Origin: Sinorhizobium glycinis
Lineage (GTDB): Bacteria > Pseudomonadota > Alphaproteobacteria > Rhizobiales > Rhizobiaceae
Direction of reading: 5' to 3'
DNA length: 64,000 nucleotides
NCBI RefSeq assembly: GCF_001651865.1
Contig: NZ_LPUX01000060.1
Span: 310,001 to 374,000 of the forward strand
The notes beneath the pieces were generated by a model. The model worked only from the letters and a program-made list of their open reading frames with translations, was not told the DNA's origin and did no database searches. This document shows, one piece after another, positions 1-64,000 of this stretch (its first letter is position 1; each line of letters starts with the position of its first letter). Position numbers and translations under genes: made by a program.

Positions 1-288
1 CGCGGTGGCATCGAGGTCTATCGGGAGCCCCTTTCCCAGTCATCAGCGTGGGCGTCTTGTGCGGCAGAGTGGGGTGCGGGCCCGGGTTTTAAAGGGCGAG
101 TTGCACAACGGCTTGAGGACTGGTTCACGACGCAGACGGGCTTGAAAAGCACCCTGGAAGACATGATCAATAGCCTCTGGGAGAAAACAGTGATTGCCCC
201 GTTGCTTCGCCTAGCAGAAGAGAGCGCCCCCGAAGCCGGTCCAAGTTCGGATAATGTAATCGCCTTCCCAGGTAGAGCATCAGCCTAA
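1..288 (+). CDS. C-terminal part of an unidentified protein (5' end outside the window)
   Basis: Frame 1 is open from the first base and stops with TAA at 286-288, giving 95 codons without an internal stop. The deduced tail is acidic and helical in character (stretch GLKSTLEDMINSLWEKTV) and ends in NVIAFPGRASA. I do not recognise the family. It lies on the same strand as hsdM and stops about 130 bases before it, so it may be the preceding gene of the same island. It could be a chance open frame, but the low frequency of unlikely codons and the clean end before an operator-like palindrome argue for a gene. Confidence 0.5.
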   Translation, partial: RGGIEVYREPLSQSSAWASCAAEWGAGPGFKGRVAQRLEDWFTTQTGLKSTLEDMINSLWEKTVIAPLLRLAEESAPEAGPSSDNVIAFPGRASA

Positions 289-307
289 GCCTCGCCCGCT
301 CACCCCT

Positions 308-333
308 ATCATGCGGAAACAATTCCGCATGAT
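308..333. promoter_or_regulatory. Operator-like palindrome upstream of hsdM (site A)
   Basis: An 11-base inverted repeat (ATCATGCGGAA / TTCCGCATGAT) with a four-base spacer lies 84 bases before the hsdM ATG. Its inner part, GCGGAA...TTCCGC, is shared with palindromes at 8637, 14167 and (core only) 16147. The position suggests a repressor site controlling the restriction-modification operon, but no regulator gene is visible nearby. Confidence 0.45.
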
Positions 334-416
334 ACCTGAGGCAATCCACTGGATTTAGTTTTAAAGATTTGGCCTGTACTTTGCGCCGGCAACACAAAGA
401 GACTGAACAGCACACC

Positions 417-2807
417 ATGAACCACTCTGCCCATAACAAGCTCGTTTCCTTCATCTGGTCGATCGCTGACGACTGCCTCCGCGACGTCTATGTTCGCGGC
501 AAATATCGTGACGTCATCCTGCCGATGGTCGTCCTCCGTCGTCTCGACACGCTGCTCGAACCCACCAAAGCGGCCATTCTTGAGGAAGTTCGCTTCCAAC
601 GCGAAGAAATGAAGTCCACGGAGCTGGACGATGCTCCCCTCACGGCGGCATCCGGGTATGTTTTTTACAATACCAGCAGGTGGACGTTGAAGCAGCTCCA
701 TGCGACCGCCACGAACAACCAGCAGATTCTGTTGGCGAATGTTGAGGAATACCTCAGCGGCTTCAGCGAAAACGTCAAGGAGATCATCGGCCGCTTCAAG
801 CTGCTAGAGCAGATGCGACACATGGCAAACAAGCAGGTCCTTCTCGACGTACTCGAGAAATTTATCTCGCCCTACATAAACCTGACGCCCCACGACGCCG
901 AAGACCCGGACGGCAACATGATGCCGGGCCTGTCGAACCTCGGCATGGGCTACGTTTTTGAAGAGCTAATTCGCAAGTTCAATGAAGAAAACAACGAGGA
1001 AGCCGGGGAGCACTTCACGCCGCGCGAGGTGATCCGCTTAATGACCCACCTCATCTTCGACCCGATCAGCGACGAGTTACCTCCGGTCATGACCATCTAC
1101 GATCCGGCCTGCGGTAGCGGCGGTATGCTGACCGAGGCCCAGAACTACATAAAGGACCCCGAGGGGCCCATCGCTGCCAAGGGAGACGTCTACCTATATG
1201 GCAAGGAAATCAACGACGAGACCTATGCCATCTGCAAGTCCGACATGATGATCAAGGGAAACAACCCCGAGAATATCAAGGTCGGCTCCACCCTCGCGAC
1301 GGATGAGTTCTCGGGCCATCGCTTCGATTTCATGCTTTCAAACCCACCTTACGGCAAAAGCTGGAAGAGCGATCTGAAGTACATCAAAGACGGCAATGAC
1401 GTCATCGATCCCCGCTTTCAGGTCGAGCTGACCGACTATTGGGGCAACAAGGAAACCGTCGACGCCACGCCACGCTCCAGCGACGGCCAGCTCCTCTTTC
1501 TGATGGAGATGGTGGGCAAAATGAAGCCCATCGCAAACAGCGTCATCGGTTCGCGCATTGCCAGCGTTCACAACGGCTCCAGCCTGTTCACCGGCGATGC
1601 CGGCAGCGGCGAATCCAACATTCGCCGCTACATCATTGAAAGGGACATGCTGGACACCATTATCCAGCTGCCAAACAACCTGTTCTATAACACCGGCATC
1701 ACCACCTACATTTGGCTGGTGACCAACACCAAGCCCGAGGCCCGTCGCGGCAAGGTTCAGCTGGTCGATGCCAACCTCATGTATCGCAAGTTGCGCAAGA
1801 ACCTTGGTGACAAGAACTGCGAATTTAGGCCCAAAGACATCGGCGACATCATTGCCGCCTATCTAGCCTTCCAGCCGGTCGAGCGGGAACTGGATGCAAA
1901 TGACGACCCGACCGGCATCGCGGTGCAAATATTCGACAACACCGATTTCGGCTATCACAAGGTCACTATAGAGCGTCCTGACCGTCGCCGTGCCCAGTTC
2001 AGTGCAGAGCGGCTGGAACCTTTGCGTTTCGACAAGTCCCTGCGCGAGCCGATGGAACATCTATGGGCCGAGCATGGCAACAAGGTCTATGAGCCCAGTT
2101 TCCTGAAATCGCAGGCCAAGGCGATCCAAGCCTGGTGCGAGGAGCGGGAGTTCGCCCTCAACGCGAAGCAGCGCGCCAAGCTTGTCGATATCGGCCTCTG
2201 GCTGCGGCAACGCGAGCTGATCGAGGTTGGCCATCAGCTGATGCAGACCATCGGCACCGACGAGACGCCGGATTTCAACGCTTTCCGGGACAAGGTTAGC
2301 GGGGTGCTAAAGGCTCGCAAAATCAAGCTCACGGCGACCGAAAAGAACGCAATCCTGAACGCGGTCAGTTGGTATGCCGATGATGCGGAAAAGGTGGTCG
2401 ACAGTGTCAACCGGTTTACCCAGGCGGAGCTAGAGTCCTTCGCGGCGCGGCTGGGCTGCGGTATCGACGAACTGGGCGACTTCGGGCTTTACGTTCAACC
2501 CGATGGCAGTTGGCTCACCTATGAGAGCAGCACTGATTTGCGCGACAGCGAGGCAGTGCCGCTGAAGGATAGTATCCACCGCTATTTCAAGGCCGAGGTA
2601 GGACCGCATGTGCCCGAGGCCTGGATCAACCTCGACACGGTGAAGATCGGGTACGAGATCAGTTTCAACAAGTATTTTTACCGCCACAAGCCACTGCGGA
2701 GTCTTGAGGCGGTGAAGCGCGACATTCTGGCGTTGGAGCGAAAGGCCGATGGGCTGATCGCCAATATCCTTGGGGTTAAGCCCACCGACCTGTCGGAGGC
2801 GGTGTGA
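417..2807 (+). CDS. hsdM: Type I restriction-modification system methyltransferase subunit HsdM
   Basis: The 796-residue product is the modification subunit of a type I system; it methylates adenine in the target chosen by HsdS. The SAM-binding motif DPACGSGGM is at about residue 229 and the adenine-methylase motif NPPYG at about 309, after an N-terminal HsdM helical domain. It has a long C-terminal extension of some 230 residues after the catalytic domain, as in the long HsdM class. The open frame reaches back to a TTG at 369, but the ATG at 417 (MNHSAHNKLVSF) fits the family N-terminus. hsdS overlaps its stop codon (TGATG), indicating translational coupling. Confidence 0.96.
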   Translation: MNHSAHNKLVSFIWSIADDCLRDVYVRGKYRDVILPMVVLRRLDTLLEPTKAAILEEVRFQREEMKSTELDDAPLTAASGYVFYNTSRWTLKQLHATATNNQQILLANVEEYLSGFSENVKEIIGRFKLLEQMRHMANKQVLLDVLEKFISPYINLTPHDAEDPDGNMMPGLSNLGMGYVFEELIRKFNEENNEEAGEHFTPREVIRLMTHLIFDPISDELPPVMTIYDPACGSGGMLTEAQNYIKDPEGPIAAKGDVYLYGKEINDETYAICKSDMMIKGNNPENIKVGSTLATDEFSGHRFDFMLSNPPYGKSWKSDLKYIKDGNDVIDPRFQVELTDYWGNKETVDATPRSSDGQLLFLMEMVGKMKPIANSVIGSRIASVHNGSSLFTGDAGSGESNIRRYIIERDMLDTIIQLPNNLFYNTGITTYIWLVTNTKPEARRGKVQLVDANLMYRKLRKNLGDKNCEFRPKDIGDIIAAYLAFQPVERELDANDDPTGIAVQIFDNTDFGYHKVTIERPDRRRAQFSAERLEPLRFDKSLREPMEHLWAEHGNKVYEPSFLKSQAKAIQAWCEEREFALNAKQRAKLVDIGLWLRQRELIEVGHQLMQTIGTDETPDFNAFRDKVSGVLKARKIKLTATEKNAILNAVSWYADDAEKVVDSVNRFTQAELESFAARLGCGIDELGDFGLYVQPDGSWLTYESSTDLRDSEAVPLKDSIHRYFKAEVGPHVPEAWINLDTVKIGYEISFNKYFYRHKPLRSLEAVKRDILALERKADGLIANILGVKPTDLSEAV

Positions 2808-4084
2808 TGACGCTTGCCGCTTACCCAACCTATGACAGCTACAAGGACAGCGGTGTCGATTGGATCGGCGAGATTCCAAATTCATGGGATCAGGTTGCAA
2901 ATAAGCGTCTGTTTAAACTCCGCAAGACACAAGTGGGCAAGCGTTCATCTGAATACGATCTGCTTTCGCTAACGCTTCGCGGCATAATCAAACGCGATAT
3001 GGACAATCCTGAAGGGAAGTTCCCTGCCGAGTTCGACACTTATCAGGACGTTCGCCCGGGGGATTTCGTATTTTGTCATTTCGATGTGGAAGAGACACCG
3101 AGGACAGTCGGCCTATCCGCCCTCGATGGCATGATTACCGGAGCGTACACCGTATATGAACTGAAGGCAGAAGCGGATGCGAGCTTTCTTTTTTATTTCT
3201 ATCTTAATGCCGACGCCGACAAGAAGCTGCGCGGCCTCTACAAAGGGCTGAGAAATACAATCCCAAAGGAGAGCTTTGGAGCATTCAAAACCCCGTTGCC
3301 CCCCTTACCGGAACAACGCGCCATCGCGGCGTTTCTGGATGAGAAATGCGCCAAGGTGGACGAGGCGGTGCAGATAAAGGAAGAGCAGATCGCGCTTCTG
3401 CGCGAACGGCGGCAGATTCTGATCCAACAGGCCGTCACCCGCGGCCTGAACCCCGACGCGCCCTTAAAGTACAGCGGCATCGACTGGATCGGCCAAATCC
3501 CTTCGCATTGGGAACTGCGTCCAAACAAGCACATTCTGCGGCTCAAGAAGTCCCTTGTGGGTAGGCAATCTTCCGAATACGAACTTTTGTCATTGACCCT
3601 CCGCGGGATCATCAAGCGTGACATGGAAAACCCCGAGGGCAAGTTCCCAGCAGAATTCGATAGCTACCAAGAAGTAAGCCCTGGCGACTTCGTGTTCTGC
3701 CATTTCGATGTCGAGGAAACACCTCGAACCGTCGGGCTTTCCGAGTATTTCGGCATGATTACCGGCGCTTACACGGTTTACTCAGTGCCCGAAGGCATCG
3801 ACCGGCGATTCCTGCTGCACTTCTTCATCTGCGCTGACACGGACAAGAAGATGCGTAGTCTGTACAAGGGCTTGCGCAACACCATCCCAAAGGAAGCCTT
3901 CGGCGCATTCAAGACACCACTACCGCCGCTTGAAGAGCAGCGCCAAATCGTGGCCCACATCGATGAGGCGTCGCGCAAGATTGAAGACGCTATTGTCATC
4001 AAGGAAGAGCAGATCGCCGCGCTCAAAGAACACAAGACATGCCTGATCAACGCGGCGATCACAGGCAAGATCAAGGTGGCGTAA
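2807..4084 (+). CDS. hsdS: Type I restriction system specificity subunit HsdS with two near-identical target recognition domains
   Basis: This 425-residue subunit selects the DNA target for the HsdM/HsdR complex. It has the usual TRD1-helix-TRD2-helix plan: TRD1 about residues 25-172, spacer coiled coil 172-215, TRD2 about 235-380, C-terminal helix to 425. Unusually, residues 41-170 and 249-378 align without gaps and, by my count, agree at about 100 of 130 positions, including PGDFVFCHFDVEETPRTVGLS. Their codons differ at most synonymous sites, so this is not a recent duplication. Similar TRDs predict a bipartite target with matching inverted half-sites. The ATG overlaps the hsdM stop; a GTG one codon earlier is also possible. 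Confidence 0.95.
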   Translation: MTLAAYPTYDSYKDSGVDWIGEIPNSWDQVANKRLFKLRKTQVGKRSSEYDLLSLTLRGIIKRDMDNPEGKFPAEFDTYQDVRPGDFVFCHFDVEETPRTVGLSALDGMITGAYTVYELKAEADASFLFYFYLNADADKKLRGLYKGLRNTIPKESFGAFKTPLPPLPEQRAIAAFLDEKCAKVDEAVQIKEEQIALLRERRQILIQQAVTRGLNPDAPLKYSGIDWIGQIPSHWELRPNKHILRLKKSLVGRQSSEYELLSLTLRGIIKRDMENPEGKFPAEFDSYQEVSPGDFVFCHFDVEETPRTVGLSEYFGMITGAYTVYSVPEGIDRRFLLHFFICADTDKKMRSLYKGLRNTIPKEAFGAFKTPLPPLEEQRQIVAHIDEASRKIEDAIVIKEEQIAALKEHKTCLINAAITGKIKVA

Positions 4085-4093
4085 GGGGGGATC

Positions 4094-7000
4094 ATGGTAA
4101 CCAACACTAAGGAAGTGGCTCTGGAACAGGCGATTCAGCGGCACCTGACGGGCACGACAACCGAGGACCTCGCCAGCCACCCTGCGCCGGTCAATCACGG
4201 CTACTTCCAATTCGGACGGCCTTCCGATTTCGACGCTCAATATGCGATCGACACAAGGCTCTTCTGGGAGTTTCTTGAGAACACGCAAGGAAAGGAGCTG
4301 GCAAAACTGCAGGACCAGAGCCCCGCCGACTGGCAGCGCAAGATACTCGAACGCTTTGATCGGCTAGTAAAGAAGAATGGACTTCTGCATCTGTTGAAGA
4401 AGGGGCTTGCCGTCGATGACGCAACCTTCACGCTCATGTACGCCGCCCCTCTCGCTAGCTCGGCGGCCAAGGTCCATGAAAACTTCGCCGCCAATATCTT
4501 CAGTGCTACCCGACAGGTCCGCTATTCGGAAACAAATCCAGGCGAAGAGATCGACATGGTCCTTTTCGTCAACGGACTGCCGCTGATCACTGTAGAGCTG
4601 AAGAACGCGTGGACCGGTCAGACCGCTCGCTACCATGGGCAGAAGCAGTATCGCGACGGCCGTGATGCCACCCAGCCCCTTCTTCAGTTTGGTCGCGCAT
4701 TAGTGCACATGGCCGTGGACACCGACGAGGTGTTCATGACGACGAAGCTTGCCGGGCCTGCAACCTTCTTCCTGCCTTTCAACAAGGGACATAACGAAGG
4801 CGAGGGCAATCCACCTAATCCAAATGGCCACAAGACCGCCTATCTGTGGGAAGAGGTGTTCACCAAGGAAAGCCTGGCGGGCATCATCCAGCACTTCGTG
4901 CTGCTGGAAGGAAAGGCGACGGACCCTCTGGCCAAAAAGTCGATGATCTTCCCACGTTACCATCAGTTGGACGTCGTGCGCCGGCTGTTGTGGCACGCTG
5001 CAACGAACGGCGTCGGACAAAGCTATCTGATCCAGCATTCGGCGGGTTCCGGAAAGTCGAATTCGATCACCTGGGCGGCGTATCAGCTAATCGAAACCTA
5101 TCCGGTATCTGCCAGCGTGGCGGGCGGAAAAGGACTGGATCAACCGCTGTTCGACAGCGTCATCGTTGTCACCGATCGACGTCTTCTGGACAAGCAGCTA
5201 CGTGATAACATCAAGGACTTCTCCGAGGTCAAGAACATCGTCGCGCCAGCCATGCGTTCCGCCGACCTGAAATCGGCGCTTGAGAACGGCAAGAAGATCA
5301 TCATCACGACGATCCAGAAGTTCCCCTTTATTATCGAAGGGATCGCCGACCTCAGCGACAAGCGCTTCGCAGTGATCATCGACGAGGCGCATAGCGGGCA
5401 AAGTGGCAGCGCGCATGACAACATGAACCGCGCGATGGGCGCGAGCGACGCAGACCCTGACGAAGATGATCCGCAGGATCGGATTCTGGCCGCGATGCAA
5501 TCGCGCAAGATGCGTGGCAACGCCTCCTATTTTGCCTTCACGGCGACGCCGAAGAACACAACGCTCGAGAAGTTTGGGGAACGTCAACCCGACGGGAGCT
5601 TCAAGGCCTTCCACCTCTACAGCATGAAGCAGGCCATTGAGGAAGGCTTCATCCTGAACGTCCTCGCAAATTATACGACTTACAAGAGCTATTACGAAAT
5701 CCAGAAGTCGATAGCGGACAATCCGTTGTTCGACACCAAGAAGGCCCAGAAGAAGCTTCGGGCCTATGTGGAGCGCAGCCAACAGACCATCAACACAAAG
5801 GCCGAAATCATGCTCGACCATTTCATCGAGCAGGTTGTAACGCCCAAGAAGCTGCACGGCAAAGCCAAGGGTATGGTGGTCACCCAGAACATTGAGTCGG
5901 CGATCCGCTACTATAAAGCCCTGACAAAGCTATTGGCGGATCGGGGTTATCCGCTCAAGGCCTTGATCGCATTTTCCGGTGAAAAGGAGGTCGACGGTGT
6001 AACCCACACCGAGGCCGACATGAACGGTTTCCCGGAGTCGGATACGAGGGACAAATTCGACGAGGATGAATATCGGTTGCTTGTGGTCGCAAACAAGTAT
6101 CTGACCGGTTTCGATCAGCCAAAGCTGACGACCATGTATGTCGACAAGAAGCTGCAACATGTTCTGGCCGTGCAGGCTCTGTCACGGCTGAATCGCTCTG
6201 CACCGAAACTCGGCAAGCGCACTGAAGACTTGTTTATCCTCGACTTCTTCAACGACGTCGCTGATATCAAGTCAGCCTTCGATCCATTCTACACGGTCAC
6301 CACCCTGTCGTCGGCGACGGATGTGAATGTGCTTCATGAGATCAAGGACGCACTCGACACGGTGGGCATCTATGAGTGGCAAGAGGTAGAGGATTTTGTC
6401 GCCCGCTACTTTGCCGGTGACGATGCCCAGTTGCTTAGCCCGATCATCGATGCGGCCGCTGATAGGTTCAATCACCAACTGGATTTGGCCGACAATGATA
6501 AGATCGATTTTAAGATCAAGGCGCGCCAGTTCGTGAAGATTTACGGCCAGATGGCGTCAATTATGCCATTCGAGGTCGTTGAGTGGGAAAAGCTCTTCTG
6601 GTTCCTGAAGTTCCTGATTCCAAAACTGCATATCACGGACCCAGACCAGGATATGCTTGATGAGCTTCTGGAGGCTGTGGACCTGTCGTCTTACGGGCTT
6701 GAGAGAACCCGATTGAACCAAGACATCGAGCTTGACGCAACGCCGACGGAACTTGACCCGCAAAACCCCAATCCCCGCGGTTACCGGGATGGCGAACAGG
6801 AGCGGGACCCGCTGGATGATATCATTCACACCTTCAATGAGCGCTGGTTCCAGGGATGGGGCGCGACACCGGAGGAGCAACGGGTGAAGTTCATCAATGT
6901 CGTGAACGGCATCAGAGCGCACCCCGATTTTACCGAGAAATACGAGGAGAACACCGACCCCTACAATCGCGGACTCGCGCTCGAGAAGATGATGCAAGAC

Positions 7001-7117
7001 GTGATGCTGAAACGCCGTAAGGAGGAACTCGAGCTATACAAGCTCTTCGCCTCTGATCCGGCCTTTAAAGCTGCTTGGAGTCAGAGCATCGAAACGGTCC
7101 TTAGGACCGGCATGTGA
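4094..7117 (+). CDS. hsdR: Type I restriction endonuclease subunit HsdR
   Basis: The 1007-residue product is the translocase and nuclease of the system. The N-terminal PD-(D/E)xK nuclease domain shows EIDMVLF at about residue 152 and PLITVELKN with E and K near 167-169. The SF2 helicase motor has Walker A HSAGSGKSN at about 315 and DEAH at about 429, followed by FTATP. The C-terminal helical part ends in an intact frame. It begins nine bases after hsdS, with a G-rich ribosome site just before the ATG. All catalytic motifs are present, so the hsdMSR operon appears functional. Confidence 0.96.
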   Translation: MVTNTKEVALEQAIQRHLTGTTTEDLASHPAPVNHGYFQFGRPSDFDAQYAIDTRLFWEFLENTQGKELAKLQDQSPADWQRKILERFDRLVKKNGLLHLLKKGLAVDDATFTLMYAAPLASSAAKVHENFAANIFSATRQVRYSETNPGEEIDMVLFVNGLPLITVELKNAWTGQTARYHGQKQYRDGRDATQPLLQFGRALVHMAVDTDEVFMTTKLAGPATFFLPFNKGHNEGEGNPPNPNGHKTAYLWEEVFTKESLAGIIQHFVLLEGKATDPLAKKSMIFPRYHQLDVVRRLLWHAATNGVGQSYLIQHSAGSGKSNSITWAAYQLIETYPVSASVAGGKGLDQPLFDSVIVVTDRRLLDKQLRDNIKDFSEVKNIVAPAMRSADLKSALENGKKIIITTIQKFPFIIEGIADLSDKRFAVIIDEAHSGQSGSAHDNMNRAMGASDADPDEDDPQDRILAAMQSRKMRGNASYFAFTATPKNTTLEKFGERQPDGSFKAFHLYSMKQAIEEGFILNVLANYTTYKSYYEIQKSIADNPLFDTKKAQKKLRAYVERSQQTINTKAEIMLDHFIEQVVTPKKLHGKAKGMVVTQNIESAIRYYKALTKLLADRGYPLKALIAFSGEKEVDGVTHTEADMNGFPESDTRDKFDEDEYRLLVVANKYLTGFDQPKLTTMYVDKKLQHVLAVQALSRLNRSAPKLGKRTEDLFILDFFNDVADIKSAFDPFYTVTTLSSATDVNVLHEIKDALDTVGIYEWQEVEDFVARYFAGDDAQLLSPIIDAAADRFNHQLDLADNDKIDFKIKARQFVKIYGQMASIMPFEVVEWEKLFWFLKFLIPKLHITDPDQDMLDELLEAVDLSSYGLERTRLNQDIELDATPTELDPQNPNPRGYRDGEQERDPLDDIIHTFNERWFQGWGATPEEQRVKFINVVNGIRAHPDFTEKYEENTDPYNRGLALEKMMQDVMLKRRKEELELYKLFASDPAFKAAWSQSIETVLRTGM

Positions 7118-7171
7118 CGAGTTGATCGAATGCAAAGCCTGATGCGCTAACTTGTTTGGAGCCGGCGAGGA

Positions 7172-8443
7172 ATGTCAATCACGACAACGGTATTGTTTCA
7201 ACGGCCTCAACAGGAGATCGCGACACTCATCCGCGATCGACTTTCCCGATCCGTAGCCACGCGGATTGTGACGGGTTTCGCCACGCCGGGCGGACTGGCA
7301 GAGATCGGTGCTCCGATACGAGCGAATCCTGGCAGCCTTGAAACCTTCGTGATCGGCGCGTCCACGTATCCTGGATTTCAAGCGCTCGACAATCTTTTGG
7401 CCGCGGGCGTGCCAGTTGATCGGTTGCATGTCCATTTGGGATTTAGTGCGCCTTCCGGCACACCGAAGAATCCGGTGGTGCGTTACCATCCAATGCTGCA
7501 CAGCAAAGTCTACTACATGGAATTGCCCGCTTCCAGCGCATGCGCATTCATCGGGTCACACAATGTGACAGCTTTTGCATTGGGCGGCAGCAACGGAGAG
7601 GCTTCGGTCCTTATTGAAGGTGATATGCACGCGCCCGAGTTCGCCGCTATTCGAAGCCATGTCGATGAAGCGCAGAGACAGGCAACGCCCTATTCTCCAA
7701 CCATGAAGGAAGGATTTTCGTGGTGGTTTAAGGAGTATGTGGAGGGCCTCAAAGCCGAAATACGCATCCCGACCGATTGGGTGACAGTTCGCACCATTCT
7801 CGCGTTCTCGCATATTCAGGGGGGGCGCAGTCCAAGGGTCGGCGAAACAATTTACTTCGAAATCCCCGCCGGTATCGAGGAAATTGAATCACTCAAGACT
7901 GAAGTCCATTTGTTCCTTTACGGCACCATGCCTGCCGATCCGATGAGCGCCATCAATGCCGTCAGGAGCGCAAGCAGACGCTACACATGTCAGACCATTG
8001 GAGTTGAAAACGGGCAAGGCAATCGAGAAGTATCAGTGGACTGGGTCATTGATGGTAGTTGGGCTCTCACTCCGGTGCCTTCCGCAACATTCCGCCCATC
8101 TACGCCTGCTGGCATGCAGCAGGTGCGAGCCAAGGTGGTCGATACGTCGCTGCCATCCTACGAGTATGCGTTTGAGCGAGAGCGGACAGGCTGGGACCCG
8201 GTATTTTCTGAGATAGACGTGATTGACGCGTTGGAGCCACCGCTATTGGAGGAGGTTGCTCGTCGTGAGGCGCGCGGTGGTCGTCAGATTGACGCGTGGA
8301 GGCTAGTCAGCGCGATCGAACCGCGTTCCGGTGCACATTTGGAAACTGACCAAAAAGCTCTCAACCGGGCGATTCCCGAGTCCGGAGCATTCATTTTGGT
8401 CTCTTTGCGTAGACGGCGATCCGATAGCAAGCGCGAGGGTTAG
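7172..8443 (+). CDS. PLD-like (HKD-type) protein downstream of hsdR
   Basis: The 423-residue protein has an N-terminal phospholipase D-like fold. HPMLHSKVYYM at about residue 107 gives the H-x-K pair, and the following FIGSHNVTAFAL with GSNGEASVLIEG is the usual second half of a PLD active site in nuclease-type members. Only one HKD-like motif is seen, as in PLD nucleases that dimerise. The C-terminal 200 residues are unlike anything I recognise. It starts 54 bases after hsdR on the same strand with an AGGA site before the ATG, so it is probably the fourth gene of the restriction operon, perhaps an accessory nuclease. The link to restriction is inferred from position. Confidence 0.7.
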   Translation: MSITTTVLFQRPQQEIATLIRDRLSRSVATRIVTGFATPGGLAEIGAPIRANPGSLETFVIGASTYPGFQALDNLLAAGVPVDRLHVHLGFSAPSGTPKNPVVRYHPMLHSKVYYMELPASSACAFIGSHNVTAFALGGSNGEASVLIEGDMHAPEFAAIRSHVDEAQRQATPYSPTMKEGFSWWFKEYVEGLKAEIRIPTDWVTVRTILAFSHIQGGRSPRVGETIYFEIPAGIEEIESLKTEVHLFLYGTMPADPMSAINAVRSASRRYTCQTIGVENGQGNREVSVDWVIDGSWALTPVPSATFRPSTPAGMQQVRAKVVDTSLPSYEYAFERERTGWDPVFSEIDVIDALEPPLLEEVARREARGGRQIDAWRLVSAIEPRSGAHLETDQKALNRAIPESGAFILVSLRRRRSDSKREG

Positions 8444-8940
8444 TTTCAGCCAGTTGATCGACGATTGATTGACCGAGATCACAAAGTTTATTGATCGGTG
8501 CCGCACATGGCTGAGACGAAGGCGGGGAGCCCGCCATCACGAGTGGCGGGCACGTGTCTGAAACCATCGTCCATCTTCCGGCTCAGAGTTTCTGAAGGAC
8601 TTTGCTAGCACCGGGCAGCGGCCTTCTGGCTATCCAATGCGGAAATCATTTCCACATCTCTCGTCGGGCCTTGTCCGGGGTCCGACATTTGCTGCAGCAT
8701 CGTAGATGTATGAGTTTGTCACCCGAGGAGCCAGAATTCGGATGCCGAACGCGCAGCTTGCAATTGCCCGTGTCCGCCATACCAAGTCCGCAGAATCCGA
8801 AGATGATTTTTCGATTCCAGCACAAACGTCGTGGTCAGGAGTAATGGGGGGAAGGCGTTGGGAAAGAATGCAACGCCGTTTGCGGAATAGTACTACGGAG
8901 CTCCAAACGAAGAGCAGGCGGACATGGCCGAGCTGAACCA
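8444..8940. other. Gap with no convincing gene
   Basis: Several short frames of 75-105 codons cross this stretch on both strands, but none has a family resemblance, a good ribosome site and a sensible composition together. It contains palindrome site B at 8637-8657. The base composition is less GC-rich than the core part of the window. Confidence 0.5.
8637..8657. promoter_or_regulatory. Operator-like palindrome (site B)
   Basis: ATGCGGAAAT-C-ATTTCCACAT is an inverted repeat of ten-base arms with one mismatch, and matches site C at 14167 in all but a few bases. It lies between the PLD-like gene and the frameshifted gene at 8941 and is not immediately upstream of a recognised start codon. Confidence 0.4.
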
Positions 8941-9284
8941 TCACCGGATTGTGCTAAGAGCCGCCGATCGAGACGGCAGGTGCCATTTGGGCCGGAACGG
9001 AAACAGGCCATCCGAGTACCGATCGGCCAGGTCTTCGAAGACATCCTCGCTTTCCCGGACATCGAAACCCTGGCGTTCCAGTTCGCCGACGATGGCTTCG
9101 GAGAGCTTGTCCAGGGCGACCCGCGCATCTTCCCGTCCCTGGGCGGCGGTGATCATCTGCCAGAGCAGCACCCTCGCCAGGTCATCCCGTGATGGTCTCG
9201 GCGTCGGTTTCTTGCTTCGTCTCTTACCCGTTGCTGGCGGACCGCCTGTTCTGCATTGCGTTGTTTCTTCGATTTCCGGGGCAT
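8941..9284 (-). pseudogene. Small gene of unknown function broken by a single-base frameshift
   Basis: On the minus strand an ATG at 9284 follows a good AAGGAGA site and opens a highly charged N-terminus (MPRKSKKQRNAEQAVRQQRV...EARNRRR), but that frame stops at 9153. From about 9215 downward the neighbouring frame continues as PSRDDLARVLLWQM...IVGELERQGF...EDLADRYSDGLFP and ends with TGA at 8941. Joining the two at about 9195-9210 would need one extra base (or two fewer) and gives a sensible protein of about 115 residues. A TTG-initiated reading of the second frame alone from 9339 is possible, but its first 30 residues look non-coding. The function is unknown. Confidence 0.55.
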
Positions 9285-9431
9285 TGCCTGTCTCCTTGTT
9301 GCGGAGCCTCAGCCTCGGTGTCGACCATGCAAGAAACAAACGCGGCTACCTGTGTTGACATTCGAACAGGAAGGGGCGGATCGTCTCCAATCGCGAGTCG
9401 GACGGCCTTCGGCCCGCAAACGCGGTTTGCC

Positions 9432-9480
9432 GGAATCGCCGATCAGGACTTTGGCAACGACGAAATTGGAACAGGAATCG
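9432..9480 (+). repeat. GGAATCG heptamers, 21-base spacing (cluster 1)
   Basis: GGAATCG occurs at 9432 and 9474, exactly 42 bases apart, with a degenerate copy GGCAACG midway at 9453. The spacing equals that of cluster 2. Confidence 0.4.
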
Positions 9481-9801
9481 CGGAAGGGTAAATTGAGATG
9501 ATGTGTTTCGAGTTGCCCGGAACGTAGGCCAGGGCATGATGCCTTGATCTGACTGGAGTTGATTTGCGGAAGACTTGATCCGGCCTGAAGCGCTTTGTCG
9601 CCAGATTGGGATGACGCCTTGTGGGCAGACAGCATCACAATTCCCGACAACGTACCCTGAGGCCTTCCCAACCAGCTATATTCTGGTGAGGCATCGACCG
9701 GGTCACTCCATGCACCGCGTCATCGTCTTCGTGTAGTCTTCGCCACCGCGGACGGCTGCCGATGGCAGGTAACCCGAGCTCGTCCCAACGGTGCCGGCGC
9801 A

Positions 9802-9891
9802 GGAATCGACCTGCCGCAATCGGAATCGATTTCTGCGACTTTGGAATCGGCGTTCGAGAACGGTGAATCGGAGTGGCGTCGGTCGGAAACG
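9802..9891 (+). repeat. GGAATCG heptamers, 20-21-base spacing (cluster 2)
   Basis: Copies lie at 9802, 9822, 9843 (all GGAATCG), 9864 (TGAATCG) and 9885 (GGAAACG), i.e. steps of 20, 21, 21 and 21 bases. Two helical turns per step would place all copies on one face of the DNA. IS21-family elements are known to carry several repeated binding sites inside their ends, so a remnant of such an end is an alternative. Confidence 0.5.
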
Positions 9892-9920
9892 CGGTTTCGG
9901 AGCCGCCCCGTTGGTTCTCG

Positions 9921-12698
9921 TCAGGTCGGAGGACTGCCGTGAGCCATGAGCAGGGCGTTCACCTCCTCACCGGTCATGGCACCGACATCCTTCAGCCGTT
10001 CGGCGATGGCGATCAGAGCATCCCGTCGGTTCTCCAGCAGACGGCAGGCCATGGCTTCGGCCTTAATGAGACGTTGGTTGACTCGCTCGGCGAGCTGCCG
10101 GTCGAGACTGAGCTCGTTGATCGAGCCAGCCACGGACCGATAGAGCAACGGCTGATGATCGGAGAAGCCAAGTCGGGTTTCGGCGGCGATCGCATGTTCG
10201 GTCGCCTTGGCCAGATCGCTATCATCGTATCCACCAGCCCCGGCCACCGCCTCGCCAAAGATCAGCAGCTCTGCCGCCCGACCCGCCAACATGCAGGCGA
10301 CGCTGCGCATCAGCCAGTCCTGCGTCTGTGGTAGAAGTTGATGCTGCCGGCTGACCACCTGCCCCATTCCTCCGATCCCGATGCTCACGGTGATGACCTC
10401 GGCGATCCCCATGTCACAGAATGCGATCGCATGACCGACCTCATGAATGGCGGTGCGCCATCGCAGATCGTCCGAGAGTTTCATCTGGCCGGCAAGCAAG
10501 GCATGCTCGAGATCGCCCCAGGTCAACAACCGCTGTTGCCTTCTGGTTTTCCGGCGAACTTCCCGAACAAGCCGTTCGATGTCGGCACCGGTACTGCCAG
10601 TCGCAAGCAACGCCAGCCGTCGAAGATCGCGGTGCTGCTCAGGTGTGATCGTCTGGATGACTTCAGGCATCTTGGGAAACTCCGCGATTGGATTGGTCGA
10701 TGACACCTGCATCGCTGCCGACATCAGCCTGGTGCTGCCATGCTGTTTCGATCGTTTTGGGGCTGCCCGACGGCGCAGACGCCAACACACCAGCCAGATC
10801 GGCTCCGAGATGGTGAGCGAGGATGCCGGTCAGCGCCTCCATATCGGCATGGGGATCGCGACATGCTTTTCCAGCCGCCCGGATCGCAACAGTGCCGGAT
10901 CGATCTTTTCGGGGAGGTTCGTCGCCGCGACGACGATCACACCATCGGTTTTCGAGGTTCCATCGAGAAGCTCAAGCAGCCGGTTGATCAGCGTGCGCCA
11001 GTAATCATCATGCTGCTCCCGTCGACCTGCGGATCGGCTTCCGATGTTATCGACTTCGTCAATGAACAGGATGACCGGAGCATTTTCCCGCGCCAGTTCG
11101 AAGGCCTTGGACATGCGCTTGAGCACGTCACCGAGATAACCGGGCTCAAGCCAGGACGCCACCGACGTCACCAACAACGGAATCTGCAAACTATTGCAGA
11201 GCGCCCGGGCATAAGTCGTCTTGCCGGTGCCGGGCGGTCCCGACAGGATCAGTTTCGTACTCATCTCGCTCCAGGGCAGCCTGCCGCCGCGCCAAAGCTG
11301 AAGGTCCTCTTTCAGGTTGAGCGCCCAGCCCCGCGCCTCGCCATAGCCCGAGAGTGTCTCGACCCGCAGCTGACGCAACCGGCTGTGTTCCGGATTGGCC
11401 GGATCAACGGATGCGCTGCCGCTGCCCTCCTTCGCGGATGTCTCCGCCGGCTTCTCCGGCTGAACGACATCAATCCCATCCACGGAATTTGGTGGGTCAT
11501 CACCGTCCTTGATCAAAAACCGGCTCTTGACCTTCGGCCGCCCCGACCGATCGCTGCCGCGCCCGGAGCCGCGGCCATCATCATCGTCATCGTCCGACTT
11601 GTCGGAGGAGCGCGCCCGCTCGCCGAGGACTTCAAGGATCGACAGAATGTGTTCGAGAGCGCGCCCGGGACGAACAGCCAGCGCCAGCGCATCGATCGAG
11701 AGGCCCTCCAGATCGAGCGCCATCTTCTTCAATTGTTGCAGCGACTGCTTCGGCGCGATACCGCAACACATCTGCAGGAGTTCCGCCATCAGTTCGTGAT
11801 CGAGACCACCGCACTCAAGCACAAGGTCGGGCGTCATGGACACAAAGGGTGGAAGCGCGGTCCTTGTCTCATCGGCAAGGACCAAAGGTGCTGTGCGCTC
11901 AAGCAGGACATCGACAAGGAAGCGACTCAACGACCGCTCGACCGCCTTCGGCACATCTGTTCCGGCAAGTGTCTTGATCGTCTTGCGGGTCTTTCCGCGG
12001 CGACGATCACCGTAGCCATCCGAGAGCGGACTGCTGCGATGGACGTCTTCGAGCTTGGTCCAGTAAGGAACGATCAGGCCGTCCTCGAGCATAAGACCGA
12101 AGCGGCGTTCGAAACGGCCAACCGGCGCTTTGATCAGCACGAAGGCTCCAGGGTTTCGAAGGACGGCTGACAGTGCCGACAAGTCGGGAACACTTGAACC
12201 AACGGCACGGGCGACCAGGAGGGCGACGGCGACATGGGCGACACTCGGCGGAGCAAGCTGCTCCCGAAGCAGTGCCCGGAATTCGCTGGACGCCGATGGT
12301 GTCTTCTCCAGCCCCTTCGCAGCAACGGCCTGTCTCGATTTCAGACCCGCGGCGGCTCGATTTTCTCGGTCGGTCCGACCCTTCGGGGCAGAACGAAGTT
12401 TTTCATGGACGGGTTCTGCGGGAAGGTCCTGGATCAGCACGTCGATAGCCGTCGTCTTGTGCGGTGCCTTTCCGAGACGTCGCATGATTTCGGCGCGCGC
12501 CTTGACCGGATCGGCATGGAGCAGACGCAAGGATTGCTCCGGGACACGCCAGACCGTCCCGGTCGTCTCGTCGCCGGCGACGATGAAGTCCGCCTCCAGC
12601 AATCCGGCGACGGCGGCGCGCTCGTAAAGATCGAGGATGGCCAGGCGGCGGATGCGGGCAAGCAGGTAGCGTGTGATGCGATCAGTCAGGGTTTCCAT
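9921..12698 (-). pseudogene. FtsH-like AAA ATPase / M41 zinc protease, interrupted by two compensating frameshifts
   Basis: The minus-strand gene begins at the ATG at 12698, overlapping the stop of the 138-aa gene. About 480 residues of N-terminal region, including an Asp-rich linker, precede the AAA module: Walker A GPPGTGKTT at about residue 485, Walker B VILFIDEVD at about 543 and ATNLPEKIDPALLRSGRLE. The frame stops at 10830. The peptidase part resumes in the same frame, with zinc motif HEVGH at 10431-10445. The conserved link between them (MEALTGILAHHLGADLAG) is found only in another frame, so one indel lies near 10842 and a second, restoring one between about 10690 and 10790. No membrane segment was seen, unlike true FtsH. 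It may be decayed or a sequencing artefact. Confidence 0.75.
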
Positions 12699-13114
12699 CA
12701 CGCACCCTCCCCAATTCCATGGGCCCCACGAGGTGTGGGCATCCCATTGATGTCCAGCAGCTTGCGATTGCCCTCGAGCCAGTCACGTAACATCAACGCC
12801 GTCGGATCGCCGGCCGCACACAGCGCAAGAAGTTGCTCACGGAAGATTTTCGGGATGCTGGTTATGGCGGTACCCTTGCGTCGGGCGAAGCCGATCACGA
12901 CCTGGGCGACGATCGCCGGATCGGGCAAAGCATTGGGCGTTGCCGCGCACATGGCCATGGCCTCAGGAATGGCCAGCGATCGGGCTGCGCCGCGGTTCGT
13001 CGCCTCTTGCAGCTTCGCCAGTCGCTTCAGCCCGCTGGATGGCTTCGGAGTCCAAGGTGCCTGGTGCGTAAGGTTGTTGGGGAAAGGGATCACGTTGGAA
13101 GTGTGTCGGCTCAT
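12698..13114 (-). CDS. 138-residue protein of unknown function in the nuclease/AAA-protease cassette
   Basis: I do not recognise a family. The protein opens with MSRHTSNVIPFPNN, has a basic middle (GLKRLAKLQEATNRGAARS) and a helical second half (FREQLLALCAAGDPTALMLRDWLEG). No signal peptide or membrane segment is visible. Its TGA overlaps the ATG of the AAA/M41 gene by one base (TGATG), so the two are translationally coupled. It starts 82 bases after the end of the nuclease-like gene. A small partner, adaptor or substrate-recognition role for the protease is a guess from position only. Confidence 0.75.
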   Translation of the reverse strand: MSRHTSNVIPFPNNLTHQAPWTPKPSSGLKRLAKLQEATNRGAARSLAIPEAMAMCAATPNALPDPAIVAQVVIGFARRKGTAITSIPKIFREQLLALCAAGDPTALMLRDWLEGNRKLLDINGMPTPRGAHGIGEGA

Positions 13115-13196
13115 GATAGACGTCTCCTATCGCCGAACAGGACGGTTCGGCGTGAACGAATGAAACGGAAGGCGGAATGGAACGTCGGTGGACCGG

Positions 13197-14108
13197 TTAG
13201 CCCGTGCCGGCCTGTGGGATGCGGGCAAACCCGACCCGGATTTGCCCGCGACCGGCTGGCTGGTGAACTTCCGTGATCGCGCCAGCGTCTGAGTCACACA
13301 TCTCGTTTCCGTTCGCGTCTGCGATATCCGCCGAGGCACCGCGACGAGCCCGTTCCTCCTTTGGCCCGGCAAAGGCATTCCGAGCCAGTTTCCAGTTCTC
13401 GTCGATCCGGCCATGGAAGCGTTCGCGCAGCATGCCGATCGCCTTCCCCGCCCCGCCAACCTCGACGAGATGATCGAGATCGCTGAGCGGCCAGACGCCA
13501 CCGGTAACGTCGGAGCGCTGGTTTTCCGCGTTGAGGATGACGACGCGGACTTCTTCGACCACCAGCCGATGATGGTCGCGGTAGAGGAAATCGGGAACAA
13601 CGAGCGCCGCAGCCAGCATGCGGCTCTTCAGTTCGTTGATACGGGAGACTTCGTAAGAGCCGAGGCTACGCTTGACGTCGATGACGTGCGCGAGCTTCGT
13701 CTTGCGGTTCACGATGACCAGGTCCGGCGTATACGTTTTGCGCCCGCCGGTGTCTGCATCGAGCGTCAGCGATCGAAAGTGTTTCGGATCGTTTTTCTCG
13801 ACCAGCTCGAGCGCCGTCTTCGTGACCGGCAGCCGCAGATTTTGCGCCAGCACCACGAGGTCCGGGTTCAGGTCGGCGATGATACCAATGCCGCGCTCGA
13901 GCAGCCGCCCTTCCTGGATGGGAATGGCGCGCAGGATCGCGGCGGCATCCGAGACCCCGCTGGCGAGCGCCTTGCAAAGAGCCCCGGCGGAGAAGGGTTG
14001 CGACGAAAGCTCGTCGATGAGGACTTCGAAGCGCGGCCGGAGGGCGTCGAGATCGACGGCATGCGGATAGGCTGGCGCGCCAGGCGCACCGGAAGGAATG
14101 GTCGTCAT
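13197..14108 (-). CDS. Candidate PD-(D/E)xK nuclease-fold protein, first gene of the AAA-protease cassette
   Basis: The 303-residue protein has a helical N-terminal half. Its core, TYTPDLVIVNRKTK followed by AHVIDVKRS, fits the PD-(D/E)xK pattern, with D129, D144 and K146 as candidate catalytic residues. A second basic strand-helix region follows (LVVEEVRVVILNAE). The last 50 residues look disordered. It starts at ATG 14108, about 60 bases after palindrome site C, and heads a leftward cassette with the 138-aa and AAA/M41 genes. The nuclease call rests on motif spacing alone; a non-catalytic nuclease-like fold is possible. Confidence 0.6.
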   Translation of the reverse strand: MTTIPSGAPGAPAYPHAVDLDALRPRFEVLIDELSSQPFSAGALCKALASGVSDAAAILRAIPIQEGRLLERGIGIIADLNPDLVVLAQNLRLPVTKTALELVEKNDPKHFRSLTLDADTGGRKTYTPDLVIVNRKTKLAHVIDVKRSLGSYEVSRINELKSRMLAAALVVPDFLYRDHHRLVVEEVRVVILNAENQRSDVTGGVWPLSDLDHLVEVGGAGKAIGMLRERFHGRIDENWKLARNAFAGPKEERARRGASADIADANGNEMCDSDAGAITEVHQPAGRGQIRVGFARIPQAGTG

Positions 14109-14166
14109 GGTATTGCTCCTGCTGACGGTGGCGACCGGCCGGCAAACTTCAGGCGCACGACGTCCG

Positions 14167-14187
14167 ACGCGGAAATGATTTCCGCAT
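14167..14187. promoter_or_regulatory. Operator-like palindrome upstream of the nuclease-like gene (site C)
   Basis: ACGCGGAAAT-G-ATTTCCGCAT has ten-base arms with one mismatch and lies 59 bases before the start codon at 14108. It nearly equals site B and shares GCGGAA...TTCCGC with site A before hsdM, suggesting one regulator for both operons. Confidence 0.5.
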
Positions 14188-14377
14188 CCGGTGGCCGGCT
14201 GGCTTCAAACGAAGCCGTGTCCGAAGTCGGGGACGATCAGTTAAACGAGATCAGGCGAGTGCCAGCCCAGAGGCGCGCGGGATCGTGCAAGACGCCAACC
14301 GGCGCCGCGGCGACGCACGGTCATCAACAGGATCAGGAGACGGAAAAGCTTCCCGTTCGGAAGCGAAGCAGATATGG

Positions 14378-14504
14378 GTCGACATAGCCCAATTCCTTAG
14401 AATACAAGGTTGCGGGTCAGGCCCTCGCAGGTGTTACCAGCACCGACGGGGGCCGCTAAGTGTCTGCAGATATTCGATTTCTGCTGACCCTGTCGACATA
14501 GCCC
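14378..14504 (+). repeat. Pair of 13-base direct repeats
   Basis: GTCGACATAGCCC occurs at 14378-14390 and again at 14492-14504, 114 bases apart, in a gene-free stretch. They could be ends of a small insertion or chance similarity. Confidence 0.35.
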
Positions 14505-14592
14505 GGAGAATCGGGTCCGGCAAGCCGGCAAGAACACTTCCGGAACGACAGAGCTCCGGCATGGTTAACGGGACACGCGGCAGCCCCCGGGC

Positions 14593-14620
14593 AAAAAAAT
14601 AGCCCCGCGCGAGCGGGGCC
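14593..14620 (-). terminator. Rho-independent terminator of the DUF3102-like gene
   Basis: Read leftward, GCCCCGC and GCGGGGC form a seven-base-pair stem with a four-base loop, followed by a run of seven T. It starts 20 bases after the stop of the gene at 14641. Confidence 0.85.
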
Positions 14621-14640
14621 ATGCACCTTTGCCGGGATCG

Positions 14641-15729
14641 TTATGCGGCGGCGGCCGAGGGCACGGACCGGCGCTTCCGGGACGCGCCCGCCGGTGACGC
14701 CGGCGCGATCATTCCATTGAACACGCTGTTGATGCGAGCCAGCGTCGCCTCTTCTCCCCTTTGCACCCGGTCGCTGGCCTCTGCCGGTTCCTGCGACGCA
14801 AGGTCATCACTCGTATCGGCGATCTCCATTTCCTCCTCCGTCGAGGTCAGCGCCTCCCCATGAACCACGAAGCGCAGCGCCGGAATGACTTCGGCCTGAA
14901 GCCAGCCGACAAACTCGGTCCGATCCGGCCAACCGTCGACGCCGCCCATACGGTGAAGCAATGCCTGTACCGTGCGCCATGCGCTGCCTTCGGGCAGACG
15001 CGCCGGCCGCCAGTTCACATGTGCAACCAACTCCGCCTTCATCGGCGCGGCGATGCTGTTGAGAAGATCGTGGGCGTGACGGCAATCGTACACAATCGCC
15101 TCCTGGAGCATCCCCTTCTTCACCGCCCTGCCCTTGGCGATCGGCTCCATGGCCTTCTCGACTCGCTTGAGGACGGCGGACATTAGCCCGTGGAACTGGG
15201 CAACGTCCTGCGTGGTCTTCAACTCGGCGGCCTTACGCAAGCCGGCAATGCCACCGACATTGAGGGCCTCGTCAGTGGTAGCGACCTTTCGCCTTGCCTC
15301 CACGCCGACCATTGCCTTGACTTGGGCCACGGTCAGCTGTTCGCCGGTCTCGATTGCCGAAATGACCCGTTCGACGTCCGGCTGTTCGGCGTAGGCCAGC
15401 ACGAACAGGACTGTCGGAGCGACCGCCGCTGCCTCGAGCCGCTCTTTATAGTCGATCAGGTTCGCATGGACCGCAATGTAGTTGCGGCCAGTCTTCGGCG
15501 TGAACTTGCACACCGCCTTAATCCACGCGCCCAGCGCCTTCTCGGGCAGAATGGCCTTCACGCGCGCGAGGTAGCCGCCGAGCTCGATGGCTTGGGCCGT
15601 CGTCCGGCGTCCCAGCGAGCGGATATCCTCGCGCAGGCCGCTCAGCTCCTCCTCCTGGGCAGGGCTGATAGTCGGCCCAGCCGTGGCCTTGGCGATCGTG
15701 ATCTTCTTCTTATGGGTGTATTTCGTCAT
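14641..15729 (-). CDS. DUF3102-like protein
   Basis: The 362-residue protein has, near residues 35-85, the pattern RRTTAQAIELGGYLARVKAIL followed by GAWIKAVCKFTPKTGRNYIAV, which resembles DUF3102, a domain common on plasmids, phages and islands and thought to bind DNA. The rest is mainly helical, with an acidic stretch and a basic Ala-rich end. The frame is open up to 15789, but the ATG at 15729 (MTKYTHKKKITI) has a GGAG site 13 bases before it and a typical basic N-terminus. It is transcribed alone, from an AT-rich upstream region into a strong terminator. Confidence 0.7.
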   Translation of the reverse strand: MTKYTHKKKITIAKATAGPTISPAQEEELSGLREDIRSLGRRTTAQAIELGGYLARVKAILPEKALGAWIKAVCKFTPKTGRNYIAVHANLIDYKERLEAAAVAPTVLFVLAYAEQPDVERVISAIETGEQLTVAQVKAMVGVEARRKVATTDEALNVGGIAGLRKAAELKTTQDVAQFHGLMSAVLKRVEKAMEPIAKGRAVKKGMLQEAIVYDCRHAHDLLNSIAAPMKAELVAHVNWRPARLPEGSAWRTVQALLHRMGGVDGWPDRTEFVGWLQAEVIPALRFVVHGEALTSTEEEMEIADTSDDLASQEPAEASDRVQRGEEATLARINSVFNGMIAPASPAGASRKRRSVPSAAAA

Positions 15730-16151
15730 CCGTTCTTTGTCTCCGTTTTCATCCGGTACTTCATAGTGACCGTGAGATAATGGTGACATGGATTTCGGAA
15801 AGGTGTTACAACTGTTATTGTCAACATTTTGTAATTTAACGCCTTTTCACGAAATATACGGGATTCCAGTCGACCCGTGATCGCAAATTTCTCAATGGAT
15901 TCAGTGAGCCAAAATTTTTTAGTTCGCATTTTAATTATGAATTTTCTAATTCAACCAGAAATTTTGCACGAATGCCGTCGGTGATCACCGAACCCCATCA
16001 TGAGGCGGCTTCTTGGCCGGTCGGTGTCAGGACCGAGGCCATCAGACGGATCGGATGAGCATTCAGGTGCGTGGTGGGAGAGGGCAACGTCGATAGTGCC
16101 GTGGCCATGTCACGAACGCGCGGGACCCGACAAAGCGGATGCAGGTGGAAA
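15730..16151. other. AT-rich intergenic region upstream of the DUF3102-like gene
   Basis: From about 15790 to 15970 the sequence is much richer in A and T than its surroundings, with runs such as AAAATTTTTTAG. This is the likely promoter region of the leftward gene at 15729. It also holds a perfect 14-base palindrome at 15978. No gene was found. Confidence 0.5.
15978..15991. promoter_or_regulatory. Perfect 14-base palindrome
   Basis: TCGGTGATCACCGA is fully self-complementary and lies at the edge of the AT-rich region, about 250 bases before the DUF3102-like start. It has the size of a helix-turn-helix operator; no regulator is known to me for it. Confidence 0.35.
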
Positions 16152-16159
16152 TTATTTCC
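16147..16159. promoter_or_regulatory. Palindrome core GGAAAT-T-ATTTCC (site D)
   Basis: Only the 13-base core of the palindrome family of sites A to C is kept here. It overlaps the last codons of the DUF429 gene ending at 16152, so it is the weakest member. Confidence 0.25.
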
Positions 16160-17003
16160 TTGAGGCTGACGGCACCTGCCGCCCATCACCGCTCGGTATC
16201 CAGATGGCAGATGCGTCGTCTCCGAAGGCCGCGGCCCTGCCTTCAATTGCGCAAATTCCAGTCCAGGCGCAGACGACGGCGTCGAGCATATCCTCAAAGG
16301 CTTTGAGTTCCGCGCCGCTGGCACTCTCGTCGATCAATGGCAGCATTCGTTTGACACCTGAAATCTCAGTCTCAAGCAGTGTGAGGATATGCGACCATTG
16401 GTCCATCAGTTTTGCTCTGCGTTCCAACGGCGCGACTGTCGGCCAGTAGGCTCTGACCTTCTGAACCTTGTATGGCAATCTCTCCTTGGCGCGGGCAAGT
16501 TCGACCAGAGCAGGGTGCGGATACACTTCGATAAGCGCAGGCATGTCGATGGCCCTCGTCGCCAGCGGATAGCCAGCGCGTTGGGCCTGGTCACGCAAGG
16601 CGTCGCTGATCTTTCCGGGTCGTTCTGCATTCGGGGAATGGGTCCCACATTTCCGCGCGCCGTAGGCTTTCGAGACGGCGTCGTCCGACCGGCGTCGTCC
16701 AACAATGGGTACTTTCGATAGCGGCATATCGACAGCGATAAGATCGATTGATGCGCGTGCAACACTTGCCGCAGCCTGCAATAACGCCGCTATGTCGGGC
16801 ATCCTTCCGCTGGGCTTTGGCTCAGGAGCCAGACCCTGATCCGCGAGCATCAGGAAACGTTGGTAAGATGGGGCCACGGCCGCAAGCTTCCAACCGTCAT
16901 CGTCACATAGAGCGAGAGCAACGCCGCTGGGCTGGCTTAAAGTCCAGGCGGCATCAATGCCGAGGACGGTAGCCTGAACGCGCCTTGCGCCGATTACAGT
17001 CAA
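16152..17003 (-). CDS. DUF429 protein (predicted RNase H-like fold), first copy
   Basis: The product of about 283 residues begins with the DUF429 strand VLGIDAAWTLSQPSGVALA and continues with IDLIAVDMPLSK and a region SKAYGARKCGTHSPNAERPG, ending near DAVVCAWTGICAIEGRA; these acidic residues fit the RNase H-like metal site. The open frame runs to 17216, but the first 70 residues are atypical and would overlap the divergent gene. A TTG at 17003 with GGAG eight bases before it is the better start; GTG at 17012 is an alternative. DUF429 proteins are predicted nucleases with no settled function. Confidence 0.7.
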   Translation of the reverse strand: MTVIGARRVQATVLGIDAAWTLSQPSGVALALCDDDGWKLAAVAPSYQRFLMLADQGLAPEPKPSGRMPDIAALLQAAASVARASIDLIAVDMPLSKVPIVGRRRSDDAVSKAYGARKCGTHSPNAERPGKISDALRDQAQRAGYPLATRAIDMPALIEVYPHPALVELARAKERLPYKVQKVRAYWPTVAPLERRAKLMDQWSHILTLLETEISGVKRMLPLIDESASGAELKAFEDMLDAVVCAWTGICAIEGRAAAFGDDASAIWIPSGDGRQVPSASRK

Positions 17004-17215
17004 ATCCCACACTCCGTCTGACGCACGCCGCTCTTCGAGAACAAAGACCGCACCACAGTAGCCAATTTCTAATTCTCGAATAGACTGCGAACCGACTGTG
17101 CTGCAACTTAATGTGGCCGAGCGTGGGACTTGTTGCGGCTTCCTTCGGTCGTTGCAGTTGCATCCAGGAGTGGGGAGTGAACTCGTGAAAGTTGGCTGGG
17201 GGAGTGAGATCGCCA

Positions 17216-18013
17216 ATGTCTAAACCGCAGACGATCCGCAAGGCGAAGCTAGGCAAAATCGAGCTTCGTCTGGTCAGTAGTGGGGATCATTTCGTCGGTA
17301 TGTCAGACGGCAAGATAATCTGCCAAGGCCGAGACGAGGAGGCGGTATGGAGTCAACTTTACGCGGACGTGCTCAAGTCTCGGCCCAACTATTTTGGTTA
17401 CGACGGCGCACGCAACAGGTTTCTGCATTTTTTCCGCGGCGGGTTTGCGTCAAGTGAATACGCATCGAAAGAGCGCGAATACAAACTGGCGTCGAAGCGC
17501 AAACTCGATGCGATCGCCACGCCGCAGGACGCGGTGTCAGCGTCCGGCCTGGGGGAGAAAATCTGGTCCGTGTTTCAGAGCAACATGCTCTCGCCCTTCG
17601 AGAAGATGCGGGTGCGGGACGCGCTGATGGGGCCCAAATCGGATGCGTTCATCCAGTCGGTGGCCCGCTTTACGCTTGATGGTGGACAACAGGCGCTTCG
17701 CGACATGGAGCATGTCCTAAGACCTATCGAGGCAGCAAAATGGACGGTGGTGACGTTTCTGCCATTCCTCTGGCGTCCGGAACAGCACATGTATCTGAAG
17801 CCGGAGGTGACCAAACTCTATGCGGAGCGCGTCGGGCATCCCTATGCGGAGATGTATTCTCCTGATCTGGATATTGCCGTTTACGAGAGCCTGCTCGACC
17901 TGGCCAGGCAGACGGAGAAAGAACTGGTCGACCTCGAACCGCGCGATCGGATCGATATCCAGAGCTTCATCTGGGTTATCGGAAAATATGATGGCGAGCC
18001 GTCGCGGGAATGA
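17216..18013 (+). CDS. Protein of unknown function divergent from DUF429
   Basis: I do not recognise this 265-residue protein. It begins MSKPQTIRKAKLGKIELRL and contains an aromatic-rich segment (PNYFGYDGARNRFLHFFRGGF) and, near residue 185, TVVTFLPFLWRPEQHMYLKPEV. It appears soluble. The ATG at 17216 has GGGGAG 12 bases upstream; the frame could also begin at a GTG at 17192. About 210 bases separate it from the DUF429 gene on the other strand, so they may share a promoter region. The content near 185-200 resembles proteins seen next to predicted nucleases, but I cannot name the family. Confidence 0.6.
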   Translation: MSKPQTIRKAKLGKIELRLVSSGDHFVGMSDGKIICQGRDEEAVWSQLYADVLKSRPNYFGYDGARNRFLHFFRGGFASSEYASKEREYKLASKRKLDAIATPQDAVSASGLGEKIWSVFQSNMLSPFEKMRVRDALMGPKSDAFIQSVARFTLDGGQQALRDMEHVLRPIEAAKWTVVTFLPFLWRPEQHMYLKPEVTKLYAERVGHPYAEMYSPDLDIAVYESLLDLARQTEKELVDLEPRDRIDIQSFIWVIGKYDGEPSRE

Positions 18014-18251
18014 GGACTTGATCATCTTACGGTTCTTGCTACGCTTGCCGTGGGCGGAGGCAAGACGTTTTGCTTGCCTGGGGTCCCAAATATGGGCCCG
18101 TCAGCGTTGCGCCGATAAGCGCTCGTACCGTTCAAAGACTGCGGAGTGACGCATTCAGCGTCGTCTTGTGCGAGGAATAGCTCCCAACTGAGGGGCGGCC
18201 CTTAGGGCCGTTGCACGTCCGCTTCGGAAACGAAGTGAGGATGTGCGCCCA

Positions 18252-18620
18252 ATGAAAGCCAAACGCCTGAAGACCCTGAGAATCCTTGCGGCAGTTCGCC
18301 AGGGATGGTGCTGCCATTACTGCTGGTTCCCGATGTGGGAAGGGGACCCCAAGCCGTTCATTGCACGCTATGGAATTTCCAAGCGCGAGGCGAGGCGCTT
18401 CCAGTGCACGGCCGAACACGTGAGAGCCCGGTGCGATGGCGGTGAAGACAGTGCGGCCAACATTGTCGCTGCCTGCCGAGCCTGCAACGGATTGAGGCAT
18501 CGCAGAAAGAAGCCTCCCTCAGCCGACGATCACTCCGTCCATGTCCAAAAGCGTCTCGCCGAAGGGAGATGGCTGCCCGCACATCTACGGGCCGTTTTCG
18601 CGAAGGAACGACGATGCTGA
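18252..18620 (+). CDS. HNH endonuclease
   Basis: The 122-residue protein has the full HNH zinc-finger layout: a first Cys pair in GWCCHYCWFP, then CTAEHVRARCDGGEDSAANIVAACRACNGLRH with the catalytic His (EHV), Asn (ANI) and the second Cys pair (CRAC). The ATG at 18252 follows a GAGG site; a GTG three codons upstream is possible. Stand-alone HNH proteins of this size occur in phage, restriction and homing settings. It is in tandem with the gene at 17216 but separated by 238 bases. Confidence 0.85.
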   Translation: MKAKRLKTLRILAAVRQGWCCHYCWFPMWEGDPKPFIARYGISKREARRFQCTAEHVRARCDGGEDSAANIVAACRACNGLRHRRKKPPSADDHSVHVQKRLAEGRWLPAHLRAVFAKERRC

Positions 18621-18660
18621 GCTGTCGTCAACGGGCTTCGAAAAATCGTCGACTTGCCAA

Positions 18661-18693
18661 AATGTATCGCGCAATGTATCGCTCGAAGTATCG
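18661..18693 (+). repeat. Three short direct repeats AATGTATCGC
   Basis: AATGTATCGC is found at 18661 and 18673, and a shorter copy AAGTATCG at 18686. The steps of 12 and 13 bases make an iteron-like row just after the HNH gene, in a stretch without a supported gene. Confidence 0.35.
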
Positions 18694-18796
18694 TAAAACC
18701 GCTTGCGAGCCAGTATCTTGCGGCGGAAGCCCGATTTTGGCGCTAATTGGCGAAGAGTCCCCCCCTCTCCGCCATAAAAGCACAATCGTCAAACAG

Positions 18797-19576
18797 TTAT
18801 CTCACCCTCATCTCGCCGCTCGCCGAGATCGCCGCCTTGTTTCGAGCCAGGGCTTCGGCTGCCCATCCCGCCCAGAGCTCCGCCGGCGGCAGCCAGATCC
18901 ATCCGCCGGCCTCGTCGCCGACCGCCTCCGACTTGCCGGCCGCGGCGCAGGCCGCGGTCAGCAGGCAGATCCAGGCCGCTCGCTTTTCATGGTCGCGTTC
19001 GTTCGTGACCTTCTCTAGCAAGCCTTCATTGTTCCAGCCGATGAAGCCGAGGAGGCGCCCGACGACACCGGTCTCGAGCGCCTGGTCGTAAAGCCAGTCG
19101 AATTTCTTGCGCTTCGCGGCCCTTGACAGGGCAAACCGCTCGTCCCCGAGAAGAACGCCGAGAAAGGCGTTGGGGAAGGCTTCAATGATCGCCGCGCCGG
19201 GGACAACCGATTTGACGATCGGTGTCGCAGCCGCGAGATGCCTGACTTGCGCGGCCGTCTCAGCGGCAGCTTTCCTGAGATCGAGACCGTAACCATGATG
19301 ACTGAGGCCCGGCTTGCAGCGCGCCTGGAACGCGCCGCGGATGAAGAGACGCTCGCAGAGGCGGTCGAGGGTGTCGGGCGCCTCCGGCGGCGTCAAGGGG
19401 CCGTCGATGGCGATGACCGCGGATGCCGCCGACGCGGGAATGTGTCGCTGTCGCCGCGCCCAATCGCTGTGCGTTCGCGCAGCGCCCAAGTCCTCGCCGA
19501 CGCTCCAGGCAATCCCGGTGGTCGGGCGCGATCGGGAGTAGCCGACGTCGATGCCGAGCAATCTGTCGAAGCTCAT
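18797..19576 (-). CDS. DUF429 protein (predicted RNase H-like fold), second copy
   Basis: The 259-residue product opens MSFDRLLGIDVGYSRS...TTGIAWS, the first strand of the RNase H-like fold, followed by AVIAIDGPLTPP and, later, AAIIEAFPNAFLGVL, which are typical of DUF429. It ends with an Arg-rich tail. The ATG at 19576 has GGGAG nine bases upstream; the frame extends 16 codons further with poor content. It lies 20 bases after the stop of the gene at 19597 and so forms a two-gene leftward operon. It is only distantly similar to the copy at 16152. Confidence 0.75.
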   Translation of the reverse strand: MSFDRLLGIDVGYSRSRPTTGIAWSVGEDLGAARTHSDWARRQRHIPASAASAVIAIDGPLTPPEAPDTLDRLCERLFIRGAFQARCKPGLSHHGYGLDLRKAAAETAAQVRHLAAATPIVKSVVPGAAIIEAFPNAFLGVLLGDERFALSRAAKRKKFDWLYDQALETGVVGRLLGFIGWNNEGLLEKVTNERDHEKRAAWICLLTAACAAAGKSEAVGDEAGGWIWLPPAELWAGWAAEALARNKAAISASGEMRVR

Positions 19577-19596
19577 CCTTTCCGCTCCCAGGGCGC

Positions 19597-20103
19597 TCAG
19601 CCCTGCGCGTTGATGCGCAGCCACCCCTCCAGGGCGGCAATCACCGTCAATCTGAGGCTGGCGCCACGGCCAAGTGCGCCGGCAAGGGAGCGGTCCTCGG
19701 CCGCAAATCCCATCTCGCGCATCACGTCCTGAGGCTTCAGTCGGCGCCGCGCCATGATCGTGTCGATCGTGGCGATGGTGGAGGGAAGCAGGTAGCGGCC
19801 GCTTGCGATGGGCCTTTCCGAGTTTAGCGAATCCGCAGGCGGCGAAGGGGAGGATGGTGCCGCCGCCGGCATTGCGCCTGTGGCGGCGAGCCAGGTCAGG
19901 AAGGCGTCTCGCTCCGTATCCGTTGCTTTCGCCCAGGAGTTCTTGAGCTTCTCGAGCCGGGTGCGTTCCGGCTCGATGCCGGCGATGACGAGGGCTTTGC
20001 GCGCCGAGGCGATCTCGCCGGCGAGAAAGGCGCGATGGATATCGGGAAACTCGGTCTTCAGCCGCTGCAGGTGGACGTCATCGCGTCTCGTCTTCTTCGA
20101 CAT
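19597..20103 (-). CDS. Protein of unknown function in operon with DUF429
   Basis: The 168-residue protein begins MSKKTRRDDVHLQRLKTEFP. Its first half, ARKALVIAGIEPERTRLEKL and NSWAKATDTERDAFLTWL, is helical and resembles uncharacterised proteins of phages and rhizobial islands; a Pro/Ala/Ser linker follows and a second helical part (LKPQDVMREMGFAAEDRSLAGALGRG). The start at 20103 has GAGG six bases upstream, better than the ATG one codon earlier. I cannot assign a function. A DNA-binding role is possible given the repressor-like C-terminal helices. Confidence 0.65.
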   Translation of the reverse strand: MSKKTRRDDVHLQRLKTEFPDIHRAFLAGEIASARKALVIAGIEPERTRLEKLKNSWAKATDTERDAFLTWLAATGAMPAAAPSSPSPPADSLNSERPIASGRYLLPSTIATIDTIMARRRLKPQDVMREMGFAAEDRSLAGALGRGASLRLTVIAALEGWLRINAQG

Positions 20104-20288
20104 CATCAACCTCGACACTCGACTTTGATGGTCCTCTACCGCGCGCGAGGGGCGAGGGCGAGGAAAAACCTCGGGCAATCCCACATGCCCGCGCAGAACG
20201 CACGCCGCGGGTCAAGCTCTGCACAAGCCGGTCTTCCTATCATCGCGCCGATAGCCGGAATGGTACTTGGCCAAGCAAGGGACAATGA

Positions 20289-20450
20289 ATGTCTGACAAT
20301 ATTGACCACTATAGCGACCCGCAGGACGCGAGCCTGGCCCTCTACCTGATGGACAACAACGGCGACGAACTCACCGATATTCTGGTCGCCGCGCTCGAAG
20401 ATGCCTTTCGAATCCTCCGCGAGGACTGCGCTTCGCAGACCATGCACTGA
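20289..20450 (+). CDS. 53-residue acidic protein of unknown function
   Basis: An ATG at 20289 with an AAGGG site nine bases before it opens a 54-codon frame (stop 20448). The product MSDNIDHYSDPQDASLALYL...DELTDILVAALEDAF is acidic with an amphipathic helix in its second half and two Cys/His residues near the end. It is divergent from the DUF429 operon. The coding look (codon choice and start signal) is good, but I know no family. Small acidic proteins of this kind include antitoxins and anti-restriction factors, which is only a suggestion. Confidence 0.6.
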   Translation: MSDNIDHYSDPQDASLALYLMDNNGDELTDILVAALEDAFRILREDCASQTMH

Positions 20451-20966
20451 GGCGGTCGGAGGACACTACAGCGCCGCGCGTCTTATCCGACGCGCAAAGA
20501 TCGCTTTAGCAATTTGAAGGGTCGAAGGCGTTCAACCGCTCATCCAAGGCGCGGGATGGCGATCTCGCTCGTGCCTTCGGCGACCGAAACCGCGGCGCCG
20601 AGGAGGAGCCGCCGGGAATGAGGTTGGGGTGTCGCAAATGGGGCGAAGGGGCAAGCGGCGCCCTGTCCAGTATGTGGGCTAAGCAAAAGCTTGCGGGTGC
20701 AAGCCGGCGGTGCGGCATGCACTCTTCTCCCCGTCATGACGGGGGAAGATGCCGGCAGGCAGATGAGGGGGGCATCGACTTGGCGCGTATCCCCGCGCGT
20801 CGCGCTCTGTCACACGCTCGAAGCCGTGCGGGCCTCTGCCTCCCTTCACGGAACTGTCGCGAATCCGTCCGAATAGTTTCATCCATCTGTAAAGCCGCTG
20901 ACATGCGGTTCGCCAATGGTCCGCTCGCGAGAACGATGATTCGCGAAACGGAACCGGAGGCAGGAT
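20451..20966. other. Intergenic stretch at the island/core junction
   Basis: No gene is supported in these 516 bases. A copy of a rhizobial palindromic repeat lies at 20465-20519, and the last 100 bases are presumably the promoter region of the phosphatase gene. Confidence 0.45.
20465..20519. repeat. Dispersed rhizobial palindromic repeat, copy 1
   Basis: TACAGCGCCGCGCGTC and the following GACGCGCAAAG...CGCTTTAGCAATTTG form an imperfect inverted repeat. It matches, in reverse orientation, the element at 33416-33518. Confidence 0.6.
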
Positions 20967-22526
20967 TTGGCCGCTGTTCGAGACACGCTCACCAGGCGTT
21001 CCTTTCTCCTATCCGCCGGTGCTGCCGGCCTCGTCGCTTCTTCCGGACTTGCGACGCCCTTTTATGCGCGCGGCTACGGCCGGCCGGAATTCCTGCATGG
21101 AGTGCAGTCCGGCGATGTCGATACGCAATCGGGCATGATCTGGACGCGGGTGGACCGGCCGGCCCGCGTTGCGGTCGAATATTCGACCACCGAGAGCTTC
21201 TCCAATGCCGCCCGGCTCCCCGATATCGTTGCGGCGCCGCCGACCGATTGCGCGGTGAAGTGCCGGCTCGGCGATCTGCTGCCGGACCAGGACATCTTCT
21301 ACCGCTTCACCGCCACCGATCTCTATGACGCCAACCGCGTCTCCGAGCCCGTCGTCGGGCGTTTTCGCACTGCGCCCTTGCGCCGCCGTTCGGTGCGCTT
21401 CGTCTGGTCCGGCGATACCGCCGGCCAGGGCTGGGGCATCGACGAGGTCGGCATGAAGACCTATTCGACGATGCGCCTCCACGAGCCGGACTTCTTCATC
21501 CATTCCGGCGACACGGTCTATGCCGACAATCCGATCCCCGACGAGATCAAGCTTCGCGACGGCGGCATGTGGAAGAACCGCATCGTCACGCCGGAAAAGC
21601 GCGATGTCGCCCGCACGCTCGAGGAATATCGCGGCCAGTGGAAATACAATCTGCTCGACGAGCACGTGCGCGGGTTGAATGCCGTCTGTCCGACCTTTTA
21701 TCAATGGGACGACCACGAGGTCTTGAACAACTGGTCGGCCTCCACCGATCTCCGTGACGATCCGCGTTATCCGGAGAAGGACGTGGCCGTCTACGCATCC
21801 CGCGCGTCGCGCGCCTTCCACGAGATGACGCCGATCCGCGCGCTGGCGACCCAGCCGGGGCGGATCTTCCGCAGGATCGCTTATGGGCCGCTGCTCGACG
21901 TCTTCTTCGTCGATCTGCGCTCCTATCGCGGTCCCAATCAGGGCGGCGAGGCCGGCCTCCTGGGCTGGCGCCAGACGGACTGGCTGAAACGCGAACTTGC
22001 GGCATCCAGCGCCACCTGGAAGGTGATCGCCTGCGACATGCCGATCGGTCTCGTCGTCTGGGACGACCATTCGAGGAAGCGCGGATCGGACGCCATCGCC
22101 AATGGTGATGGAGGCGCGCCCAAGGGGCGCGAGACGGAATTTGCCGATCTGCTGCGCTTCATCCGCGACAACGCGATCGACAATATCGTCTGGCTGACGG
22201 CCGACGTCCACTATACGGCCGCGCATCACTACGATTCGTCGCGCGCCGCCTTCAAGGAATTCTCGCCCTTCTGGGAATTCGTATCCGGGCCACTCCATTC
22301 CGGCACCTACGGGCCGAAGGAGCTCGACATGACGTTCGGACCGGAAGTCCGCTTCATCAAGGCGGCGGGCGGCGGCATCGACAGCAACCTGCCGCCCTCG
22401 GCCGGCCTGCAATTCTTCGGCATCGTCGACATCAGCGGCCAGACCCGGCAGCTGACCGTGCGCCTCATGGACCGGCAGGACAAGGAGCTGTGGCGGGTGA
22501 CGCTTGATCCGGCGGCTGTCGCGTGA
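20967..22526 (+). CDS. phoD: PhoD-like alkaline phosphatase, Tat-exported
   Basis: The 519-residue protein is a periplasmic phosphodiesterase/phosphatase of the PhoD family, which hydrolyses phosphate esters with Ca/Fe. The N-terminus has a twin-arginine signal (TRRSFLLSAGAAGLVASS). Metal-site motifs are WSGDTAGQGWG, HSGDTVYAD at about residue 180, YQWDDHEVLNNW at about 248 and LTADVHYTAAHHY at about 408. The start is a TTG at 20967 with GGAGG seven bases before it. The gene probably begins the conserved chromosome after the island. Regulation by PhoB is likely for the family but no Pho box was found by eye. Confidence 0.9.
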   Translation: MAAVRDTLTRRSFLLSAGAAGLVASSGLATPFYARGYGRPEFLHGVQSGDVDTQSGMIWTRVDRPARVAVEYSTTESFSNAARLPDIVAAPPTDCAVKCRLGDLLPDQDIFYRFTATDLYDANRVSEPVVGRFRTAPLRRRSVRFVWSGDTAGQGWGIDEVGMKTYSTMRLHEPDFFIHSGDTVYADNPIPDEIKLRDGGMWKNRIVTPEKRDVARTLEEYRGQWKYNLLDEHVRGLNAVCPTFYQWDDHEVLNNWSASTDLRDDPRYPEKDVAVYASRASRAFHEMTPIRALATQPGRIFRRIAYGPLLDVFFVDLRSYRGPNQGGEAGLLGWRQTDWLKRELAASSATWKVIACDMPIGLVVWDDHSRKRGSDAIANGDGGAPKGRETEFADLLRFIRDNAIDNIVWLTADVHYTAAHHYDSSRAAFKEFSPFWEFVSGPLHSGTYGPKELDMTFGPEVRFIKAAGGGIDSNLPPSAGLQFFGIVDISGQTRQLTVRLMDRQDKELWRVTLDPAAVA

Positions 22527-22745
22527 GCGATTCCCGGAAAAGCGGAAAACCGCCGGTAGGCCAGAGGGGGTGGCGATTGCGCCAGTCGCTACATGCTCCC
22601 ACGGGCCACACGACCTAAAGCCGTACGCAGCCCTGCTGTGCGTGCCGGCCCCCTTTCGCAATCGCAAAAAAACCTGTATGAGCGCGGCAACTGAAAAAGC
22701 GGCGCCCGCCTTGTCGCGCGCGCCCAGAACTTTCCGAGACAAGAA

Positions 22746-24572
22746 ATGAGCATTCGTAACATCGCGATCATCGCGCACGTCGACCATGGGAAGACCACGC
22801 TCGTCGACGAACTTCTGAAACAATCGGGCTCGTTCCGCGAAAACCAGCGCGTTGCCGAACGCGTCATGGATTCCAACGATCTGGAAAAGGAACGCGGTAT
22901 CACCATTCTCGCCAAGGCGACCTCGGTGGAGTGGAAGGGCACGCGCATCAATATCGTCGACACGCCCGGCCACGCCGACTTCGGCGGCGAGGTCGAACGG
23001 ATCCTGTCGATGGTGGACGGCGCGATCGTGCTGGTCGACGCCTCCGAGGGCCCGATGCCGCAGACCAAGTTCGTGGTCGGAAAGGCGCTGAAGGTCGGCC
23101 TGAAGCCGATCGTCGCGATCAACAAGATCGACCGGCCGGACGGCCGCCACGAGGAAGTCATCAACGAAGTCTTCGACCTCTTCGCCGCGCTCGACGCCAG
23201 CGACGAACAGCTCGATTTCCCGATCCTCTACGGTTCGGGTCGTGACGGCTGGATGAACGTCAATCCCGAAGGTCCGAAGGACCAGGGAATGGGACCGCTG
23301 CTCGATCTGGTTCTGAACCATGTTCCCGAGCCGACCGTGGCGGAAGGGCCGTTCCGCATGATCGGCACGATCCTCGAGGCAAACCCCTTCCTCGGTCGCA
23401 TCATCACCGGCCGCGTCCATTCCGGTTCCGTCAAGCCGAACCAGGCCGTGAAGGTACTCGGTCAAGATGGCAAGCTGCTCGAATCCGGCCGTATCTCGAA
23501 GATCCTCGCCTTCCGGGGCATCGAGCGCCAGCCGATCGAGGAGGCCCATGCCGGCGACATCGTCGCAATCGCCGGGCTCACCAAGGGCACCGTCGCCGAC
23601 ACCTTCTGTGATCCCTCCGTGGCCGAGGCACTGACGGCCCAGCCGATCGACCCGCCGACCGTCACCATGTCCTTCATCGTCAACGACTCGCCGCTTGCCG
23701 GCACCGAGGGCGACAAGGTGACCTCGCGCGTCATTCGTGACCGCCTGTTCAAGGAAGCCGAAGGCAACGTTGCGCTGAAGATCGAGGAATCGTCCGAAAA
23801 GGATTCCTTCTTCGTGTCAGGCCGCGGCGAATTGCAGCTTGCCGTGCTTATCGAAACCATGCGCCGCGAGGGCTTCGAGCTTGCCGTGTCGCGTCCGCGC
23901 GTCGTCATGCACAAGGACGAGAGCGGGCAGTTGCTCGAGCCGATCGAGGAAGTGGTCATCGACGTCGACGAGGAGCATTCCGGCGTCGTCGTGCAGAAGA
24001 TGTCGGAGCGCAAGGCCGAGATGGTCGAGTTGCGCCCGTCGGGCGGCAACCGTGTCCGCCTCGTCTTCTTCGCGCCGACCCGCGGCCTGATCGGCTACCA
24101 GTCGGAACTGCTGACCGACACGCGCGGCACGGCGATCATGAACCGACTGTTCCACGACTATCAGCCCTATAAGGGCGAGATCGGCGGCCGCATCAACGGC
24201 GTGCTGCTGGCGAACGAGCCGGGCGAGGCCGTCGCCTACGCGCTCTTCAACCTCGAAGACCGCGGCCCGATGGTGATCGAGCCGGGCGAGAAGGTCTATG
24301 AGGGCATGATCATCGGCATCCACACGCGCGACAACGACCTCGAGGTCAACGTGCTGAAGGGCAAGAAGCTCACCAATATGCGCGCCGCCGGCAAGGACGA
24401 GGCCGTTCGCCTGACCCCACCGATCAAGATGACGCTCGAGCGGGCGCTCTCCTGGATCCAGGACGACGAACTCGTCGAAGTGACGCCGAAATCGATCCGG
24501 CTGCGCAAGCTCCACCTCGATCCGCACGAGCGCAAGCGCTTCGAAAAGGCCCGCACCGCCGGCGCGGCGTAA
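22746..24572 (+). CDS. typA: Translational GTPase TypA/BipA
   Basis: This 608-residue ribosome-associated GTPase acts in 50S assembly and stress adaptation. The GTPase motifs are all present: AHVDHGKTT at residue 8, RGITI, DTPGHADF and NKID. The EF-G-like domains and the BipA-specific C-terminus follow (ERALSWIQDDELVEVTPKSIRLRK), and the length is normal for the family. A GAGACAAGAA stretch serves as ribosome site. A strong terminator follows at 24805, beyond an intergenic mosaic repeat. No partner genes share its operon. Confidence 0.97.
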   Translation: MSIRNIAIIAHVDHGKTTLVDELLKQSGSFRENQRVAERVMDSNDLEKERGITILAKATSVEWKGTRINIVDTPGHADFGGEVERILSMVDGAIVLVDASEGPMPQTKFVVGKALKVGLKPIVAINKIDRPDGRHEEVINEVFDLFAALDASDEQLDFPILYGSGRDGWMNVNPEGPKDQGMGPLLDLVLNHVPEPTVAEGPFRMIGTILEANPFLGRIITGRVHSGSVKPNQAVKVLGQDGKLLESGRISKILAFRGIERQPIEEAHAGDIVAIAGLTKGTVADTFCDPSVAEALTAQPIDPPTVTMSFIVNDSPLAGTEGDKVTSRVIRDRLFKEAEGNVALKIEESSEKDSFFVSGRGELQLAVLIETMRREGFELAVSRPRVVMHKDESGQLLEPIEEVVIDVDEEHSGVVVQKMSERKAEMVELRPSGGNRVRLVFFAPTRGLIGYQSELLTDTRGTAIMNRLFHDYQPYKGEIGGRINGVLLANEPGEAVAYALFNLEDRGPMVIEPGEKVYEGMIIGIHTRDNDLEVNVLKGKKLTNMRAAGKDEAVRLTPPIKMTLERALSWIQDDELVEVTPKSIRLRKLHLDPHERKRFEKARTAGAA

Positions 24573-24594
24573 GGGGGCGACTTCGGGTGGGGAA

Positions 24595-24756
24595 GCCCCT
24601 CATCCCGCTGCCGCGACCTTCTCTCCGCAGGCGGGGAGAAGGGGTATGCCGCGCCGCCTCGGGCACTTCTCCTCGTTTGAGCGTGAGAAAAGGGGCAAGT
24701 CGCGAGCTCTGCGGTCCCCTCTCCTCGCGTGCGGGGAGAGGGCTAGGGTGAGGGGC
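24595..24756. repeat. Rhizobial intergenic mosaic element (RIME-like), copy 1
   Basis: The element opens with GCCCCTCATCCCGCTGCCGC and closes with GGGTGAGGGGC, with inner hairpins around CTCCGC...GCGGGGAG. The same layout occurs at 27306, 55940 and 59315, always between genes. Confidence 0.7.
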
Positions 24757-24804
24757 AAGCGCATAGCTCCGGCATTTCGATCGCCAAATTGACAGCATGC
24801 AACG

Positions 24805-24830
24805 AACCCCGGAGCCATCCGGGGTTTTTT
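24805..24830 (+). terminator. Rho-independent terminator of typA
   Basis: CCCCGGA and TCCGGGG pair around a GCCA loop and are followed by six T. It lies 230 bases after the typA stop, beyond a RIME-like element. Confidence 0.9.
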
Positions 24831-24867
24831 GCTGTGTGTGCCTTTCGCGGCCGGCTTGCGGATAAAG

Positions 24868-24883
24868 TTAAAAACACGTTAAC
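24868..24883. promoter_or_regulatory. Candidate CtrA box (TTAA-N7-TTAAC)
   Basis: TTAA at 24868, seven bases, then TTAAC at 24879 exactly fit the CtrA consensus known in alphaproteobacteria. It lies about 100 bases before the GNAT gene at 24980. Confidence 0.4.
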
Positions 24884-24979
24884 CTTCGGACAGGTGCCGT
24901 TAAAGTTGCCTGTGGGTTAACGTGGCGCGACACTCTGGCGGGATTCCGGTCCGCGGTGTCGTGTGTTTAGAGTCAGGTC

Positions 24980-25486
24980 ATGAAGACTGTTTCGATCGAG
25001 GTCAGGCCCGGGGAGCCGCATGAGGCGGCGGCGATTGCCGATGTGCATCGCGTTTCCTGGCTGCAGGCCTATGGCGGCATCATCCCGCACCGGCCCCTGG
25101 TCAGGATGGTCAACCGGCGCGACGAGACATGGTGGAGGAAGGCGACGCGCGGGCCGGCGACACTGCTCGTGGTCGACGTGGCGGGAACGATAGCCGGCTA
25201 TGCGACGCTTGGCCTGAGCCGCGCCCGGGCGCTACCCCAGGAAGGCGAGATCTACGAGATCTATCTTCGCCCCGAGTATCAGGGCCTCGGCCTCGGGCGC
25301 ATTCTCTTCGGCGAAGCAAAAAGCCTCCTGAAATCGCTCGGCTGCGAAGGGCTGGTCGTCTGGTGCCTCGAGGACAGCGAGCTCGCCTATAATTTCTTCC
25401 TGTCGGCCGGTGGTCGCGACATTGCCGAGGGCATGGAAGACTTCGGCGAGAAATACCTGAAGAAGGTCGGCCTCGTCTGGAAATAA
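24980..25486 (+). CDS. GNAT-family N-acetyltransferase
   Basis: The 168-residue protein has the GNAT fold: an N-terminal helix in RPGEPHEAAAIADVHRVSW, the acetyl-CoA-binding turn YLRPEYQGLGLGRILFGEA (Q-x-x-G-x-G/A type) at about residues 95-113, and the C-terminal FFLSAGGRDI strand. The substrate cannot be told from the sequence. It is a single gene with its own upstream region, which includes a CtrA-like box at 24868. Length and motifs are normal. Confidence 0.9.
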   Translation: MKTVSIEVRPGEPHEAAAIADVHRVSWLQAYGGIIPHRPLVRMVNRRDETWWRKATRGPATLLVVDVAGTIAGYATLGLSRARALPQEGEIYEIYLRPEYQGLGLGRILFGEAKSLLKSLGCEGLVVWCLEDSELAYNFFLSAGGRDIAEGMEDFGEKYLKKVGLVWK

Positions 25487-25690
25487 GCGCTGTCGGCGTG
25501 TCTTCCATGGTTCACACCTCATGTGGGTCGTCGAGGAACAGCCTTTCTCGAGGACAAAGTCCGGGCTGCCCATATTTGGCCGCGTCTGCTGCCTACAGCA
25601 ATTCCGCCCGCCCGGACGAAAGTCATGTTGCATCGCCGCATGTTTCCCTTTATCCGACGGGCGACTTTTTAAACGGCCCTGGAGGTGCTC

Positions 25691-26224
25691 ATGCGGATCG
25701 ACGCGATTTCCATCGGAAAGAATCCACCGGAAGATATCAACGTGATTGTGGAAGTGCCGGTCGGCGGCCATCCGATCAAGTACGAGATGGACAAGGAAGC
25801 CGGAACGCTGGTCGTCGACCGCTTCCTCTACACGCCGATGACCTATCCGGGCAATTACGGCTTCGTCCCGCACACGCTTTCCGATGACGGCGATCCGATC
25901 GACGTGCTGATCTGCAACACGCGGCCGCTGGTGCCGGGCTGCGTCATCAATGTCCGCCCGATCGGCGTGATGATGATGGAAGACAATTCCGGCCAGGACG
26001 AGAAGATCATCGCGGTGCCGTCGGCTCACCTGACCAAGCGCTACGACAAGGTCCACGACTACACCGACCTGCCGGAAATCACCCTGAAGCAGATCGAGCA
26101 CTTCTTTGAGCACTACAAGGATCTGGAGCCCGGCAAGTGGGTGAAGATCTTCGGCTGGAAGGATGCAGGCGTCGCCAAGCAGCTGATCCGCGAAGCGGTC
26201 GAGCGCGCCAAGGCGAAGAAGTAA
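25691..26224 (+). CDS. ppa: Inorganic pyrophosphatase (class A)
   Basis: The 177-residue enzyme splits pyrophosphate to phosphate, driving polymer synthesis forward. The PPase signature DGDPIDVLI is at about residue 63, and the other active-site strands are present ([20 protein letters not shown]-type region [11 protein letters not shown]). The ATG at 25691 has GGAGG five bases upstream; a GTG two codons earlier is in the Shine-Dalgarno itself and is rejected. Its stop directly abuts the stop of the convergent UPF0235 gene, and its terminator lies inside that gene. Confidence 0.97.
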
Positions 26225-26542
26225 TCATTCTCCGACGATCTCGGTGAGACGCTTTTTGATTTCCTCCGGATCGGCATCGATCCGGAGGATTTTTTTGCGC
26301 TGCGTGTCGCCGGAAACGAGCGCTATCCGATTCTTTGCAAGGCCGAACGCCTTGGCCAGCAGGGCGATCAAGGCATCGTTCGCTTTGCCCTTCTCCGGCA
26401 CGGCGCGCACTCTGACCTTTAGGTGCTCCTCTCCGTCCGCCGCGATTTCGAAGCCGTCGATCGCATCGCGGCCGCCGTTCGGCGTCAGCCGCACCGTCAG
26501 GCGCAGATGGTCGCCGAAACCGGTCAGCGCGGCGCGCGCCAT
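26225..26542 (-). CDS. UPF0235 / DUF167 family protein (YggU-like)
   Basis: The 105-residue protein has the hallmark VRVRAVPEKGKANDALIALL and the following LVSGDTQRKKILRI of the DUF167 family, a small conserved protein with no proven function. It sits two bases after YggT on the same strand, a pairing seen in many bacteria. Its 3' end carries, on the opposite strand, the terminator of ppa. Confidence 0.93.
   Translation of the reverse strand: MARAALTGFGDHLRLTVRLTPNGGRDAIDGFEIAADGEEHLKVRVRAVPEKGKANDALIALLAKAFGLAKNRIALVSGDTQRKKILRIDADPEEIKKRLTEIVGE
26262..26297 (+). terminator. Rho-independent terminator of ppa, inside the UPF0235 coding region
   Basis: A perfect 12-base-pair stem (TCCTCCGGATCG / CGATCCGGAGGA, loop GCAT) followed by seven T lies 38 bases after the ppa stop. 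It is within the antisense 3' part of the convergent gene. Confidence 0.85.
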
Positions 26543-26543
26543 G

Positions 26544-26837
26544 TCAGCGGATCAGCGCCGGCGCGATCGTCGTGTTCAGGAAGAGCTGGATGAAATAGAG
26601 GATCACCAGGACGACGAGTGGCGAAAGATCGACGCCACCCATGTCAGGCAGAAAGCGGCGGATCGGCCGGTAAAGCGGCTCGGTCAGCTGGTAGAGCGAG
26701 CGGCCGATCATGTTGATCGCCTGATTGTTCACATTGATCACATTGAAGGCGTAGAGCCAGGAGAAGATCGCCGACGCGATGATCAGGAACCACGCGATAT
26801 TGATGATGAAGTTCAAGGTGCCGATGACAGCAATCAT
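26544..26837 (-). CDS. YggT family membrane protein
   Basis: The 97-residue protein has two hydrophobic segments (FIINIAWFLIIASAIFSWLY and SPLVVLVILYFIQLFL) and the conserved loop LYRPIRRFLPDMGGVDLSPL of YggT. The family is linked to osmotic or membrane-protein functions without a fixed role. The ATG at 26837 has GGAG six bases upstream; the frame is open much further upstream, but that part is not similar to the family and overlaps an MFS remnant on the other strand. It precedes the UPF0235 gene in one operon. Confidence 0.93.
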   Translation of the reverse strand: MIAVIGTLNFIINIAWFLIIASAIFSWLYAFNVINVNNQAINMIGRSLYQLTEPLYRPIRRFLPDMGGVDLSPLVVLVILYFIQLFLNTTIAPALIR

Positions 26838-26961
26838 GCCCGTCTCCAATTCTTTGTCGCCAGACATGTAGACATTGGCGACCAAACGAGCAAGTACGAC
26901 GCTCGTGCCCGGCACTATCATGTTTAACGATGCTGGGGCGTTGTTTCCCCCGGGGAAGTTC

Positions 26962-27293
26962 TTCCGCCCTCGCTGGTCGCCCTGCCGGTCGTGCTGGGTG
27001 CGGCGAAATTGATCTCGGTCCATGTGCGCGACAGCCTGGTCGCGCTCCGGACGCCGGACGAGTTGCGCGGCAGCGTGAATGCGGTCAACGCGGTATTCGT
27101 CGGCGCCTCCAACGAGCTCGGCGAGTTTCGCGCCCCGCATGGTATCGGGCTTCGGGCCGTTTTCGCTGTGGTCTTCGGCGGGCCCGGCACGCCTCTTGGC
27201 ATCGCTGCTCTGGGCGGCCGGTTTCCCGCAGTTGCGCAGGATCGATAGGCTGGATGTGCCGGAGGGAAGCGTCCGGCGTGATTTTTGCGGGAT
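26962..27293 (+). pseudogene. C-terminal remnant of an MFS (enterobactin-exporter-like) permease
   Basis: In one frame, LVALRTPDELRGSVNAVNAVFVGASNELGEF matches the conserved last third of MFS_3 transporters, then decays from about 27120. The end of the family (LWAAGFPQLRRIDRLDVPEG) continues in a neighbouring frame to about 27290. No start codon, N-terminal two thirds or intact frame exist, so this is a relic with at least one frameshift. It lies divergent from yggT and ends near a RIME-like element, possibly the scar of a deletion. Confidence 0.7.
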
Positions 27294-27305
27294 AGAGAAG
27301 AGATT

Positions 27306-27421
27306 GCCCCTCATCCCGCTGCCGCGACCTTCTCCCCGTTTTGACGGGGAGAAGGGGCGATGCCGCGCCGCTCTCAGTCCCCTCTCCCCGTCAAAACGGG
27401 GAGTGGGTTAGGGTGAGGGGC
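27306..27421. repeat. RIME-like intergenic mosaic element, copy 2
   Basis: It has the same left and right ends as the 24595 copy (GCCCCTCATCCCGCTGCCGC ... GGGTGAGGGGC), with the inner hairpin CTCCCCGTTTTGACGGGGAG. It fills the gap between the MFS remnant and the glutamine amidotransferase gene. Confidence 0.7.
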
Positions 27422-27431
27422 ATTTTGACGT

Positions 27432-28151
27432 TCATGCTGTTTCGCCGCGCAAGAAGATCAGTTCGAGAAAATTCTCCATCCAGGTCCGCAAGGGATGATC
27501 GTGGATCATCCGGCCCTCGAGATGCGCCTTGCCGAGCTGCGCGCCGGGCAGGATGAAGCGGTGGGCGCCGTGCACCACCCAGCGATGCATCATGGCGCGC
27601 GTCAGTTCGCCGTGAAACTGGATGCCCCAGGCGTTCTCGCCATAGCGGAACGCCTGGTTCGGATAGGTGTCGCCGGTCGCCAGCAGTTCGGCGCCCTTCG
27701 GCAGATCGAAGCCTTCGCGGTGAAAGTGATAGACCATGGCCGGCCAGTCGAGGAGTGCCTTGCCGGCCTCGGTGGCCTCAAGCGGATACCAGCCGATTTC
27801 GGTCATGCCCTCGTGATGGGGGGCGACCTTGCCGCCGAGATTGCGGGCCAGCATCTGGGCGCCGAGGCAGATGCCGAGATAGGGCTTGTTTTCGAGGAGC
27901 GGCACCGACAGCCAATCGATCTCGCGGCGAACGAATTCCTCCTCGTCATTGGCGCTCATCGGGCCGCCGAAGACGATCGTTCCCGAATGGCCCTCGAGCG
28001 TCGGCGGCAGCTCGTCCCCGAGCGCCGGCCGGCGGATATCGAGGGAAAAGCCCTTCCGCTCGAGAATATGGCCGACGCGACCTGCGCTCGACCGTTCCTG
28101 GTGGAGGACGACGAGGATCGGTCTCTTGGCGTCGCAAGCTTCTCGCGGCAT
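27432..28151 (-). CDS. Class I glutamine amidotransferase (GMP synthase-like)
   Basis: The 239-residue protein has the triad of class I amidotransferases: the nucleophilic Cys in YLGICLGAQMLA (about residue 95), the His in WGIQFHGELT and the downstream Glu. GTIVFGGPMSANDEE is the oxyanion strand. Without a synthase domain it is likely a gamma-glutamyl hydrolase or amidotransferase of the GuaA-like stand-alone group. It starts two bases after the TerB gene and is the last gene of the leftward hemC operon. Confidence 0.9.
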   Translation of the reverse strand: MPREACDAKRPILVVLHQERSSAGRVGHILERKGFSLDIRRPALGDELPPTLEGHSGTIVFGGPMSANDEEEFVRREIDWLSVPLLENKPYLGICLGAQMLARNLGGKVAPHHEGMTEIGWYPLEATEAGKALLDWPAMVYHFHREGFDLPKGAELLATGDTYPNQAFRYGENAWGIQFHGELTRAMMHRWVVHGAHRFILPGAQLGKAHLEGRMIHDHPLRTWMENFLELIFLRGETA

Positions 28152-28153
28152 TG

Positions 28154-28639
28154 TCAGCTTTCCCGTTGTGCCTCGTTCTCCTCCTCAACCATATCGATCT
28201 TGGCCGCTGCTTCCCGCCGTTTCAAGACCCGGTCGCGCCCGGAGACGCCGAGGAGATCGGCGATCCGCCAGATTGCATGATCTTCCATTTCGCTGCGCGC
28301 GCCGTCCGCATAGACGATGTCCCACAGCATGCCGACGAGTTCGATGCGCTGATCCTCGGAGAGGTGGCGCTTGATCTCGGAAGTGAAGCGGTAGAAGTCG
28401 ATCGCCTCGCTTTCGGCGGTTTCGCCGGCCGCGACCAACGCGTTGAGAGCAGCATCGTCGAGCCTGTAGTGCTCCTTGATGATCTTGCGCATCGTGCGGC
28501 GCTCCGACGAACGGATGGCGCCGTCCGCTTCCATCACCTGAAAACAGAGCCCGATGACCGCCACGCGCGGATCGTCCTTGCCGATTCGCGCACCCGTACC
28601 CGTCAGTTCTTCGAGAAATGCTCGAAACCGTTCAATCAT
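28154..28639 (-). CDS. TerB family protein
   Basis: The 161-residue protein shows the TerB-like helical domain: VAVIGLCFQVMEADGAIRSSER, with its acidic metal-binding loop, and WDIVYADGARSEMEDHAIWR as the second acidic loop. The family includes tellurite-resistance TerB and the N-terminal domain of DjlA. The ATG at 28639 (MIERFRAFLEEL) is chosen over a GTG four codons upstream. It follows the HemY-like gene by 30 bases within the hem operon; its role there is not known. Confidence 0.88.
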   Translation of the reverse strand: MIERFRAFLEELTGTGARIGKDDPRVAVIGLCFQVMEADGAIRSSERRTMRKIIKEHYRLDDAALNALVAAGETAESEAIDFYRFTSEIKRHLSEDQRIELVGMLWDIVYADGARSEMEDHAIWRIADLLGVSGRDRVLKRREAAAKIDMVEEENEAQRES

Positions 28640-28669
28640 GCCTATGCCCACAGCCCGTGAAACCAGAAC

Positions 28670-30289
28670 TCAGAACAGCCGAAAGCTGGCCTTGCTGCCT
28701 TCTTCCACCATACGCTCGCGCACGCCGGGATCGTCCGGCGGCCGTCCGAAGAAAGGGGCGGCCTCCTCTTCCTCGGTTTCCTCGCCCTTGGCGGGCGGAG
28801 CCGCGGGTTCTTTCCGCTCGGGCAACTTTATCGGGGCAGATGTAGGGGTTGGGCGTTCCGCTTCCAGCACAGGCTGGCTTTCTTCGGACCTGGTCGCCGC
28901 CGGGGCTGCCGGCGCGGTCGCCTGCTGGTCGGGTGCGACCGGAGGCAGGCTGCGGATTGCATCGTCGGGGTCGAGACGACCGTCCTCGGTCGCGCCGGCA
29001 AGCGGCGAGGGGGGTGCCTTCCATTCGAAAGCGTCGAGCCTTCCGCTGACCGGCGAGACCGGCAGCCAGGTCGGCGAGGTCACGCCATCGGCGGTCCAGG
29101 CCGGGTCGCGCGGGCTTCTGAGCGCCTGTGCCATCCAGTGGCGGATGCGGCCCTCGTCACCGGTATCGGCCTCCTCGATATCGGCAAGCAGCAGGAAGAC
29201 GCTCTCGCTCGGCGCCAGTCGGGCGGCGGCTTCGGCCTTGGTTCGGGCGAGCTCCAGTTCGCGCGCCTCAAGCGCTGCCTCCGCGACCGTTGCAAGGCTA
29301 ACCGCATTGTTGCCGCGCAGAGTTTCGAGCCTTTTGGCGCGCTTCAACCGGTCGACGGCGGAATCGCCGCCGCGCGCCCGGACGTAAAGCCGGGCCACTT
29401 CCGGATGGGGCTCCTGTTTCCAGATCTTCTCGAGGATCGAGGCGCCCTTGCGCAAACTGTCCTCGCGAAACAGCGCCTTGGCGGCGACGAGCGCTGCCGG
29501 CACCAGCCGGTCGTCGAGCTTCAACGCGGCGAGCGCGTCGTCGCGGGCGGCTTTCGGATCGGCCTCCAGCCTGCCCGCCGCCCGCGCGGTGAGGAGCACG
29601 GCCTTCTTCCGGTTCGCTTCCTTCTTGTCGAGGACATTGGCGGCGCGGCTCTGGTCGAGAAGACGGATCGCCTCGTCCCACTGGCCCGCCTGGCTGCGCT
29701 GGTCGAGGGTCGCGAGCGTCGCCCAGGAGAGGTGCGGCGCCTTTTCGGCAGCCCGTTCGGCATATTGGCGGGCAGCCTCGTTGGCGCCCAGCCGCTTGGC
29801 TTCGAGATAGAGGCCGCGCAGGCCCAGCTCGCGCGTCTCCTCGTCATCCGCCATAAGCTCGAATTTCCTGCGCGCGTCGTCGTACTTGCCTTCGATCAGC
29901 GCCGTCTGCGCTTCCAAGAGATGGATGAGCGGCTCCTGGTCGACGCGGATCAGGCCCCGCGCGCGGCCCGCCATCTTGCGCGCCAGCACTGCGTCGCCGG
30001 CCCCTGCAGCGATCAGTCCGGTCGAGAGCGCCTGGTAGCCGCGGTCGCGCTTGCGGGCGCGGAAGTAGCGCGTCACGGTATGGGGCGAAAGCCAGATCGT
30101 GCGGATCAGCCAGACAACGATCAGCAGCGCGGCGACGAGCGATATCAGGATGGTGGCGGCGCGCATCAGGCTCATCTCGATGCGCTGGCCCTGCCAGATC
30201 AGCGACAGCTCTCCCGGCCGGTCGGCGAGCCAGCCAAAGCCGAGGGCGAGCGCGAGGACGAGCAGGATGAAGAACAGTATCCGGACCAT
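28670..30289 (-). CDS. HemY N-terminal domain protein (TPR, inner membrane)
   Basis: The 539-residue protein has two N-terminal membrane segments (ILFFILLVLALALGFGWLA and ATILISLVAALLIVVWLI) followed by tetratricopeptide-like helices and a Pro/Ala/Glu-rich tail. This is the pattern of the HemY-N family, encoded with hem genes in proteobacteria. A role in heme biosynthesis is suggested by its position only; it is not the protoporphyrinogen oxidase HemY. The ATG at 30289 is 14 bases after the mitofilin-like gene stop; the frame extends 50 codons upstream but over that gene. Confidence 0.9.
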   Translation of the reverse strand: MVRILFFILLVLALALGFGWLADRPGELSLIWQGQRIEMSLMRAATILISLVAALLIVVWLIRTIWLSPHTVTRYFRARKRDRGYQALSTGLIAAGAGDAVLARKMAGRARGLIRVDQEPLIHLLEAQTALIEGKYDDARRKFELMADDEETRELGLRGLYLEAKRLGANEAARQYAERAAEKAPHLSWATLATLDQRSQAGQWDEAIRLLDQSRAANVLDKKEANRKKAVLLTARAAGRLEADPKAARDDALAALKLDDRLVPAALVAAKALFREDSLRKGASILEKIWKQEPHPEVARLYVRARGGDSAVDRLKRAKRLETLRGNNAVSLATVAEAALEARELELARTKAEAAARLAPSESVFLLLADIEEADTGDEGRIRHWMAQALRSPRDPAWTADGVTSPTWLPVSPVSGRLDAFEWKAPPSPLAGATEDGRLDPDDAIRSLPPVAPDQQATAPAAPAATRSEESQPVLEAERPTPTSAPIKLPERKEPAAPPAKGEETEEEEAAPFFGRPPDDPGVRERMVEEGSKASFRLF

Positions 30290-30303
30290 GTAGTCTTCTT
30301 CCC

Positions 30304-31590
30304 TTATCCCTGTGTGCCGCTTTGCGTCATGGTCGCCGCCACGGCCGCGTCGATGGCCGTCTCGACACGCAGTCGCCGGTCGAGCTTCGCCTTGAAATCC
30401 TGTCCGGCGGCTTTCGCCGGCTCGGGAAGGCTTTCCCATTCGAGCGACGCCCCTTTGAGGTCACCATTGTTGAGCTTGTCCTCGACGCGGGCGATCACAG
30501 CCTCCGGCGTGTCGCCTTCGACGCTGCCGACCGGCCGGACGCGAATGCCGGACATGGCGCTCGAATAAAGCCGGGCAAGGATGCCCTCGTTCGGGTCAGG
30601 CTGATGAAGCGCGTCGAGCATTGCCGTAGCCGCTGCCGGAAATGCACTGCGCAGATCCGAACGCGTCGCCACGCCTGTCTTGGCGTCCTCGGCAAGTTCC
30701 TTCACCGCTGTGTCTTCCGGCGCAATGCTGCGCAGCGCGTCGAGTTCGGCGAGGAAGGGTCCGCCCCGATCGATCGCGGTCTTCAGTGCGGTGACGGCGA
30801 CGGCTTTCGCCATCTCGATGTCGTTGACCGGTTCGTTGAGCTTCTGCTCCGCCTGATCGATACGGCCGGCGAGTTCGGCCTTGGCGGCATCCGCCGATTG
30901 CCGGGCGTCGGCAAGCTCGGTTTTCAACGCCGCGATTTCCTTGGTGAGGTTGGCGACTTGGGCTTCGAGTGCCGTGACATCGGGTGCATTCGTGCCGGAA
31001 GGCGCCTCTGCCGCCTGTTCCAGTGCGGCAAGGCGGCTTTCCAGGGGAGCGATGTCGACTGCCGCGGCCGGGGCAGCCGGGCGCGATTGAAGCTCGGCCT
31101 TGATCGCCTCGATTTCGCTCGTCAGATTCTGCTCGACCGATCCGCTGCCGCGATCCGGTACGGGTGCCGGTACATAGCCGGCATATTGCAGCACGCCAGC
31201 GCCGAGAAGCGCGATGAGACCGCCGAGGATGCCGGCGGCAAGCGCCCCGGCGCTCGTCGCCTGCTTTCTCTTCGGCTCGGCCACCGTGGCGGTGCTCAGA
31301 TGAGGGGGCTCCTCGTCGAACGCGGCGGCGGCCGCATCGGCACGCTCCTCTTCCGTCTCCGTCTCCGTCTCCGCCTCTTCCTCTACGGCCTTGCCCTCCT
31401 CGGCGTCGCCCAGCGCCGTTTCGGTCGCGTCCGGCGCCGCTGTCGCCGAAATCTCCGCCGGCTCGTCAGTTACCGGCTCCCGGCTGGCGATTGATTCCGT
31501 TTCCTCGGTGACGGTTCTCTCCGCTTCGAGGTCGATCGTCAGCGGTTCCTTCTCCGGTTGCGAGCGGCGCGGCGGCTTTTCCGATACCAT
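30304..31590 (-). CDS. Mitofilin/MIC60-like inner-membrane protein
   Basis: The 428-residue protein has an acidic Glu/Thr-rich N-terminus, one membrane segment (AGALAAGILGGLIALLGAGV, about residues 110-135), a long coiled coil (about 165-260, LEAQVANLTKEIAALKTEL) and a C-terminal mitofilin-like domain (about 330-428). This matches the alphaproteobacterial MIC60 relatives that bend membranes and are the ancestors of the mitochondrial protein. It lies between hemD and the HemY-like gene, an arrangement conserved in alphaproteobacteria. The ATG at 31590 has an AAGAGG site upstream. Confidence 0.88.
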   Translation of the reverse strand: MVSEKPPRRSQPEKEPLTIDLEAERTVTEETESIASREPVTDEPAEISATAAPDATETALGDAEEGKAVEEEAETETETEEERADAAAAAFDEEPPHLSTATVAEPKRKQATSAGALAAGILGGLIALLGAGVLQYAGYVPAPVPDRGSGSVEQNLTSEIEAIKAELQSRPAAPAAAVDIAPLESRLAALEQAAEAPSGTNAPDVTALEAQVANLTKEIAALKTELADARQSADAAKAELAGRIDQAEQKLNEPVNDIEMAKAVAVTALKTAIDRGGPFLAELDALRSIAPEDTAVKELAEDAKTGVATRSDLRSAFPAAATAMLDALHQPDPNEGILARLYSSAMSGIRVRPVGSVEGDTPEAVIARVEDKLNNGDLKGASLEWESLPEPAKAAGQDFKAKLDRRLRVETAIDAAVAATMTQSGTQG

Positions 31591-31753
31591 GATGACCTCT
31601 TTACCGTTCTGTCGGGCTCTCAAAGCCAAACCTAGTCAGGGAAGCTCGACAGGGAAAGTCCCTGTATCCCGTTTTTGCGGCATTTGCCCTAGATGACCTC
31701 ACCGGCGCCACGGAAGTCGGCGGAGAATCGGCGCCGTCTTTGCTGATCCCGTC

Positions 31754-32464
31754 TCAAAGGAGGCTCAACAGGCTTTCCTCGTCGGGCGCGGCCGCGACGT
31801 GGGATTCAGCACCGGCCGGCAGAGCCTCTTTGACAGCGGTGCTCAGGCAGAGGTAACGCACGGAGAAACCGGCACAATCAATTCCGCTCTCGCGCATCAG
31901 CGCGACAAGAAGCCGGGCCGTTTCGCGCGAGTAGAGCAGCACCGCGTCAAAGGGACTGGACTGAGCGAGCGCGGCCAACGTTTCCGGCCCGTGGCCCACA
32001 GGGCTCATCCGGTAAACTTCGACGGTCACATGATCGATCGCCCGCTCCCGCAGCGCATGCTCGAAACCATCGGCGCGCGGCAAGCCGGCGAAATAAAGAA
32101 GAGAACCCGTCTGCGGGCCGAGAAAGCCGGCAACCGTCTCGGCGAGCGCTTCGCCCGTTCCTGCCCCGACCCGGATATCATTGAAGCCGAGCTCGGCGGC
32201 GGCGCGTGCCGTCGCCTCGCCGACGGCGAAAAGCGGTGTCGTGAGATGCGCTTCAAGTGCGGAACCGAGTCCGGCCAGGACACGGACGGCCTCCGCGCTG
32301 GTCACGGCAATCGCGTCATGAGGCCGCTCGAAACCGGCGCGCACCGCGGCGGCAAAATGCTGGGCCTGCATCATCGGCAGGACGACCGGCTGGTGTCCCA
32401 TCGCTTCAAGTTTCAGCGCTGTGCTTTCGGCTGCCGGGTGGGGTCGGGTGACGAGCACGCGCAT
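31754..32464 (-). CDS. hemD: Uroporphyrinogen-III synthase
   Basis: The 236-residue enzyme closes and inverts ring D of hydroxymethylbilane to give uroporphyrinogen III. HemD is poorly conserved, but MRVLVTRPHPAAESTALKLEAMGH, the linker VTSAEAVRVLA and FDAVLLYSRETARLL fit the family, and it follows hemC by three bases. It is 163 bases ahead of the mitofilin-like gene in the same direction. Confidence 0.92.
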   Translation of the reverse strand: MRVLVTRPHPAAESTALKLEAMGHQPVVLPMMQAQHFAAAVRAGFERPHDAIAVTSAEAVRVLAGLGSALEAHLTTPLFAVGEATARAAAELGFNDIRVGAGTGEALAETVAGFLGPQTGSLLYFAGLPRADGFEHALRERAIDHVTVEVYRMSPVGHGPETLAALAQSSPFDAVLLYSRETARLLVALMRESGIDCAGFSVRYLCLSTAVKEALPAGAESHVAAAPDEESLLSLL

Positions 32465-32467
32465 CGC

Positions 32468-33397
32468 TCAGGTCCAGCTCGAAAAGAATCCTGGCCCCGC
32501 CTCGTCGCGGATCTGTTCGCCGGCTTTGCGCCCAAGTTCTGCCGCGTCCGCCGCCTTGCCGTCGATTTCGACGCGATGCGACTTGGTGCCGTCTGGCGTC
32601 AGGATCATGCCAGAAAAGTGGATGTGTGCGCCGTCCGACTGGCCGTAGCCGGCAATCGGCGTGCGGCAGGAGCCGTCGAGCGTTGCCAGGAAGCCGCGTT
32701 CGCAGGCGACCGCCTCATGGGTGCGCGGGTCGTCGATTGCCGCGAGCAGCGTGTTGATGCGGTCGTCGCCGACGCGGCTTTCGATGCAGATCGCGCCCTG
32801 GGCCGGTGCCGGCGGAAACTCCTTGGGATCGAGCAGTTCGGTCGGCACGTCGGTCATGCCGAGCCGCCTCAGACCGGCATAGGCGAGCAGCGTGCCGTCG
32901 ACCTGGCCCTCGGCGAGCTTGCGCAGCCGCGTTTCGACCTGGCCGCGATAGGTGATGACATTGATATCCGGCCTCAGCCGGCGGATCAGCGCCTGTCGGC
33001 GCAGCGACGAGGAGCCGACGGTGGCACCCTCAGGCAGCTCGACGAGCCTTGGAGCGGTTCGCCCCACGAAGGCGTCGCGGATGTCCTCGCGCGGCAGGAA
33101 GGCGGAGAGGAACAGCCCGTCCGGCAGCTTCGTCGGCATGTCCTTCGACGAATGGACGGCGAAATCGAGGTCGCCCGAGAGAAGCTGCTGCTCGAGCTCT
33201 TCGGTGAACAGGCCCTTGCCGCCGATCTCGGCAAGCGGCCGGTCGGTGATCCGGTCGCCCTTGGTCGACAGCACGACGACCTCGAACATTTCCGGCGGCA
33301 GCCCATGGGCGGCGGCCAGACGGTCGCGCGTCTCACGGGTCTGGGCGAGCGCCAGCGGGCTGCCGCGCGTGCCGATGCGGAAAGGTTTTGTTTGCAT
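32468..33397 (-). CDS. hemC: Hydroxymethylbilane synthase (porphobilinogen deaminase)
   Basis: The 309-residue enzyme joins four porphobilinogen units. Family motifs are present: [13 protein letters not shown] at the start, [19 protein letters not shown], and the cofactor cysteine in [13 protein letters not shown]. The ATG at 33397 ([13 protein letters not shown]) is the family start; the frame extends 25 codons upstream into a palindromic repeat. It is the first gene of the hem operon and is divergent from tsaD. Confidence 0.97.
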
Positions 33398-33415
33398 CCT
33401 TGGCCATCCGTTGTT

Positions 33416-33518
33416 ACTGCATGGTTCCTTAAATCGGAATCGATTTAAGGACAAAACCATGCAGCACTTCAAAGCGTTACAGCGTCCTTTGTGCGTCTGA
33501 AAGACGCACGGCGCTGTA
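33416..33518. repeat. Dispersed rhizobial palindromic repeat, copy 2
   Basis: Two hairpins follow each other: CCTTAAATCG/CGATTTAAGG (about 33427-33450) and TACAGCG...CGCTGTA around GTGCGTC/GACGCAC (33479-33518). The second hairpin is related to the 20465 copy. It fills the hemC-tsaD promoter gap. Confidence 0.65.
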
Positions 33519-33573
33519 TCAGGTTCGTGTACCCACCTTTCCAGGTGTCCGCAATCTTTGAGTATACCACGTC

Positions 33574-34668
33574 ATGTCCCCGCCTTTGCGCATCCTCGGC
33601 ATTGAGACAAGCTGCGACGAGACCGCGGCTTCCGTCGTGTTGCGTGAGGAAAAGGGTAGCGGCCGGATCCTCGGCGACGTGGTGCTGAGCCAGCTTGAAG
33701 AGCATAGCGCCTATGGCGGCGTCGTGCCGGAGATTGCCGCCCGCGCTCATGTCGAGGCGCTGGACACGCTGATCGAGGAAGCGCTCCTGCGCGCCGGCGT
33801 GACGCTCAAGGACATCGATGCGATCGCTGCGACAAGTGGTCCCGGCCTGATCGGCGGTCTGATCGTCGGGCTGATGACCGGCAAGGCGATCGCCCGGGCG
33901 ACGGGCAAGCCGCTCTACGCCGTCAATCACCTCGAAGGCCATGCGCTGACGGCGCGGCTGACGGACGGGCTTTCCTTCCCCTATCTGATGCTGCTCGTCT
34001 CGGGCGGCCACACGCAGCTGATCCTGGTCAAGGCGGTCGGCGACTACGAGCGCTGGGGCACGACCATCGACGACGCGCTCGGCGAGGCCTTCGACAAGAC
34101 GGCAAAGCTGCTCGGCCTTCCCTATCCGGGCGGGCCGGCCGTTGAGCGGGCGGCCAGGACGGGCGATCCCGCGCGTTTCGACTTTCCCCGGCCGCTCGTC
34201 GGCGATGCCCGGCTCGATTTCTCCTTCTCCGGGCTGAAGACCGCGGTCCGCCAGGCGGCGCAATCGATCGAACCGGTCGAGGAACAGGACATCGCCGACA
34301 TCTGCGCCTCGTTCCAGCGCGCCATCGCGCGGACGCTCAAGGATCGCGTCGGCCGCGGGCTGACGCGGTTCAAGACCGAATATGCGTCGGTCGTGGGGCC
34401 GGCGCTTGTCGTTGCCGGAGGTGTCGCCGCCAACCAGATGCTCAGGTCGACGCTGCAGGCGCTTTGCGATGCGCACGGCTTTCGCTTCGTCGCGCCGCCG
34501 CTGCAGCTTTGCACGGACAATGCGGCGATGATCGCCTGGGCGGGGGCCGAACGCCTGGCGGCCGGCCTGCCGGCCGACGGTCTCGATGTCGCGCCGCGTT
34601 CCCGCTGGCCGCTCGACACCCGGGCACAGGCTTTGATCGGCTCCGGCAAGCGCGGCGCCAAGGCATGA
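33574..34668 (+). CDS. tsaD: tRNA N6-threonylcarbamoyladenosine transferase TsaD
   Basis: The 364-residue enzyme makes t6A at position 37 of ANN-decoding tRNAs, with TsaB and Tsa[15 protein letters not shown] starts the ASKHA fold, the iron-binding NHLEGHAL is at about residue 113, and [13 protein letters not shown] is near the C-terminus. It is divergent from hemC and 10 bases ahead of gpsA, in a conserved rhizobial order. The ATG at 33574 gives the family N-terminus. Confidence 0.97.
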
Positions 34669-34678
34669 CGGACAGAAG

Positions 34679-35680
34679 ATGAGTGATAATCCAACGATCG
34701 TGCCAAAGATCGTCGTTGTCGGTGCGGGCGCTTTCGGGACGGCCCTTGCGGCGGTGGCGGCGGCAAGCGCCAATGCGGATGTGACGCTGCTGTCGCGCCG
34801 TGAGGAAGTGGCGGCGGAATGCCGGCTGACCGGCCGCAACGAAAGGGCCTTGCCCGGCATCGCGCTGCCGGCCGGGCTTGCCTTTTCCGCCGACGCCGCC
34901 GCACTTGCGGGAGCAGGTATCGTGCTCTTCGCCATGCCGTCGCAGGAGCACCGGAGCGCAGCGCAGACCTATGGCGCAGCGATCGGCGCCGATGCGACGA
35001 TCGTCACCTGCGCCAAGGGGATGGAGCAATCGACCGGCAGGCTCCTGACCGAACTGCTTGAAGAGGAATTGCCGGGTCACCGGATCGGCGTCCTCTCGGG
35101 ACCTGGCTTTGCCGCCGACATCGCCAAGGGTCTGCCGACCGCGATGGTGGTCGCCGCGCCCGACATGGCCGTTGCGACGGAACTGGCCGAAGCGCTTTCC
35201 GGACCGACCTTCCGGCTCTACCCGTCGACCGACCGCATCGGTGTCCAGCTCGGCGGCGCGCTGAAAAACGTGCTGGCGATTGCCTGCGGCATCGTCGAAG
35301 GGGCGGGGCTCGGCGATTCGGCCCGCGCCGCGCTGATCTCGCGCGGCCTTGCGGAAATGTCACGCTTCATCGCCGCGAGAGGCGGCGAGGCCGATACGGT
35401 GCGCGGCCTTTCGGGTCTCGGCGACCTGGTGCTGACGGCGACCAGCCACCAGTCCCGCAACCTGCGCTTCGGCATAGCACTCGGCCAGAACGGCCGCGCC
35501 AACGGGCGCGGCGGTGAGCTCGTTGAGGGCGCCTTTGCCGCCTCGGTCGCGGCGCGCGTGGCAAAGGACCTCGGCATCGAGATGCCGGTCACCGAGGCGG
35601 TCGCCGCCATCATTGACGGCCGGCTCGATGTCCGCACCGCTCTCGAACAATTGATGTCGCGGCCCATCACCCAGGAATAA
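34679..35680 (+). CDS. gpsA: NAD(P)H-dependent glycerol-3-phosphate dehydrogenase
   Basis: The 333-residue enzyme reduces dihydroxyacetone phosphate to sn-glycerol 3-phosphate for phospholipid synthesis. The nucleotide-binding [10 protein letters not shown] is at residue 15, and the catalytic Lys lies in [14 protein letters not shown] (about residue 195); [17 protein letters not shown] is also typical. It follows tsaD by ten bases and is followed by the YciI gene. Confidence 0.97.
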
Positions 35681-35697
35681 TCCCTTCAGGAGGAACC

Positions 35698-35991
35698 ATG
35701 CTCTTCGCACTTCTATGCACGGATAAGCCGGGCGCCCTGCAACTGAGGCTCGATACCCGTCCGGACCATCTCGCCTATCTCAATGAGCTAAACGCCAAGG
35801 GTATCCTGAAGATCGCCGGCCCGTTCCTCGGCGAGGACGGCAAGCCGACGGGAAGCCTGGTGATCGTCAAGGCCGAGACGATCGACGAGGCCAAGGCGAT
35901 CGCCGACGCCGACCCCTATGCCAAGGCGGGCCTCTTCGCCAATGTCGAGATCAAGGCCTACAGCTGGGTCTTCAACAATCCGGAGGCTTGA
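35698..35991 (+). CDS. YciI-like protein
   Basis: The 97-residue protein has the YciI ferredoxin-like fold: the His in RPDHLAYLNELNAKG and the Asp in ADADPYAKAGLF, which face a putative active site. The function is not established. It has a perfect AGGAGG site, follows gpsA by 17 bases and precedes the EVE gene by six. Confidence 0.92.
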   Translation: MLFALLCTDKPGALQLRLDTRPDHLAYLNELNAKGILKIAGPFLGEDGKPTGSLVIVKAETIDEAKAIADADPYAKAGLFANVEIKAYSWVFNNPEA

Positions 35992-35997
35992 GGGGCG

Positions 35998-36429
35998 ATG
36001 GCGCACTGGCTCTATAAATCCGAACCGAACAAATGGTCCTGGCAGATGCAGAAGGATGCCGGCAAGAAGGGCACCGAATGGACCGGCGTGCGCAACTATC
36101 TGGCGCGCAACAACATGCGGGCAATGAAGATCGGCGACAGGGGCTTCTTCTATCATTCCAACGAGGGGCTGGAGATCGTCGGCATCACCGAGGTCTGCGC
36201 ACTCTCGCATCCGGATTCGACGGCCGAGGGTGACGCCCGCTGGGACTGCGTCGATATCCGCGCCGTGATCGACATGCCGCGCCCTGTCTCCTTGAAGGAG
36301 ATCAAGGAAAACCCGAAGCTCGCCAGGATGTCGCTGGTGACCTCGATGCGCCTTTCCGTCCAACCGGTGACGGACGACGAGTGGATCGAGGTCTGCCGCA
36401 TGGGCGGGCTCGACAATCCGCCGAAGTAG
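35998..36429 (+). CDS. EVE domain protein
   Basis: The 143-residue protein is one EVE domain: MAHWLYKSEPNKWSW at the start, WTGVRNYLARNNMR and GDRGFFYHSNEG in the middle. EVE domains have a PUA-like fold and bind modified bases. This family is usually a single-gene protein next to YciI in rhizobia. It lies six bases after the YciI gene, as the last gene of the tsaD operon. Confidence 0.95.
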   Translation: MAHWLYKSEPNKWSWQMQKDAGKKGTEWTGVRNYLARNNMRAMKIGDRGFFYHSNEGLEIVGITEVCALSHPDSTAEGDARWDCVDIRAVIDMPRPVSLKEIKENPKLARMSLVTSMRLSVQPVTDDEWIEVCRMGGLDNPPK

Positions 36430-36441
36430 TTTTGTCTTTCC

Positions 36442-36484
36442 GCGTGATTTATCCGAAAACCGGTTCCCACTTTTCGGATCACGC
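36442..36484. repeat. Palindromic unit between the EVE and methyltransferase genes
   Basis: GCGTGAT, then ATCCGAAAA, a short ACCGGTTCCC-type loop, and the reverse TTTTCGGAT-CACGC make a hairpin. The sequence resembles a small palindrome spread between genes in many Rhizobiales. Confidence 0.6.
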
Positions 36485-36498
36485 TTGAGAGTCCCCGT

Positions 36499-37167
36499 TT
36501 GAAAACCGATCCGGAAAGCTTCATTCGCGCCAATACCGGCATCCTGTCGCCGCCACACGTGCCGGAGATCCGCCTGCACCTCGCGAGCGAAGCGCATGAC
36601 CTGTGGCTGAAGACCGAGGAGGAACTGGAGGAGATCGGCCTGCCGCCGCCCTTCTGGGCCTTCGCCTGGGCAGGTGGTCAGGGGCTCGCCCGCTATGTCC
36701 TCGATCATCCGGAGGTGGTGCGCGGCCGCCGCGTCGTCGATTTCGCCGCCGGCTCCGGCCTCGTCGCCATCGCCGCCATGCTGGCCGGCGCTGCCGAGGT
36801 TCTCGCCGTCGATATCGACCCGTGGGCGGAAACCGCCGTGCGGCTCAATGCGGAACTGAATGGCGTTTCGGTGAGCTTTCTCAGCGAGGACATCATCGGC
36901 CGCGGGCGTGCCGCCGACGTCTATCTCGCCGGTGACGTCTTCTACGACAGGGGCTTTGCCGATCTGATTCAACCATGGTTCGACGCGCTCGAGCGCTCCG
37001 GCGTCTTGGTTCTCGTCGGCGACCCCGGACGCGCCTATTGCCCGCGCGAGCGGATGACGGCGCTCGCGACCTACGAGGTTCCGGTTACCCGCGCGCTCGA
37101 GGACAGCGAGGTGAAGCGGACGACGGTCTGGCGGTTCGGGGCGGCCGGCGACGGTGCTGGCAATTGA
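36499..37167 (+). CDS. Class I SAM-dependent methyltransferase (ETF-beta lysine methyltransferase-like)
   Basis: The 222-residue protein has LPPPFWAFAWAGGQGLARYVL and motif I VVDFAAGSGLVAIAA, with motif II EVLAVDIDPWAE and GDVFYDRGFADL, the pattern of the protein-lysine methyltransferase group that includes the ETF-beta enzyme. The start is a TTG at 36499, required because FIRANTGILSPPHVPEIRLHL belongs to the family. The substrate is inferred from similarity only. It is 69 bases after the EVE gene. Confidence 0.87.
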   Translation: MKTDPESFIRANTGILSPPHVPEIRLHLASEAHDLWLKTEEELEEIGLPPPFWAFAWAGGQGLARYVLDHPEVVRGRRVVDFAAGSGLVAIAAMLAGAAEVLAVDIDPWAETAVRLNAELNGVSVSFLSEDIIGRGRAADVYLAGDVFYDRGFADLIQPWFDALERSGVLVLVGDPGRAYCPRERMTALATYEVPVTRALEDSEVKRTTVWRFGAAGDGAGN

Positions 37168-37196
37168 AAAGCCGAGTGCCTCGACTCGTGGGCTAA

Positions 37197-37358
37197 ACCC
37201 CTCCCCAACCCCTCCCCACAAGGGGGAGGGGCTCACCGGGGCCGCGCCATTTCCTCCTCCACGTTCACGTTTCCGCGCGGCGAAACGGTTAAAAAATGGC
37301 AGGTTGTCGCAGCGACCGCCGAGCCCCTCCCCCTTGTGGGGAGGGGTTGGGGAGGGGT
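37197..37358. repeat. Element with perfect 38-base inverted ends
   Basis: The 38 bases at 37197-37234 are the exact reverse complement of 37321-37358, with 86 bases between. The ends are made of CCCCTCCCC runs. No target duplication or gene was found, so it may be a MITE-like repeat or a long hairpin. Confidence 0.7.
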
Positions 37359-37397
37359 GAACTGGGATTGGTGAACTTGACCGGCGCGTCGGCTCCC

Positions 37398-38048
37398 CTA
37401 CGGCCGGACGACACAGACGCCCTGCTCCCACGAGCAGGCGCTGTCGTCGGTCTGCGGCGAGACGACGATGATCTTCGGGCTCTCCGCCGGCGGCACTGTC
37501 TCGAGGCCGTCCCCGGCGAAAGAGGAATAGCTGCCGGCCTGCCTGAAATAGATGCCGTTGCCCGGCTGCTGGTAGGCCGAAAGGTTGCCGGCATAGGTGC
37601 CGAGGCCCGGGATTCCGGACGGAAAGTCATAGCTGCCGTCGATTTCGCCGCTATACCTGCCTGCCCGGTAGTTCCCTCCGTAGATGAATATGACGCGGCC
37701 GCGATTGTGGTCTCGTCGGGCAAAATGAGAGGGCCAGTGCTTCCGCCGGATATGGCGGGTGCGGGTTTGAACATCGCCCAGGCCACCCGTCTCGAAAGAC
37801 GAGAAGTCATCGATGCTTGATTTGACGGAGCGGTGGCGCCGATGGCCGGCGAAATGACGGCGATAATCGTGTGCCTTGCGCCACGCGTGGTGTGGGGGGC
37901 GATGCTTGAGCCGGACATGGCGCACGCGCGTCTCCACTTGCGGCAGGCAGTTACCGCTTCCGGCTGTCGCAGGCAGGCCGACCGGCATCGCCAGGGTGAA
38001 GGCCAGGAGTAGAACTTTGGTCGCATGGACCCCGCGCAACAGATTCAT
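37398..38048 (-). CDS. Secreted protein of unknown function
   Basis: The 216-residue protein has a signal peptide (MNLLRGVHATKVLLLAFTLAM, cleavage after about ATAGS) and then a basic, His/Arg-rich first half (RHVRLKHRPPHHAWRKAHDYR) and a Gly/Tyr-rich second half (IYGGNYRAGRYSGEIDGSYDF). I do not know the family. The composition suggests a small periplasmic or surface protein. The ATG at 38048 has AAAGGG upstream. A CtrA-like box lies 24 bases before the start. Confidence 0.7.
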   Translation of the reverse strand: MNLLRGVHATKVLLLAFTLAMPVGLPATAGSGNCLPQVETRVRHVRLKHRPPHHAWRKAHDYRRHFAGHRRHRSVKSSIDDFSSFETGGLGDVQTRTRHIRRKHWPSHFARRDHNRGRVIFIYGGNYRAGRYSGEIDGSYDFPSGIPGLGTYAGNLSAYQQPGNGIYFRQAGSYSSFAGDGLETVPPAESPKIIVVSPQTDDSACSWEQGVCVVRP

Positions 38049-38071
38049 TCTGCCATGCCCTTTGGATGCGG

Positions 38072-38087
38072 TTAACGAATTGTTAAC
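38072..38087. promoter_or_regulatory. Candidate CtrA box (TTAA-N7-TTAAC)
   Basis: TTAACGAATTGTTAAC begins at 38072, with seven bases between the TTAA halves. It is palindromic, so works on either strand, and lies 24 bases before the secreted protein gene on the minus strand. Confidence 0.45.
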
Positions 38088-38102
38088 TGCATCCTGATGC
38101 AA

Positions 38103-38352
38103 GCGCAGCCAAATGTCACGGATTCGATTGGCTTTTCCGGCCTTATCGTTAACGGCCGGATGTCTCCGGCAGGCCGGAAAATGCCGCTTTTCGTCTAATC
38201 GATTTTATTTATTTTGCACTGCAAACATACTTGTCGTTAAGCAATATGGTGATTAAAGGTCCGAATGACTGAATTGCGCACAATCGGGTGCGATACCGGA
38301 TTAGAATAGTCTAGTTTAAGGGCGAGGAATCCGGTCATTTCGTGAGGTTCCG
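38103..38352. other. Upstream region of the sdh operon
   Basis: These 250 bases before sdhC are AT-rich between about 38190 and 38280, consistent with the sdh promoter. I could not fix a -35/-10 pair with confidence. No gene was seen. Confidence 0.4.
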
Positions 38353-38745
38353 ATGACGGATGTCACAAGAAGCCGGCCGCTCTCGCCGCATCTTCAAATC
38401 TACAAACCGATCCCCACCATGGTCATGTCGATCATGCACCGCATCACCGGCGGCGCACTCTATTTCGGCACGATCCTGGTCGCCTGGTGGTTGATCGCCG
38501 CCGCCTCGGGCGCGGCCTATTACGACTGGGTGAGCTGGCTGTTCGGCACGCTGATCGGCAAGCTCGTCCTCTTCGGCTACACCTGGGCGCTGATGCACCA
38601 CATGCTGGGCGGCCTGCGGCATCTCGTCTGGGACCTCGGCTACGGCTACGAAAAACATTTCGCGACGAAGATGGCCAAGGCGACGCTCGCCGGATCGGTG
38701 ACGCTGACGCTCGTCATCTGGATCATCGGTTCTCTGCTTCGCTGA
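38353..38745 (+). CDS. sdhC: Succinate dehydrogenase cytochrome b556 subunit
   Basis: The 130-residue membrane anchor has the signature [12 protein letters not shown]...MSIMHRITG, three membrane segments and the heme-binding region [13 protein letters not shown]. With SdhD it anchors the SdhAB catalytic part and binds quinone in the inner membrane. First gene of the sdhCDAB operon, 13 bases ahead of sdhD. Confidence 0.97.
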
Positions 38746-38758
38746 CGAGGGAAATACC

Positions 38759-39139
38759 ATGGATATGCGCACACCCCTCGGCAAGGTTCGCGGCCTCGGC
38801 TCGGCCAAGGAAGGCACGGACCACTTCTGGCGCCAGCGCCTGACGGCCGTTTCCAATCTTCCGCTCTTGATCTTCTTCGTCTTCTTCGTCGCCCGCTATG
38901 CCGGTGCGCCGTATCCGGAAGTCGTCGCTGCCCTCGCCAATCCCTTCGTCGCGGTGATCATGGGCCTCGTCGTGACCTCCGCACTCATCCACATGCGGAT
39001 CGGCATGCAGGTCATCGTCGAGGACTACGTTCATGCGGAGGGCGTCAAGATCGCGCTTCTCATGCTCAATACATTCTTTGCGATCGCGATCGGCGGGCTC
39101 TGTCTTTTCGCCGTCCTGAAGATCGCTTTTGCGGGGTAA
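38759..39139 (+). CDS. sdhD: Succinate dehydrogenase hydrophobic membrane anchor subunit
   Basis: The 126-residue protein has three hydrophobic segments ([52 protein letters not shown]) and the His-containing loop [19 protein letters not shown] typical of SdhD. It follows sdhC by 13 bases and ends seven bases before the sdhA start codon. Confidence 0.95.
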
Positions 39140-39146
39140 TTTCGTC

Positions 39147-40988
39147 ATGGCATCGATCAGTTCACCCGCTGCAAACGGCAAGGCCTATCAATATGTCGAC
39201 CACGCCTTCGACGTCGTCGTCGTCGGCGCCGGCGGCGCCGGCCTGCGCGCGACCCTTGGCATGGCCGAGCAGGGCCTCAAGACCGCCTGCATCACCAAGG
39301 TCTTCCCGACCCGCTCCCACACCGTCGCCGCGCAAGGCGGCATTGCGGCTTCGCTGCAGAACATGACGCCGGACTGCTGGCAGTGGCATCTTTACGACAC
39401 GGTCAAGGGCTCGGACTGGCTCGGCGACGTCGACGCCATGCAATATCTCGCCATGGAAGCGCCGAAGGCCGTCTACGAACTCGAGCATTACGGCGTGCCC
39501 TTCTCGCGCAACGAGGAAGGCAAGATCTACCAGCGGCCCTTCGGCGGCCACATGCAGAACTACGGCGAAGGCCCGCCGGTGCAGCGCACCTGCGCGGCCG
39601 CCGACCGCACCGGCCATGCGATCCTGCACACGCTCTACGGCCAGTCGCTCCGCAACAACGCCGAGTTCTTCATCGAATATTTCGCCCTCGACCTGATCAT
39701 GTCGGATGACGGCCGCTGCACCGGCGTCGTCGCCTGGAACCTCGACGACGGCACGATCCATCGCTTCGCCGCGAAGATGGTGGTGCTGGCGACCGGCGGT
39801 TACGGCCGCGCCTATTTCTCGGCGACCTCGGCCCATACCTGCACCGGCGACGGCGGCGGCATGATCGCGCGCGCCGGCCTGCCGCTGCAGGACATGGAGT
39901 TCGTGCAGTTCCACCCGACCGGCATCTACGGCGCGGGCTGTCTGATCACCGAAGGGGCGCGCGGCGAGGGCGGCTATCTCGTCAACTCGGAAGGCGAGCG
40001 CTTCATGGAGCGCTATGCCCCGTCGGCCAAGGACCTGGCTTCCCGTGACGTCGTCTCGCGCTGCATGACGATGGAGATCCGAGAAGGCCGCGGCGTCGGC
40101 AAGAACAAGGACCACATCTTCCTGCACCTCGACCACCTCGACCCGGCGGTCCTGCATGAGCGCCTGCCGGGCATCTCGGAATCGGCTAAGATCTTTGCCG
40201 GCGTCGACGTGACGCGCGAACCGATCCCGGTGCTGCCGACCGTCCACTACAACATGGGCGGCATCCCGACCAATTACTGGGGCGAGGTTCTGAATGCCGA
40301 TGCCCAGAACCCGGAGCGCCTGGCGCCCGGCCTGATGGCCGTCGGCGAAGCCGGCTGCGCCTCGGTACACGGCGCCAACCGCCTCGGCTCCAACTCGCTG
40401 ATCGACCTCGTCGTCTTCGGTCGCGCCGCGGCGATCCGCGCCGGCCAGATCATCGACCGCAATGAGGCGGTGGCGGAGGTCGACACGGCCGCCTCGGACC
40501 GGATCATGGAGCGCTTCGACCGGCTGCGTCACGCCAGGGGCGGCACGCCGACGGCGGTGCTGCGCGACAAGATGCAGCGCGCCATGCAGGAAGACGCAGC
40601 GGTGTTCCGCACCCAGGAATCGCTCGAATCCGGCTGCCGCCGCCTGTCTGCGATCTGGAAGGAAATGCCGGACGTCAAGGTCACCGACCGCTCGATGATC
40701 TGGAACTCCGACCTCGTCGAGACGCTGGAGCTCGAAAACCTGATGGCGAACGCCATCACCACGGTCTACGGCGCCGAGGCCCGCAAGGAAAGCCGCGGAG
40801 CGCACGCCCGCGAGGACTACAAGGACGGCCCGCTCGGCGGCCGCGACGACACGAACTGGCGCAAGCACACGCTTGCCTGGGTCAACGATGCCGGCGACGT
40901 CCGGCTCGAATATCGTCCGGTTCATACCGAGCTGATCGCCGGCGGCATCGATCCGAAAAAGATCGAGCCGAAGGCGCGCGTCTACTGA
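39147..40988 (+). CDS. sdhA: Succinate dehydrogenase flavoprotein subunit
   Basis: The 613-residue subunit oxidises succinate to fumarate using covalent FAD. The Rossmann motif [13 protein letters not shown] is near residue 20, the FAD-linking region is [13 protein letters not shown], with active-site motifs [12 protein letters not shown] and [19 protein letters not shown]. The ATG at 39147 fits family N-termini; an in-frame start at 39129 would lie inside sdhD. Confidence 0.98.
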
Positions 40989-41006
40989 TCTCGAGGACTA
41001 AGGCAC

Positions 41007-41786
41007 ATGGTTGAACTCGCTCTCCCGAAGAACTCGCAGATCAACGAAGGCAAGGTCTGGCCGAAGCCGGCCGGCGCGACGAACGTGCGCGAATACCGCG
41101 TCTATCGCTGGAATCCGGACGACGGCAAGAACCCGCGGGTCGATACCTACTACATCGACATCGACGATTGCGGGCCGATGGTTCTCGACGGGCTGCTGTA
41201 CATCAAGAACAACATCGATCCGACGCTGACGCTGCGCCGCTCCTGCCGCGAGGGCATCTGCGGCTCCTGCGCGATGAACATCGACGGCACCAACACGCTC
41301 GCCTGCACCAAGGGCATGGACGAGATCACGGGCTCGGTGAAGGTCTATCCGCTGCCGCACATGCCGGTCGTCAAGGACCTGGTGCCGGATCTCACCAATT
41401 TCTACGCCCAGCACCGCTCGATCGAGCCGTGGCTGAAGACGGTGTCGCCGACGCCGGCCAAGGAATGGCGGCAGAGCCACGAGGACCGCCAGAAGCTCGA
41501 CGGGCTTTACGAGTGCATCCTCTGCGCCTGCTGCTCGACCTCCTGTCCGAGCTATTGGTGGAACGGCGACCGCTATCTGGGGCCCGCCGTTCTGCTGCAG
41601 GCCTATCGCTGGCTGATCGACTCCAGGGACGAGGCGACCGGCGAACGGCTCGACAACCTCGAGGATCCGTTCCGGCTCTACCGCTGCCACACGATCATGA
41701 ACTGCGCCCAGGCCTGTCCGAAGGGATTGAACCCGGCCAAGGCGATCGGCGAGATCAAGAAGATGCTGGTCGAGCGCCGGTTCTGA
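41007..41786 (+). CDS. sdhB: Succinate dehydrogenase iron-sulfur subunit
   Basis: The 259-residue subunit carries three iron-sulfur clusters. The plant-ferredoxin [2Fe-2S] motif is [16 protein letters not shown] at about 75, and the [4Fe-4S]/[3Fe-4S] motifs are [15 protein letters not shown] at about 168 and [17 protein letters not shown] at about 225. It closes the operon, with a strong terminator at 41817. Confidence 0.98.
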
Positions 41787-41816
41787 GCGTCCAGGTTCAA
41801 CAATAATCCGAATCCG

Positions 41817-41845
41817 ACGGCGGGCTCTGAGCCCGCCGTTTGCTT
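41817..41845 (+). terminator. Rho-independent terminator of the sdh operon
   Basis: ACGGCGGGCTC and GAGCCCGCCGT form an 11-base-pair stem with a one-base gap and TTTGC after it, 30 bases from the sdhB stop. The T-run is short. Confidence 0.8.
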
Positions 41846-41929
41846 ATCACGGCTCTCACACCAACGTGTCGGTAATTGAATTGAAAGCGGTCGCAAGGCG
41901 CATAGGTAATAGAGGGTGGAGGGTCTCCG

Positions 41930-42526
41930 ATGCTGCGCCTGCTTACCGGAATTGCCGTGAGCTGCCTTTTGCTGTCGCCGGCGCGGGCGGCCGAGCCGCA
42001 ATATGCGATCTTCGCCGGCGGCTGTTTCTGGTGCGTCGAGAGCGACTTCGATGACGTGCCCGGCGTCGTCGAGACGATCTCCGGCTATGCGGGCGGCAAG
42101 AACGAAAACCCGACTTACGAAGACTATGCGAAGGGCGGGCACCGGGAGGTCGTGCGGATCAAGTTCGATCCCGACAAGGTCTCCTATGCGGACCTCGTCG
42201 GCGTGCTGTTCCACACGACGGACCCGACCGATGGCGCCGGCCAGTTCTGCGATCGCGGCTTCTCTTATACCACGGCGATCTACGCGCTCGACGAGCAGCA
42301 GGCGATGCAGGCCAAGGCCGAGAAGATCAAGGCCGAGGCCGAACTCGGCAGGCCGATCGTGACGCCCGTCGAAGGGGCCGCGAAATTCTGGCCTGCCGAA
42401 GACTATCATCAGGACTTCGCGGTGCGAAATCCGATCCGCTACTGGTACTACCGCAACGGCTGCGGCCGAAACCGGACAGTCGAGGCGCTTTGGGGCGAAC
42501 GCGCCTATGCCGGCGTCAGCCACTGA
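41930..42526 (+). CDS. msrA: Peptide-methionine (S)-S-oxide reductase, periplasmic
   Basis: The 198-residue enzyme repairs oxidised methionine in proteins. It has the MsrA catalytic GGCFWCVESDFDDVPGV at about residue 30 and the C-terminal NGCGRNR with a resolving Cys. A signal peptide (MLRLLTGIAVSCLLLSPARAA) marks it as exported, unlike the usual cytosolic MsrA. The GGTGGAGGG site supports the ATG at 41930. It is transcribed on its own after sdhB. Confidence 0.95.
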   Translation: MLRLLTGIAVSCLLLSPARAAEPQYAIFAGGCFWCVESDFDDVPGVVETISGYAGGKNENPTYEDYAKGGHREVVRIKFDPDKVSYADLVGVLFHTTDPTDGAGQFCDRGFSYTTAIYALDEQQAMQAKAEKIKAEAELGRPIVTPVEGAAKFWPAEDYHQDFAVRNPIRYWYYRNGCGRNRTVEALWGERAYAGVSH

Positions 42527-42707
42527 GCCATCTCCGCGTCCTGCGAACAGTTTAGGCTCCGCCTTTACGCTGCGCATCACAAGCGTTTCCCTCGTGCAAC
42601 AGCCAAGGCCGAAACGTGGTGCCTTGATCTCACAGGTGGATTTGCTGTAATTCGGCCTTTATTATCGCATTGCATCATGGTTCGCGGACAATATCGGGGG
42701 TAAAGAC

Positions 42708-43250
42708 ATGCGGGTTTTTCATGCGGCGGCGGGGCTTGTTATTGTGCTTGCGCTGACCGGATGCCAGCGGACATCCTTTGGCGGCTTCGGTTCTCAGGAT
42801 GTTTCTGCCTCTCCAGCCCCCCTGCAGGCGCAACCGGTGCCATCGGTCTCGGCGGGCCAGCTTCCGGATCCGACGACGAGCACCTCGCAATTCCCGAGCG
42901 CTCCGACGGGCGCTACGCCAGCAGCCGGCGCGCCCGGGGGCACGGACGTGGCCGCCGCCACCAGCGCCCTCGACGTGACGAAGGAATCGATGGTCGGCAA
43001 TTGGCGCGTTTCGAGCGCCGGCAGCTCCTGCGACATGTTCCTGACGCTGACCAATCTCGGAAGCGGCTCGCGCGGCGGCACACGCGGCTGCGCCGGCGAA
43101 CTGACGGCGATGGGATCGTGGGAGGTGGCCGGCAAGCAGGTCGTGCTCAAGGATCGCAACGGCAATGCGATCGCCCGCCTCTACAAGACCGCCGATTCGC
43201 GCTTCGACGGCTCGACCAATGGCGGCCAGCCGGTCAGCCTGAGCCGCTGA
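42708..43250 (+). CDS. Omp19-like outer-membrane lipoprotein with protease-inhibitor (Inh) domain
   Basis: The 180-residue protein has a lipobox (VIVLALTGC, lipidated Cys at 19), a Pro/Ser/Ala-rich linker and, from about residue 95, an Inh/AprI-type beta-barrel domain with a Cys pair (SSCDMFLTL and RGCAGEL). The order and the end [16 protein letters not shown] resemble Brucella Omp19, an inhibitor of host proteases. A role in blocking proteases at the cell surface is inferred. It is a single gene before zapE. Confidence 0.85.
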
Positions 43251-43370
43251 TCCAAACTCCGGTCCGGCTTTCCCGCCGGACCCCTGAACGGCCTGTAGCG
43301 GGGGTGGGGCTTCCGCCTGCAGCCTTAAGTCCCGCCTTTCGAAAAAGCCCCTGGCACAACCAGGTGCATC

Positions 43371-44525
43371 GTGCTCAATCCTGACGACAGCATTCTCCAC
43401 AAGCTCGAGGCGCTCGCTGCGGCCGGCGAGCGGCAGCGTGACCCGGCTCAGCTGGCGATCGCAAGGCGGCTCGACCATCTGACGGCGGAGCTCCTTGCCA
43501 GCCGGCCTTCGCGAAAGTCCAACGCGCTCGGCTGGCTGTTCGCGGCCCGCAAGAAGGACCATGCGCCGGTCAAGGGTCTCTACATCCATGGCGGCGTGGG
43601 CCGTGGCAAGACCATGCTGATGGACATGTTCTTCGACGCCGTGCCCATCCAGCGCAAGCGGCGCGCCCATTTCCACGAGTTCATGGCGGATGTGCATGAA
43701 CGCATCTACAAGCACCGGCAGAAGCTAAAGAACGGCGAGACCAAGCAGGCCGACCCGATACCCCCGGTCGCTTCGGAGCTCTTCGCCGAGGCGCGTCTCC
43801 TTTGTTTCGATGAATTCTCGGTGACCGACATTGCCGATGCGATGATCCTCGGGCGCCTTTTCGGCGAGCTCTTCGCCAAGGGCTGCGTCCTCGTGGCGAC
43901 CTCGAACGTGGAGCCGTCCGAGCTTTATCGCGACGGGCTCAACCGCGGGCTCTTCCTGCCTTTCATCGACCTGTTGAAAGCCAATACCGAGATCATCTCG
44001 CTCGACACCGATACCGATTATCGCCTTCGCAAGACCGAGGGAAATCCCGTCTGGCTGTCGCCGCTCGGACCGGACACGGAAGCCGGGATGGATCGCGCCT
44101 GGTATGTCGCGACCGGCGGCGCGCCCGCCACCTCGGCGGAGATCGGCCGGAAGGGCCGCAAGATCCGCGTGCCGGCCGCCGTCGGTCATTGCGCCCGCTT
44201 TTCCTTCGCCGATCTCTGCGCCCAGCCGCTCGGAGCGGCCGACTATCTCGCCATATTGTCGCAATACAGGACGGTCTTCGTCGACCACGTTCCGAATCTC
44301 GGTCCGCATGTGCGCAACGAAACGAAGCGCTTCATCATCCTGGTCGATGCGCTCTACGACCAGGGCGCCCGCCTTTTCGCCTCTGCTGCCGCCGAGCCGG
44401 AGCGGCTTCTGACAGCCAAAAAAGGTACCGAGGGATTCGAATTCGATCGTACGGTTTCACGTCTCATCGAGATGCAGAGCGAGGAATATGCCGCCCAACA
44501 TATTGAAAATACGGCCGTTCGATGA
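43371..44525 (+). CDS. zapE: Cell division protein ZapE (AFG1-like ATPase)
   Basis: The 384-residue P-loop ATPase has Walker A GGVGRGKTMLMD at about residue 66, Walker B LLCFDEFSVTDIADAMIL at about 143 and sensor VATSNVEPSELY. ZapE acts at the FtsZ ring and AFG1 relatives in membrane protein quality control. The start is a GTG at 43371. It lies 120 bases after the Omp19-like gene and ahead of mdh. Confidence 0.93.
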   Translation: MLNPDDSILHKLEALAAAGERQRDPAQLAIARRLDHLTAELLASRPSRKSNALGWLFAARKKDHAPVKGLYIHGGVGRGKTMLMDMFFDAVPIQRKRRAHFHEFMADVHERIYKHRQKLKNGETKQADPIPPVASELFAEARLLCFDEFSVTDIADAMILGRLFGELFAKGCVLVATSNVEPSELYRDGLNRGLFLPFIDLLKANTEIISLDTDTDYRLRKTEGNPVWLSPLGPDTEAGMDRAWYVATGGAPATSAEIGRKGRKIRVPAAVGHCARFSFADLCAQPLGAADYLAILSQYRTVFVDHVPNLGPHVRNETKRFIILVDALYDQGARLFASAAAEPERLLTAKKGTEGFEFDRTVSRLIEMQSEEYAAQHIENTAVR

Positions 44526-44633
44526 CGCGACGATGACGAATACTCTTACCTTTACGTAAGAATTTTATCATCTAACCGATTGAATTTGCTTCGTCGAAAA
44601 CTATCGATTGATATTTTACCATTTGCCGTTTAA

Positions 44634-45671
<1,038 letters not shown>

Positions 45672-45680
45672 TCGCGTCCC

Positions 45681-45720
45681 GTTGAGCGGATGCCGGCATC
45701 CGCTCAACCTCTTTGTTTTT
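45681..45720 (+). terminator. Terminator between mdh and sucC
   Basis: A perfect 13-base-pair inverted repeat, GTTGAGCGGATGC and GCATCCGCTCAAC around CG, is followed by CTCTTTGTTTTT. It may lower readthrough from mdh into the suc genes rather than stop it fully. Confidence 0.8.
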
Positions 45721-45784
45721 GCCGCATTTGTGCGACGGCAGGTGTTTCACCTGTCTGCAGAATGCTCCAGACAGGATAATCACC

Positions 45785-46978
<1,194 letters not shown>

Positions 46979-46995
46979 CTGAAGGACCAGACCTC

Positions 46996-47898
46996 ATGTC
47001 GATTCTCGTCAACAAAAACACCAAGGTCCTCGTTCAGGGCCTGACCGGCAAGACCGGCACCTTCCATACCGAACAGGCGCTTGCCTATTATGGCACGCAG
47101 ATGGTCGGCGGCATTCACCCGAAGAAGGGCGGCGAAACCTGGACGGGTTCCAAGGGCGAAACCCTGCCGATCTTCGCGTCGGTTGCCGAAGGCCGTGAAA
47201 AGACCGGTGCGGACGCATCCGTGATCTATGTTCCGCCGGCAGGCGCCGCGGACGCGATCATCGAGGCGATCGATGCGGAAATCCCCTTCATCACCTGCAT
47301 TACCGAAGGCATCCCGGTTGCCGACATGGTGCGAGTCAAGGCTCGTCTCGACCGTTCCAAGTCGCGCCTGCTCGGCCCGAACTGCCCCGGTATCCTGACG
47401 CCGGAAGAATGCAAGATCGGCATCATGCCGGGCTCGATCTTCCGCAAGGGTTCGGTCGGCATCGTCTCGCGCTCCGGTACGCTGACCTATGAAGCCGTGT
47501 TCCAGACCTCCAACGAAGGCCTCGGCCAGACGACGGCCGTCGGCATCGGCGGCGACCCGGTCAAGGGCACCGAGTTCATCGACGTGCTGGAGATGTTCCT
47601 GGCGGACGAGGCCACGACCTCGATCATCATGATCGGCGAAATCGGCGGCTCGGCCGAAGAGGATGCGGCGCAGTTCCTCATCGACGAGGCCAAGAAGGGC
47701 CGCAAGAAGCCGATGGCCGGCTTCATCGCGGGCCGTACCGCGCCGAAGGGCCGCACCATGGGTCACGCCGGCGCCGTCGTTTCCGGCGGCAAGGGCGATG
47801 CGGAATCCAAGATCGCGGCGATGGAAGCCGCCGGCATCCGCGTCTCGCCGTCGCCGGCCCGGCTCGGCAAGACGCTCGTCGAAGTGCTGAAGGGCTGA
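46996..47898 (+). CDS. sucD: Succinyl-CoA synthetase alpha subunit
   Basis: The 300-residue subunit binds CoA and holds the phosphohistidine. It shows [51 protein letters not shown] and the active-site His in [11 protein letters not shown]. It follows sucC by 17 bases. A long hairpin lies after its stop. Confidence 0.98.
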
Positions 47899-47904
47899 CG
47901 AATT

Positions 47905-47941
47905 CTCCATCGGGGCGGCCATGGGTGCCACCCCGATGGAG
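47905..47941 (+). other. Long hairpin between sucD and sucA
   Basis: CTCCATCGGGG and CCCCGATGGAG pair perfectly over 11 bases, with GGC/GCC extending the stem. There is no T-run, so it is more likely an mRNA processing or stability element than a terminator. Confidence 0.55.
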
Positions 47942-48126
47942 CCACGAACGACACGATGATGAGGCTTCGGGCGAGGGCGCCACGTCCCGCTCCGACGACG
48001 CCAAGCCGGGACGGATGCGCCTGACCTATCGAGGGCCATCCTGAGCCGGGCGCCAGGCAAAACATGACCGGGACAACCCGGCATCCCAACTTCAGTCAGG
48101 AGGCGGACCCAAGTCCGCGAGAGACC

Positions 48127-51123
48127 ATGACAAGGCAAGAGGCCAACGAGCAATTCCAGCTCACTTCGTTTCTGGACGGCGCCAACGCCGCCTATATCGA
48201 GCAGCTCTATGCACGCTATGAAGCGGACCCGTCGTCCGTTTCGGCCGAATGGCAGTCCTTCTTCAAGGCGCTTGCCGACAGGCCCGAAGATGTGGTGAAG
48301 GCGGCCAAGGGAGCCTCCTGGAAGAAGAAGAACTGGCCGATCACGCCCAATGGCGAACTCGTCTCCGCGCTCGACGGCGACTGGGGTACGGTCGAAAAGA
48401 TCGTCGAGAAGAAGGTCAAGGCGAAGGCCGAGGAAGCCGCTGCGGCGACCGGCGTGCCGGTCAGCGAGTCCGAGGTTCATCAGTCGACGCGCGATTCCGT
48501 CCGCGCCATCATGATGATCCGCGCCTATCGCATGCGCGGCCACCTGCACGCCAAGCTCGACCCGCTGGGCCTTGCCGATCCGGTTGAGGATTACGACGAG
48601 CTTTCGCCGAAGACCTATGGCTTCGAAGAGAAGGATTACGACCGCAAGATCTTCCTCGACAACGTGCTCGGGCTCCAATACGGCACCGTGCGCGAGATGG
48701 TCGAGATCCTCGAGCGGACCTATTGCTCGACGATCGGCGTCGAATTCATGCACATGTCCAACCCGGAGGAGAAGGCCTGGATCCAGGAGCGGATCGAGGG
48801 ACCGGACAAGGGCGTCGAATTCACGCCCGAGGGCAAGCGGGCGATCCTGCAGAAACTGATCGAGGCGGAAGGCTTCGAGCAGTTCATCGACGTCAAGTAC
48901 AAGGGCACCAAGCGCTTCGGCGTCGACGGCGGTGAATCGCTGATCCCGGCGCTCGAGCAGATCATCAAGCGCGGCGGCCAGCTCGGTCTCAAGGAGATCG
49001 TCCTCGGCATGGCCCATCGCGGCCGTCTCAACGTTCTCTCGCAGGTCATGGCCAAGCCGCATCGCGCCATCTTCCACGAGTTCAAGGGCGGCTCCTATGC
49101 GCCCGACGACGTGGAAGGCTCCGGTGACGTCAAGTATCACCTCGGCGCCTCCTCCGACCGCGAGTTCGACGGCAACAAGGTGCATCTGTCGCTGACGGCG
49201 AACCCGTCGCATCTCGAAATCGTCAACCCGGTGGTCATGGGCAAGGCGCGCGCCAAGCAGGACCAGATGGCGACCGTCTTCGAAGGCGACATCATTCCGC
49301 TGCGCGAGCGCGTCAAGGTGATGCCGCTGCTCCTCCATGGCGATGCCGCCTTCGCGGGGCAGGGTGTCGTTGCCGAAATACTCGGCCTCTCCGGCCTGCG
49401 CGGCCATCGCGTCGCCGGCACCGTCCACGTCATCATCAACAACCAGATCGGCTTCACCACCAATCCGGCCTTCTCGCGCTCGTCGCCCTATCCGTCGGAC
49501 GTGGCGAAGATGATCGAGGCGCCGATCTTCCACGTGAACGGCGACGATCCGGAGGCCGTCGTCTACGGCGCCAAGGTTGCGACCGAGTTCCGGATGAAGT
49601 TCCACAAGCCGGTCGTCGTCGACATGTTCTGCTATCGCCGCTTCGGCCACAATGAAGGCGACGAACCGGCATTCACGCAGCCGAAGATGTACAAGGCGAT
49701 CCGCGCCCACAAGACGGTCGTCCAGCTCTATGCGGAGCGACTGATCGCCGAGGGCATCATCAGCGAGGGCGAAGTCGAGAAGATGAAGGCCGACTGGCGC
49801 GCCCATCTCGAGCAGGAGTTCGAGGCCGGCCAGTCCTACAAGCCGAACAAGGCCGACTGGCTCGACGGTGTATGGTCGGGCCTGCGCACGGCCGACAATC
49901 AGGACGAGCAGCGTCGCGGCCGGACTTCGGTGCCGATGAAGCAGCTCAAGGAAATCGGCCGCAAGCTCTCGGAGATTCCGACCGGCTTCACGGCGCACCG
50001 CACCATCCAGCGCTTCATGGAAAACCGCGCCGGCATGATCCAGACGGGTGAGGGTATCGACTGGGCAATGGCCGAAGCGCTCGCCTTCGGGACGCTCGTC
50101 ACCGAGGGCACGAAGATTCGCCTGTCGGGCCAGGACTGCGAGCGCGGCACCTTCTCGCAGCGCCATTCGGTGCTCTACGACCAGGAGACAGAAGAGCGCT
50201 ACATCCCGCTCGCCAACCTGTCGCCGACCCAGGCGCGCTACGAAGTCATCAATTCGATGCTCTCGGAAGAGGCGGTGCTCGGCTTCGAATACGGCTACTC
50301 GCTCGCCCGTCCCAACGCGCTGACGCTCTGGGAAGCCCAGTTCGGCGACTTCGCCAACGGCGCGCAGGTGGTCTTCGACCAGTTCGTCTCGTCGGGCGAA
50401 CGCAAGTGGCTGCGCATGTCGGGCCTCGTCTGCCTGCTGCCGCACGGATACGAAGGCCAGGGACCGGAGCATTCCTCGGCCCGCCTCGAACGCTTCCTGC
50501 AGCTCTGCGCGGAAGACAACATGCAGGTCGCCAACGTCACGACGCCGGCGAACTACTTCCACATCCTGCGCCGCCAGGTGAAGCGCGATTTCCGCAAGCC
50601 GCTGGTCCTGATGACGCCGAAGTCGCTGCTGCGCCACAAGCGGGCGATCTCCAGCCTGTCGGAAATGGCCGGCGAGAGCTCCTTCCACCGCCTGCTCTGG
50701 GACGACGCCGAGGTCATCAAGGACGGCCCGATCAAGCTGCAGAAGGATTCGAAGATCCGCCGCGTCGTGATGTGCTCGGGCAAGGTCTATTACGATCTTC
50801 TCGAAGAGCGCGAGAAGCGCGGCATCGACGACATCTATCTGCTGCGCGTCGAGCAGCTCTACCCGTTCCCGGCCAAGGCGCTGATCAACGAGCTCAGCCG
50901 CTTCCGCCACGCCGAGATGGTCTGGTGCCAGGAAGAGCCGAAGAACATGGGCGCCTGGTCGTTCATCGACCCCTATCTCGAATGGGTTCTTGCCCATATC
51001 GACGCCAAGTATCAGCGGGTGCGCTACACCGGCCGTCCGGCCGCCGCTTCGCCGGCAACCGGCCTGATGTCCAAGCACATGGCGCAGCTCGCCGCCTTCC
51101 TCGAGGACGCGCTGGGGGGCTGA
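48127..51123 (+). CDS. sucA: 2-oxoglutarate dehydrogenase E1 component
   Basis: The 998-residue thiamine-diphosphate enzyme decarboxylates 2-oxoglutarate. The N-terminal E1 tail opens [20 protein letters not shown] and binds E2. Other marks are [48 protein letters not shown], and the C-terminal [13 protein letters not shown]. The ATG at 48127 is chosen by family similarity over the start at 48064. It is followed by sucB 61 bases later. Confidence 0.98.
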
Positions 51124-51184
51124 TCGAGCCCCTCGCCGCCTGCCAATCGACAGAAACAGACATCTGATCAACGGAACTAAAATC

Positions 51185-52414
51185 ATGGCAACTGAAATCC
51201 GCGTTCCTACCCTCGGCGAATCCGTCAGCGAAGCAACCGTTGGGACCTGGTTCAAGAAGGTCGGCGATGCGATCAAGGCCGACGAGCCGATCCTCGAGCT
51301 TGAGACCGACAAGGTGACGATCGAAGTGCCGGCGCCGGCCGCAGGTACGCTCTCGGAAATCGTCGCCCAGGCCGGTGAGACCGTCGGCCTCGGCGCGCTG
51401 CTCGGCCAGATCGCCGAAGGCGCGGGTGCTGCCGCAGCCGCCCCGGCTGCCGCCGAGAAGAAGGCCGAGCCCGCTGCCGCCGCTCCGGCCGCCGCTGCCG
51501 CACCGCAGGCCCAGTCCTCGATGCCGCCGGCTCCGGCGGCCGCCAAGCTCCTTGCCGAGAGCAACCTTTCCGCCGACCAGATCGACGGTTCCGGCAAGCG
51601 CGGCCAGGTGCTGAAGGGCGACGTGCTTGCCGCCGTCGCCAAGGGGATTTCGGCGCCGACTGCTGCCGAACCGGCCAAGGTCCAGGCGCGTGCCCCGGCG
51701 CCCGCCGAAGACGCCGTTCGCGAAGAGCGCGTCAAGATGACCCGCCTGCGCCAGACGATCGCCCGCCGGCTCAAGGACGCGCAGAACACCGCCGCGATGC
51801 TCACCACCTACAACGAGGTGGACATGAGCGCCGTCATGAGCCTGCGCAACAAGTACAAGGACATCTTCGAGAAGAAGCATGGCGTGAAGCTCGGCTTCAT
51901 GGGCTTCTTCACCAAGGCGGTCACGCATGCGCTGAAGGAGTTGCCGGCTGTCAACGCCGAGATCGACGGCACCGACATCATCTACAAGAACTTCTGCCAT
52001 GTCGGCGTCGCCGTCGGCACCGACAAGGGCCTTGTCGTGCCTGTCGTGCGTGACGCTGACCAGATGTCGATCGCCGAGATCGAGAAGGAAATCGGCCGTC
52101 TCGGGAAGGCGGCACGCGACGGAACGCTGTCGATGGCCGACATGCAGGGCGGCACCTTCACCATCTCCAATGGCGGCGTCTACGGTTCGCTGATGTCCTC
52201 GCCGATCCTCAATGCCCCGCAGTCGGGCATCCTCGGCATGCACAAGATCCAGGACCGGCCGGTGGCGATCGGCGGCCAGGTCGTCATCCGCCCGATGATG
52301 TATCTGGCGCTCTCCTACGATCACCGCATCGTCGACGGCAAGGAAGCCGTGACCTTCCTGGTGCGCGTCAAGGAGAGCCTCGAGGATCCGGAGCGCCTGG
52401 TGCTCGACCTCTAA
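51185..52414 (+). CDS. sucB: Dihydrolipoyllysine succinyltransferase (E2 of 2-oxoglutarate dehydrogenase)
   Basis: The 409-residue E2 core of the complex has one lipoyl domain ([15 protein letters not shown], lipoyl Lys at about 43), an Ala/Pro linker, an E3-binding domain ([20 protein letters not shown], about 117-150) and the catalytic domain ending in the active site [12 protein letters not shown]. One lipoyl domain and the succinyl-transferase type confirm SucB rather than a pyruvate E2. A terminator follows at 52421. Confidence 0.97.
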
Positions 52415-52420
52415 GACAAG

Positions 52421-52447
52421 GCGGGGGCGTGAGCCCCCGTTTCTTTC
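52421..52447 (+). terminator. Rho-independent terminator of the sucCDAB cluster
   Basis: CGGGGGC and GCCCCCG pair around GTGA and lead into TTTCTTTC, starting seven bases after the sucB stop. Confidence 0.85.
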
Positions 52448-52578
52448 TCGCCGCGCGCAACCGTCGACGCGGACCGCTCGACAGCGATGGAGCAGGAGGT
52501 TAGGGTCTGCAAGGCACGCTATGCGCGCATTCAGGCTTTTCCGGCTCCATCTTGATCTTCAACGCAACGGTGGCAACC

Positions 52579-53220
52579 ATGAGCGCTTACCTGATCGAAC
52601 TTGCATCGCTGATGGCGATCTTTTCCTTCGCCATCGTCTCGCCGGGGGCCGACCTCGCCATGGTGATGCGGCAGTCGCTGGTGCACGGGCGGCGCGCGGC
52701 GATCATCACCTCCTTCGGCGTCGGGGCGTCGCTGATGTTCCATGTCAGCTATACCGTCCTTGGCCTCGGGCTGATCATTTCGCAGTCGATCTACCTCTTC
52801 AACATCGTCAAATGGTGCGGCGTCGCTTACCTGATCTATATCGGCGTCAAGGCACTCAGGGCCGGACAGACGGAGATTTCCGTGGAGCCGGGCGAAGATG
52901 CCGGGACGCGCAGGAGCCAGTCGGCACTGAAGGCCTTCGGCCTCGGCTTTGCCGCCAATGCGCTCAACCCGAAGGCGGTGTTCTTCTTCCTGTCGATCTT
53001 TTCGACCGTCGTCAGCGCGCATACGCCGATGCTTGTGAAGTTCGGTTACGGCCTCGCCATGGCCAGCGCTCTCATCCTCTGGTTCGTCGGCGTCAGCCTG
53101 TTCATGACGACGCCGCGCATGCGCGCCGCCTTTACGCGGGCGAGCAAGTGGATCGACCGGACAAGCGGATTGGTCTTTATTGCGCTGGGCCTGAAACTCG
53201 CGACCGAAAAGGCTGCCTGA
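52579..53220 (+). CDS. LysE/RhtB family amino-acid exporter
   Basis: The 213-residue protein has five to six membrane segments and the LysE start (MSAYLIELASLMAIFSFAIVSPGADLAMV, with conserved SPGAD). It probably exports an amino acid or derivative; the substrate is unknown. The ATG at 52579 fits the family; an upstream ATG at 52552 is possible. It starts the three-gene group placed between sucB and lpdA. Confidence 0.9.
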   Translation: MSAYLIELASLMAIFSFAIVSPGADLAMVMRQSLVHGRRAAIITSFGVGASLMFHVSYTVLGLGLIISQSIYLFNIVKWCGVAYLIYIGVKALRAGQTEISVEPGEDAGTRRSQSALKAFGLGFAANALNPKAVFFFLSIFSTVVSAHTPMLVKFGYGLAMASALILWFVGVSLFMTTPRMRAAFTRASKWIDRTSGLVFIALGLKLATEKAA

Positions 53221-53221
53221 G

Positions 53222-53725
53222 ATGTTCGGCCGGCCAGCCATCCTCACTTCCTTCGCAGTGGCGCTGGCCCCGCTCCCGGCGTTTGCCGAGGATTGCAAGC
53301 AGGCCCGGGCGATCTATGCCGATCCGGCCGGTGGCTATGAGCTGCGTTTCGAACCGGTCGGGTCGGAAGCGGCCGTCACCAGCAATCACTTCAAGATCAG
53401 CATCGCGGGCACGGCCTTGCTGCTCGACGGGGTCGTACTGCCCTCCGGCGAACCGGAACGCCCGAACGGGATCGTCATGAACAATTGCCCGACGGGTGAC
53501 GTGACCGGCGCCGAACTTACGGCCTGCACCGTCTGGCAGGGCCCGATCTACGCCGTCGACAGCGCCGGCACCGTAGGGTTGCTACAGGGCGAGACTGCAC
53601 CCGCCGCCCGACAGATCCTGCTCCCGGATTTCGGCCCGTCGCTGCGCCAATCGAGTGCCTGGGGCAAAGGCAAGGCGACGTCCGACAGTTCCGACGTCTT
53701 CGAGTTCAAGGCATGCGCCGGATGA
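53222..53725 (+). CDS. Exported protein of unknown function
   Basis: The 167-residue protein has a signal peptide (MFGRPAILTSFAVALAPLPAFAE) and a mature part with Cys residues at EDCKQA, MNNCPTGD, LTACTVW and FKACAG, which may form two disulfides. I do not recognise the family. The start is one base after the LysE stop (TGAGATG) and its TGA overlaps the SDR ATG, so it is coupled to both. Confidence 0.8.
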   Translation: MFGRPAILTSFAVALAPLPAFAEDCKQARAIYADPAGGYELRFEPVGSEAAVTSNHFKISIAGTALLLDGVVLPSGEPERPNGIVMNNCPTGDVTGAELTACTVWQGPIYAVDSAGTVGLLQGETAPAARQILLPDFGPSLRQSSAWGKGKATSDSSDVFEFKACAG

Positions 53726-54474
53726 GCGGCGGCCGCGTCCTTCTCGTCACCGGCGGCAGCCGCGGCATCGGCGCGGCCGTCTGCCTGGCCGCGGCATCCG
53801 AGGGCTGGCGGGTGGCTGTCAACTATGCCTCCCAGCGGCAAGCTGCCGAGGAGATCGTTCGCAAAATCTCCGAGGCCGGCGGCTCGGCGATCGCCATCCA
53901 GGGGGATGTCGGCTCTGAAGACGGGATTAAAGCGATATTCTCGGCGGTCGATGCCGCCTTCGGGCGGCTCGACGGGCTGGTCAACAACGCCGGCATCGTC
54001 GGCCCGCCGCAGCGGATCGACGAGATTCCACCCGAGCGGCTGGAGCGGATGTTTCGTGTGAACGTGACCGGCGCCATGCGCTGCGCGGCGGAGGCGGTGC
54101 TCCGTATGTCGACGCGTCACGGCGGTGAGGGCGGCTCGATCGTCAATCTCTCCTCCGTCGCGGCCGTGCTGGGCGCGCCGGGTCAATATGTCGACTATGC
54201 CGCCGCGAAAGGCGCGATCGACAGCTTCACCGTCGGTCTCGCGCGCGAAGTGGCGTCCGAGGGTGTCCGTGTAAATGCGGTTCGCCCCGGCATCATCGAC
54301 ACCGACATTCATGCGTCCGGCGGCCTGCCCGATCGGGCCCGCGACATGGCGCCGTCGATCCCGATGCGGCGCCCGGGCACGGCCGGCGAAGTGGCCGACG
54401 CAATTCTCTATCTCCTGTCGGATAAGGCGACTTATGTGACCGGAGCCATTCTCAATGTCAGCGGCGGGCGCTGA
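53722..54474 (+). CDS. Short-chain dehydrogenase/reductase
   Basis: The 250-residue oxidoreductase has the cofactor motif TGGSRGIG near the N-terminus, NNAGIVG, and the catalytic YVDYAAAKGA (Tyr-x3-Lys) with a preceding Ser in NLSSVAAV. The C-terminal VTGAILNVSGG is typical of the FabG-like class. Either NAD(H) or NADP(H) may serve and the substrate is unknown. The ATG at 53722 overlaps the previous stop (ATGA); an ATG at 53713 is possible. Confidence 0.9.
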   Translation: MSGGRVLLVTGGSRGIGAAVCLAAASEGWRVAVNYASQRQAAEEIVRKISEAGGSAIAIQGDVGSEDGIKAIFSAVDAAFGRLDGLVNNAGIVGPPQRIDEIPPERLERMFRVNVTGAMRCAAEAVLRMSTRHGGEGGSIVNLSSVAAVLGAPGQYVDYAAAKGAIDSFTVGLAREVASEGVRVNAVRPGIIDTDIHASGGLPDRARDMAPSIPMRRPGTAGEVADAILYLLSDKATYVTGAILNVSGGR

Positions 54475-54514
54475 CCGCCCTTTCAGAAGACTACCCTCCC
54501 AGAAGGATTATCAA

Positions 54515-55921
54515 ATGGCTTATGATCTCATCGTTATCGGCAGCGGTCCCGGCGGCTATGTCTGCGCTATCAAGGCGGCGCAGCTGGGCATGAAGGTCGG
54601 CGTGGTCGAGAAGCGCAGCACCTATGGCGGCACCTGCCTCAATGTCGGCTGCATTCCCTCCAAGGCGCTGCTGCATGCCTCCGAGATGTTCCATCACGCG
54701 CAGCACGGTCTCGACGCGCTGGGCGTGGAGGTCGCAAGCCCGAAGCTCAATCTTCAGAAGATGCTCGCTCACAAGGACGCCACCGTTAAGGCGAATGTCG
54801 ACGGCGTCTCCTTCCTCTTCAAGAAGAACAAGATCGATGGCTTTCAGGGCACCGGCAAGGTCCTCGGCCAGGGCAAGGTCTCCGTCACCAACGACAAGGG
54901 CGAGGAGCAGGTCCTCGAAGCGAAGAACATCGTCATCGCCACCGGCTCGGACGTTGCCGGCATTCCCGGCGTCGAGCTCGAGTTCGACGAGAAGGTCATC
55001 ATCTCCTCGACCGGAGCGCTGGAGCTGGAGAAGGTGCCGGCGAGCATGATCGTCGTCGGCGGCGGGGTCATCGGCCTCGAGCTCGGTTCGGTCTGGGCGC
55101 GCCTCGGCGCCAAGGTCACCGTCGTCGAGTTCCTTGACACGATCCTCGGCGGCATGGACGGCGAAGTCGCCAAGCAGCTGCAGCGGATGCTGGCGAAGCA
55201 GGGCATCGACATCAAGCTCGGCGCCAAGGTGACCGGCGTTGCGAAGCCTGGCAGCGGCGCCAGCGTCACCTTCGAGCCGGTCAAGGGCGGCGAATCGACC
55301 ACGCTCGAGGCCGACGTCGTGCTGGTCGCGACCGGCCGCAAGCCCTGCACCGAGAACATGGGTCTGGCGAAGGCCGGCGTCGTTCTCGACTCGCGTGGCC
55401 GCATCGAGATCGACAATCACTTCCAGACGAGCATCGCCGGCGTCTACGCCATCGGCGACGTGGTGCGCGGGCCGATGCTCGCTCACAAGGCGGAGGACGA
55501 AGGCGTGGCCGTGGCGGAAATCATAGCCGGACAGGCGGGTCACGTGAACTACGACGTCATTCCGGGCGTCGTATACACCCAGCCGGAGGTCGCGTCCGTC
55601 GGCAAGACCGAGGAGGAACTGAAGGCCGCCGGGGTCGCCTACAAGGTCGGCAAGTTCCCCTTCACGGCCAATGGCCGCGCCCGCGCCATGCTCCAGACGG
55701 ACGGCTTCGTGAAGATCCTCGCAGACAAGGAGACCGACCGGGTGCTCGGCGGCCACATCATCGGCTTCGGCGCCGGCGAGATGATCCACGAGATCGCCGT
55801 TCTGATGGAATTCGGCGGCTCGTCCGAAGACCTCGGCCGCACCTGCCACGCGCATCCGACCATGTCGGAGGCGGTCAAGGAAGCGGCGCTTTCGACCTTC
55901 TTCAAGCCGATCCACATGTGA
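54515..55921 (+). CDS. lpdA: Dihydrolipoyl dehydrogenase (E3)
   Basis: The 468-residue flavoprotein reoxidises the lipoyl groups of the 2-oxoglutarate dehydrogenase. FAD motif VIGSGPGGYVCAIKAAQLG, redox-active disulfide GGTCLNVGCIPSKALL, NAD motif VVGGGVIGLELGSVWARLG and active His/Glu in GRTCHAHPTMSEAVKEA are all present. The ATG at 54515 has an AAGGA site; the frame extends 20 codons further. It closes the suc region, 40 bases after the SDR gene. Confidence 0.98.
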   Translation: MAYDLIVIGSGPGGYVCAIKAAQLGMKVGVVEKRSTYGGTCLNVGCIPSKALLHASEMFHHAQHGLDALGVEVASPKLNLQKMLAHKDATVKANVDGVSFLFKKNKIDGFQGTGKVLGQGKVSVTNDKGEEQVLEAKNIVIATGSDVAGIPGVELEFDEKVIISSTGALELEKVPASMIVVGGGVIGLELGSVWARLGAKVTVVEFLDTILGGMDGEVAKQLQRMLAKQGIDIKLGAKVTGVAKPGSGASVTFEPVKGGESTTLEADVVLVATGRKPCTENMGLAKAGVVLDSRGRIEIDNHFQTSIAGVYAIGDVVRGPMLAHKAEDEGVAVAEIIAGQAGHVNYDVIPGVVYTQPEVASVGKTEEELKAAGVAYKVGKFPFTANGRARAMLQTDGFVKILADKETDRVLGGHIIGFGAGEMIHEIAVLMEFGGSSEDLGRTCHAHPTMSEAVKEAALSTFFKPIHM

Positions 55922-55939
55922 GATCGGAGTGGCCGGGCT

Positions 55940-56081
55940 GCCCCTCATCCGGCCTGCCGGCCACCTTCTCCCCGCAGGCGGGGCGATGGGGACTCGCGGC
56001 GACCGCTCAAGTCCCCTCTCCCGCACGCGGAGAGAGGGCAGTCCTCGGGTTAAACCCAGGGTTTAATCCGGGAAGAGGGGC
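55940..56081. repeat. RIME-like intergenic mosaic element, copy 3
   Basis: It starts GCCCCTCATCCGGCCTGCCG and ends AAGAGGGGC with inner palindromes and a GGGTTAAACCC-like motif; the same variant occurs at 59315. It lies in the convergent gap between lpdA and the TraB/GumN gene. Confidence 0.7.
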
Positions 56082-56094
56082 AAACGCGCCCCGC

Positions 56095-57174
56095 TCAGTT
56101 GACAGGCGTGAGGGTGAAGCCCTGCTGGCGCAGGAGCTCGACAAGTCCTTCCTTGCCGGGCAAGTGCAGCGCGCCGACGGCCATGAAGACATTGCCCTCT
56201 TTCAGGATCGGCTCGGCCCGTACCGCCATGATCCTGTTGCGGTCGATGATGATCCGCTGCTCGAAATCGGCATAGCCGAGATCGCCGGGCGAGATTTTCT
56301 CGGCCACCGACCGCATCATCGGCATGATCATGCCGGTGTCGCCGGCGAGATAGAGGTCGGTCATCGTCGCCAGCACATCGTCGATCGTCCTGCCGAGCGC
56401 GAGCGTATCGATCAGTGCCCTCAGATGCCACTCGACGGGAAGCGAATCCATCGCGGAAAGCTGCTCGACCAGGCTCTCCAGCCCCTTCAGGCTCTTGCCC
56501 TGGCTCACGGCATCCTCGGCGAGCTTCTTGTCAAGAAAGGATGCGCCGGCGGCCTTGCGGGTGAACTCGCAGGCCGGCAGGGCGACGAAGCTGGCGATCA
56601 TCCAGGGTTTCATCCTGGCGACCAGGGGCAGGGGAATGCCGCGCGCCTTGAGGCCTTCTTCGAGAAGGGCCCGGTCCTTCGCCTCCAGGAAGTCGTCGAT
56701 CGTCCTGTTGTCGGCAAACATGGTGAGGTCGGGGCGCATCAGGATGGCGGCGCTGGCCTTTCTCTCGTCGATGATCTCGTCCGACTCGACGACGACGGTC
56801 TTGGCCCCGGCATAGGCTTCCGCGCCGCCGGCGGGCATTGCCAGCACGCGCGGGTCGGTGACGTGCATGGTGCCGAGCAGGAAGGACGGCGCCAATCCTC
56901 GCCCTTCGATCTTCCAGAGCAGGCCTTTTCCGTTCGGTACGGCATCGGCCTCGCGGCGTATCGCGGCAAGGCGGGCCGGATCGGACCGCTCGAGTTCGGC
57001 GAGAACATTGCTGCCGCCGCAGTCGGTATTTTCCGCGGCTTCGGCCTTGGAGAGGGAGAACAAAACGACGAAGAGGCTTGCGGCCAGCAGCACGTGCAAT
57101 AGTGCGATCAGCCACGGCAGGCCGCCGACAGCCTTGGCGGCAACAGCGCGAACGGGTCCTGTGAGCGTCGTCAT
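56095..57174 (-). CDS. TraB/GumN family protein
   Basis: The 359-residue protein has an N-terminal membrane segment or signal (LIALLHVLLAASLFVVLFSL) and the TraB/GumN domain with two signatures, FLLGTMHVTDPR at about residue 97 and FMAVGALHLPGKEGL at about 330 (histidines of a putative metal site). The family includes pheromone-shutdown TraB and the poorly understood GumN; an erythromycin-esterase or Tiki-like protease fold has been proposed. It converges on lpdA and lies 145 bases after xerC. Confidence 0.85.
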   Translation of the reverse strand: MTTLTGPVRAVAAKAVGGLPWLIALLHVLLAASLFVVLFSLSKAEAAENTDCGGSNVLAELERSDPARLAAIRREADAVPNGKGLLWKIEGRGLAPSFLLGTMHVTDPRVLAMPAGGAEAYAGAKTVVVESDEIIDERKASAAILMRPDLTMFADNRTIDDFLEAKDRALLEEGLKARGIPLPLVARMKPWMIASFVALPACEFTRKAAGASFLDKKLAEDAVSQGKSLKGLESLVEQLSAMDSLPVEWHLRALIDTLALGRTIDDVLATMTDLYLAGDTGMIMPMMRSVAEKISPGDLGYADFEQRIIIDRNRIMAVRAEPILKEGNVFMAVGALHLPGKEGLVELLRQQGFTLTPVN

Positions 57175-57319
57175 GAGTATCGGTCCCCCGGGGCCAATGT
57201 CGTTCGAACCCTACGCCGCCTCGGTCACGGGTTCCTTAACGCGCGTGGTTAACGGGCGAGCGCGTCGAATTTTAGAACGGGATCGGGAAAAGCGTGAGCG
57301 GTCTTGGGAATTAATCCTT

Positions 57320-58285
57320 TCAGGCGCGTGGATGGGCGCGATCGTAGATTTCCAGCAGCCGCGCCGAATCGACGCCGGTATAGACCTGCGTGGTCGAGAG
57401 GCTGGCATGGCCGAGCAGTTCCTGGATGGTGCGCAGGTCGCCGCCGCCGGCGAGCAGATGGGTCGCGAAGGAATGGCGCAGCGCATGCGGCGTTGCCGAA
57501 TCGGGCAGGCCAAGGGCGGAACGCAGCTTCTGCATCTCGCGCTGAATGATTGCCGGCTGCAGCCTGGCGCCACGGGCGCCGCGGAAGAGCGGCTCTGCGG
57601 GACCAGGATGGTAGGGGCAGAGCTTGCTGTAGGTCGCCACCGCCTCCATCGCCGCGGCGATCAGGGGCACGATCCGGGTCTTGCCGCCCTTGCCGGTGAT
57701 GCGAAGCGAGGCCGCCCCTGAAAAATCGTCCGGCGTCAGGTCCAGCGCTTCCGATATGCGCAGGCCGCAGCCGTAGAGGAGCGTGAGCACGGCAGCGTTG
57801 CGGGCGGCGACCCACGGCTCCTCGGCAAGCTGTGCATCCGCCGTCACGACTTTCAGGGCATCCCGATCGGTCAACGGCTTCGGCAGCGATTTCGGCAGTT
57901 TTGGCGAGCGCACGGCGCCGGCGCCCGCGGCGTTGGCAAGGCCGTTTTTCTCGAGGTAGCGCAGGAACGAGCGCAGCCCGGCGAGCCCGCGCCCCAGAGT
58001 GCGCGCGCCCGCTCCGGCCTTGCGGCGCTGCGCGAGGAAGCCGCGCAGATCGGCCGGCCTCAGCGTGCGGATATCTGCGAGCCGGGGCGGCCCGGCGAGA
58101 TGGCCGGTGAGGAAGGTCAGGAATTGCCGCGTGTCCCGCTCATAGGCCTCGACCGTCTTTTCGGACAGGCGGCGTTCCTCGGCAAGGCTTGCAAGCCACC
58201 GCTGACGCTCCGCCATCACCTCGGGATGGCCTATCACAAGAAGTTCGTTCACTGTCGGTCCTGCGATCGCACGGCTGTTTGCCAT
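57320..58285 (-). CDS. xerC: Tyrosine recombinase XerC
   Basis: The 321-residue recombinase resolves chromosome dimers at dif together with XerD. The SAM-like N-terminal domain covers about 1-115; the catalytic residues are Arg in YGCGLRISEALDL, Lys in GKGGKTRIVP, HALRHSFATHLL, and LGHASLSTTQVYTG with the His/Tyr pair. The location among housekeeping genes and length favour XerC over an island integrase. It is divergent from the acyltransferase gene. Confidence 0.93.
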   Translation of the reverse strand: MANSRAIAGPTVNELLVIGHPEVMAERQRWLASLAEERRLSEKTVEAYERDTRQFLTFLTGHLAGPPRLADIRTLRPADLRGFLAQRRKAGAGARTLGRGLAGLRSFLRYLEKNGLANAAGAGAVRSPKLPKSLPKPLTDRDALKVVTADAQLAEEPWVAARNAAVLTLLYGCGLRISEALDLTPDDFSGAASLRITGKGGKTRIVPLIAAAMEAVATYSKLCPYHPGPAEPLFRGARGARLQPAIIQREMQKLRSALGLPDSATPHALRHSFATHLLAGGGDLRTIQELLGHASLSTTQVYTGVDSARLLEIYDRAHPRA

Positions 58286-58395
58286 CGCCGAGCATGCCGC
58301 CGGGGCCGTTATGTTTTTGCTAACATCCTCTTGGAATTTGTCATTCTTAGATCATATTGAATTGCGATGTTCGCTCAGCAACCGCGGATGGGACT

Positions 58396-59298
58396 ATGGC
58401 GAGACGTGATTCGGCGAGCGCGCTGGCGCATTTTGCAGAGGCAGTTGCGCTGGTCTCCCAGGGGCGTCCGGGTCATATCGTCGACACGCTGATCGCCGAA
58501 CGCGGCCGGAAGATCGTTCGCCATCCCCTGTGGCCGGTGATGCGGCCCTTTCTGTACTCCTTGCTCAACTACCGCAAGGCGATCGAATTCGCCAATGCAG
58601 TCGCGAACATGCCCGGTTTCCAGGCGTTCGAACACCTGAGTTCTTTGCTGGCGCTCGACGTCCGTGTCGACAAGCCCGAGCGGATTCCGGCCGAAGGCGG
58701 CTTTCTCCTCGTCAGCAACCATCCGACCGGCATCGCCGACGGCATTGCCGTTTTCGATCTCCTGAAGGGCCGCCGGCCGGACATGATGTTCTTCGCCAAT
58801 CGCGACGCCATACGGGTCAACCCGCGTTTCGTCGAGATGGTCATCCCGGTCGAGTGGCGCGAGGAGTACAAGTCGAAACTCAAGGCGCGCGAGACTTTGC
58901 AGGTCACCAACCGGGCGATTGAAGAGGGGAAGGCAACGGTGCTCTTTCCCTCGGGCCGCATCGCCTACTGGGCCGAGGGGCGTCTCAATGAGCGCCCCTG
59001 GAAAAGCTCCGCCATCGGCTTTGCCCGCAAGTACAACCTGCCGATCCTGCCGGTCCACATGAGCGCCCGCAATTCCGGCCTGTTCTACTGGTTCGCCAAA
59101 TGGTCGACGGAACTGCGCGACATGACCGTCTTCCACGAGCTCCTGAACAAGAAGGGCGACCTTTTCGATTTTCGCATCGGCAATCTCATTCCTGCGGACG
59201 CGCTTGACGGCGATCCGATGGAGGTGACCCGGGCGCTCGAACGCCATACGGTTTTTGAACTGGCGCGAGATAGCGACGCGGTTTTCGCGACGCCGTGA
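58396..59298 (+). CDS. Lysophospholipid acyltransferase-like protein (PlsC family)
   Basis: The 300-residue protein has the acyltransferase motif H-x4-D in VSNHPTGIADGIAVFDLL (about residue 110) and the FPSGRIAYWAEG loop (about 190), as in PlsC-type 1-acyl-glycerol-phosphate acyltransferases. It may act in lipid or lipid A-like modification. There is no clear N-terminal membrane segment. The ATG at 58396 (MARRDSASALAHF) is chosen over an upstream TTG at 58357. Confidence 0.85.
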   Translation: MARRDSASALAHFAEAVALVSQGRPGHIVDTLIAERGRKIVRHPLWPVMRPFLYSLLNYRKAIEFANAVANMPGFQAFEHLSSLLALDVRVDKPERIPAEGGFLLVSNHPTGIADGIAVFDLLKGRRPDMMFFANRDAIRVNPRFVEMVIPVEWREEYKSKLKARETLQVTNRAIEEGKATVLFPSGRIAYWAEGRLNERPWKSSAIGFARKYNLPILPVHMSARNSGLFYWFAKWSTELRDMTVFHELLNKKGDLFDFRIGNLIPADALDGDPMEVTRALERHTVFELARDSDAVFATP

Positions 59299-59314
59299 CC
59301 GCGGCACGGGAAAA

Positions 59315-59445
59315 GCCCCTCATCCGGCCTGCCGGCCACCTTCTCCCCGCAAGCGGGGCGAAGGAGACTCGCGGCGCCCACTTAGTCCCCTCTCCCCGCC
59401 TGCGGGGAGAGGGCTAGTCCTCGGGTTAAACCCGAGGAGAGGGGC
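59315..59445. repeat. RIME-like intergenic mosaic element, copy 4
   Basis: Nearly the same as the 55940 copy (GCCCCTCATCCGGCCTGCCG ... GAGGAGAGGGGC) and again between convergent genes (acyltransferase and transaldolase). Confidence 0.7.
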
Positions 59446-59510
59446 AATCACGCCTGCGCTCGCGCGCTGGTCATCCAATGTGGAAAGCCGCAATCGCCCA
59501 AAGACTGCCG

Positions 59511-59544
59511 AAACAAAAAGGGCCCCGCATCGCTGCGAGGCCCT
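59511..59544 (-). terminator. Rho-independent terminator of the transaldolase gene
   Basis: Read leftward, GGGCCTCGCA and TGCGGGGCCC (one wobble pair) form the stem and TTTTTGTTT follows. It lies 25 bases after the stop at 59570. Confidence 0.85.
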
Positions 59545-59569
59545 CATGCAAGTTGAAATCGAGGATCGA

Positions 59570-60223
59570 TCAGGCGATCTTCTGGCCGGTCTTGGCCCAG
59601 TCGGCGAGGAACATTTCCAGGCCCTTGTCGGTCAGCGGGTGCTTGACGAGCGCCTTCAGCGTGGCCGGCGGGGCGGTGACGACGTCGGCGCCGATCACGG
59701 CGGCTTCCTTGACGTGGTTCACGGTACGGATCGAGGCGGCAAGGATTTCCGTCTCGTAGCCGTAATTGTCGAAGATGTGGCGGATTTCGCGGATCAGGTC
59801 CATGCCGTCGAAGGCGATGTCGTCGAGGCGGCCGATGAAGGGCGAGACGAAGGTTGCGCCGGCCTTGGCGGCGAGCAGCGCCTGGTTGGCGGAGAAGCAG
59901 AGCGTGACGTTGGTCTGGTGACCGTCCGAGGTCAGCGCCTTGCAGGCCTTCAAGCCGTCGAGCGTCAGCGGCAGCTTGATGCAGATATTGTCGGCGATCT
60001 TCGAAAGAGCGGCCGCTTCCTTCATCATGTCGCTATATTCGGTCGCCGTCACTTCGGCCGACACGGGGCCCTCGACGATTCCGCAGATTTCCTTGGTGAC
60101 CTCGACGATGTCGCGGCCCGACTTCAGGATCAGCGACGGGTTGGTGGTGACGCCGTCGAGCAGGCCGAGATCGTTCAGTTCCCGGATTTCCTTCACGTCG
60201 GCGGTATCAACGAAAAATTTCAT
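59570..60223 (-). CDS. tal: Transaldolase (TalC/fructose-6-phosphate aldolase class)
   Basis: The 217-residue short transaldolase transfers a dihydroxyacetone unit in the pentose phosphate pathway. It begins [20 protein letters not shown], has GVTTNPSLI, the Schiff-base Lys in [15 protein letters not shown], and [10 protein letters not shown]-type strand ([15 protein letters not shown]). The 217-residue length is the MipB/TalC class. The ATG at 60223 has an AAAGGA site; an open extension of 34 codons upstream is rejected. Its terminator is at 59511. Confidence 0.96.
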
Positions 60224-60399
60224 GGGACCGTTCCTTTGGCATTCAGCCGTTCGGGCGCCTTTCCGCTTCAGGGAAAATCCACGGCGGATATCGCGCGCGT
60301 TGAAACTGGGGTGGAACCGTGACAAACCCTTGCTCCTGCAAGGCGGCGGTTCGCTGTGCAGTTTTCTTTAACTGAAAGCGGTGGCAAGGTCACGGCCAA

Positions 60400-62604
60400 A
60401 TGACTCTTGATTCAACCGATTTATTCGGCGCTCTCTTCGACCGCCGCGTGGTGCCCGTCCTGGTGCCGATGCCGGCGCCGAGGCCCTATTCCTACGCGGT
60501 GCCGGAGGGAATGGCGGTCGAAGCGGGCTCGATCGTGCAGGTGCCGCTCGGGCCGCGGCTTGTCGTCGGCGTCGTCTGGGACGGCCTCGACGACGGCACG
60601 GTCGATCCGACGAAGCTGAAGGAGATCGAGAAGGTCTTCGACTGCCCGCCGCTCACCCGCGACATGCGCGCCTTTCTCGACTGGGTGGCCTCCTATACGG
60701 TCACGCCCCCCGGCCTCGTGGCCCGGATGGCGCTGCGCGCGCCGACCGCCTTCGATCCGGAGCCGATGGTCGAGGCGTTGCGGCTGACCGAACGGCGGCC
60801 GGAACGCATGACCTCGGCGCGTGAACGCGTGCTGGCGACGGCCAGCGATGGCTTCTCCTGGACGCGCTCCGGCCTTGCCCATGCCGCCGGCGTCTCTTCC
60901 GGCGTGATCGACGGACTTGCCGCACAGGGCGTGTTCGAAACGGTGTTCATGCCGCCGCCGCCGGTGGTCGCCACGCCCGATCCCGATTTCGCCGCGCCGC
61001 GCCTCGAGGGTCCGCAGAAGGAGGCTGCCGCCGATCTGCTCACGGCGGTCGAGGAAAGAAAGTTCTCCGTCTCGCTGATCGACGGCGTCACGGGGTCCGG
61101 CAAGACCGAGGTCTATTTCGAGGCGGTCGCCGCAACCCTCAGGGCCGGCAAGCAGGTCCTGATCCTGCTGCCGGAGATCGCGCTGACCGCGAGCTTCCTG
61201 GAGCGCTTCCAGGACCGTTTCGGTGCGAAGCCGGCGGAATGGCATTCCGACCTTGCGCCGCGCACGAGGGAGAAGGTGTGGCGGCAGGTGACGACCGGGC
61301 AGGTGCGGGTCGTCGCCGGGGCCCGCTCGGCACTGTTCCTGCCCTTCGAGGATCTCGGCCTCATCATCGTCGACGAGGAGCACGACCCCGCCTACAAGCA
61401 GGAGGATCGTGTCTTCTACAACGCCCGCGACATGGCGGTGGTGCGCGGGCGGATCGGCGGCTTTCCGGTCGTGCTCGTTTCCGCAACGCCTTCGGTCGAG
61501 AGCCGGGTCAACGGCGAGGTCGGCCGCTACCGGCCGATCCACCTGCCGACCCGCTTCGGCGATGCGGCGCTGCCGCAGCTCGGCGTCGTCGACATGCGCC
61601 GCCATCCGCCGGAGCGTGGCGGCTTCCTCTCGCCTGTGCTGTTGAACCAGGTCGGCAAGGCGATCGGTCGCGGCGAGCAGGCGCTCCTGTTCCTGAACCG
61701 TCGCGGCTATGCGCCGCTGACGCTCTGCCGCGTCTGCGGCCACCGCTTCCAGTGCCCCGATTGCTCGAGCTGGCTGGTCGAGCACCGCTTCCGCGGCCAG
61801 ATCCAGTGCCATCATTGCGGCTATTCGGAGCGCACTCCGGAGGCCTGCCCCGAATGCGGCACGCTCGACCACCTGGTCGCCTGCGGCCCGGGGGTTGAGC
61901 GCATCGCCGAGGAGGTCGAGCGGCACTTTCCCGACGCCCGTACCATCGTGCTCTCCTCCGACCTGATGGGCGTCAAGCGGCTGAGGTTGGAGCTGGAGGC
62001 GATCGCCCGCGGCGAGGCGGACATCGTCATCGGCACGCAGCTCGTCGCCAAGGGCCACAATTTTCCGATGATGACGCTGGTCGGCATCGTCGACGCCGAT
62101 CTCGGCCTCGCCAATGGCGATCCGCGGGCCGCCGAGCGGACCTTCCAACTCTTGTCGCAGGTGACGGGCCGTGCCGGTCGGACGGGTCTCAAAAGCCTTG
62201 GCCTCCTGCAGACCTACCAGCCGCAGCATCCGGTGATGCAGGCGATCGTGTCGGGCGATTCGGACGCCTTCTACGACCGCGAGATCCATGAGCGGGAACG
62301 TGCGGCGCTGCCGCCCTTCGGCCGGCTTGCCTCGATCATCGTTTCCGCCGACGCGCGCAGCGATGCCGAGGGCCACGCCCGCGCCTTGCGCAACGCGGCG
62401 CCGCGCGTCGACGGCATTTCCGTGCTGGGTCCGGCCGAGGCGCCACTTGCGCTGATCCGCGGCCGGCATCGGTTCCGGCTGCTTGTTCACGGAAGGCGCA
62501 ACAGCGACATGCAGTCCTTCCTGAAGGCGATGATTGCCGGGGGGCCGAAGGAGCGCGGCTCGATCAGCGTCCAGCTCGACGTCGATCCGCAGAGTTTTCT
62601 GTGA
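60400..62604 (+). CDS. priA: Primosomal protein N' (replication restart helicase PriA)
   Basis: The 734-residue SF2 helicase reloads the replisome at stalled forks. After the 3'-BD and WH domains come Walker A GVTGSGKTEVYFE (about 226), DEEHD (about 327), FSATPS-type VSATPSVESR, zinc cysteines in CRVCGHRFQCPDC and CHHCGYSERTPEACPECG, and QMVAKGHNFP-type motif TQLVAKGHNFP. It is divergent from the transaldolase gene and alone in its unit. Confidence 0.97.
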   Translation: MTLDSTDLFGALFDRRVVPVLVPMPAPRPYSYAVPEGMAVEAGSIVQVPLGPRLVVGVVWDGLDDGTVDPTKLKEIEKVFDCPPLTRDMRAFLDWVASYTVTPPGLVARMALRAPTAFDPEPMVEALRLTERRPERMTSARERVLATASDGFSWTRSGLAHAAGVSSGVIDGLAAQGVFETVFMPPPPVVATPDPDFAAPRLEGPQKEAAADLLTAVEERKFSVSLIDGVTGSGKTEVYFEAVAATLRAGKQVLILLPEIALTASFLERFQDRFGAKPAEWHSDLAPRTREKVWRQVTTGQVRVVAGARSALFLPFEDLGLIIVDEEHDPAYKQEDRVFYNARDMAVVRGRIGGFPVVLVSATPSVESRVNGEVGRYRPIHLPTRFGDAALPQLGVVDMRRHPPERGGFLSPVLLNQVGKAIGRGEQALLFLNRRGYAPLTLCRVCGHRFQCPDCSSWLVEHRFRGQIQCHHCGYSERTPEACPECGTLDHLVACGPGVERIAEEVERHFPDARTIVLSSDLMGVKRLRLELEAIARGEADIVIGTQLVAKGHNFPMMTLVGIVDADLGLANGDPRAAERTFQLLSQVTGRAGRTGLKSLGLLQTYQPQHPVMQAIVSGDSDAFYDREIHERERAALPPFGRLASIIVSADARSDAEGHARALRNAAPRVDGISVLGPAEAPLALIRGRHRFRLLVHGRRNSDMQSFLKAMIAGGPKERGSISVQLDVDPQSFL

Positions 62605-62723
62605 TTGCAACCGGACCTGCCATGCAGCCGATTCCCATCGTCGTGTACATGCGCTAGACCAGTGGGCGTCGGCGAGAATCGTTTCTCGGCCGGCGATACC
62701 AATGACCTGCCGCGGGGAAGGGC

Positions 62724-63110
62724 ATGGAGTTCTATATTCCGACGGAAACCGGGGAGTTCCTGGCCTTTTGCGCGGCCGGGGCGGCGATGCTGATCGGTCT
62801 CGTCATGCTCTTTGCGCCGCGTCTTACCTTTCGTGCCGCCGGAATCGGCGTCGCCGAGGGCCGGCGCGGCGGGCTGGCGGAGGCGCGCTCCACCATGGGA
62901 GGCATGCATGTGGGCCTCGGCCTCGGCGCGATCCTGCTGGCCCAGCCGATGGTCTATCTCGCCGTCGGCGCCGCCTTTGCGCTCGCGGCATTCGGCCGCA
63001 TGCTGTCGATGATGAGCGACAACGGCGCGACGCTTTTCAACTGGGCCGCGCTTGCCGTCCAGTCGGCGCTTGCCATCCTGCCGCTCGCCTATGTTTTCGG
63101 GTTCATCTGA
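62724..63110 (+). CDS. Small membrane protein (DUF4345-like)
   Basis: The 128-residue protein has four membrane segments (FLAFCAAGAAMLIGLVMLFAP, LGLGAILLAQPMVYLAVG, AAFALAAFGRML and ALAVQSALAILPLAYVFGFI) and a conserved RSTMGGMHVGLGL loop that resembles DUF4345 proteins. The function is not known. The ATG at 62724 has GGGGAAGGG before it. It sits between priA and the atp operon. Confidence 0.8.
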   Translation: MEFYIPTETGEFLAFCAAGAAMLIGLVMLFAPRLTFRAAGIGVAEGRRGGLAEARSTMGGMHVGLGLGAILLAQPMVYLAVGAAFALAAFGRMLSMMSDNGATLFNWAALAVQSALAILPLAYVFGFI

Positions 63111-63360
63111 CGATCTCGGGACGGGCGTAAATCCGGGCTCCCAGCAATTTAGGCAAAATTCCGTCGAACGGGGCGGTGTAATGCCGCATTCCTGCCGTTG
63201 GCGTGTTGCGAGTCCAAACATCCTATGCTAGACGAACCGCGAATTGCGGGGGAAGTGGGTCGAAAGGCCTCGATATCCTGCGAGTTATTGCAGCAAATTC
63301 AAGATGTTAGGCCAACGGTTCGCCGCTGCTGACGCTCTTGGATGATTTTGAGAGAAGCTT

Positions 63361-63927
63361 GTGCCCGTGGCCGACACATCCCAGCTTATTTCCGGTGTTG
63401 CAGAAAGATATGCGTCCTCGCTTTTCGAACTCGCCCTGGAGGCTGGTTCGGTCGAGACGGTCGGTGCCGACCTCGATCGCGTCCAGACGCTGATCGACGG
63501 CAGCGAGGATCTGAAGCGGCTGATCGTGAGCCCGGTCTTTTCTGCCGATGATCAGTTCAAGGCCGTTTCGGCGCTGGTCGAGAAATTCGGTTTCTCCGGG
63601 CTCGTCGGTAACTTCCTCAAGGTCGTGGCGCGCAATCGCCGTCTCTTCGCGCTGCCGGGCAGCATCAAGGCATTCCGCCTGATCGCCGCTCGCCACCGTG
63701 GTGAAATCACCGCCGACGTCACGTCGGCGCATGCGCTCACCGAAGCGCAGCAAACCGAATTGAAGGCGACGCTCAAGGGCGTCACCGGCAAAGACGTGGC
63801 GGTCAACGTCACCGTCGACCCGTCTATTCTTGGAGGTCTGATCGTCAAGGTCGGGTCCCGCCAGATTGACACCTCCCTTCGCACCAAACTCTCTACCCTT
63901 AAGCTTGCACTGAAAGAGGTCGGCTGA
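63361..63927 (+). CDS. atpH: ATP synthase F1 delta subunit
   Basis: The 188-residue OSCP-like subunit links F1 to the stator b subunits. It opens with [23 protein letters not shown] and closes with [18 protein letters not shown], both family marks. The start is a GTG at 63361 with GAGAGAAG before it; a second GTG two codons later is possible. Its TGA overlaps the atpA ATG by one base, so translation is coupled. It begins the F1 operon. Confidence 0.95.
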
Positions 63928-64000
63928 TGGATATCCGCGCCGCGGAAATTTCCGCAATTCTCAAAGATCAGATCAAAAATTTCGGCCAGGAAGCAGAAGT
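63927..64000 (+). CDS. atpA: ATP synthase F1 alpha subunit, N-terminal fragment (cut by window end)
   Basis: The ATG at 63927 overlaps the atpH stop (TGATG). The visible residues [19 protein letters not shown] are the start of AtpA, the non-catalytic nucleotide-binding subunit of F1. The rest is outside the window. Confidence 0.9.

Follow-up and report, generated by a model that had tools for sequence, protein, structure and literature searches.

A Type I specificity subunit from Sinorhizobium glycinis with two homologous target recognition domains and a predicted symmetric target

Background

We report the computational analysis of a Type I restriction-modification locus from Sinorhizobium glycinis whose specificity subunit, HsdS, contains two copies of one type of target recognition domain (TRD). 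The locus lies near the start of a 64,000-nucleotide stretch of contig NZ_LPUX01000060.1, the whole of which is referred to here as the window. The twin-TRD arrangement of this HsdS is real and uncommon, and it has precedents. Comparison with its relatives indicates that the two domains are homologues of long standing that domain exchange has united in one protein. The most likely reading of the arrangement, in which we have considerable confidence, is that the enzyme would recognise a symmetric target made up of a half-site, a spacer and an inverted half-site.

That identical TRDs lead to palindromic targets is already established. The rotational symmetry of HsdS is explained in a review which, in the part relevant here, also gives palindromic targets for truncated EcoR124I and EcoDXXI, for NgoAV and for BstXI (Loenen 2014, PMC3874165). 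The origin of palindromes from S subunits with identical TRDs is called 'commonly accepted' in a study of H. pylori, in which a construct with the identical TRD2 and TRD3 of JHP1422 methylated the palindrome AAGN5CTT (Krebes 2014, PMC3936762), and engineered half-length S subunits of an S. aureus system methylated the palindromic sequence ACCN5GGT, according to the relevant text of that report (PMC6158711).

Results

The operon and its surroundings

The genes hsdM, hsdS and hsdR form a complete operon, in which all three are open and of full length. The N6-adenine methyltransferase subunit is encoded by hsdM (414..2807, + strand; 797 aa, the start at 414 being a chosen codon within a longer open reading frame from 369), with N6_Mtase (2.8e-54) and HsdM_N (2.5e-22) domains above the Pfam cut-offs and a PADLOC match to MTase_I (3e-255). 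The ATG of hsdS (2807..4084, +; 425 aa) shares one base with the hsdM stop codon, and the product, the specificity subunit with the twin TRDs, matches Methylase_S in Pfam and Specificity_I in PADLOC (2.4e-107). The restriction and translocase subunit, encoded by hsdR (4094..7117, +; 1007 aa), has a nuclease N terminus and a SWI2/SNF2-type motor, with Pfam matches to HSDR_N, SWI2_SNF2 and T1R_D3-like domains above cut-offs. The curated NCBIfam cut-offs are not reached, by HsdM for TIGR00497 (hsdM; 89.1 against 242.75 bits) or by HsdR for TIGR00348 (hsdR; 5.3e-63, 213.6 against 284.55 bits), and we therefore do not file the two proteins under these families. With an HsdS in which the model and the structural matches described below reveal a pair of TRDs and, beside them, a pair of long conserved helices, the locus looks, from its sequence, like an ordinary, intact Type I restriction-modification system.

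The operon of Rhizobium sp. BK399 (L018) is collinear with positions 1-8443 of the window at 87-88% nucleotide identity, TRD1 excepted, and the identity to the window proteins is 90% for its HsdM and 95% for its HsdR. This collinearity, together with the three open, full-length genes, argues against silence of the system or a loss of its restriction or methylation function, an explanation that we regard as improbable.

Directly after hsdR lies a gene (7172-8443, +; 423 aa) with weak matches to a RE_NgoFVII PLD domain (0.0045, below cut-off) and to ZacB (7.3e-5, PADLOC); because the stretch shared in order with L018 includes this gene, it may belong to the Type I operon as a companion. Further downstream, on the reverse strand, an M41 peptidase gene (9921-10790; Pfam) adjoins a separate gene for an AAA ATPase resembling IetA (10830-12701; PADLOC 9.6e-21), and to judge from these matches the pair are FtsH-like parts split over two genes. 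A 303-aa product (13197-14108, -) has a weak match to a BsuBI/PstI restriction endonuclease domain (0.011, below cut-off). Upstream of the operon, a 13 kb piece of the same genome (L158), of which the final 1 kb is window 1-1000, has among its genes those for a reverse transcriptase, a ZacB-like PLD protein, a helicase of the UvrD type and an HTH protein of 732 aa. The Type I operon may thus lie within a defence island.

Two copies of one TRD type in a single chain

TRD1, in the N slot (residues ~28-165; 2888..3301, +), and TRD2, in the C slot (residues ~235-373; 3509..3925, +), were delimited from the self-alignment of HsdS and its AlphaFold2 model. In the self-comparison, an offset of 208 matches at 134 of 218 positions, the last of which is the stop, and the runner-up offset at 41 of 404. 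The initial annotation of this DNA had counted about 100 agreements in a gap-free match of residues 41-170 with 249-378; our recount gives exactly 100 identical positions of 130, which places two TRDs of one homology group in a single chain, and the unbroken identity of 21 residues that it noted from PGDF (PGDFVFCHFDVEETPRTVGLS) is present in both halves. The protein is one intact chain of 425 aa with two TRDs, as opposed to the half-length, single-TRD S chain of the NgoAV type.

In-register direct repeats such as these could have arisen if a single TRD had recently been duplicated in tandem within hsdS. The nucleotide sequence speaks strongly against this: 70 of the 107 same-residue codons are unlike between the 153-aa domains, in keeping with the annotation's remark that synonymous codons mostly differ, and in the LRGIIKRDM segment, its own example, the copies differ in 6 of the 8 variable codons. 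Between the domains dN is 0.22 and dS was returned as -1, and because the program gave no value for dS we take it to be saturated. The longest exact run of DNA shared by the halves of hsdS is just 17 bases, in the helix region, and the AU test rejects a sister grouping of the window copies (p-AU 9.85e-07). We consider a fresh duplication extremely improbable, as the annotation had also held.

In the AlphaFold2 model of HsdS (11 sequences; mean pLDDT 83.9, pTM 0.74) there are two TRDs with a long helix after each, and DSSP on the model places the first long spacer helix at residues 167-212 (3305..3442, +) and the second at residues 375-418 (3929..4060, +). The loops at 69-75 and 275-283, which lie at equivalent places in the two TRDs, have pLDDT values below 50. 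Each of the top 10 Foldseek matches is an S subunit of Type I or Type IIB, or a chain from a complex containing one, and the matches include 1yf2, 3okg, 2y7c, 5ybb and 7vs4, a DNA-bound PacII complex. The TM-scores of 0.36-0.62 (query length), with rmsd of 6-12, would fit a common fold in which the arrangement of the domains is different.

Twin halves are uncommon among HsdS proteins

From 249 genomes of the phylum, searched with PF01420, 110 HsdS loci were fetched, a non-random sample that comprises the best-scoring among the matches listed, one per open reading frame, with a few short or interrupted ones left out. Three of these reading frames are short (L053, L118 and L139) and 107 are of full length, and among the latter, within the matches listed, none has halves that reach 60% identity over a stretch of 90 aa or more. 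An identity of at least 40% between the halves is reached by 6 of the 107, and one of at least 50% by two: L143, the best long match in the survey (125/232 residues, 54%), and L149, whose match is short, at 91 residues only (54/91, 59%). The same measure gives 132/194, or 68%, for the window HsdS. One surveyed protein, L061, was scored as a 626-aa reading frame although the search lists 440 aa; at 440 aa it falls outside the 15 best half-against-half scores. Halves that are 40-54% identical across 160-242 residues are found in the HsdS proteins of L143, L095, L132 and L089, which are candidates for additional symmetric or near-symmetric targets.

Relatives with the same TRD type

Searching with both TRDs, at one genome per species, gave 10 loci, and the set was extended with E. 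coli and Xanthomonas plasmids; 3 of the 11 plasmid records with a TRD at least 60% identical were inspected, plus 1 of the 15 E. coli genome records. Among those inspected, and with L041 excluded as a repeat of L027, 14 proteins, including that of the window, carry a TRD that matches a window TRD at 60% identity or more. The TRD type occupies the N slot only in six (L016, L019, L022, L025, L026 and L027), the C slot only in five (L018, L020, L021, L023 and L028) and both slots in three, namely the window, L017 from Yoonia maricola and L024 from a Flavobacteriales MAG. The TRD is the same in L026 and L027. Where a second match was found in the 11 single-slot proteins the identity of the partner TRD does not exceed 38%, and in four of them (L016, L022, L027 and L028) there was no second TRD match. 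A related hsdM is present in 60 of 5426 E. coli genomes and the TRD in 15, of which 11 cover at least 80% of the query. A class-wide HsdM search of the alphaproteobacteria at a strict cut-off returned the strain's own genome only (1/385), a scan of viral contigs no relative, and a phage collection one record (L042). In the E. coli loci L027, L028 and L041, hsdS is separated from hsdR by a DUF4268 gene; the window operon is without one.

The movement of TRDs between slots is described for H. pylori (Furuta 2011, PMC3077401), and the window hsdS might be one of several forms of a specificity-shuffling locus. A search of the strain's own genome with the whole HsdS (68 contigs, E 0.001) found no second relative and returned the window gene alone, which makes such a locus very improbable; PF01420 at 1e-8 misses even the window hsdS in this genome, which might therefore hold a second, unrelated hsdS.

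Origin of the twin

Among the fetched relatives, TRD1 is nearest to the N-slot TRD of L016 (86%) and TRD2 to the C-slot TRD of L018 (89%), and the window copies are 71-74% identical to each other in this comparison. L016 and L018 each have one such TRD only, in the slot that matches the window copy. The window and L018 operons differ in a block that covers TRD1 (2865..3335, +, edges approximate), in which the nucleotide identity, taken in steps of 60 bases, drops to 0.42-0.60 from a level of 0.87 before rising to 0.92, and for which BLAST places the breakpoints at 2871 and 3309. The difference looks like a clean exchange of the whole TRD1 domain. The twin state probably came from assortment of whole TRDs, a single TRD type being shared by the N-slot and C-slot pools, and not from a fresh duplication.

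The initial annotation had offered two causes for the similarity of the domains, selection or the joining of old homologues. Joining agrees with the AU test, with the same-slot relatives and with the TRD1 block. The cores of single-copy TRDs are equally conserved, and the conservation of the core is thus no evidence of selection for symmetry as such.

As to which of the two lineages, window or L018, changed at TRD1, the window TRD1 is closer to its counterpart in L016 (86%) than HsdM is (79%), which would favour a gain in the window lineage. The values for L017, with TRDs 78% and 80% and HsdM 78% identical to those of the window, would also fit a twin of greater age in which L018 has had one TRD replaced. 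The AU test rejects the copies of L017 as sisters (p 0.004) and does not reject those of L024 (p 0.157). In the TRD trees, many inner branches of which are poorly supported, the alphaproteobacterial copies group together whichever slot they occupy (support 98/96), and three slot changes are needed by the best tree, two of them forced by well-supported branches. A single ancestral twin for the whole family was also considered; slot-wise clades are weakly rejected (p 0.0234 and 0.0147) in a test of 7 N copies and 8 C copies in 18 rows, with groups named after an earlier tree had been inspected.

Discussion

The predicted target

The single HsdS chain would present its two TRDs, which are of one type and have diverged, in opposite orientations, set by the HsdS fold on two antiparallel helices with one HsdM docked per helix. 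An M2S enzyme of this kind would read a half-site and its reverse complement with a fixed spacer between them and would methylate one adenine per half, on opposite strands; with HsdR, it would restrict unmethylated DNA. The sequence, the operon, the predicted fold, the TRD phylogeny and the block difference are the observed parts of this scheme; we infer that both TRDs have the same half-site and that the enzyme is active, and the spacer length and the order of events are inferred likewise. The annotation's prediction of a symmetric bipartite target is well founded in the symmetry of HsdS and the palindromic precedents, with the amendment that the second half would repeat the first as its reverse complement, where the annotation writes the reverse. 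A symmetric site would carry a methyl group on both strands, and an absence of m6A would point to a silent system and would not count against the symmetry.

A symmetric target is the most likely because the central core of the TRD is nearly the same in both copies: in residues 52-117, a span picked after viewing the alignment, 7 of 66 positions differ. It is put forward as a prediction because even TRDs that resemble each other closely can read half-sites one base apart. No TRD of known specificity matched, the solved structures giving four S subunits, all of them distant. The main rival is a target that is nearly, not exactly, symmetric, in which homologous TRDs read half-sites differing by at least one base, since the relevant text of Furuta 2014 describes similar TRDs that differ in this way: in TRD homology group a of H. 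pylori, a handful of residue changes go with a half-site of CCA or of CTA. The window copies differ at 44 of 153 aligned positions, of which 8 lie at 51-107, and at positions 36, 45, 78, 81 and 132 one of them has a residue seen in none of the 13 other TRDs. Against this, 36 of the 44 differences fall outside the centre, at 28-46, 118-143 and 156-180, mostly at positions that vary among those 13, and the central stretch is nearly uniform in all the TRDs aligned. Over the whole alignment, 69 of 153 columns are invariant across 15 such TRDs from both slots and from Pseudomonadota and Bacteroidota. We think it unlikely that the half-sites differ, and retain the exactly symmetric target as our reading.

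Comparison with known systems

BstXI is a Type II system. The S subunit of M.BstXI is like that of the window in having two similar, non-identical TRDs, which, in the wording of the review's account of this enzyme, 'evidently' read the same half-sequence to give a symmetric site (Loenen 2014, PMC3874165). The window is unlike it in that hsdM and hsdS stand with a translocating hsdR in a Type I operon. NgoAV, truncated EcoR124I and EcoDXXI share with our prediction a palindromic bipartite specificity from two alike TRDs; as described there, these are dimers of half-length S subunits, whereas the window has one fused chain (PMC3874165).

Hpy99XV (JHP1422/JHP1423) of H. pylori J99 resembles the window system in carrying a same-type TRD pair in one S chain. 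The native S subunit has three TRDs, with the alike pair identical and a duplication proposed by the authors in the relevant part of their report (PMC3936762), whereas the window HsdS has two TRDs that are old homologues at 71-77%. In HPV225_1544 of H. pylori, TRD type e occupies both slots (Furuta 2011, PMC3077401, in its text on this allele); this is a Type IIG allele, for which that text gives no target, and the window system is Type I. TRD B and TRD P of S. aureus are virtually identical and occupy different positions, one the first and one the second, and the relevant text of that report does not describe them as sharing one HsdS (Cooper 2017, PMC5399793). What is added here is that the twin of the window appears, from sequence comparison, to consist of old homologues joined by domain exchange, and that twins of the same TRD type are found in two further organisms.

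A bolder reading, which we hold to be doubtful, is that recurring fused twins are selectively favoured and that those of the window and of Yoonia descend from an old shared twin ancestor. A symmetric target may survive the loss of either half, as a deletion to a half-length S subunit may still dimerise on the same site, and there could have been an old alphaproteobacterial twin ancestor of window and Yoonia, most of whose other descendants would since have had a slot overwritten.

The understanding of Type I specificity is unchanged by this locus. The half-site would be that of a TRD type found in alphaproteobacteria, on E. coli plasmids and chromosomes and in a Bacteroidota MAG, and the window HsdS is a case for how far the identity of TRDs predicts the identity of half-sites across slots.
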